From an uncultured Faecalibacterium sp. (GTDB lineage: Bacteria > Bacillota > Clostridia > Oscillospirales > Ruminococcaceae): DNA of 28,635 nucleotides. Positions within the stretch are counted from its first letter, which is position 1, and every line of letters starts with the position of its first letter. Under the pieces are notes generated by a model, which did no database searches, was not told the origin of the DNA, and worked only from the letters and a program-made list of their open reading frames with translations. Positions 1-28,635 of this stretch are shown in pieces. Location: positions 1-28,635 of the forward strand of contig CAKSWQ010000028.1 in assembly GCA_934512105.1 (NCBI GenBank), in the 5' to 3' direction. The position numbers were made by a program, and so were the translations under genes.

Positions 1-221
1 TGTTTGGAGCGCTCCAGCCGTTCCTTGCAGAACACCCAGAAGTTCTGCGCCCCGGCGGCAAGCCCCAGCCCCACAGCAGGCAAAAACAGCCATTCCGGCC
101 AGCCCCAGTGCTCCACGGCCCACCAGCATCCGGCAAGACAGAGCACCAGCGGCAGCAGCATATTCAGCCCCAGCTGGGTCAGCCAGACCAGATCCTCCAA
201 AGCTTTATACCAGCCCTTCAA
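1..221 (-). CDS. AtpZ/AtpI-like small membrane protein (partial, C-terminus off the window)
   Basis: The reverse strand reads in frame from a TTG at 221-219 to the window edge, about 73 residues without a stop. It encodes two hydrophobic helices (roughly residues 13-30 and 37-58) joined by a Trp-rich turn, then a basic end containing NFWVFCKERLERSK. This layout, with a leading Gln-Leu-Gly motif and an N-(F/W)-rich second helix, resembles the ATP synthase protein I/AtpZ family, which is encoded beside F-type ATPase operons. An AAAGGAG ribosome site lies 11 bases before the TTG, and an in-frame stop further upstream limits the start. A consensus promoter lies at 344-316. The family call rests on topology and short motifs only. 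If it is right, atp genes would be expected left of the window. Confidence 0.55.
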   Translation of the reverse strand, partial: MKGWYKALEDLVWLTQLGLNMLLPLVLCLAGCWWAVEHWGWPEWLFLPAVGLGLAAGAQNFWVFCKERLERSK

Positions 222-315
222 GCTCTGCGCCGCTCCTTTCTGCAGGTGCTGCCTATGTTCCAGTATCTGGAAGTCTTGCCAGAGATGGACAGGCAGCCAA
301 AAAGTCTATGCCCTC

Positions 316-344
316 AGTATACTTCAAAGCGTCGGATATTGCAA
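316..344 (-). promoter_or_regulatory. Sigma-A-type promoter for the atpZ-like gene
   Basis: Read on the minus strand, the -35 is TTGCAA (344-339), the spacer is 17 bases, and the -10 is TATACT (321-316). The TTG start follows about 95 bases downstream. Confidence 0.65.
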
Positions 345-444
345 TCAATTCTCCACCGAAATATAGTAAAATTTCATAGTTTGTTCAGACTGATTCCACA
401 ACTGTGCGCTGATAACACACATTGTGCGCCAGCGGCTACATCAT

Positions 445-473
445 TGCACAAACTTTGCAGAAAAGTTTGTGCA
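445..473. repeat. Perfect 12-bp inverted repeat (operator or hairpin)
   Basis: TGCACAAACTTT at 445-456 pairs exactly with AAAGTTTGTGCA at 462-473 around a 5-base loop. It lies between the divergent atpZ-like and dpaA promoters. Neither strand has a T-tract directly after it, so a regulator site fits better than a terminator. Confidence 0.6.
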
Positions 474-508
474 GAGTGTAAAAAATAGTGAAATATCGGC
501 TCCCCCTC

Positions 509-536
509 ACGCATTTCTGCCCGCCCGCATAGGATA
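509..536 (+). promoter_or_regulatory. Sigma-K-like (late mother-cell) promoter of dpaAB
   Basis: The sequence shows AC at 509-510, 17 bases, then CATAGGATA at 528-536. The Bacillus sigma-K consensus is AC, 16-17 bases, CATAnnnTA, so every specified base matches. The dpaA start lies 30 bases further. The motif is short, but dpaA/spoVFA is a sigma-K target in sporeformers. Confidence 0.5.
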
Positions 537-565
537 GCGCACAGCGGAAAAGGGGAGATGACGGC

Positions 566-1360
566 ATGAAGCAGACAAAGCGGTTTGCGGTGGTGGGCAG
601 CGATGCCCGGCAGGCGGCGGCAGGGCGGGCACTGGCGCGGGCAGGGTATACGGTGGGCGGCGTGCAGCAGCTGCCGCAGGCAGACTGCATTTTGCTGCCG
701 CTCCCGCTGGAACAGGCTGATTTGCCGCTGGCACGGCTGCTGGGCGCTGCAAAGCCCGGCGCGTTGGCGCTGGGCGGTAAGGTGACGGACGGCGCGATGG
801 CCATCGCCCGGGCGGCGGGGGTGGAACTGGTGGATTACTTTGCCCGCCCGGAACTGACCGTGTATAATGCCATCCCCACCGCCGAGGGCTGCATCGGCAT
901 TCTGCTGGAACGGCGCAGCCGTACCCTGTGGGGCGCAGCGGTGCTGGTGCTGGGCTTTGGCCCGGTGGGGCGGGCGCTTGCGGTGCGTCTGGCGGCACTG
1001 GGTGCGCAGGTGACTGTGGCGGCACGCCGCCCGGTGCAGCGGGCGATGGCAGAGGAACTGGGGCTGCGGGCGGTGCCGCTGACAGAGCTTGCCGCCGCAG
1101 CTGCCGCCTTTGATACGGTGGTGAACACCATCCCCGCGCCGGTTCTGACGGCGGCAGTGCTGGCAGCGCTGCCAAAGGGGTGTCTGATCGTGGATCTGGC
1201 CTCGAGACCCGGCGGTACAGACTTTGCTGCTGCCCGGCGGCTGGGGCACACGGCGCTGCACGCGCTGAGCCTGCCGACGGTCTGGGCACCGGAAACGGCT
1301 GGGGAGGCACTGGCGCGCACGGTGCACGCCATTTTGCAGGAGCGGGAGGGAAAGGTATGA
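566..1360 (+). CDS. dpaA: Dipicolinate synthase subunit A
   Basis: With DpaB this subunit makes dipicolinic acid from the dihydrodipicolinate/HTPA branch of lysine synthesis; dipicolinate with calcium fills the core of endospores. The 264-residue product has an N-terminal segment carrying YFARPELTVYNAIPTAEG (91-108), typical of DpaA. A C-terminal Rossmann domain follows, with the nucleotide-binding loop GFGPVGRALA (130-139). It is somewhat shorter than the Bacillus SpoVFA (about 297 aa). The ATG follows an AGGGGAG site by 8 bases. The stop overlaps the dpaB start as ATGA, so the pair is translationally coupled. A sigma-K-like promoter precedes it. Many Faecalibacterium-like bacteria are described as non-sporing, so an intact pair is notable. 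Confidence 0.9.
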   Translation: MKQTKRFAVVGSDARQAAAGRALARAGYTVGGVQQLPQADCILLPLPLEQADLPLARLLGAAKPGALALGGKVTDGAMAIARAAGVELVDYFARPELTVYNAIPTAEGCIGILLERRSRTLWGAAVLVLGFGPVGRALAVRLAALGAQVTVAARRPVQRAMAEELGLRAVPLTELAAAAAAFDTVVNTIPAPVLTAAVLAALPKGCLIVDLASRPGGTDFAAARRLGHTALHALSLPTVWAPETAGEALARTVHAILQEREGKV

Positions 1361-1950
1361 CCACAGAGAAAAAGGGCTGTCTTGCCTTTGCGGTGTGCGG
1401 CAGCTTTTGTACGCTGGAGGACGCCTTGGGCGCGGCGCAGGCACTGACGGCACAGGGCTGGACGCTGCTGCCCATCATGAGCTTTGCCGCGCAGCAGGAT
1501 ACCCGGTTCGGCACCGGGGAAAGCTGGCGGCAGCGCTTGCAGGCCGTTACCGGGCAACCGGTGTTGGACACCTTGCAGGCGGTGGAGCCGCTGGGCCCCC
1601 GGCGGCTGGCGCAGGCGCTGGTGGTCGCCCCCTGCACCGGCGCAACGCTGGCGCGGCTGGCGGCGGGGCTTTCCGATACGCCGGTGACCCTTGCTGCCAA
1701 AAGTCTGCTGCGGGTGGGCAGTCCGGTGGTGCTGGCGGTCTCCACCAACGACGGCCTTGGCGCTTCCGGCGAAAATATGGCGCGGCTGTGCCAGCGCAAG
1801 CACTATTACTTTGTGCCCTACGGGCAGGACGACCCCTTTGCCAAGCCCCAGAGCCTGAAGGCGAACCTTGCCCAGCTGCCCGCCGCCGTGGACGCCGCCT
1901 TGCGGGGCAAGCAGCTGCAGCCGGTGCTGCTGGGGCAAAGGAATGCGTAA
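1357..1950 (+). CDS. dpaB: Dipicolinate synthase subunit B
   Basis: This is the flavoprotein-type partner of DpaA (UbiX/Dfp-like fold) needed for dipicolinate formation. The 197 residues contain the family landmarks VVAPCTGATLA (89-99), DTPVTLAAK (107-115), STNDGLG (129-135) and YFVPYGQDDP (151-160), and end with the KQLQPV tail seen in SpoVFB. The ATG at 1357 overlaps the dpaA stop by four bases and has GGGAGGG upstream. The open frame extends upstream inside dpaA, but the ATG start fits family length. No lysine-pathway genes (asd, dapG) follow, unlike the Bacillus operon. Confidence 0.92.
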   Translation: MTTEKKGCLAFAVCGSFCTLEDALGAAQALTAQGWTLLPIMSFAAQQDTRFGTGESWRQRLQAVTGQPVLDTLQAVEPLGPRRLAQALVVAPCTGATLARLAAGLSDTPVTLAAKSLLRVGSPVVLAVSTNDGLGASGENMARLCQRKHYYFVPYGQDDPFAKPQSLKANLAQLPAAVDAALRGKQLQPVLLGQRNA

Positions 1951-1955
1951 ATCTC

Positions 1956-1984
1956 TTTTCAGCGGGGAGAAAATGTGGTATACT
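1956..1984 (+). promoter_or_regulatory. Promoter of the D,D-carboxypeptidase gene
   Basis: An extended -10, TGGTATACT, ends at 1984. A weak -35, TTTTCA (1956-1961), lies 17 bases upstream. It falls just after the dpaB stop, so the next gene probably has its own vegetative promoter. Confidence 0.5.
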
Positions 1985-2031
1985 CCAAATGATGCCTTGC
2001 TGGCATAAAACTGACAAGCGGAGAATACCTG

Positions 2032-3363
2032 ATGAAAAAATTTACCGCAGCACTGTGCACTGTGCTGCTTTTGATAGGCGCTGTGCTGGTGCCCGGCGCG
2101 GCAGCAGCCGGCCCGGCGCTGGCCAATACCCGGGCATACTGCATCATGGATGCAGACACCGGCCTTGTGCTGGCGCAGCAGAATATGGACGAGGAACTGC
2201 ACCCGGCTTCCATCACCAAGGTGATGACCCTTGGTCTTGCCTGCGAAAAGGCGCAGGGGGACTGGGATGGCGTAAAGCTGACCGTGACCCACGAGGATGT
2301 CTACTCGCTGGCGGGCACGGATTCCAGCCACATCGCCCTGCTGGAAGGGGAAGAAGTTCCCTTGATAGATGCGCTGTACGCCACCCAGATGGCCAGCGCC
2401 AATGATGGTGCCAACCTGCTGGCGGAGTATTTCGGCGGCGGCACCATCGCGGACGGCGTGGCGGCCATGAATGCAAAGGTGGAGGAGCTGGGCCTTGTCC
2501 ACACCCACTTTGCAAACCCCCACGGTATCAGCGATGACGACCACTATACCAGCTGCTACGATATGGCGCAGATCCTGCGCTGGGCATTGCAGCAGCCCGG
2601 GTTTGAGGATGTGTTCACCCGCAACCAGATGTACACCATGCAGCCCACCAACATCCAGCCGGTGACCCGCTACTTCTCCCAGCAGGATAAGATTCGCATC
2701 GGCTCCAGCCGCTACAACGTCGGCAGCGTGCAGGGCTCCAAGCTGGGCTACACCAACACCGCCCGGTACAGCTATGCCTGTCTGGCGGAGCAGGACGGGG
2801 TGCGGCTGATCTGCGTGACCATGCAAAGCCAGCTGAGCACCGATAAATACAATGATGTGCGCACCCTGCTGGACTACGCCTTTGCCACCTATAAAAACTA
2901 CACCCAGCTGCCCGGCGGCAGCGTCACCGCACAGCTGGCAGTGGCGGGCGGCGGCCAGAGCCTTGGCACCGTTACCGTGGCCGACCCCGGGGTGAAGCTG
3001 CTGCTGGCCGAGGGCTTATCCGCGCAGGACGTGACCGTGGATCTGGAGCTGCCGGAGCAGTATCTGCTGGGCGCAGACCCCGCCGTGTATGCGGTGTACA
3101 CCCTGAACGGCGGCGCAAAGCAGGAGAGCACCAGCGTGCGGGTAAAGGCCGAGATCACGGGCCTTGCCGAGCTGCTGGAGCAGAGCGCCGGCACAAAGCT
3201 GGAAGCCGCTAAGGACGTGGAGCCGGGCAGCAGCGCCTGGCTGCTGGCGGGCATCTCGGTGGGCTGCACCATAGGCGCAGCCGTGGTCACGGTGCTGGTG
3301 CTGCGGCTGCATTCCCGCATCAAAAAGCGCCGCAAAACGGCAAGACGCCGCAACAAAGCGTAA
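2032..3363 (+). CDS. D-alanyl-D-alanine carboxypeptidase (serine-type, S11 / PBP5-like)
   Basis: It trims the terminal D-Ala from peptidoglycan stem peptides outside the membrane. The 443 residues start with a signal peptide (about 1-27, ending GAAAAG). The penicillin-binding motifs follow: SITK at 60-63 with the acylated Ser60, SAN at 122-124, and a third motif KLG at 237-239 where KTG is usual. A beta-rich PBP5 C-terminal domain spans about 280-385. A hydrophobic anchor (about 403-426) and a basic tail (KKRRKTARRR) end the protein, where relatives use an amphipathic helix. The ATG has GGAG 8 bases upstream. DacF/DacB-type enzymes act in spore cortex formation in sporeformers, and the position next to dpaAB is suggestive, but a housekeeping role is equally possible. 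Confidence 0.9.
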   Translation: MKKFTAALCTVLLLIGAVLVPGAAAAGPALANTRAYCIMDADTGLVLAQQNMDEELHPASITKVMTLGLACEKAQGDWDGVKLTVTHEDVYSLAGTDSSHIALLEGEEVPLIDALYATQMASANDGANLLAEYFGGGTIADGVAAMNAKVEELGLVHTHFANPHGISDDDHYTSCYDMAQILRWALQQPGFEDVFTRNQMYTMQPTNIQPVTRYFSQQDKIRIGSSRYNVGSVQGSKLGYTNTARYSYACLAEQDGVRLICVTMQSQLSTDKYNDVRTLLDYAFATYKNYTQLPGGSVTAQLAVAGGGQSLGTVTVADPGVKLLLAEGLSAQDVTVDLELPEQYLLGADPAVYAVYTLNGGAKQESTSVRVKAEITGLAELLEQSAGTKLEAAKDVEPGSSAWLLAGISVGCTIGAAVVTVLVLRLHSRIKKRRKTARRRNKA

Positions 3364-3430
3364 AAGCCTGTTCCAAACCAGACTTTTCCAGATAAAGAAA
3401 AAGCTTTCAGAAAAAGAGAGGTACAATATC

Positions 3431-3997
3431 ATGGGTAAGTTTATTTTTACGCAGACCGAGATCCCCGGCGTGGTGGTCATTGAGCCGCAGGTGTTCGGCG
3501 ACGACCGCGGCTATTTTATGGAGACCTACCAGAAGGATCAGTTCGCAGAGGCCGGCATCGACAAGGAATTTGTGCAGGACAACCAGAGCCGCTCCACCCG
3601 GGGCGTGCTGCGCGGGCTGCACTTCCAGAAGAACCACACGCAGGGCAAGCTGGTGCGCGTGACCAAGGGCGAGGTGTATGACGTAGCCGTGGACTGCCGC
3701 CCCCACAGCGCTACCTTTGGCAAGTGGGTGGGCGTGACCCTTTCCGAGGATAACAAGAAGATGTTCTATATCCCGGAGGGCTTTGCCCACGGTTTTCTGG
3801 TGCTGAGCGATGTGGCAGAGTTCTGCTACAAGTGCACCGATGTCTACGACCCCACCAGCGAGGGCGGCATCCCCTACGACGACCCCACCGTGAACGTGCA
3901 GTGGCCGGACTGCGGCTGTGAGCACAAGACCAGCGCAAAGGACAAGCTGCACGAGCCCTTTGCCGCCCAGAAGTTCGAATATTTTGAAAAGTGGTGA
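3431..3997 (+). CDS. rfbC: dTDP-4-dehydrorhamnose 3,5-epimerase
   Basis: It catalyses the third step of dTDP-L-rhamnose synthesis, epimerising C3 and C5 of dTDP-4-keto-6-deoxyglucose. The 188 residues form the RmlC cupin and show FGDDRGYF (22-29), DNQSRSTRGVLRGLH (50-64, with the catalytic His64) and the YIPEGFAHGF strand (113-122). A GAGAGG site lies 9 bases before the ATG. No rfbA, rfbB or rfbD is visible here, so they must be elsewhere. The gene heads a polysaccharide export and assembly cluster, which suggests rhamnose in the exported glycan. Confidence 0.94.
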   Translation: MGKFIFTQTEIPGVVVIEPQVFGDDRGYFMETYQKDQFAEAGIDKEFVQDNQSRSTRGVLRGLHFQKNHTQGKLVRVTKGEVYDVAVDCRPHSATFGKWVGVTLSEDNKKMFYIPEGFAHGFLVLSDVAEFCYKCTDVYDPTSEGGIPYDDPTVNVQWPDCGCEHKTSAKDKLHEPFAAQKFEYFEKW

Positions 3998-4003
3998 TCG
4001 CCT

Positions 4004-4813
4004 GTGGCAAAACTCAAAGCGATGTGGAACGGCTTCTGGCGCTACCGCTATCTGCTGTGGAACCTTGTAAGCCGTGATTTCAAGCTGAAATACCGCCGCA
4101 GCGTGCTGGGCGTGGTGTGGAGCGTTTTGAACCCGCTGCTGATGTGCCTTGTGTACTGGGCAGTGTTCAGCAGCCTGATGGATATGCGGGGCAGCGGCAT
4201 CGACAACTTTGCCGTCTTTCTGATGTGCGGTCAGCTGCTGTTCAACTTCTTCAACGAAGCTACCTCCACCAGTATGAGCAGCGTGCTCAGCGCCGCCCCG
4301 CTGCTGAAAAAGGTGTATATCCCCAAGTATATCTTCCCGCTGGAAAAATGCTGCTTTGCCATGGTGAACTGCGTGTTCAGCTTTGTGGCGCTGCTGCTGG
4401 TCATGATCTTTACCGGCGCGCCCTTCCACCTGACCATTCTCGAGGCGCTGTACCCGCTGGTGACGTTGTTTTTCTTCAGCCTCGGGGTCAGTATGTTCTT
4501 GGCGGCGGCTACGGTGTTCTTCCGGGATATCATGCACATCTGGAGCGTGTTCATCACCGCGCTGCTGTATTTCTCCGCCATCTTCTACGACCCCACCCAG
4601 ATGACCTTTTCCATCGGCGGGTTCAATATGCAGCAGATCATCAAGCTGAACCCCATGTACTGGTATATCACGGGCTTCCGCCGCACGGTGATGTGGGGCA
4701 TCCCGCTGGATCTGAACATGTTCCTTGTCTGCGGTATCTGCGCCGTGCTGTCCATGGTGGTAGGGCTGTGGGTGTTCCGCAAAACACAGGACCGCTTTGT
4801 GCTGCATATTTAA
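4004..4813 (+). CDS. ABC-2 type polysaccharide export permease (Wzm/TagG-like)
   Basis: This is the membrane subunit of an ABC exporter that moves lipid-linked polysaccharide or teichoic-acid-like polymer across the membrane. The 269 residues show the ABC-2 arrangement: an N-terminal amphipathic segment with SRDFKLKYRRSVLGVVWSVLNPLL (about 24-47) and then about six hydrophobic helices. The short family ending VFRKTQDRFVLHI is present. The GTG start at 4004 lies 6 bases after the rfbC stop and has only a weak ribosome site; an in-frame ATG at 4022 is the alternative. The ATPase follows 13 bases downstream. Confidence 0.9.
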   Translation: MAKLKAMWNGFWRYRYLLWNLVSRDFKLKYRRSVLGVVWSVLNPLLMCLVYWAVFSSLMDMRGSGIDNFAVFLMCGQLLFNFFNEATSTSMSSVLSAAPLLKKVYIPKYIFPLEKCCFAMVNCVFSFVALLLVMIFTGAPFHLTILEALYPLVTLFFFSLGVSMFLAAATVFFRDIMHIWSVFITALLYFSAIFYDPTQMTFSIGGFNMQQIIKLNPMYWYITGFRRTVMWGIPLDLNMFLVCGICAVLSMVVGLWVFRKTQDRFVLHI

Positions 4814-4826
4814 GGAGGGGTGAACA

Positions 4827-5570
<744 letters not shown>

Positions 5571-5571
5571 T

Positions 5572-7449
5572 ATGAATGTACGGTTGAAACGCGCCAAGGA
5601 GCTTGCCGGCTACGCCGTGCAGCTGACAAAGGACGAGGGCCTGCCCACCATGGTCAGGCGCGGCGCGGGCTTTGTGAAGCGCCGCTGCTTCGGCAAGCGT
5701 GCACGCTACCTGCCCGCCAAAAAGGTGCTGGAGGCCCAGCGCGCAGAGATGGCGGGCAAAACGGCGGCAGACTGCGGTCTGCCCACCATCTCGGTGCTGA
5801 CCCCGCTGTATAATACCCCGGAAAAATACCTGCGGGAATTTCTGGATTCCTTTGCGGGGCAGACTGCGCCCAACGGGCAGCTCTGCCTTGCCGATGCTTC
5901 GGACGCCGCCCACGGGGACGTGGAGCGGATCGTAAAGGAATATCAGCAAAAGAATCAACAGATCGTATATAAAAAGATCGAAAATCAGGGCATTGCGGCC
6001 AACACCAACGCCGCCGCGCAGCTGGCAACAGGGGAGTATCTGGCGCTGGCTGACCACGATGACATTCTGGCACCCCATGCCCTGTACACCATGGGCAAGG
6101 CCATCTTGCAGCTGCGGCAGCGCGGCGAACCGGACGGCTTTCTGTACAGCGACGAGGCACTGTTCACCAAGAGCATCCGCCGCCCCATGGTGGCGCACTT
6201 CAAGCCGGACTACGCCCCGGACTACCTGCTGTGCTGCAACTACATCTGCCATCTGGCGGTGTTTCAGAAAGCGCTGTGGGAGCAGCTGGGCGGCGAGCGC
6301 CCGGAATGCGACGGCAGTCAGGACCATGACCTGTTCCTGCGGCTGATTGAAAAGACTGGCGGTGCCGCCCATGTGCCGCAGGTGCTCTATTACTGGCGGG
6401 TGCACGCAGGGTCTACCTCCGGCGGCGCCGACGCTAAGCCATACGTTGCGGCAGCGGCGAAAAAGGCGCTGGCTGACCACCTGACCCGCACCGGGCGCAC
6501 CGGCACGGTGGAGGACGGCCTGTTCCCCAGCACCTACCGGGTAAAGTGGGACATCGTGGGCGAACCCAAGGTGAGCATCCTCATCCCCAACAAGGATCAC
6601 ACCGAGGACCTGGAAAAATGTCTGCACAGCATCTGGACAAAGACCGCGTGGGAGCACTTTGAGGTCATCGTGGTGGAGAACAACTCCACCGACCCCGCCA
6701 CCTTTGCCTACTATAAAAAGGCGCAGCAGCGCTACGACGGCCTGCGGGTGGTTACCTACCCGAAAAAGGGCTTCAACTTTTCCGGCATCAATAACTTTGG
6801 CCGCAAATACGCCACCGGCGCGTATCTGCTGCTGCTGAACAACGATGTGGAGGTGCGCAATGGCGACTGGCTCACCGAGCTTTTGCGCCCATGCGCCCAC
6901 CCCGGCGGGGCGGCAGTGTGCGGCGCCATGCTCTGGTACCCGGACGAGACCATCCAGCACGCGGGGGTCATTACCGGGCTGGGGGGCTACGCGGGGCACA
7001 GCCACAAGTACAAAAAGGCCGGCGGCAGCGGCTATATGTTCCGCACCGCCACGGTGCAGGATTTTTCCGCCGTCACCGGTGCCTGCCTGCTGGTAAAGAC
7101 CAGCGTATGGGACAAGGTAAAGGGGCTGGACGAAGCCTTTGCGGTGGCCTTCAACGATGTGGACTTCTGCCTGCGGGTGCGGGATGCGGGTTACCGCATT
7201 GCGTGGACGCCCTACGCCCAGCTGACCCACTACGAGAGCAAGAGCCGCGGCGGGGACGAAAAAGACCCGGTAAAGGCACGGCGCTTTGCCGCCGAGCAGC
7301 AGCGCCTGTACGAGGTGCACGGCAGGGCGAACATCCTGCACGACCCCTACTACAACCCCAACCTGACCATGGACCGGGAGGATTTTTCCGAAAGCGATGA
7401 TCTGCGCGGGCTGAAAGAGGGACGCATCACGGTGCAGTGGAGGGAATAA
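5572..7449 (+). CDS. Tandem two-domain family 2 glycosyltransferase
   Basis: This 625-residue cytoplasmic enzyme probably adds sugars to the glycan exported by the preceding transporter. Residues 72-270 form one GT-A domain: PTISVLTPLYNTP, then the metal-binding DHDD at 161-164 and a QDHDLFLR acceptor-side motif at 250-257. Residues 332-560 form a second: KVSILIPNKD, NND at 423-425 in the DxD position, and FNDVDFCLR at 527-535. Each half has its own nucleotide-sugar motif, so it may add two residues or act as a small polymerase. About 70 residues before the first domain are not recognised. The ATG lies 2 bases after the ATPase stop. Donor and acceptor cannot be read from sequence; rfbC upstream makes rhamnose a candidate donor. 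Confidence 0.9.
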   Translation: MNVRLKRAKELAGYAVQLTKDEGLPTMVRRGAGFVKRRCFGKRARYLPAKKVLEAQRAEMAGKTAADCGLPTISVLTPLYNTPEKYLREFLDSFAGQTAPNGQLCLADASDAAHGDVERIVKEYQQKNQQIVYKKIENQGIAANTNAAAQLATGEYLALADHDDILAPHALYTMGKAILQLRQRGEPDGFLYSDEALFTKSIRRPMVAHFKPDYAPDYLLCCNYICHLAVFQKALWEQLGGERPECDGSQDHDLFLRLIEKTGGAAHVPQVLYYWRVHAGSTSGGADAKPYVAAAAKKALADHLTRTGRTGTVEDGLFPSTYRVKWDIVGEPKVSILIPNKDHTEDLEKCLHSIWTKTAWEHFEVIVVENNSTDPATFAYYKKAQQRYDGLRVVTYPKKGFNFSGINNFGRKYATGAYLLLLNNDVEVRNGDWLTELLRPCAHPGGAAVCGAMLWYPDETIQHAGVITGLGGYAGHSHKYKKAGGSGYMFRTATVQDFSAVTGACLLVKTSVWDKVKGLDEAFAVAFNDVDFCLRVRDAGYRIAWTPYAQLTHYESKSRGGDEKDPVKARRFAAEQQRLYEVHGRANILHDPYYNPNLTMDREDFSESDDLRGLKEGRITVQWRE

Positions 7450-7453
7450 CAGC

Positions 7454-7990
7454 ATGAACATCAAAGGCCATTTTGAGACCATCACCCGGCACAAGCTGCT
7501 GGTGATGAAATACTGCTTTGAATGCGGGCTGTACGAGCAGGGGCTTGCCCACGACCTGAGCAAGTACAGCCCCACCGAGTTCATCCCCGGGTGCATCTAT
7601 TATCAGGGCGACCACAGCCCCAACGAGGCCGAGCGCGCAGCCAAGGGCTACACCTCGGCGTGGCTGCACCACAAGGGGCGCAACAAGCATCATCTGGAAT
7701 ACTGGATCGATTACAGCACCACCAAGACCGGCCTGACCGGCATGAAGATCCCCCTGCGGTACGTCTGCGAGATGGTGTGCGACCGGGTGGCGGCAAGCCA
7801 GATCTATCTGGGCGATAAGTACACCGATGCCTCCGCGTGGGAGTACTACCAGCGCAGCAAGGATCACTACCTGATGCACCCGGAGACCCGGGCACTGCTG
7901 GAAAAGCTGCTGTGCATGGTGCGGGACCTGGGGCAGGAGCGCACCTTTGCCTACATGAAATTCCTGCTTGGCTGCGAAACCGATTACTAA
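7454..7990 (+). CDS. DUF5662 family protein
   Basis: This 178-residue soluble protein has His-Asp motifs like those of metal-dependent HD-type folds: GLAHDLSKYSPTEF (30-43) and HHKGRNKHHLEYW (72-84), with further acidic residues about 107-115. The pattern matches the DUF5662 family, whose function is not established. Members are sometimes labelled catalase without support. It begins 4 bases after the glycosyltransferase stop and ends at a strong terminator, so it belongs to the polysaccharide transcript. A role in nucleotide or sugar-phosphate turnover is a guess from the fold only. Confidence 0.75.
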   Translation: MNIKGHFETITRHKLLVMKYCFECGLYEQGLAHDLSKYSPTEFIPGCIYYQGDHSPNEAERAAKGYTSAWLHHKGRNKHHLEYWIDYSTTKTGLTGMKIPLRYVCEMVCDRVAASQIYLGDKYTDASAWEYYQRSKDHYLMHPETRALLEKLLCMVRDLGQERTFAYMKFLLGCETDY

Positions 7991-7994
7991 GCCC

Positions 7995-8031
7995 AAAAGG
8001 CTGCTGCATATTCCGTGCGGCAGCCTTTTTT
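7995..8031 (+). terminator. Rho-independent terminator of the polysaccharide block
   Basis: AAAGGCTGC and GCAGCCTTT form a stem around a 15-base loop, followed by a run of six T. It starts 4 bases after the DUF5662 stop. Confidence 0.9.
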
Positions 8032-8051
8032 GCGTGCTTGAAACGATTAAA

Positions 8052-8184
8052 AATGCGCTCCGCTTCTGCTTTGCGCATCCTCAGCGGAAAAACTATTTTA
8101 AATTTCGCGTTTGTCGCGCTCTGCGGAGCGCTCCAAACGCATTTTCACGGGAGGGGCGTAAAGGCAAACCGCCTTTTTTACGCC
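8052..8184 (+). repeat. Dispersed repeat, core module, copy A
   Basis: This intergenic stretch shares a core of about 100 bp with 15276-15393 and, inverted, with 23437-23537. The most conserved part (8103-8139) folds as CGTTTG-tc-GCGCTC-tgcg-GAGCGC-tc-CAAACG, a hairpin with a symmetric TC/TC internal loop. A second hairpin, GGCGTAAA with TTTACGCC, closes the copy at 8155-8184. No coding frame in the stretch is convincing. Confidence 0.8.
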
Positions 8185-8223
8185 TTGACAAATATTTCTT
8201 CCATATTTTGGCGCATCTGCCCA

Positions 8224-8253
8224 TTGACAGCGCACCGCAGCAGGGGATAAGAT
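8224..8253 (+). promoter_or_regulatory. Promoter of the first lipoprotein gene
   Basis: A perfect -35 TTGACA (8224-8229), 18 bases, then -10 TAAGAT (8248-8253). A small hairpin GGGAGC/GCTCCC follows in the leader around 8261-8277. Confidence 0.65.
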
Positions 8254-8302
8254 AAAACTGGGGAGCAACGCGCTCCCATAAGAAGAAAGCGAGGGACCAC
8301 AG

Positions 8303-8917
8303 ATGAAGCTTTGGAAACGATGGACGGCAGCGGTCCTTGCAGCTGCAATGGTGCTGCTGCTTTTAGCAGCCTGCGGGCCCTCCGGCCCTTCCGCACCGGA
8401 TGCGCCGGATAAGCCGGGCAGCAGCGAACCCGGCAAGGACCCCGCCGACCCCGGCACAGGAGAGCCCGGCAAAGACCCCTCTGAGGAAAATACCGGGGAA
8501 CAAAAGAAGGCCGCAGTGGTGGAAGTGCTGAACACGGTGCGCAAGAGCTACGGCAAGGAGACTCCGCTGGTCAAGGATGCCGAGGCCTGCGCCATGGCTG
8601 AAAAAATGGCACAATTGCAGCTGGACGGTCTGCTTGGCAAGTACGGCAGCGACCCGATGAAGAGCGAGCAGTATACGAAGGACTGGAACGCCATCAGCAA
8701 GCTGACGGTAAAGGGCAAAAAGCTGGTGGGCGTAGGCGGCTACGGTGCGTATCCCACAGCAACAGTTATCCGCAACTGGGCAGAGAACGGCAGTACCGTG
8801 AAAAAGGCACTGGTCAGTGATGGCAGTGCCACCCTTGTGGGCGTGGGCGTTGTGCAGAACACCGACCCCAAAACGAAGGATCAATACCCCATTATGGTGG
8901 TCGTGATGACCTACTGA
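8303..8917 (+). CDS. Secreted lipoprotein with CAP/SCP-like domain (paralogue 1)
   Basis: The 204 residues begin with a lipoprotein signal whose lipobox LAAC places the lipidated Cys at 24. A Pro/Gly/Ser/Glu linker (25-68) follows, holding EPGKDP twice. The folded part (about 70-204) opens with AAVVEVLNTVRKSYGKETPLVKDAEACAMAEKMA in shorter pieces and ends with GVGVVQN and a terminal VVVMTY. That opening helix and closing strands resemble the CAP (cysteine-rich secretory) fold, though its catalytic-like His residues are not obvious. GCGAGGGA precedes the ATG. The next gene ends in nearly the same residues and has an identical terminator, pointing to a local duplication. Function unknown; probably displayed on the outer face of the membrane. 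Confidence 0.7.
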   Translation: MKLWKRWTAAVLAAAMVLLLLAACGPSGPSAPDAPDKPGSSEPGKDPADPGTGEPGKDPSEENTGEQKKAAVVEVLNTVRKSYGKETPLVKDAEACAMAEKMAQLQLDGLLGKYGSDPMKSEQYTKDWNAISKLTVKGKKLVGVGGYGAYPTATVIRNWAENGSTVKKALVSDGSATLVGVGVVQNTDPKTKDQYPIMVVVMTY

Positions 8918-8924
8918 GTGCGTG

Positions 8925-8962
8925 CAAACGCCGCTGACGAAAAGTCGGCGGCGTTTTTGTGT
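8925..8962 (+). terminator. Terminator of lipoprotein 1 (duplicate of 9591-9628)
   Basis: ACGCCGCTGAC and GTCGGCGGCGT form an 11-bp stem with one T-G pair around GAAAA, then TTTTTG. All 38 bases recur at 9591-9628. Confidence 0.92.
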
Positions 8963-8972
8963 AATCCGCATA

Positions 8973-9003
8973 TTGACAAAAACATGCGGGGGGGGGGTAC
9001 CAT
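8973..9003 (+). promoter_or_regulatory. Putative phase-variable promoter with a G10 tract in the spacer
   Basis: A perfect -35 TTGACA (8973-8978) is followed by AAAACATGC and ten consecutive G (8988-8997), then TACCAT (8998-9003) as the best -10. The spacer is 19 bases here; losing two G would give the optimal 17. The run lies upstream of the second lipoprotein gene, where slipped-strand changes would tune transcription. The -10 matches only 4 of 6 consensus bases, and the tract length could be affected by sequencing error. Confidence 0.5.
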
Positions 9004-9011
9004 ATCTATAT

Positions 9012-9031
9012 GGCAGACTGCATGGTCTGCC
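9012..9031 (+). promoter_or_regulatory. Inverted repeat in the leader of lipoprotein 2
   Basis: GGCAGAC (9012-9018) and GTCTGCC (9025-9031) are a perfect 7-bp inverted repeat around TGCATG. It lies just after the expected transcription start. It could be an operator or an mRNA-stabilising hairpin. Confidence 0.5.
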
Positions 9032-9064
9032 GGGGTATTTATTACTTACAGGAGGGCAAAACGT

Positions 9065-9571
9065 ATGAAATGTATCAAAAAACTGGTTGCGCTTACGCTG
9101 GCTGCTGTGCTGGCGCTGGCTATGCTTACCGCTTGCAGCGGTACACCGAGCGTGCCAGAGGCAACAGATGAAGCAAAGCAGATTGTGGACAACATCAATG
9201 CGGTTCGGACGAAAAATGGCCTGTCGGCACTGGAGGTCAACACAGACGCAACGGATGTGGCTAGTAAAATTTTAGCGCTACATGAAAAGAGGGAACTGAA
9301 CCTGATTTCGACAGAGGACTACACAAAGGAAATACGTGAGCTGTATCTCATTCAGGTGGATGGAAGAGGCCGCGACGGCGATCTGATATCTGTATCTCAC
9401 AGATCGGGCGAGAAGTACCTGACCGAGAAATTCTGGCAGGAAAAGTATGATTTTAACAATATGGACTTTGGTGCTTGCCGGATCGTGCGCAACGCCGAGG
9501 CAAAATATGTTGGCGTTGTTATAAAACAGATCAGCAACGGTGAGTACTTTACGGTCGTTATGACTTACTGA
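9065..9571 (+). CDS. Secreted lipoprotein (paralogue 2)
   Basis: The 168-residue product has a signal peptide and lipobox LTAC with Cys24. A helical segment follows, KQIVDNINAVRTKNGLSALEV in overlapping order with paralogue 1's VVEVLNTVRKSYGKETPLV. The end, YVGVVIKQ..YFTVVMTY, matches the VVVMTY end of its neighbour. The middle is more charged and there is no Pro-rich linker. The ATG at 9065 has AGGAGGG 8 bases upstream; longer in-frame openings lack a ribosome site and would lose the signal peptide. Expression may be set by the G-tract promoter. A divergent CAP-like domain is plausible but not proved. Confidence 0.7.
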   Translation: MKCIKKLVALTLAAVLALAMLTACSGTPSVPEATDEAKQIVDNINAVRTKNGLSALEVNTDATDVASKILALHEKRELNLISTEDYTKEIRELYLIQVDGRGRDGDLISVSHRSGEKYLTEKFWQEKYDFNNMDFGACRIVRNAEAKYVGVVIKQISNGEYFTVVMTY

Positions 9572-9590
9572 GTTGTAATTTAAAACCACG

Positions 9591-9628
9591 CAAACGCCGC
9601 TGACGAAAAGTCGGCGGCGTTTTTGTGT
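9591..9628 (+). terminator. Terminator of lipoprotein 2 (identical to 8925-8962)
   Basis: Same 11-bp stem, GAAAA loop and T-tract as the copy after lipoprotein 1, identical over 38 bases. Confidence 0.92.
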
Positions 9629-9646
9629 GGTCTGCCGGACAACGCA

Positions 9647-9694
9647 AAAACACCCCGGACGGGCGGTTCTGCCGCTTGGCCGGGGTGTTGTTTT
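9647..9694 (-). terminator. Terminator of the 41-aa protein gene, possibly bidirectional
   Basis: CACCCCGG (9651-9658) pairs with CCGGGGTG (9680-9687). On the minus strand TTTTT follows directly. On the plus strand the tract is TTGTTTT, so it may also back up the lipoprotein terminator. Confidence 0.8.
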
Positions 9695-9705
9695 GCAAGA
9701 AAATA

Positions 9706-9831
9706 TTACTGCTCGTTTTCGTAGATCTTGATATAACGCGGGGCGCTTTTATCCTGCCAGAACAGCAGAATGGCGGTCAGGGCGACAGCCAGTGTGGTGA
9801 GGACGGCGAGCAGAGCTTTGAGAACTTTCAT
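9706..9831 (-). CDS. Small 41-aa single-pass membrane protein
   Basis: A minus-strand frame starts at ATG 9831-9829 and encodes 41 residues: a basic start (MKVLKA), a hydrophobic helix about 6-25, and a charged tail ending YIKIYENEQ. Support comes from a full AAGGAGG ribosome site before the ATG, a consensus promoter at 9926-9898 and a terminator directly after the stop, so it is an independent transcription unit. Longer in-frame versions start upstream of the ribosome site and are unlikely. It is divergent from the Rnf operon. The protein is too short for family assignment; small regulators of membrane complexes look like this, but that is inference. Confidence 0.7.
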   Translation of the reverse strand: MKVLKALLAVLTTLAVALTAILLFWQDKSAPRYIKIYENEQ

Positions 9832-9897
9832 GGTTTGGTGCCTCCTTGTGAAGTTCGGGAGCGGAGCGGGGGACGTTCCGCCTGTCATGTTAGGTAT

Positions 9898-9926
9898 AGT
9901 ATAGCATATTCCCGCAGCAAAGGCAA
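9898..9926 (-). promoter_or_regulatory. Promoter of the 41-aa protein gene
   Basis: On the minus strand: -35 TTGCCT (9926-9921), 17-base spacer, -10 TATACT (9903-9898). Confidence 0.65.
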
Positions 9927-9964
9927 ACGGCAGAGTGGGGAGAGCAAAAAGAAAAATACGGAGG

Positions 9965-9978
9965 TTAGTTAAAACTAA
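9965..9978. promoter_or_regulatory. Inverted repeat in the divergent Rnf control region
   Basis: TTAGTT (9965-9970) and AACTAA (9973-9978) flank AA. The repeat lies between the two divergent promoters. The regulator is not recognised; it does not match the Rex consensus TTGTTAAnnnnTTAACAA. Confidence 0.45.
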
Positions 9979-10034
9979 TCACCGAAAACGAATAAGAAAG
10001 TTCAGGAAAATTCATCATTTGGGGCGTGATGTCG

Positions 10035-10062
10035 TTGACTTCCCGCGTCAAAATGATACAAT
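10035..10062 (+). promoter_or_regulatory. Promoter of the rnf operon with an overlapping palindrome
   Basis: -35 TTGACT (10035-10040), 16-base spacer, -10 TACAAT (10057-10062). TTGAC (10035-10039) and GTCAA (10047-10051) form an inverted repeat over the -35 and spacer, a typical place for a repressor. A leader of about 80 bases follows. Confidence 0.65.
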
Positions 10063-10151
10063 AAGTGTGTTAAGCAGCTGCTGTCCCTGTACCAGTGCGC
10101 CTGCATGGGCGAGGGGATGGCAATTCAAGCAGAATGGGGGATTTGAAATCC

Positions 10152-11468
10152 ATGTTGAACAAGCTGAAACGTGCGGCGCTTGGCGCGCATACGCCGCATG
10201 ACAAGGCAACTGCTGCAAGCAAACCTGTCCCGATGCCTCTGCCCGCGCAGGTACGCATCCTTATGAGCCAGCACATTGGCGCACCCGCCAAGGCACTGGT
10301 GAAAAAAGGCGATGAAGTGTTCGTCGGCACCAAGATCGGTGAGGCGGGCGGCTTTGTCTCCGCAAATATCCACTCCAGTGTTTCCGGTACGGTAGCTGCG
10401 GTGGAGGCTTTCCGTCTGTCCAATGGCCGTATGTGCGATTCTGTGGTCATCAAGACCGATGGCAAGCAGACCGTAGACCCGGCTGTCAAGGCACCGGAAG
10501 TCACCGATAAGGCCAGCTTCCTTGCTGCCGTGCGCGAGTGCGGTCTGGTCGGTCTGGGCGGCGCAGGCTTCCCCACCGATGTGAAGCTGCAGCCCAAGCA
10601 GCCGGTGGATACCCTGCTGATCAACGCCTCCGAGTGCGAGGTGTGGCTGACCAGCGACACGCAGGAGATGCTGGAGTGCAGCGATGATATCATCCGCGGC
10701 ATCAAGGCTGTGCTGAAGTATACCGGCATCCCCAAGTGCATCATTGGTATTGAGAACAACAAGCCCGAGTGCATCGACCTGCTGTGCAAAAAGACCAAGG
10801 ACGACAGCGCTATCGAGGTAAAGCCCCTGCCCAGTGTCTACGGCACCGGCGCAGAGCTGATCCTGATCGAGAAGTGCCTCGGCCGCGAGGTGCCCCACGG
10901 CGGTCTGCCCGCCGATGCAGGTGCTATCGTGATGAACGTGACCAGCGTTTCCACGCTGGGCAAGTATCTGGCTACCGGTATGCCGGTGGTCCAGCGTACC
11001 ATCACCGTGGACGGCGATGCCTGCGCAAAGCCCCAGAACGTTGTTGTGCCCGTGGGCACCGCTTATCAGGACATTCTGGACTATGTGGGCGTCAAGGGCG
11101 AGCTGGGCAAGGTGGTTGCCGGCGGTGCCATGATGGGCCCCGCTGTGGAGAACCTTTCCTACCCCACCACCAAGACCACTTCCGGTCTGATCCTGCTGAG
11201 CAAGGCAGCTGCACAGCCTGCACCGGTCAACCCCTGCATCCGCTGCGGCCGCTGCGTGGAGTACTGCCCCATGGGTCTGGAGCCCGTGGAGGTCAATCAG
11301 GCCTACGCCGCCCGCGATGTGCAGGAGCTGGGCAAGCTGCATGCTGACTACTGCTTCAACTGCGGCAGCTGCTCCTTCGTCTGCCCGGCAAAGCGCCCGG
11401 TCACCCAGATGATGAGTCTGGCCAAGGCCTTCTATCTTGGCGAAATCAAAAAAGGAGGCAATAAGTAA
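10152..11468 (+). CDS. rnfC: Rnf complex subunit C (NADH-binding, 2 x [4Fe-4S])
   Basis: This peripheral cytoplasmic subunit of the ferredoxin:NAD+ oxidoreductase binds NADH and FMN. From the chosen ATG it has 438 residues: an RnfC N-terminal domain with PHDKATA and HIGAPAKALVKKGDEVFVGTKIGEA (the usual RnfC entry), a Rossmann-like FMN/NADH domain with GLGGAGFPTDVK, an SLBB region, and two clusters, CIRCGRCVEYCP (from about 362) and CFNCGSCSFVCP (from about 401). The ATG at 10152 is preceded by GGGGGAT; in-frame ATG 10134 and GTG 10095 are alternatives with poorer spacing. The stop overlaps the rnfD start by one base (TAATG). Confidence 0.95.
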   Translation: MLNKLKRAALGAHTPHDKATAASKPVPMPLPAQVRILMSQHIGAPAKALVKKGDEVFVGTKIGEAGGFVSANIHSSVSGTVAAVEAFRLSNGRMCDSVVIKTDGKQTVDPAVKAPEVTDKASFLAAVRECGLVGLGGAGFPTDVKLQPKQPVDTLLINASECEVWLTSDTQEMLECSDDIIRGIKAVLKYTGIPKCIIGIENNKPECIDLLCKKTKDDSAIEVKPLPSVYGTGAELILIEKCLGREVPHGGLPADAGAIVMNVTSVSTLGKYLATGMPVVQRTITVDGDACAKPQNVVVPVGTAYQDILDYVGVKGELGKVVAGGAMMGPAVENLSYPTTKTTSGLILLSKAAAQPAPVNPCIRCGRCVEYCPMGLEPVEVNQAYAARDVQELGKLHADYCFNCGSCSFVCPAKRPVTQMMSLAKAFYLGEIKKGGNK

Positions 11469-12427
11469 TGGATACGAAGCTTATTGTTTCGGCTTCCCCG
11501 CACGTCCGCAGTGACGAGACCACCCAGAGCCTGATGGCGAATGTGATCGTTGCACTGTGCCCCTGCGTGGTTGCCTCTGCGATCATTTTCGGCGTGCGCG
11601 CCCTGCTGGTCACCGCCGTTTCCGTGGTGGCCTGTGTGGTCTTTGAGTGGCTGTACTGCAAGCTGCTGAAGCGTCCGAACCCCATCAGCGACCTGTCCGC
11701 TGTGGTCACCGGCATCATTCTGGCCATGAACGTGCCCGTGGGCATGCCCATCGGTCAGCTGATCATCGGCGATCTGGTGGCTATCATCGTTGTCAAGCAG
11801 CTGTTCGGCGGCATTGGCATGAACTTTGCAAACCCCGCTCTGGTGGGCCGTATCGTGCTGTTCATCAGCTTTGCAGGCTCCATGAATCAGTGGGTGTTCC
11901 CGGATGCAGCGGTGGATCAGCTGTCCAAGGCTACCCCGCTGGCTGTGGCAGATCCCTCCAAGCTGAGCCTGCTGGATCTGTTCATGGGCATCCACGGCGG
12001 TGTGCTGGGCGAGACCTGCGCACTGGCTATCGTGCTGGGTCTGATCTATCTGGTGGCTACCAAGACCATCAGCATCGCCATCCCGGCTTCCTACGTTGGC
12101 AGCGTGTTCGTGTTCTACCTGATCGCTACCAAGGATCTGCACACCGCACTGGTTGCCGTGCTGAGCGGCGGCCTGCTGTTCGGCGCTGTGTTCATGGCTA
12201 CCGACTACGTTACCAGCCCCTTTACCCTGAAGGGCAAGCTGGTGTACGGCGTTTGCCTTGGCATCGTTACCTTTGCCATCCGCTACTGGGGCAGCTACAC
12301 CGAGGGCGTGTCCTTCGCACTGCTGTTCATGAACCTGTGGGTCCCGTACATCAATGATCTGACCCGTCAGACCCCGTATGGCTATGTGAAGCCTGCAAAG
12401 AAAGCGAAGGAGGGTGCTGGCAAATGA
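11468..12427 (+). CDS. rnfD: Rnf complex subunit D (flavinylated membrane subunit)
   Basis: This integral membrane subunit carries covalent FMN and takes part in electron transfer coupled to ion pumping. The 319 residues have multiple hydrophobic helices, NPISDLSAVVTGIILAMN at about 71-88 and GGIGMNFANPALVGR at about 114-128, both typical of RnfD/NqrB. The FMN-attachment site is expected at Thr156 in SKATPL. AAAGGAGG lies before the start, which overlaps the rnfC stop. Its own stop overlaps the rnfG start (ATGA). Confidence 0.95.
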   Translation: MDTKLIVSASPHVRSDETTQSLMANVIVALCPCVVASAIIFGVRALLVTAVSVVACVVFEWLYCKLLKRPNPISDLSAVVTGIILAMNVPVGMPIGQLIIGDLVAIIVVKQLFGGIGMNFANPALVGRIVLFISFAGSMNQWVFPDAAVDQLSKATPLAVADPSKLSLLDLFMGIHGGVLGETCALAIVLGLIYLVATKTISIAIPASYVGSVFVFYLIATKDLHTALVAVLSGGLLFGAVFMATDYVTSPFTLKGKLVYGVCLGIVTFAIRYWGSYTEGVSFALLFMNLWVPYINDLTRQTPYGYVKPAKKAKEGAGK

Positions 12428-12978
12428 GTAAGACTGCAAATTCCAGCTGGGAAACCACCGGTAAGCCCATCGTTGTGCTGACCGTCATCTCTCTGATCGT
12501 CAGCCTGCTGCTGGCTCTGGTGAACGGCATGACCGCTCCCGTTATCAAGGAGAACACCCGCCGCACCACGCTGGCTGCTTATGTCAGCGTGATGCCCTCT
12601 GTTTCGGACGCAGCTACGCTGGAGGAAGTTACCGATTACACCACCGCCAATGTTACCGGCGTGGTGAAGGCTCCCGATGGCGGCATTGCCATCAAGGCCG
12701 AGGAAAAGGGCTTTGACGGCGGCATCCTGACCGTGATCATGGGCTTCGACGCCAACGGCGCCGAGACCGGCATCTGGGTGGACGCTTCTACCCAGACCAA
12801 GGGCATCGGCTCCAATGTGTCCACCGATGACTATCTGGCACAGTTCAACGGCATGGACGGCACCAAGAACATTGTGATGAATCAGGATTTCGATGCGTAC
12901 AGCGGCGCAACCATTTCGTCCACCGCTCTGTTTGCTGCCATCAATGACTGCATCAACTGCTTCAACGAGCTGGCATAA
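12424..12978 (+). CDS. rnfG: Rnf complex subunit G (flavinylated extracytoplasmic subunit)
   Basis: This subunit has one N-terminal transmembrane helix (about 14-36) and an FMN-binding domain outside the membrane. The flavinylation motif SGAT lies at 160-163 within DAYSGATISSTAL, with Thr163 as the expected attachment residue. Length 184 aa, normal for the family. The start overlaps the rnfD stop by four bases. ApbE, which attaches the FMN, is not in the window. Confidence 0.95.
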   Translation: MSKTANSSWETTGKPIVVLTVISLIVSLLLALVNGMTAPVIKENTRRTTLAAYVSVMPSVSDAATLEEVTDYTTANVTGVVKAPDGGIAIKAEEKGFDGGILTVIMGFDANGAETGIWVDASTQTKGIGSNVSTDDYLAQFNGMDGTKNIVMNQDFDAYSGATISSTALFAAINDCINCFNELA

Positions 12979-12995
12979 AAGGAGGTTGGTAAGAA

Positions 12996-13661
12996 ATGGC
13001 ACAAGAAAATAAGTCCAAGGTAAGCATCCTTACCAACGGCATCATCAAAGAAAACCCCGTTCTGCGTCTGGTTCTGGGTACCTGCTCCATTCTGGCAGTT
13101 ACCACCGCAGTTTCCAGCGCTCTGGGCATGGGCGCCGCCTTCACCTTCGTGCTGGTGTGCTCCAATATCATGATCTCCCTGCTGCGCAAGGTGATCCCCG
13201 GCAAGGTGCATCTGCCCTGCTACATCGTCATCATTGCAGGCTTTGTGACCATCGTGCAGATGTTCATGCAGGCCTACATGGAAAGCCTGTACAACGCACT
13301 GGGCGTGTTCCTGCCCCTGATCGTTGTCAACTGTATCATTCTGGGCCGTGCCGAGATGTTCGCCTGCAAGAACAATGTCGTGGACTCCGCACTGGACGGT
13401 GTGGGCATGGGCATCGGCTACACCCTCACCGCTACCCTGATGGCAACCATCCGTGAGATCCTGGGCAGCGGCACCTGGCTGGGCTTCCAGGTGATCCCGG
13501 AAAGCGTTGCCAAGGTCTCCATCATGACGCAGGCTCCCGGCGCCTTCTTCTGCTACGGCATCCTGATGGCAGGCTGCATCTGGCTGGAAGGCAAGCTGGA
13601 CGCCCGCATCGAGCGCAAGAGCTGCTGTGATCTTGACAATCTGAAGAAGGAGGCGGAATAA
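12996..13661 (+). CDS. rnfE: Rnf complex subunit E (membrane)
   Basis: This 221-residue membrane subunit is homologous to RnfA, inserted in opposite topology. Family segments include ENPVLRLVLGTCSILAVT (about 19-36) with the cluster-binding Cys, and LPLIVVNCIILGRAE (about 107-121) with the second. The two Cys-containing half-helices of RnfA and RnfE hold a membrane [2Fe-2S] cluster. AAAAGGAGG precedes the ATG. Confidence 0.95.
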   Translation: MAQENKSKVSILTNGIIKENPVLRLVLGTCSILAVTTAVSSALGMGAAFTFVLVCSNIMISLLRKVIPGKVHLPCYIVIIAGFVTIVQMFMQAYMESLYNALGVFLPLIVVNCIILGRAEMFACKNNVVDSALDGVGMGIGYTLTATLMATIREILGSGTWLGFQVIPESVAKVSIMTQAPGAFFCYGILMAGCIWLEGKLDARIERKSCCDLDNLKKEAE

Positions 13662-13662
13662 G

Positions 13663-14295
13663 ATGCTCGTCAAACTCGCTGCGATCTTCTTCAGCATGAT
13701 CCTTGTCAACAACTATGTGCTGGTGAAGTTCTACGGTATCTGCCCGTTCCTGGGCGTTTCCAAAAAGCTGGATTCCGCTGTGGGTATGTCCGGTGCTGTC
13801 ATCTTTGTCATGTTCATGGCAACGGCCGTTACCTTCCCCATCCAGATCTTCATTCTGGACCAGGCTGGTCTGAGCTACCTGCAGACCATCGTGTTCATTC
13901 TGGTCATCGCTGTGCTGGTGCAGTTCATCGAGATCTTCCTCAAGAAGTACATGGTTGCACTGTATAACTCGCTGGGCGTTTATCTGCCCCTGATCACCAC
14001 CAACTGCTGCGTGCTGGCCGTGACCATTCTGGTCGTGGGCGACTACGGCGCCGATGTGGCTGCACACGGCTTCGGCTACGCCTACATCGAGGCTCTGATC
14101 TGCGCTATCGGCGCAGGCTGCGGCTTTATGCTGGCCATGGTCATGTTCAGCGGCGTGCGTAAGCGCGTGGAAGCCTGCGATCCCCCGGCACCCTTCAAGG
14201 GCCTGCCCATCACCCTGATCGCAGCTGCAATCACCAGCCTGTCCTTCATGGGCTTCGGCGGCATCGTCGAAAACCTGTTCAATGTTACGCTGTAA
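13663..14295 (+). CDS. rnfA: Rnf complex subunit A (membrane)
   Basis: This six-helix, 210-residue partner of RnfE begins one base after the rnfE stop with its ribosome site AGGAGG inside rnfE. It shows NNYVLVKFYGICPFLGVSKK (about 14-33) and LPLITTNCCVLAV (about 109-121), the conserved Cys-bearing helices. With RnfE it forms the intramembrane electron and ion path. Confidence 0.95.
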   Translation: MLVKLAAIFFSMILVNNYVLVKFYGICPFLGVSKKLDSAVGMSGAVIFVMFMATAVTFPIQIFILDQAGLSYLQTIVFILVIAVLVQFIEIFLKKYMVALYNSLGVYLPLITTNCCVLAVTILVVGDYGADVAAHGFGYAYIEALICAIGAGCGFMLAMVMFSGVRKRVEACDPPAPFKGLPITLIAAAITSLSFMGFGGIVENLFNVTL

Positions 14296-14310
14296 GGGAG
14301 GAACAGGACT

Positions 14311-15210
14311 ATGAATATTGTATCTGCTGTTATCCTGTGCACCATCGTGGGCGCTGTGGGTGCTATCATTCTGGTGGCTGCCGCAAAGTTCATGGCGGTG
14401 GAGGAAGACCCCCGCATTGAGGAAGTTTCCGCCTGTCTGGCCGGCGCAAACTGCGGCGGCTGCGGCTACGCAGGCTGCGCCGACTACGCCAAGGCAGTTG
14501 TTCTGGACGGCGTGCCCTGCGACAAGTGCGCACCCGGCGGCCCCAAGGCTGCCGCTGCCATTGCCAAGATCATGGGCGGCGAGGCAAGCGCCGTAGAGAA
14601 GAAGGCTGTTGTGCAGTGTCAGGGCAGCTCCGAGCACTGCAAGCCCGCCTACGACTACAAGGGCATCCAGACCTGCGCTGCTGCTGCAGCCCTGTACGGC
14701 GGCCCCAAGACCTGCTCCTTCGCCTGCATCGGTCTGGGCGACTGCACCAAGGTGTGTAAGTTCGACGCCATCCACATCGTGGACGGTGTGGCCAAGGTGG
14801 ACAAGGACAAGTGCACCGGCTGTGGTGCCTGCGCCAACATCTGCCCCAAGCAGGTGATTATGATCGACGCCGGCGGCCCCCGCAAGCCGGTGGTCATGTG
14901 CTCCAACAAGGACAAGGGTGCTGTGGCCAACAAGCTGTGCACCACCTCCTGCATCGCCTGCGGCATGTGCGAGCGCACCTGTAAGTTCGACGCCATCCAT
15001 GTTGTGGACGGCGTGGCACGCGTTGATTACGACAAGTGCAAGGGCTGCGGTATGTGTGCCCAGAAGTGCCCCAAGCACATCATCCTGTTCCCGCTGAAGG
15101 ACGACCCCAATCCCCCGAAGCCCGTGGTGAAGCCCGCCGCTCCCGCTGCTGCCCCCGCAGCAAAGCCGGAGGCCAAGGCTGAGGCAAAGCCCGAGACCAA
15201 GGCAGAGTAA
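14311..15210 (+). CDS. rnfB: Rnf complex subunit B (ferredoxin-oxidising, multi-cluster)
   Basis: It accepts electrons from reduced ferredoxin. The 299 residues have an N-terminal membrane helix (about 5-24), a four-Cys cluster motif (Cys42, 48, 51, 56, with further Cys70 and 73), then two ferredoxin-like modules with CSFACIGLGDCTKVCK (about 135-150), CTGCGACANICP (168-179), CIACGMCERTCK (214-225) and CKGCGMCAQKCP (243-254). A tail of Pro, Ala, Lys and Glu (about 269-299) is extra. GGGAGGAAC precedes the ATG. It ends the operon in the order C-D-G-E-A-B usual for clostridial Rnf. Confidence 0.95.
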   Translation: MNIVSAVILCTIVGAVGAIILVAAAKFMAVEEDPRIEEVSACLAGANCGGCGYAGCADYAKAVVLDGVPCDKCAPGGPKAAAAIAKIMGGEASAVEKKAVVQCQGSSEHCKPAYDYKGIQTCAAAAALYGGPKTCSFACIGLGDCTKVCKFDAIHIVDGVAKVDKDKCTGCGACANICPKQVIMIDAGGPRKPVVMCSNKDKGAVANKLCTTSCIACGMCERTCKFDAIHVVDGVARVDYDKCKGCGMCAQKCPKHIILFPLKDDPNPPKPVVKPAAPAAAPAAKPEAKAEAKPETKAE

Positions 15211-15220
15211 ACTGTAAACC

Positions 15221-15257
15221 AAAGCCCGCCGTGCAGCAATGCCCGGCGGGCTTTTTG
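15221..15257 (+). terminator. Terminator of the rnf operon
   Basis: GCCCGCCG (15224-15231) and CGGCGGGC (15244-15251) form the stem, followed by TTTTT. It starts 10 bases after the rnfB stop. Confidence 0.93.
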
Positions 15258-15275
15258 GTATAAAAAATGATTGGG

Positions 15276-15476
15276 AATGCCCTCCGCTTGCGCTCTGGGC
15301 ATCTTCAGCGGAATAATTATTTTTAATTTCGCGTTTGTCGCGCTCTGCGGAGCGCTCCAAACGCTTTTTTCACAGGGGGCTGTAAAGGCAAACAGCAACG
15401 CACTCCGCAGCGCCGCGCTTCCGAAGGAAGCGGCGCTGCAAATGCAGTTTACCGTTGCGACCCTTCTTGTGAAAAA
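15276..15476 (+). repeat. Dispersed repeat, copy B (core module plus second module)
   Basis: 15276-15393 repeats the core of copy A, with the same CGTTTG/CAAACG hairpin. 15407-15476 is a second module: a bulged hairpin GCAGCGCC-gc-GCTTCC / GGAAGC-GGCGCTGC (15407-15439) and then AAATGCAGTTT and GTTGCGACCC. The module is flanked by inverted, imperfect ends (TTTTTTCACA near 15364 and TTGTGAAAAA near 15467), giving a fold-back layout like a small non-autonomous element. It fills the gap between rnfB and birA. Confidence 0.75.
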
Positions 15477-15512
15477 GGCAGAACGGAACGCCCGCAGGCG
15501 TTCCGTTCTGCC
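15472..15512 (-). terminator. Terminator of birA
   Basis: 15477-15512 is a perfect 16-bp stem with a 4-base loop (GGCAGAACGGAACGCC with its complement). On the minus strand TTTTT follows (15476-15472). It lies 76 bases past the birA stop. Confidence 0.85.
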
Positions 15513-15587
15513 AAAATCTAAAATAAACTTTCCTTAAATCATGCCCAGAGCAACGCGGAGGGCATTATAAATGGTCCGCTTTCCCAT

Positions 15588-16550
15588 TTATTCCGTCTTA
15601 GTAGGGCGAATGGTCACCTCGCCGCAGCGCAGCGCCTCGGTGCGGCCGCCCTCCCGCTGCACCACCAGCCGCCCGGCATCGTCGATGGAAAGCGCCTGCG
15701 CGGCGTAGGTCTCGGTGCCGGTGCACACGGTCACCCAGTGGCCGGGCACAAAGCAACGGGCGCGGTACTCGTCCAGACATTCAAAGCCCGGGCAGAGCGC
15801 CAACAGCTCCCGCCCGATGGCACCCGCCAGCGCCGCCCGGCTTACCGGGGCGGGGCCGCCGGGGTATAAGCTGCCTGCTTTGGCGGTCAGCTCCGGGGGA
15901 AAGTCCTCGGCGGTGGCGGTCAGGTTCAGCCCGATGCCCACCACCAGCCATTCCAGCTGGCCGCTTTCAAGGTCAGTGCCGGCTTCGGTCAGGATGCCGC
16001 ACACCTTTTTGCCCTTGTAATACAGGTCGTTCACCCACTTGATGGCAAGTTCCAGCCCGCACAGCGTCTGCACCGCCCGGCACACCGCTACCGCCGCGCC
16101 GATGGTGGCGGTCTGGGCGTTGGCGGCGGGCAGCGGCGGGCGCAGCACCACCGAGCAGTACACCCCCTTGCCCGCCGGGCTGGCAAAGCTGCGTCCCAGC
16201 CGCCCGCGCCCGGCAGTCTGCCCGCCCGCCAGCACCAGCGTGCCGTGTTCAGCCCCTTCCAGCGCCAGCAGCTTTGCGGTGCGGTTGGTGCTTTCCAGCG
16301 TGTCGTACAGCTGCACCGGGGCGGGGTAGGGGCCTATCGCCTCGGCGCAGAAGGGGTCGCCGCCCAGCAGACGGTACCCCCGGCGGGAGGCTGCTTCCAG
16401 CGCATAGCCCTGCGCGGTAAGCGCCGCCGCCGCTTTGTGCACGGCGGCGCGGCTGACCCCCAGCTGCTGTGCCAGCTGCTGGCCGGAAATATAGGTGCCC
16501 TCGGCGGCGCTCAGCGCCTGTAAAAGCGCCTGACGAGTGGTAGAAGCCAT
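15588..16550 (-). CDS. birA: Bifunctional biotin-[acetyl-CoA carboxylase] ligase / biotin repressor
   Basis: It activates biotin as biotinyl-AMP and attaches it to carboxylase carrier proteins. The N-terminal winged helix lets it repress biotin genes. The 320 residues have a helix-turn-helix (about 17-40, SGQQLAQQLGVSRAAVHKA), the ligase loop GRGRLGR (114-120), the catalytic KWVNDLYYKGKKVCGILTE in the region 171-189, and an SH3-like C-terminal domain. GGGAGGA lies before the ATG. A TGGTACAAT extended -10 is upstream. The gene stands alone, with its own terminator. Confidence 0.95.
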   Translation of the reverse strand: MASTTRQALLQALSAAEGTYISGQQLAQQLGVSRAAVHKAAAALTAQGYALEAASRRGYRLLGGDPFCAEAIGPYPAPVQLYDTLESTNRTAKLLALEGAEHGTLVLAGGQTAGRGRLGRSFASPAGKGVYCSVVLRPPLPAANAQTATIGAAVAVCRAVQTLCGLELAIKWVNDLYYKGKKVCGILTEAGTDLESGQLEWLVVGIGLNLTATAEDFPPELTAKAGSLYPGGPAPVSRAALAGAIGRELLALCPGFECLDEYRARCFVPGHWVTVCTGTETYAAQALSIDDAGRLVVQREGGRTEALRCGEVTIRPTKTE

Positions 16551-16581
16551 GGCGAAAATCCTCCCTGTGTGCTATACTGCT

Positions 16582-16590
16582 ATTGTACCA
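16582..16590 (-). promoter_or_regulatory. Extended -10 of the birA promoter
   Basis: Minus strand TGGTACAAT at 16590-16582, about 30 bases before the birA ATG. No convincing -35 is visible; extended -10 promoters can do without. Confidence 0.4.
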
Positions 16591-16721
16591 TATCTGCGGA
16601 AGAAGAAAAGCTTGAAAATATTTTAGTTTTTTGCAGGAACCGCCGCCGCTAATTCGTATTAAAGACAGAAGGGCGGCGCAGAGCACCGCATCCAGAACCG
16701 GAAAGGAGGCCGTGCAGCGCG

Positions 16722-17267
16722 TTGACAACACAGGAATTCAGCACGATGGTGCAGAAATATCAGGCACTCGTGTACACGGTCTGCCACCAGCTGGTACCGG
16801 ATGTACAGGAGGCGCAGGACCTGACGCAGGAGACCTTTCTGGCGGCGTGGCGGGCCATCGACCGCTGCCCGCCGGGCTTTGAAAGGCAGTGGCTGGCGCG
16901 CATCGCCGCCAACAAAGCCAAGGATTATCTGCGCAGCGCATGGGTGCGCAAGATGAACACCCCCGGCGACGAGGTGCTGGCGCTGGAAGGCGCGCCGCCC
17001 GGTATGCAGCCGGAACAGCAGGTGCTGGAAGCGCTGGGCGAAGAGGAGCTTACCGGGATGATCTTAGATCTGCGCGAGCCCTACCGCACACCCTGCCGTC
17101 TGGTGCTGCTGGAACAGCACACCATAGCCGAAGCTGCAAGGCTGTGCGGCCGCCCGCCCAAAACGGTGGAAGCGCAGATCTACCGCGCCAAAAAGATGCT
17201 GGCGCAGCAGATCTTGCAAAACGACCGCATACCCTGTGAAAGGAGGAGCGTACATGGAACTGTTTGA
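16722..17267 (+). CDS. ECF-type RNA polymerase sigma factor
   Basis: This 181-residue sigma-70-family regulator has region 2 at about 5-75 (YQALVYTVCHQLV, AQDLTQETFLAAWRAI, then the -10-binding helix ending RIAANKAKDYLR) and region 4 at about 115-165 (YRTPCRLVLLEQHTIAEAARLCGRPPKTVEAQIYRAKKML in pieces, a helix-turn-helix). The likely start is TTG 16722, 12 bases after AAAGGAGG; ATG 16746 is the alternative but would remove part of region 2. It overlaps the anti-sigma gene by 14 bases. The signal it answers to is unknown; the operon suggests envelope stress. Confidence 0.9.
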   Translation: MTTQEFSTMVQKYQALVYTVCHQLVPDVQEAQDLTQETFLAAWRAIDRCPPGFERQWLARIAANKAKDYLRSAWVRKMNTPGDEVLALEGAPPGMQPEQQVLEALGEEELTGMILDLREPYRTPCRLVLLEQHTIAEAARLCGRPPKTVEAQIYRAKKMLAQQILQNDRIPCERRSVHGTV

Positions 17268-17775
17268 CGCAAAAGGCTGTCTGAGTGAGGAAGGCTTGCA
17301 GGCACTGGTCGGCGGGCAATTGGACGAAACGCAGCGGCTGGAAGTCGCCGAACACCTTGCCTACTGCGACCGCTGCATGGACCGCTACACCGCCCTGCTG
17401 ACCGATGATGTGCTGGAGCAGCCGCCGCGCTCCGCCCGGGGCGCGGTGATGGGCACCATCTGGATACGGCTGATGCAGAACACATGGGGACGCGCCGCCG
17501 TGGCCACCGTAGCCGCCGTGCTGGCGCTGACGCTGTGGCGCTCTGGTACGCTGGAACAGATCCTGCACACCGGGCAGCAGCTGAACACATGGCTGCCGCA
17601 GGCCACACAGCAGACCGAACCGGAACTGCTGGGCAAGCCGGTGAACGACAAAGCCCCGCAGCCATCCACCGCCCCGCTGGGCAAGCCCATAGAGGACAAA
17701 AAGCAGCTGACCGAAAAACTATCCGACGCACTGGATGCGCTTTTGCACCGCAGTGCAGACACCACTGAGAAATGA
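17254..17775 (+). CDS. Zinc-finger anti-sigma factor (membrane)
   Basis: It holds the upstream sigma factor inactive until a signal arrives. The 173 residues begin with a helical domain bearing HLAYCDRC, the Hx3CxxC zinc site of ZAS-type anti-sigma factors (His34, Cys38, Cys41). A single transmembrane helix lies at about 80-95 (VATVAAVLALTLW). A Pro-rich outer segment of about 75 residues repeats LGKP(V/I)(N/E)DK twice. AAAGGAGG precedes the ATG. Overlap with the sigma gene and with the next gene (ATGA) indicates coupled translation. Confidence 0.85.
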   Translation: MELFDAKGCLSEEGLQALVGGQLDETQRLEVAEHLAYCDRCMDRYTALLTDDVLEQPPRSARGAVMGTIWIRLMQNTWGRAAVATVAAVLALTLWRSGTLEQILHTGQQLNTWLPQATQQTEPELLGKPVNDKAPQPSTAPLGKPIEDKKQLTEKLSDALDALLHRSADTTEK

Positions 17776-17786
17776 GGGAACTGATT

Positions 17787-18512
17787 ATGAAGAAAAACGG
17801 GATCCTGACCCTGCTGTTTGCCTGCATCCCCGGTGCGGGACAGATGTATCAGGGCTATATGAAGCGGGGACTCTCGCTCATCACCATGTTCTGCCTGTTC
17901 ATTATTTTAGGCAGCACCACGGGGCTGGACGCGCTGGTAGTCGGCTGCTTCGTTGTGTATATGTACAGCTTTTTCGATACCTTCAACCTCCGCGCACAGC
18001 TGGCAGCGGAAAAAGCCCCGGAGGACGATTATCTGGTGCACTTTAATTGGCACGATGCCCGCATGACCCAGTTCATGGGCGAGAGCCACAAGCTGGTGGG
18101 CTGGGGGCTCATCGCACTGGGCGCGATCGTGTTCTACAACAACATCATCATGCGGGTGCTGGGCGATGTGATGTGGCGCTGGGGACAGGATAACCCCATC
18201 TTCCGCGCCATCTACCTGATGCTGGATTCCCTGCCGCAGATCGTGGTCTGCGTGGCGCTGATCGTGTGCGGCATGTGGCTGGTACGCGGCCCGAAAAACA
18301 AAAAGACCGGGCAGCCCCCCGAAGAAGAGGCCGAGGACTTCCGCGCCTACACAGCTGCGCCGCAGGCAGGGGATGCCGCGGACGCCGAGGACACCGCAGA
18401 TACGGACACCCATTTTGCCATGCCGGAGCTTTCGGCATTGCTGGGGGAGCCTGTGACCGGCGCAGAGCAGGACGAGACCCCTGCGGAGGATGACGATGAC
18501 CGAGCAGAATAA
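17787..18512 (+). CDS. Multi-pass membrane protein with TM2-like start
   Basis: The 241-residue protein begins MKKNGILTLLFACIPGAGQMYQGYMKRGL in sequence, where the PGAGQMYQG(x)nGL motif resembles TM2-domain proteins. About four helices follow (near 5-22, 28-54, 98-120, 137-162), then an acidic, disordered tail of about 75 residues. The start chosen is ATG 17787, 8 bases after GAGGG; ATG 17772, overlapping the anti-sigma stop, would add MRELI. It is third in the sigma operon, so it may be a target or a modulator of the anti-sigma factor. Function unknown. Confidence 0.75.
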   Translation: MKKNGILTLLFACIPGAGQMYQGYMKRGLSLITMFCLFIILGSTTGLDALVVGCFVVYMYSFFDTFNLRAQLAAEKAPEDDYLVHFNWHDARMTQFMGESHKLVGWGLIALGAIVFYNNIIMRVLGDVMWRWGQDNPIFRAIYLMLDSLPQIVVCVALIVCGMWLVRGPKNKKTGQPPEEEAEDFRAYTAAPQAGDAADAEDTADTDTHFAMPELSALLGEPVTGAEQDETPAEDDDDRAE

Positions 18513-19314
18513 GAGTGTAACGCCTACTCCGCCGGAGCAGAAGCCCGCAGAAAAGCCCCTGCGCCGGGTGGGCAGCCTGACCCTGGGCGCGTGCCTCATT
18601 GCGGCGGGCGTGTTCTTCCTGCTGTATTTCTTTGTGCCGGGCTTTGATGTGCAGCTGACCCTGAAAATTGCCCCGGCGGTGGCGCTGGTGCTGCTGGGGT
18701 GCGAGGTGCTCTTCTTTGCCGCCCGCCCCGGCCGCTGGAAGTACGATTTTGTGTCCGTGCTGGTCTGTCTGGTGCTGATGGCGGGCTGCTTCTGCATGGC
18801 GATGCTGCCCCTGCTGTGGGACGAGTTGAGCGGCGAAAACCGGCAGGCCATGAACCGCCTGAGCACACAGGCCATTGACGAGCTGTACACCGCCTGCAAG
18901 CAGGACGCGCAGGACATTGCCATCCAGAACATCAGCGGATGGCTGTACCTGAACGGTGCAAAGGCTGAGACCTTGCAGCAGGCTGCCGCCCTGCCTGCCG
19001 GAGATACCTGCCTGACCCTGACCGTGGAGCTGTTTGGCCCCTACGACAGCGCCGCCGCCTTTGCCCGGGACTGCTACACCCTGACCGCACTGGCAAAGCA
19101 GTGCACCGTGCCGCCGGAAAGCCTGCACTTTACATGGGATGCCCGCAGCCCGGCAGAAAGCAGCCTGAACACCGGCAGTCTGCTGTACACCGAGGACTAT
19201 TCGCTGGACCTGAGCGGCGCTGTGCAGCTGGACTGGACAGCGCAGCAGATGGAGCAGCAGACCGAGACCGAGTATCTGCTGGATGCAGAGAATATCCCTG
19301 ACGGGGAAGAATGA
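18496..19314 (+). CDS. Membrane protein of unknown function in the sigma operon
   Basis: The 272 residues comprise a Pro/Lys-rich cytoplasmic start (1-25) and three or four hydrophobic helices (about 28-50, 57-78, 85-106). An extracytoplasmic C-terminal region of about 160 residues follows, rich in Ala, Leu, Thr and acidic residues. No family recognised. The start ATG 18496 has GGAGG 6 bases upstream; the ATG at 18490 directly abuts that site and is less likely. It overlaps the preceding gene by 17 bases and ends the operon. Confidence 0.7.
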   Translation: MTEQNKSVTPTPPEQKPAEKPLRRVGSLTLGACLIAAGVFFLLYFFVPGFDVQLTLKIAPAVALVLLGCEVLFFAARPGRWKYDFVSVLVCLVLMAGCFCMAMLPLLWDELSGENRQAMNRLSTQAIDELYTACKQDAQDIAIQNISGWLYLNGAKAETLQQAAALPAGDTCLTLTVELFGPYDSAAAFARDCYTLTALAKQCTVPPESLHFTWDARSPAESSLNTGSLLYTEDYSLDLSGAVQLDWTAQQMEQQTETEYLLDAENIPDGEE

Positions 19315-19331
19315 AAAATGCCGCCGCACGA

Positions 19332-19456
19332 AACCCTCTCAGTCAAAGCCTTGCGGCTTTGCCAGCTCCCCCGAAGGGGGAGCTTTTTAGCATCTATCGT
19401 CAGCAGCGATGAAGCTCCCCCTTCGGGGGAGCTGGCGCGCAGCGCCTGAGAGGGCT
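19332..19456. repeat. Composite palindromic repeat after the sigma operon
   Basis: The outer arms AACCCTCTCAG (19332-19342) and CTGAGAGGG (19446-19454) are inverted. Inside are CAAAGCC/GGCTTTG, two AGCTCCCCC/GGGGGAGCT hairpins and GGCGC/GCGCC. The same units build the single element at 23273-23346. Confidence 0.8.
19364..19388 (+). terminator. Terminator within the palindromic repeat
   Basis: AGCTCCCCC and GGGGGAGCT form a 9-bp stem around GAA, followed by TTTT. It is 50 bases past the last sigma-operon gene and probably ends that transcript. Confidence 0.75.
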
Positions 19457-19471
19457 CGGCCCGCTAAAAAT

Positions 19472-19529
19472 AAAAGCATCCGCAACGAGCTTCGCTGATT
19501 TTCTAAAGCAAGTGCTGCGGATGCTTTTT
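19472..19529. terminator. Bidirectional terminator
   Basis: AAAAGCATCCGCA (19472-19484) pairs with TGCGGATGCTTTT (19516-19528) around a 31-base loop. T-runs occur on both strands. It separates the plus-strand sigma operon from the minus-strand tRNA. Confidence 0.7.
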
Positions 19530-19545
19530 GGTTTATGTGTAGTAA

Positions 19546-19583
19546 ACGAAAAACGCCCCGAAGTCCTAAACTTCAAGGCGTTT
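19546..19583 (-). terminator. Terminator of tRNA-Thr
   Basis: On the minus strand AACGCCTTGAAGT pairs with ACTTCGGGGCGTT (two G-T pairs) around TTAGG, followed by TTTTTCG. It starts a few bases past the tRNA 3' end. Confidence 0.85.
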
Positions 19584-19587
19584 AAGC

Positions 19588-19663
<76 letters not shown>

Positions 19664-19679
19664 ACATCACAGCTCGATT

Positions 19680-19708
19680 AGTATAGCACAGGTTGACCTG
19701 CTTTGCAA
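19680..19708 (-). promoter_or_regulatory. Promoter of tRNA-Thr
   Basis: Minus strand -35 TTGCAA (19708-19703), 17-base spacer, -10 TATACT (19685-19680), 16 bases before the tRNA 5' end. Confidence 0.75.
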
Positions 19709-19738
19709 GCATTTTTTGCAAAAAATAATATTTTTGCG

Positions 19739-19778
19739 CAAAAAAGCCCCCGGAGCATCCGCACACGCTCCGGGGCTC
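19739..19778 (-). terminator. Terminator of the secreted-protein gene
   Basis: On the minus strand AGCCCCGGAGC pairs with GCTCCGGGGGCT (one bulged G), followed by TTTTT. It lies 13 bases after the stop. Confidence 0.88.
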
Positions 19779-19790
19779 TGTGAATTGCGG

Positions 19791-20459
19791 TTACTTTGCC
19801 AAGCTGGTCAGGATGGGGTCGCACTGCTCTACGGTGGAGGAGAGCATCAGGTTGTAGGCGGTGATCATCTCCTGAATGGCGGTGAGGTTCTCCTTGGTCA
19901 GGGCGTAGCTCTGGATGGTGCCGTCCCGGCCGACGAACACGGCGGTGACGCTCTTGGCGTTCAGCCACTCGCTCAGCCAGCTGATCTCCTCGTCGCTCAG
20001 CTGGAACAGCTCCAGATCGAACCAGCAGCCCAGATCCTGATCGTAGCCGCCGCCGTACTCCTCGTCACAGGTGAAGGTGTACAGCTCGTCATCAGCAGAT
20101 ACGTTGACCGTTTTGATGTCCAGCTTCTTGCTGCCCACATAGGTCAGGATCATGTTGAAGGCAACGCCGTCGTCCTGCAAGAACATATAGGGGTACAGCC
20201 CGCAGGACTTTTTATCCATGCTGGCCTGCTCCTGCGGAGAGGAAAGATCCCAGCCGCCGGTCTCCTCGTCGTAGGTGACGGTGAACTTGGAAAAAGCGGC
20301 CTTGAGCTCGGCATCGCTGGGGGCGGCGTTGGTAGCCTCCACCGCAGCGGGAGCGGCGGGCAGTGCGGGTGCAGCAGCCGAGGCGATCATGCCGCCGCAC
20401 AGCATGGCGGCAGCGCACAGACCGGCAACGACGCGCCGGAATAAACGGGTTGATCTCAT
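19791..20459 (-). CDS. Secreted protein of unknown function (222 aa)
   Basis: A signal peptide covers about 1-29 (RRVVAGLCAAAMLCGGMIASAAA). An Ala/Pro linker and an acidic domain of about 170 residues follow, with FTVTYDEETGGWDLSS near 60-75, LYPYMFLQDDGVAFNMILTYVGSKKLDI in the middle, and a helical end. No family or catalytic motif recognised. AAAGGAG lies 9 bases before the ATG. It has a separate promoter, an upstream pair of direct repeats and a terminator, so it is an independently regulated single-gene unit. Confidence 0.75.
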   Translation of the reverse strand: MRSTRLFRRVVAGLCAAAMLCGGMIASAAAPALPAAPAAVEATNAAPSDAELKAAFSKFTVTYDEETGGWDLSSPQEQASMDKKSCGLYPYMFLQDDGVAFNMILTYVGSKKLDIKTVNVSADDELYTFTCDEEYGGGYDQDLGCWFDLELFQLSDEEISWLSEWLNAKSVTAVFVGRDGTIQSYALTKENLTAIQEMITAYNLMLSSTVEQCDPILTSLAK

Positions 20460-20503
20460 AAGTCAGTACTCCTTTCCATTTTCGAAGGGGGATCTCTGGT
20501 TTC

Positions 20504-20531
20504 AGTATACCGCAGCCCGGCGGAAAAGCAA
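20504..20531 (-). promoter_or_regulatory. Promoter of the secreted-protein gene
   Basis: Minus strand -35 TTGCTT (20531-20526), 16-base spacer, -10 TATACT (20509-20504). Confidence 0.6.
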
Positions 20532-20538
20532 GAAAACT

Positions 20539-20570
20539 GTCACGAAACGCCCTGCCGCAGTCACGAAACG
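20539..20570. promoter_or_regulatory. Direct-repeat regulator site, 21-bp period
   Basis: GTCACGAAACG occurs at 20539-20549 and again at 20560-20570, exactly 21 bp apart (two helical turns). The nearer copy ends 7 bases upstream of the -35 of the secreted-protein promoter on the minus strand. This layout is common for activators such as response regulators. Confidence 0.5.
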
Positions 20571-20573
20571 ACT

Positions 20574-22268
20574 TTAGCCCACCTGATGCTCTTCCAGCCA
20601 GCGGGTCATCTGCTGGGCAATGCCCTTGACGCTGCCCTCCTCAAAAGGCACCTTCAGCCCGGCGGTCTGCATCAGCTCGGTGTAGCTGGCAAGACCGGCG
20701 CGGCGCACCAGCTTGAGGTAGCGCTCCCATGCGTCCTTGTGGTCGTCCAGGCTCAGCAGGAAGAACTGCAAGGCCGCCATGGTGGACAGGCAGTAGTCGA
20801 TATAGTAGAAGGGGCACTCGTAGATGTGCAGCTGGCGCTGCCACCCGGCGCCGCGGCCGTAGAAGGGCAGGTTGTCGAAATCGATCCACGGGCGGTACTT
20901 CTTTTCCAGCTTGAGCCACTCGGCGTTGCGCTGGTCGGGGGTCAGGTCCGGGTTCTGGTACATGATATGCTGGAACTCGTCCACGGCGCAGCCGTAGGCA
21001 AGGAACACAAAGCTGTCCTCGGTGTGGAGCAGGGCGTACTTCTCGGTGTCCTTGCCGAACAGCAGGTGATGCCACGGCGCGGTGAGGAACTCCATGGCCA
21101 TGGAGTGGATCTCGGCGCTTTCCATGGCAGGGCATTCCAGATCGGCGGGCACGTTGGGGTCCCGCTCGGCTACATAGCCCTCAAAGGCGTGGCCGCACTC
21201 GTGGGTCAGCACGTCCACATCGCCGGAGGTGTTGTTCCAGTTGGCAAAGATGAAGGGTGCCTTGTAGCTGGGCAGGCTGGTCATGTAGCCGCCGGACATC
21301 TTGCCGGGACGGCTTTCCACGTCGAACAGCTCGTTGTCCTGCATAAAGTCGATGAATTCGGCGGTCTCGGGGCTCAGCTCATGGTACATGGTGCGGGCAG
21401 CATCCATGCGTGCCTGATAGCCCGGGATGGGCTTGGGGTTGCCGTCCTTGAAGATGATGGGCAGGTCGGTAAAGGTGGGGTGGGTGATGCCGGTGCGCTT
21501 GGCGCGCATAGCCATCACCTTTTGCAGCTCGGGCACAACGTCCCTTGCCACCTGATCCCGGAAGGCCTGAATTTCGGCCTGTCCGTAGCCGATGCGGTTC
21601 ATGCGCACATAGGAAAGCTCGCTGTAATCCTTGTAGCCCAGCACCTCGGCCTGACGGTTCAGGTTCTTGACGATCTTGGTGTACAGTGCGTCCAGCTCGT
21701 CCCGGTGGGCGTCAAAGTAACCGGCCTCGGCCTCGTAGGCGGCACGGCGCACGGCGGGGTCCAGATCCTCCTTGTAGGGGCCCAGCTGGGGGATGGTCAG
21801 CTGCTTGCCGTCCAGCTCCACCAGCGCGCCGCCGTAGATCTGCTGGTACTGGCTGACCAGCGCGTTGAACTCCTGCTGCAATTCCACGGTGCGGTCGTCC
21901 ATGCCCAGCACGGCGTTCTTCATACCGGCCACACAGGTGGTGCCGAAGTGCTCGGTAAGCGCCTCCACATAGGGGTTTGCCAGAAACGCCCGGCTGATCT
22001 CCACGCTGGCGTTGGTCACAGCGGGGCCGTTGGCATCAAAAAAGTCCTGTTCGGCCTTCCAGTAGGCATCGCGGGTGTCGCAGGTGTAGTGGATGTTGGC
22101 CAGCTGGGAGGCGGTAGTGTAGTCTGCAAAGGCGCGGCTCTGCTCGTAGTACACCTGAATAAGGGCGTTGCCGTCCTGCGCATCGGCGGCCTTGGCGGCC
22201 AGCTGCTTGCATTTTGCCAGCAGGGCATCGATGTCCGGGCGGGTATAGGTCATTTCGCTGAATTTCAT
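20574..22268 (-). CDS. M3 family oligoendopeptidase (PepF-like)
   Basis: This cytoplasmic zinc metallopeptidase cuts short peptides. The 564 residues contain the zinc and catalytic motif HECGH (356-360, in VLTHECGHAFEGY), with the third ligand in the Glu-rich helix PAMESAEIHSMAMEF (380-394). The DGNPKPIPGYQARMDAAR stretch and the closing GRGAGWQRQLHIYECPFYYIDY part are typical of the clostridial M3 branch. No signal peptide. The start is ATG 22268 with AAAGGA upstream. A TGGTAAGAT extended -10 lies about 50 bases before it. A terminator after the stop was not seen. Confidence 0.93.
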   Translation of the reverse strand: MKFSEMTYTRPDIDALLAKCKQLAAKAADAQDGNALIQVYYEQSRAFADYTTASQLANIHYTCDTRDAYWKAEQDFFDANGPAVTNASVEISRAFLANPYVEALTEHFGTTCVAGMKNAVLGMDDRTVELQQEFNALVSQYQQIYGGALVELDGKQLTIPQLGPYKEDLDPAVRRAAYEAEAGYFDAHRDELDALYTKIVKNLNRQAEVLGYKDYSELSYVRMNRIGYGQAEIQAFRDQVARDVVPELQKVMAMRAKRTGITHPTFTDLPIIFKDGNPKPIPGYQARMDAARTMYHELSPETAEFIDFMQDNELFDVESRPGKMSGGYMTSLPSYKAPFIFANWNNTSGDVDVLTHECGHAFEGYVAERDPNVPADLECPAMESAEIHSMAMEFLTAPWHHLLFGKDTEKYALLHTEDSFVFLAYGCAVDEFQHIMYQNPDLTPDQRNAEWLKLEKKYRPWIDFDNLPFYGRGAGWQRQLHIYECPFYYIDYCLSTMAALQFFLLSLDDHKDAWERYLKLVRRAGLASYTELMQTAGLKVPFEEGSVKGIAQQMTRWLEEHQVG

Positions 22269-22463
22269 GGAAAATCCTTTCCGGGGCAGTTCCCCCTTTG
22301 GTATCTTGTGTTCATCTTACCACGTTCTGCGCCAAAAGAAAAGAGGAATACAACCAGACTTCATTCGGAAAACAGATTCCCATAAGGGAAACAAAAGTCC
22401 TACGTTTATACAACACTGCTAAAAATATAAACGCTCCTTTGGCAAAGATGTCTGTTTAAGCGC

Positions 22464-22492
22464 TTGCAGAGCGTCAAAAAAAGGATTATAAT
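22464..22492 (+). promoter_or_regulatory. Promoter of the THF riboswitch-folT transcript
   Basis: -35 TTGCAG (22464-22469), 17-base spacer, perfect -10 TATAAT (22487-22492). The expected start falls just before the aptamer. Confidence 0.8.
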
Positions 22493-22501
22493 GGCATCAT
22501 C

Positions 22502-22597
22502 AACAGAGTAAGACCCTGCGCGTTAAGTGCCGCATCAACGGGGAGTTGTGCTGCGGACGAAGGTATTGACCGCGGTGCAGGGTCTGCATCCCGCTGC
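22502..22597 (+). ncRNA. Tetrahydrofolate (THF) riboswitch aptamer
   Basis: The order of conserved pieces matches the folT-type THF aptamer: GAGTA, a 9-bp stem AGACCCTGC (22511-22519) with GCAGGGTCT (22577-22585), GCGTTAAGTG (22519-22528), GGGGAGTTG, GGACGAAGG, CGCGGTG, and the terminal TGCATCC. It binds reduced folates and here precedes a folate-family transporter gene, the canonical target. The downstream segment 22598-22640 acts as expression platform. Confidence 0.88.
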
Positions 22598-22612
22598 TGC
22601 ATGGACTTGGGT

Positions 22613-22638
22613 GCAGGCGAGAGCCGTCTGCGGTTTTT
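22613..22638 (+). terminator. Riboswitch-controlled terminator
   Basis: GCAGGCG (22613-22619) pairs with CGTCTGC (22625-22631), followed by GGTTTTT. Its left arm overlaps GGGTGCAG (22609-22616), which can instead pair with CTGCATCC (22584-22591) of the aptamer. Aptamer folding with folate would free the terminator, so this is an OFF switch by inference. Confidence 0.65.
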
Positions 22639-22665
22639 GCCCGGAAGTGAATGTTGTTGGAATTC

Positions 22666-22707
22666 ACGCCCTCCTTTGTGCGGTCTGTCACAGGGGAGGG
22701 CGTTTTT
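22666..22707 (+). terminator. Second intrinsic terminator in the folT leader
   Basis: ACGCCCTCC (22666-22674) pairs with GGAGGGCGT (22695-22703), followed by TTTT. It lies between the first riboswitch terminator and the folT start. CCTCCTT in its left arm is complementary to the folT ribosome site AAGGAGG, so it may also influence translation. Confidence 0.7.
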
Positions 22708-22747
22708 GCGTCCTGCCTGCTGTTCCTTTTTAAGGAGGACAACTACG

Positions 22748-23260
22748 ATGAACGACAAAAAAACCTCGGTGCGTACCCTGACCATGCTGGCTTTGCTGGT
22801 AGCCATGAGCATCGTGTTCAGCCGGGTGCTGAGCATCTCCACCGGTTTCGTCCGGTTCAATCTGGGCAGTCTGCCGGTGCTGCTGGCAGCGGTGGTGTTC
22901 GGCCCCGGCGCAGGTTTTGCGGTGGGCGCAGTGGCCGATATCATCGGCGGTGTGCTGGCGGGCTACGCCATCAACCCGCTCATCACGCTGGGCGCGGGTG
23001 CCATCGGCTTGGTGGCGGGCTTTGCATGGCAGAAGCTGAACCGCCTTTCCACCAACCTGCGGCTGGCAGCCAGCGTGCTGCTGGGGCACTTTGTGGGCTC
23101 CATGGTCATCACTTCGCTGGCGCTGCGCCTGTTCTACGGCTATCCGTGGGCAACGCTGGCAGTGCGCATCCCCAACGCCCTCATCCTCAGCGCCGTGAAC
23201 GTTGTGCTGCTGCGCATCCTGCTGGAAAACCGCAGCCTGATGAATCTGGCAAAGAAGTAA
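22748..23260 (+). CDS. folT: Folate-family ECF transporter S component
   Basis: This is the substrate-binding membrane subunit of an energy-coupling-factor transporter. It works with a shared EcfA/A'/T module encoded elsewhere. The 170 residues start VRTLTMLALLVAMSIVFSR and contain the folate-family motif STGFVRFNLGSLPVLLAAVVFGPGAGFAVGAVADIIG (about 30-67, given here from the translation in overlapping form), with six hydrophobic helices. The THF riboswitch upstream independently supports folate as substrate. AAGGAGG lies 9 bases before the ATG; the open frame continues upstream through the terminator but has no start there. Confidence 0.9.
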   Translation: MNDKKTSVRTLTMLALLVAMSIVFSRVLSISTGFVRFNLGSLPVLLAAVVFGPGAGFAVGAVADIIGGVLAGYAINPLITLGAGAIGLVAGFAWQKLNRLSTNLRLAASVLLGHFVGSMVITSLALRLFYGYPWATLAVRIPNALILSAVNVVLLRILLENRSLMNLAKK

Positions 23261-23272
23261 GAAAGCTGTGAA

Positions 23273-23346
23273 AACCCTCTCAGGCGCTCCCGCGCCAGCT
23301 CCCCCTTCGGGGGAGCTGGCATCGCGCAGCGATGACTGAGAGGGTT
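23273..23346. repeat. Four-way-junction palindromic repeat
   Basis: Outer stem AACCCTCTCAG (23273-23283) with CTGAGAGGGTT (23336-23346), 11 bp perfect. It encloses three hairpins: GCGC/GCGC (23284-23295), CAGCTCCCCC/GGGGGAGCTG (23296-23318) and CATCGC/GCGATG (23320-23334). It lies 13 bases after folT and is related to 19332-19456. Confidence 0.85.
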
Positions 23347-23379
23347 CAGCCCGCTGAAATTCTGCAAAAACCTTCCCAC

Positions 23380-23537
23380 GCAGCGCCGCGCTTTCGCAGA
23401 AAGCGGCGCTGCAAATGCAGTTTGGGGTTACGACCCCTCCCGTGAAAATACGTTTGGAGCGCTCCGCAGAGCGCGACAAACGCGAAATATCAAATAATTA
23501 TTCCGCTATTTATGCGCAGAGCAAAGCGGAGCGCATT
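23380..23537 (-). repeat. Dispersed repeat, copy C (modules in changed arrangement)
   Basis: 23380-23412 is the bulged hairpin of the second module, followed by AAATGCAGTTT, as in copy B. 23437-23537 is the core module inverted relative to copies A and B, with the same CGTTTG/CAAACG hairpin. In B the two modules have the same orientation; here they are opposed. The stretch fills the gap before folC. Confidence 0.78.
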
Positions 23538-23569
23538 CCAAATCGTAATCTTGAATCGAGGCAGTATCT

Positions 23570-24841
23570 ATGAACTACGAACAGGCAATGGAATACATCC
23601 ACGCGGTGCAGTGGGCGGGGCATAAGCCCGGGCTTACCCGCACCCGCACCCTGCTGGCTGCACTGGGCGACCCGCACAAAAAGCTGCAATTTGTCCATGT
23701 GGCGGGCACTAACGGCAAGGGCAGTACAGCGGCAATGCTGGCTTCCTGCCTGCAAGCCGCCGGTTACCGGGTGGGACTGTATACCTCGCCCTTCATCAAC
23801 CGATTCAACGAGCGTATTCAGATCAACGGACAGCAGATCCCGGACGAAGCGCTGGTGGATCTGGTGGAGCAGGTAAAGCCCGCCGCCGATGCCATGGAGG
23901 ATGTGCCCACCGAGTTCGAGATCATCACCGCGCTGGGAATGCTCTACTTTGCGCAGCAGCAGTGCGATATCGTGGTGCTGGAGGTGGGACTTGGCGGCAC
24001 GCTGGATTCCACCAATGTCATTGAAAAGCCTGCCTGCGCGGTGATCACCGCACTGGGCATGGATCACGTCAAGGAGCTGGGCCCCACGCTGGCAGATATC
24101 GCCGCCGCCAAGGCCGGCATCATCAAGCCGGGCTGCCCGGTGGTAAGCTACGGCGGCGCACCGGAGGCAGATGCCGTGCTGCGCCGGGTGGCGGCGCAGC
24201 AGAATGCCCCCTTTACCGAGGTGGATTTTGCCAAGCTGCAAATCACCGGCGGCGACCTTGACGCAGTTACCTTCAGCTTTGATGGACTGGACGGGGTGCG
24301 CCTGCCGCTCATCGGCAGCTATCAGCCCCGCAACGCCGCGCTGGCCATCACCGCCCTGCGGGTGCTGCGGCAGCAGGGCTGGAACATCCCGGAAAGCGCC
24401 ATCCGCACCGGGCTGGAGCAGGTAAGCTGGCCCGGGCGCTTTGAACTGCTGCGCCACAGCCCGGCCTTTGTGCTGGACGGCAGCCACAACGCCCACGGGA
24501 TGCGCGCCACGGTGCAGAGCCTGAAAGACCGCTTCCCCGGGCAGAAATTCGTCTTTCTGGTCAGCATCATGGCCGACAAGGACGTGGACGAGATGCTGGC
24601 GCTGCTGGCACCGCTGGCCGAGCGGTTCGTGACCGTGACGGCGCATAATCCCCGCGCCATGCCGGCGCAGACGCTGGCAGAGCATATCCGCGCCTACGGC
24701 TGCACCGCCGAGGCTGCGGACAGCATCGAGGCCGGTGTGGCGCGCGCGGAAGAACTGGGCGGCGAAGGCCCGGTGTGTGCACTGGGTACGCTGTATTTCT
24801 CCGGCGATGTCCGGCAGGCTTTTGCCCACCTGAATGCGTAA
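23570..24841 (+). CDS. folC: Folylpolyglutamate synthase / dihydrofolate synthase
   Basis: It adds glutamate to folates (and dihydropteroate), which keeps them inside the cell and makes them good cofactors. The 423 residues show the Mur-ligase-like P-loop GTNGKGST (46-53), YTSPFINRFNERIQING-type folate loop (71-87), EVGLGGTLDSTN (about 139-150), the carbamylated-lysine region, and the C-terminal domain with LDGSHNAHG (about 303-311). ATG 23570 has only a weak GAGG site. It follows folT by 309 bases of repeats, so uptake and retention of folate are neighbours though perhaps not co-transcribed. Confidence 0.95.
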   Translation: MNYEQAMEYIHAVQWAGHKPGLTRTRTLLAALGDPHKKLQFVHVAGTNGKGSTAAMLASCLQAAGYRVGLYTSPFINRFNERIQINGQQIPDEALVDLVEQVKPAADAMEDVPTEFEIITALGMLYFAQQQCDIVVLEVGLGGTLDSTNVIEKPACAVITALGMDHVKELGPTLADIAAAKAGIIKPGCPVVSYGGAPEADAVLRRVAAQQNAPFTEVDFAKLQITGGDLDAVTFSFDGLDGVRLPLIGSYQPRNAALAITALRVLRQQGWNIPESAIRTGLEQVSWPGRFELLRHSPAFVLDGSHNAHGMRATVQSLKDRFPGQKFVFLVSIMADKDVDEMLALLAPLAERFVTVTAHNPRAMPAQTLAEHIRAYGCTAEAADSIEAGVARAEELGGEGPVCALGTLYFSGDVRQAFAHLNA

Positions 24842-24871
24842 CAATGCAGAAAAAATATTTTTGAATACAAG

Positions 24872-24912
24872 CAGAGCCGGACAGCCCGCGGGCTGTCCGG
24901 CTCTGTGTTTTT
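24872..24912 (+). terminator. Terminator of folC, likely bidirectional
   Basis: The sequence 24872-24905 is a near-perfect 16-bp palindrome (CAGAGCCGGACAGCCC and complement) with a 2-base centre, then GTGTTTTT. It also lies after the convergent minus-strand gene ending at 24925. Confidence 0.92.
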
Positions 24913-24924
24913 ATAAAGAAAATA

Positions 24925-25464
24925 TTATACCCGCAGCTGCTTTTTTGCCATTTGCAGCGCACGGCGCAGCGGGCGGTAGAGCAGCAGCATCAGCACAAAA
25001 TTGCCGACGCCGTGCAGTGCATCGTAGCTCAGCCCGCTGAGCCACCAGCTCAGGGCGAAGGCGGGTGTTTTGGCAAACAGATACACCGCCGCGCACAGCC
25101 CGCCGAAGCACAGGCCGTACAGCCCGCTGAACACCGCCCAGAAAAAGGTGTAGTCCATGCGGCGCAGCAGCCATGCCAGCAGCGCCAGAAGATACCACAC
25201 ATACAGGTACATCACCCACCACAGGCCAAAGCCGTACAGCACGCCCTGCAGCAGGATGAACACCGTGATAGCGCCGGGCGTCTCCCGGGGCAGTTCCAGC
25301 GCAAACAGGATGATGAGCAGGCTCACCGGTTCCAGATTGGGCAGGCCGCTCATGGCCTGCTTGCTCACCACCAGCAGCGCACCCATCAGGCCGCTGAGTA
25401 CCAGCCGCAGCACCCGGGTGTGCAGTGCCACCGGCTTTTTAGCCCTTGGTGTAGGTAAAGGCAT
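24925..25464 (-). CDS. ECF transporter S component (substrate unassigned)
   Basis: The 179-residue, six-helix membrane protein begins RLVLSGLMGALLVVSKQAMSGLPNLEPVSLLIILFALE in parts. The GALL..SK..(L/I)PN.E.V..L pattern and size fit ECF S components. The start ATG 25464 overlaps the upstream lipoprotein gene by 26 bases; GTG 25473 is an alternative. Coupling to a DUF4430 lipoprotein points to a shared ligand. DUF4430 is related to the transcobalamin/intrinsic-factor beta domain, so a cobalamin-like or other vitamin substrate is possible but not shown. Confidence 0.75.
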   Translation of the reverse strand: MPLPTPRAKKPVALHTRVLRLVLSGLMGALLVVSKQAMSGLPNLEPVSLLIILFALELPRETPGAITVFILLQGVLYGFGLWWVMYLYVWYLLALLAWLLRRMDYTFFWAVFSGLYGLCFGGLCAAVYLFAKTPAFALSWWLSGLSYDALHGVGNFVLMLLLYRPLRRALQMAKKQLRV

Positions 25465-25900
25465 AGCTGTCACCGTCGTGGAGCTCGATGTCGGCCACGC
25501 CCACGGTGGTCATCTCACCGGCAGCGTCGGTCAGGCACCACCAGGCCTGGTCCTTATCATAGTCGGCAGTCTCGCCGTTCACGGTGGTCACGAAGCCTGC
25601 ATCGGCTTCTTCCTGACTGATGATACCGGCCTCGGCCAGCGCGGTGCTCAGCTTTTCGCCGTCGGTCACGTTCAGCAGTACGCTGGACACGCTGCCGTCC
25701 GCAGCGGTAACGGTGAACTCCACCGTGGCCTGTGCATCGGCGGCAGAGGAAGAAGCGGCCACGGAAGAAGCCACAGAAGAAGCGGCATCGGAAGCTGCGC
25801 TGGAAGCAGTGGAGGACGCAGAAGCGCCGCAGCCTGCCAGCAGGCAGACGGACAGCACAGCACTGAGGGTCAGGGCAGCAAATTTATGCAGAGTATTCAT
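25439..25900 (-). CDS. DUF4430 lipoprotein
   Basis: The 153-residue surface lipoprotein has a lipobox LAGC with Cys24, an Ala/Ser linker (25-57), and a DUF4430 domain (about 58-153) with VLLNVTDGEKLSTALAEAGI, VNGETADYDKDQAWWCLTDAAG in pieces, and a final GDSYAFTYTKG. The Trp-Trp and closing (Y)xFxY motif are typical of this ubiquitin-like/transcobalamin-C-type domain. AAGGAGAT precedes the ATG. It is the first gene of a two-gene unit with the S component, so it probably captures or presents ligand outside the membrane. Confidence 0.85.
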   Translation of the reverse strand: MNTLHKFAALTLSAVLSVCLLAGCGASASSTASSAASDAASSVASSVAASSSAADAQATVEFTVTAADGSVSSVLLNVTDGEKLSTALAEAGIISQEEADAGFVTTVNGETADYDKDQAWWCLTDAAGEMTTVGVADIELHDGDSYAFTYTKG

Positions 25901-25950
25901 GGTTCAAGATCTCCTTGTTTCGTGTTTTGCGTGCAGAGCGCACGGCAGAT

Positions 25951-25979
25951 ATAGTACCATGAAACCGGCTGAAAATCAA
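25951..25979 (-). promoter_or_regulatory. Promoter of the DUF4430-ECF S unit
   Basis: Minus strand -35 TTGATT (25979-25974), 17-base spacer ending TGG, -10 TACTAT (25956-25951). The short leader leaves no room for a riboswitch. Confidence 0.6.
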
Positions 25980-26896
25980 CATTTTTTCTGCATGGCTTCA
26001 AAATATGCGGCGGCGACGCCCACCTGATTGGCTTCACTGCTGAAGGCGCAGGGCACGATCTGGCAGCGGGGCAAGCCCTCCATGTAAGCCTGTCCCGCCC
26101 GGGAGGCGAACAGTCCATCGTAGGCGCTGCGCAGGCTTTCCAGCAGCAGGGGCTGCTTGCTGATGCCGCCGCCGATGGCCACCTTTTCCACATCCAGCAG
26201 AACGGTCAGGTTGAAGATCTGCACCGCCACGGCATGGCAGAACCGCCGCAGCACCTCCAGTGCTTCCGGCTCCCCAGCGTTGGCGGCGGCAAAAAAGCTG
26301 CGTCCGTCCAGCGGGGCGTCCTCCGGCAGCGCCTTGCGGGCGCGGTACCATATAAGCAGGTTGCGGGTGCTGCACTGGCAGGCCATGTTCTGGTCCGGGG
26401 CGTCCCACGCCTCGGCGTTGGTGTTGACAAAGCTGTACTCCCCGGCGGTAAAGTGCACCCCGCGCACCAGCTGCCCGTTGGCAATAATGCCGCCGCCCAC
26501 GCCGGTGCCGATGATGAACACCGCCGCGTTGCAGCAGCCCTTCAGCGCGCCGTTTGCCAGCTCTGCCATGGCGGCGGCCTTGCCGTCGTTTTCCAGGATA
26601 ACGGGACAGCCGCACTTTTCTGCCAGCAGCTGCCCCACCGGGGTGGCGGTGTTGTACAGCAGTGCCCCGCCGTTGGACACATAGCCGGTGCGGTTATCCA
26701 CAAAGCCCGGCAGCGCCATGGCAATGCCGGTCACCTCGTCTTTATGGGGCGCATACAGCTGGTAAAGCGTATCCAGAAATTGCGCCTGTGTATCCTGCGG
26801 CGTGGGCACCGCGCCGCTGTTCGTGCGGTGCATCTGCTCGTCCATGACCGAGTATTTGATCTCGGTGCCGCCTACATCAAAAACCATGACCTTCAT
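25976..26896 (-). CDS. ROK family sugar kinase / glucokinase-like protein
   Basis: The 306-residue cytoplasmic kinase phosphorylates a hexose or amino sugar; the exact sugar is not readable. It shows the phosphate-binding DVGGTEIKY (7-15), LENDGKAAA with the catalytic Asp104, and the adenosine-side GTGVGGGIIANGQLVRG (131-147). The zinc motif of ROK proteins (CxCGxxGCxE) is reduced to CQCSTRNLL (173-181), lacking the third Cys and Glu. No helix-turn-helix is present, so it is a kinase rather than a NagC-type repressor. ATG 26896 follows GGGAGGG. The DUF4430 promoter overlaps its 3' end. Confidence 0.88.
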   Translation of the reverse strand: MKVMVFDVGGTEIKYSVMDEQMHRTNSGAVPTPQDTQAQFLDTLYQLYAPHKDEVTGIAMALPGFVDNRTGYVSNGGALLYNTATPVGQLLAEKCGCPVILENDGKAAAMAELANGALKGCCNAAVFIIGTGVGGGIIANGQLVRGVHFTAGEYSFVNTNAEAWDAPDQNMACQCSTRNLLIWYRARKALPEDAPLDGRSFFAAANAGEPEALEVLRRFCHAVAVQIFNLTVLLDVEKVAIGGGISKQPLLLESLRSAYDGLFASRAGQAYMEGLPRCQIVPCAFSSEANQVGVAAAYFEAMQKKC

Positions 26897-26933
26897 CTTA
26901 TAACCCTCCCGCAAACGGTCGTTTTCTGTCCCT

Positions 26934-26962
26934 ATTATGGCAAATCATCGCGGGAAAGTAAA
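26934..26962 (-). promoter_or_regulatory. Promoter of the ROK kinase gene
   Basis: Minus strand -35 TTTACT (26962-26957), 17-base spacer, -10 CATAAT (26939-26934). Confidence 0.55.
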
Positions 26963-27010
26963 GCCCCGGCGGCAAAAATGAAAACTGCAAAAAATCGCCC
27001 CGGCTTGCGG

Positions 27011-27039
27011 TTGCAATCCACCCCGCCCTGTGATATCCT
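27011..27039 (+). promoter_or_regulatory. Promoter of rlmD
   Basis: -35 TTGCAA (27011-27016), 17-base spacer ending TGA, -10 TATCCT (27034-27039), an extended -10 arrangement. Confidence 0.5.
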
Positions 27040-27075
27040 GAAAGAAGAGTATCTAATATAAAGGAAGAAACTGCC

Positions 27076-28503
27076 ATGGATTGCAAACTGCGTGCCAAAA
27101 ACTGCGGCGGCTGCCCCCTGCTGGGGCTGGACTATGCCGCGCAGCTGAAACAGAAGGAAGAAAAAGTGCGTGCTCTTGTGGGCAAATACGGCCCGGTGCA
27201 CCCTATCCGGGGCATGGAGCAGCCCTACCACTATCGCAACAAGGTGATTTCCACCTTTGCCCCCGGCTGGGGTGGAAAACTGACCTCTGGTATCTATGCG
27301 GCAAACAGCCACAAGGTGCTGCCGGTGGAAAGCTGCCTGCTGCAGGACGAAGTGCTGGACAAGACCATGCAGGCGGTGCGGGCTGCCGCCAACGCCTGCC
27401 GCTACCAGCCCTACGACGAGGACAAAGGCACCGGCCTTGTGCGCCACTGCCTGCTGCGGCGGGGCGTAGCCACCGGGCAGGTGATGGTGGTGCTGGTGAC
27501 GGCGCAGCCGGTGCTGCCGGGGGCCAAGAACTTTGTAAAGGCACTGCTGGCCGAGGCGGCGCAGCGCGGCGTGACCGTGACCACCGTGGTGCAGAACGTG
27601 AACAGCCGCAAGACCAGCGTGGTGCTGGGCGAAGCGGAAAAGGTGCTGTACGGCAAGGGGTTCATTCTGGACACCCTCTGCGGCAAGACCTACGCCATCA
27701 GCCCGCGCAGCTTTTATCAGGTGAACCCGGCGCAGACCGCCGTACTGTACGGCCTTGCGGTGGAGGCCGCGAAGCTGACCGGCAAAGAGGTGGTGCTGGA
27801 TGCCTACTGCGGCATCGGCACCATCGGCCTGACCGCCGCCGACCATGCAAAGCAGGTGGTGGGCGTGGAGCTGAACCGGGACGCCGTGCAGGATGCCATT
27901 GGCAACGCAAGGCACAACGGCGTAAAGAACGCCCGCTTCTTTGCCGCCGACGCCACCCGCTGGATCCGCGAAGCAGCCGCAGCAGGGGAGAAGGCAGACG
28001 TGATCTTTATGGACCCCCCGCGTGAGGGCTCTACCCCGGAATTTCTTGCCAGCGTGGCCCGTATGGCCCCGAAGCGGGTGGTCTATGTCAGCTGCAACCC
28101 CGTCACCCTCGCCCGCGACCTTGCCACCCTGACAAAGCTTGGCTATAAGGCCGAGGGCTTTACCCCGGTGGATATGTTCCCGCATACGGAGCATATCGAA
28201 ACGGTATGCGCATTGTCCAAACTAGATGTCTACCAGAAGATCACGGTTGACCTGAAGATGGATGAACTGGACGTGACTGCTGCAGAGACCAAGGCTACTT
28301 ATGAAGAAATCCGGGAGTACGTCAAGGAGCACACCGGTCTGAACGTGAGCAACCTCTATATTGCACAGGTCAAGCAGAAATGCGGCATCAAGGAGCGGGA
28401 GAACTACAACAAGCAAAAGTCCGAGAACCCCAAGCAGCTCAAGTGTCCGCCGGAGAAGGAAAGAGCCATCCGGGAAGCGCTGAAGCATTTTAAGATGATA
28501 TAA
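27076..28503 (+). CDS. rlmD: 23S rRNA (uracil-5)-methyltransferase RlmD/RumA with mobile-element-type C-terminal extension
   Basis: It methylates a uracil at C5 in 23S rRNA (U1939 in E. coli for RlmD). The 475 residues have four Cys (3, 10, 13 and 87) placed for a [4Fe-4S] cluster, the SAM site LDAYCGIGTIGL (241-252), DPPR (313-316) and catalytic Cys340 in VSCNP. There is no N-terminal TRAM domain. The family normally ends a few residues after HIETV (373-377). Here about 92 more residues follow, with TYEEIREYVKEHTGL and CPPEKERAIREALKHF, seen by me as the tail common where elements integrate into this gene. The tail DNA is less GC-rich. AAAGGAAG precedes the ATG. Confidence 0.92.
   Translation: MDCKLRAKNCGGCPLLGLDYAAQLKQKEEKVRALVGKYGPVHPIRGMEQPYHYRNKVISTFAPGWGGKLTSGIYAANSHKVLPVESCLLQDEVLDKTMQAVRAAANACRYQPYDEDKGTGLVRHCLLRRGVATGQVMVVLVTAQPVLPGAKNFVKALLAEAAQRGVTVTTVVQNVNSRKTSVVLGEAEKVLYGKGFILDTLCGKTYAISPRSFYQVNPAQTAVLYGLAVEAAKLTGKEVVLDAYCGIGTIGLTAADHAKQVVGVELNRDAVQDAIGNARHNGVKNARFFAADATRWIREAAAAGEKADVIFMDPPREGSTPEFLASVARMAPKRVVYVSCNPVTLARDLATLTKLGYKAEGFTPVDMFPHTEHIETVCALSKLDVYQKITVDLKMDELDVTAAETKATYEEIREYVKEHTGLNVSNLYIAQVKQKCGIKERENYNKQKSENPKQLKCPPEKERAIREALKHFKMI
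28192..28209. other. Candidate attachment-site core in rlmD
   Basis: The 18 bases encode HIETVC at the point where RlmD homologues lose similarity to this protein's tail. The 3' part of rumA/rlmD is a known insertion site for integrative conjugative elements in Firmicutes. The matching second copy would lie beyond the window. Confidence 0.4.
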
Positions 28504-28520
28504 AAGAGTATTCGATTCAC

Positions 28521-28563
28521 ATACCCGATAAATCTTTTTGTAAATGATTTGCCGGGTATTTTT
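28521..28563 (+). terminator. Terminator after rlmD
   Basis: ATACCCG-at-AAATC pairs with GATTT-gc-CGGGTAT (12 pairs, one 2-base internal loop), followed by TTTTG. It lies 17 bases after the stop. Confidence 0.85.
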
Positions 28564-28582
28564 GTTTGTCATAAAGGAAGTC

Positions 28583-28611
28583 TTGCTTTTTATTGTAAAA
28601 TTGGATACAAT
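28583..28611 (+). promoter_or_regulatory. Promoter of a gene starting beyond the window
   Basis: -35 TTGCTT (28583-28588), 17-base spacer, -10 TACAAT (28606-28611). The window ends in ACGGAGG, a ribosome site, so an open frame should begin within about 10 bases to the right. The stretch is strongly AT-rich. Confidence 0.7.
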
Positions 28612-28635
28612 ATAAAAAAGACATTTACACGGAGG

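Follow-up and report, generated by a model that had tools for sequence, protein, structure and literature searches.

A poly-G promoter spacer upstream of a Faecalibacterium lipoprotein gene: a probable slipped-strand switch and similar promoters in its genus

The run of ten guanines at positions 8988..8997 (+ strand) of the 28.6-kb stretch of DNA analysed here (the window), which probably comes from a gut bacterium, is likely to be a contingency locus, with slipped-strand phase variation of promoter spacing acting on a lipoprotein gene. In the proposed mechanism, slipped-strand mispairing during replication would add or remove a G in the tract and alter the distance between the -35 and -10 boxes, G8 giving 17 nt, G9 18 nt and G10 19 nt. 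Spacer length would in turn set promoter strength, with the 19-nt G10 form weak and mostly off and the 17-nt G8 form the strongest, and a single population would then contain cells with differing levels of a CAP-like surface lipoprotein. The window locus would be one of a genus-wide set of promoters that drive lipoproteins almost exclusively. The sequence-only reading of this DNA had proposed a phase-variation switch, and the backing that it now receives is comparative: the layout recurs in many independent G8-G12 spacers of the genus, the targets are nearly all lipoproteins there and mostly exported proteins elsewhere, tract length changes between copies and orthologs of relatives whose flanks are the same or nearly so, and two of three promoter sets avoid the 17-nt spacing. 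Switching within a strain, an effect of 17-, 18- and 19-nt spacers on transcription and a benefit at the host surface are what we infer from these comparisons.

On the + strand, a perfect consensus -35 box (TTGACA, 8973..8978) is followed by a 19-nt spacer (8979..8997) consisting of AAAACATGC and the G10 tract, and the tract, which is the proposed slippage site, directly adjoins the -10 box TACCAT (8998..9003). These elements stand in the sequence exactly as first described, and the lipoprotein gene and strong ribosome site that had been placed some 60 bases on are there as well, with AGGAGG at 9050..9055 (+ strand) and the ATG at 9065, 61 nt past TACCAT. A consensus promoter scan of the window omits this TTGACA-G10-TACCAT site; the spacers permitted by the scan are 16-18 nt only.

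The homologous region was aligned with MAFFT in G001, the nearest genome compared, and in G007, which has two tandem copies, over the terminator-like repeat, the -35 box, the 5' UTR and the start codon. The three homologous promoters all keep TTGACA, followed by 17 nt and TACACT, and their spacers are mixed sequences without a tract (GCCGCCGCCTGCGGGTT, GCCGCCGCCCGTGAGGT and GCCGTCGCCTGCGGGGT). TACCAT and TACACT both lie 7 nt before a conserved TGGCAG, a match that comes from counting back from TGGCAG, as MAFFT itself sets a 2-nt gap within the -10 box. The window spacer has a quite different sequence and two extra bases, and G8 would therefore give the 17 nt of the homologs; the earlier arithmetic, in which loss of two Gs leads to 17 nt, holds and arrives at the spacing of three related promoters. 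Together with the position of a 5'-UTR hairpin (vide infra), these homologs argue that TTGACA/TACCAT is a genuine promoter, as had been claimed. Two features count against a switch: the -10 box matches the consensus at only four of six positions, and among the four aligned promoters the tract is present in the window alone. A second copy of the window's own tract was likewise absent from viral_contigs (0 matches) and from the G001 and G007 homologs.

The predicted 5'-UTR hairpin (9012..9031, + strand), GGCAGACT-GCAT-GGTCTGCC, has a z of -2.7 and a sequence largely conserved in the homologs. It begins 9 nt past TACCAT, at about the predicted transcript start, and is a possible mRNA 5' stabiliser. 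Many tract promoters have a similar hairpin downstream, such as GAAAGGAAAGGACCTTCCTTTC in class A (vide infra), and hairpins are modestly stronger after tract promoters than after ordinary ones (33 versus 49 sites, p 0.009).

The gene itself (9065..9571, + strand) encodes a 168-aa product that starts MKCIKKLVALTLAAVLALAMLTAC, a lipoprotein signal peptide with the lipobox LTAC. Its CAP/SCP domain (PF00188) passes the curated Pfam cutoff narrowly and is borderline (21.2 versus 21.1 bits); there are 219 homologs at E <= 0.001, with a top identity of 95%, and PF00188 is precomputed for several among the best 120 of these 219. The upstream neighbour (8303..8917, + strand) is a lipoprotein-like gene whose promoter-like site (TTGACA at 8224, 18 nt, TAAGAT) has no G-tract. 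A 46-nt terminator-like repeat (8924..8969, + strand) lies between the two genes and has a 93% identical copy at 9590-9635, so that one copy stands after each gene of the tandem pair. Because the same repeat lies between the tandem copies of G007, the lipoprotein array looks as if it had grown by duplication. Farther downstream, ORFs at 10146-15210, with a promoter-like site at 10035-10062, resemble an Rnf electron-transport cluster.

A mechanical ORF that opens at GTG 8918 passes through the tract and into the lipoprotein at G10, and slippage could on that basis be imagined to act in translation, changing the N-terminus of the protein. Such a translational switch is extremely improbable, since this ORF includes the terminator-like repeat at 8924-8969 and would bury the signal peptide, and since only 5 of 35 genus loci (overlapping loci kept) have the tract in one open frame with the gene that follows.

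G10 is the longest homopolymer in the window, as the sequence-only reading had noticed; the next-longest runs are two of A7, and the second-longest G or C runs are of 6. Length by itself is about a 10% event, since 30 of 300 windows simulated with an order-1 Markov model had a G/C run of at least 10. However, genomes of the genus avoid such runs. An 800-kb sample of two genus genomes (57.6% G+C) contains 3608 G/C runs of length 4, 941 of length 5, 74 of length 6, one of length 7 and three of length 8 or more, and an order-3 model expects 31.8 runs of length 7. A run of 10 exactly between a perfect -35 box and a -10 box is therefore far beyond chance, despite the modest improbability of its length. 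A chance homopolymer, which the simulated windows would allow, or an assembly error is very improbable given that the layout occurs in many independent assemblies, that the backwards control gave no match in the genus, and that run lengths at such sites are two-humped (vide infra).

Three loci retrieved for other reasons showed the same layout as the window. Of 31 genus genomes, 17 contain the pattern TTGACA-N2-14-G8 and none contains its backwards control. The C version of the pattern was found in one of the 31 and its backwards control had 6 matches, so that long C-runs do occur in the genus. In an order-level sample, a pattern that also calls for TA after the tract, which the 17/31 figure does not, matched 21 of 394 genomes (14 of 168 genera); the control had no tabulated match. 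Phylum samples gave 5 of 299 genomes with a looser pattern (backwards control, 1 match) and 1 of 398 with a strict TATAAT pattern. On these counts, G-tract promoters are mainly a feature of the window's genus and are otherwise scattered over a few lineages. Among named species genomes, the strict pattern has at least 120 matching stretches; the taxa among the 80 matches listed include uncultured Clostridia and Bacilli, Spirochaetia, Saccharibacteria, Streptobacillus, Helicobacter, Streptococcus, Blautia and others, and Hydrogenoanaerobacterium saccharovorans An564 (Oscillospiraceae in NCBI) is among the named-genome matches listed. These matches had first suggested a very wide spread, an impression that the low counts in the phylum samples corrected. 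A phage-borne element is disfavoured by the viral_contigs counts, where the strict pattern had 1 match and the C version and a window-specific version had 0 each. At four named-genome loci (L173, L176, L183 and L200), two G-tract promoters lie a few kb apart before similar exported proteins, and these tandem pairs are possibly phase-variable families outside the genus.

The pattern TTGACA-N11-17-GGGG-TAnnnT has 25 matches in eight complete genomes. The G-run at the end of the spacer is G4 at 5 sites, G5 at 3, G6 and G7 at 1 each, G8 at 3, G9 and G10 at 4 each, G11 at 3 and G12 at 1. The distribution is two-humped, with 8 or more at 15 of the 25 sites and 6 or 7 at only 2, whereas G/C runs in general fall steeply with length. 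The same genomes contain 80 G8+ runs altogether, and TTGACA lies within the 14 nt before only 20 of them, so the idea that long G-runs are nearly exclusive to such promoters was dropped. The 20 are a lower bound for promoter-like tracts, because at least three other runs, of G8-G11, follow TTGATT and precede TAnnnT (L325 and L327 in G022, L352 in G046; TATGAT, TATAAT or TAGAAT). By their sequence, these TTGATT sites appear to be tract promoters with a weaker -35 box that the TTGACA pattern misses.

The other G8+ runs include poly-C promoters of exported proteins as well as runs within genes. In the poly-C class, C9-C10 stands directly before boxes like GTAAAAAT, GTAAAATA or GTAATAAT (L353, L354, L356, L357 and L365, in G046 and G011); an exported protein starts 33-34 nt past the tract at L356, L357 and L365, and at L353 and L354, where the layout is similar, the reading frames are candidates. 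A tract of C9-C11 also lies at the extreme 3' end of one gene (L324, L334, L343, L345 and L371, in G013, G047, G044, G007 and G001), with ORFs of 264-284 aa as delimited in the analysis. Its product ends in ...SKPVDIxALEQxVKRFRVTPP, presumably a receiver-domain-like ending, and both tract length and C-terminus vary between species; slippage there may change the C-terminus. Two G-tract promoters of G047 are interrupted by A (C1:91783-91811, GGGGAGGGGG; C1:2224389-2224419, GAGGGGGGG) and are possibly locked or decayed forms of slip-prone promoters.

The tract promoters of the genus can be described as two classes. Class B, to which the window belongs, consists of dispersed sites with TTGACA, 3-14 nt, G8-G12 and then usually TAnnnT, and most of these sites share with the window a tract that adjoins the -10 box. 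At all 26 dispersed sites listed for the TTGACA-N2-14-G8 pattern in the genus and at the window, 25 of the 27 targets are lipoproteins and two (L059 and L075) are other exported proteins, as assigned by signal-peptide heuristics and reading by eye; L075 escaped the search expression used for class B and was read separately. Several class B lipoproteins have a Tat-like start (SRRxFLK) and a cysteine lipobox. With the same classifier, a crude gene call over 800 kb of two genus genomes gave a background of 28 lipoproteins among 619 genes (Fisher p 4e-28, without regard to relatedness). In class A, one leader, TTGACACC-G8-10-TATGYTATRAT-like, is repeated before many genes of a genome. G023 has at least 14 copies; the leaders of these 14 are identical over 60 nt or to the contig end, with G8 in 8 and G9 in 6; many are at contig ends, and all six readable genes encode lipoproteins, as do all six readable genes of the seven copies in G015. 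There are also TTGACACC-G sites without the class A leader, namely L073, with an exported product, and L057 (TTGACACC-G10), where the called ORF has no clear signal peptide.

The link to exported genes is looser outside the genus. An ORF was found at 24 of 34 order-level loci, and four are flagged as lipoproteins; most of the remaining products start like signal peptides, with L107, L112 and L133 as clear exceptions by eye. Among the 120 named-genome loci listed, out of at least 120, 88 of 114 tract promoters precede genes for exported proteins, compared with 3 of 20 ordinary TTGACA-TATAAT promoters at the same loci (p 1.7e-7).

The strong gene-class specificity within the genus would also be expected if the G-tract were the operator of a surface-gene regulator, such as a metal sensor with G-rich operators, or a G-quadruplex, with changes in length as tolerated noise. 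TAC/ATACA or TGC/GCC stands before many tracts and might be taken as part of such a site. However, no strict consensus exists beside the tract other than the promoter boxes, and tract length spans 8 to 12 or more. The layout also recurs in distant phyla, which makes one shared regulator unlikely, and a binding site is on the whole quite improbable.

A slip-prone tract would be expected to differ in length between near-identical copies or orthologs, and in relatives of the window it does so within class A. In G023, L255 (G9) and L265 (G8) have different tracts although the 25 nt upstream and the 60 nt downstream are the same, and this is also true of a further G023 pair (L261 with G8, L268 with G9) and of a G015 pair (L273 with G8, L274 with G10), each again identical over the 85 flanking nt. 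Class B orthologs show the same tendency. G8 in G011 corresponds to G10 in G047, with one substitution in 80 nt upstream and four in 120 nt downstream; G10 in G046 corresponds to G9 in G047, with two substitutions and four gap positions upstream and five substitutions downstream; and G9 in G006 corresponds to G10 in G013, with two substitutions and two gap positions upstream and seven substitutions downstream. Tract length thus appears to move faster than its flanks in relatives. In the G006/G013 pair, a change at the tract edge holds the total spacer at 16 nt. A total of 16 nt is kept despite a tract difference in two pairs (L060/L070 and the two L065 promoters), which hints at constrained spacing at some loci.

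The lengths of the spacers bear on the same point. In the genus sample, 17 nt is the commonest spacer of ordinary TTGACA-TAnnnT sites (39 of 82). The 22 class B sites with an abutting TAnnnT have spacers of 16 (4), 18 (8), 19 (6), 20 (2), 21 (1) and 23 nt (1), and 17 nt occurs at none of them (0/22 versus 39/82, p 9e-6); these 22 leave out L075 (16 nt), L035 (17 nt to the tract end, AAACTT following), L089 (ATAATA following) and L066 and L091, where the tract ends 12-13 nt past TTGACA. The named-genome tract promoters listed have spacers of 14-20 nt, with 17 nt in 9 of 127 compared with 14 of 27 ordinary promoters at the same loci; for 17 versus 16 and 18 nt together, p is 4e-5 in this set, where the pattern restricted spacers to 13-19. 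At the 34 order-level loci, 17 nt is not depleted (6 at 17, 1 at 16, 6 at 18 and 9 at 19). Tract spacers therefore avoid 17 nt in two of the three sets, and the p values are too small because the sequences within each set are related. This avoidance can be read in two ways: the majority state sampled may be off, with one or two slips needed to turn the promoter on, or the optimal length may be different for poly-G spacers.

Avoidance of 17 nt is also what might be seen in a lineage that wants moderate promoters, and the tract could simply be stable, holding a weak promoter of constant expression at an unfavourable 19-nt spacing or giving its spacer an unusual shape. The pairs that hold a 16-nt total despite a tract change would agree with this, and homopolymers near a -10 box need not switch: PMC6389960 describes a 5A/6A tract before the -10 box of nspA that sets expression with no switching observed, and PMC2268961 a T-tract that lies immediately before the vpma -10 box and has no part in switching. 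A fixed weak promoter is nonetheless unlikely. A homopolymer is unnecessary for poor spacing, and the genus otherwise avoids G/C runs of 7 or more; moreover, the tract differs between copies with 85 identical flanking nt, and the targets in the genus are nearly all surface proteins.

A broader picture has a somewhat better than even chance of being correct, namely that the lineage (the genus, and patchily the order and others) runs a lipoprotein phasome. Many genes would each have a slip-prone G-tract promoter, with at least 14 copies of one near-identical leader in one species and tracts mostly one or two bases off 17 nt; most copies would be off, and the lipoproteins displayed to host and phage would be a random subset that differs from cell to cell. 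The mechanism is known, and a lipoprotein phasome of a clostridial lineage is apparently undescribed. Among the titles and abstract openings listed, from a literature with few subscription journals or preprints, there was no report of such homopolymer promoter switching in Faecalibacterium or other clostridia, and the terms spacer, spacing, porA and Firmicutes are absent from the accessible part of one review (PMC11868660). If the picture is correct, clostridia with lineage-wide poly-G lipoprotein promoters would also hedge their surface at random, which would bear on strain variation, phage resistance, immune recognition and the reproducibility of work with strains.

Host-adapted pathogens and mycoplasmas provide the best-known cases of surface proteins switched by slippage. 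The porA gene of Neisseria meningitidis has a poly-G promoter tract. A poly-C promoter tract is described for opc of the same species (PMC6389960), and in Mycoplasma hyorhinis vlp, M. arthritidis maa2 and M. mycoides vmm, indels in the -35/-10 spacer switch surface proteins on and off (PMC2268961). The window resembles porA, opc and vlp in having a homopolymer between the -35 and -10 boxes and an exported target, here with a lipobox. As in porA and opc, the length of a promoter homopolymer would set how strongly a surface-protein gene is transcribed, but those are single loci of a Gram-negative pathogen, whereas here many promoters of a clostridial lineage are concerned and most of them drive lipoproteins. 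The vlp genes are a lipoprotein gene family switched through the promoter spacer, as the present genes would be. However, the vlp tract is poly-A, whereas the tracts here are poly-G, in genomes of 57.6% G+C (as sampled) where G-runs are otherwise avoided, and class B genes lie at dispersed places. The homopolymeric-tract survey of Orsi et al. concerns, in its accessible part, tracts within coding genes (PMC2831843). Pili of the gut commensal Bifidobacterium breve UCC2003 vary by replication slippage in G-tracts, which is modulated in vivo, and the paper also notes more G-tracts of that strain, located in promoter spacers (PMC9187656). The B. breve tracts that were studied lie inside genes of an actinobacterium and act as frameshift switches, whereas those described here lie in the promoter spacers of clostridia.
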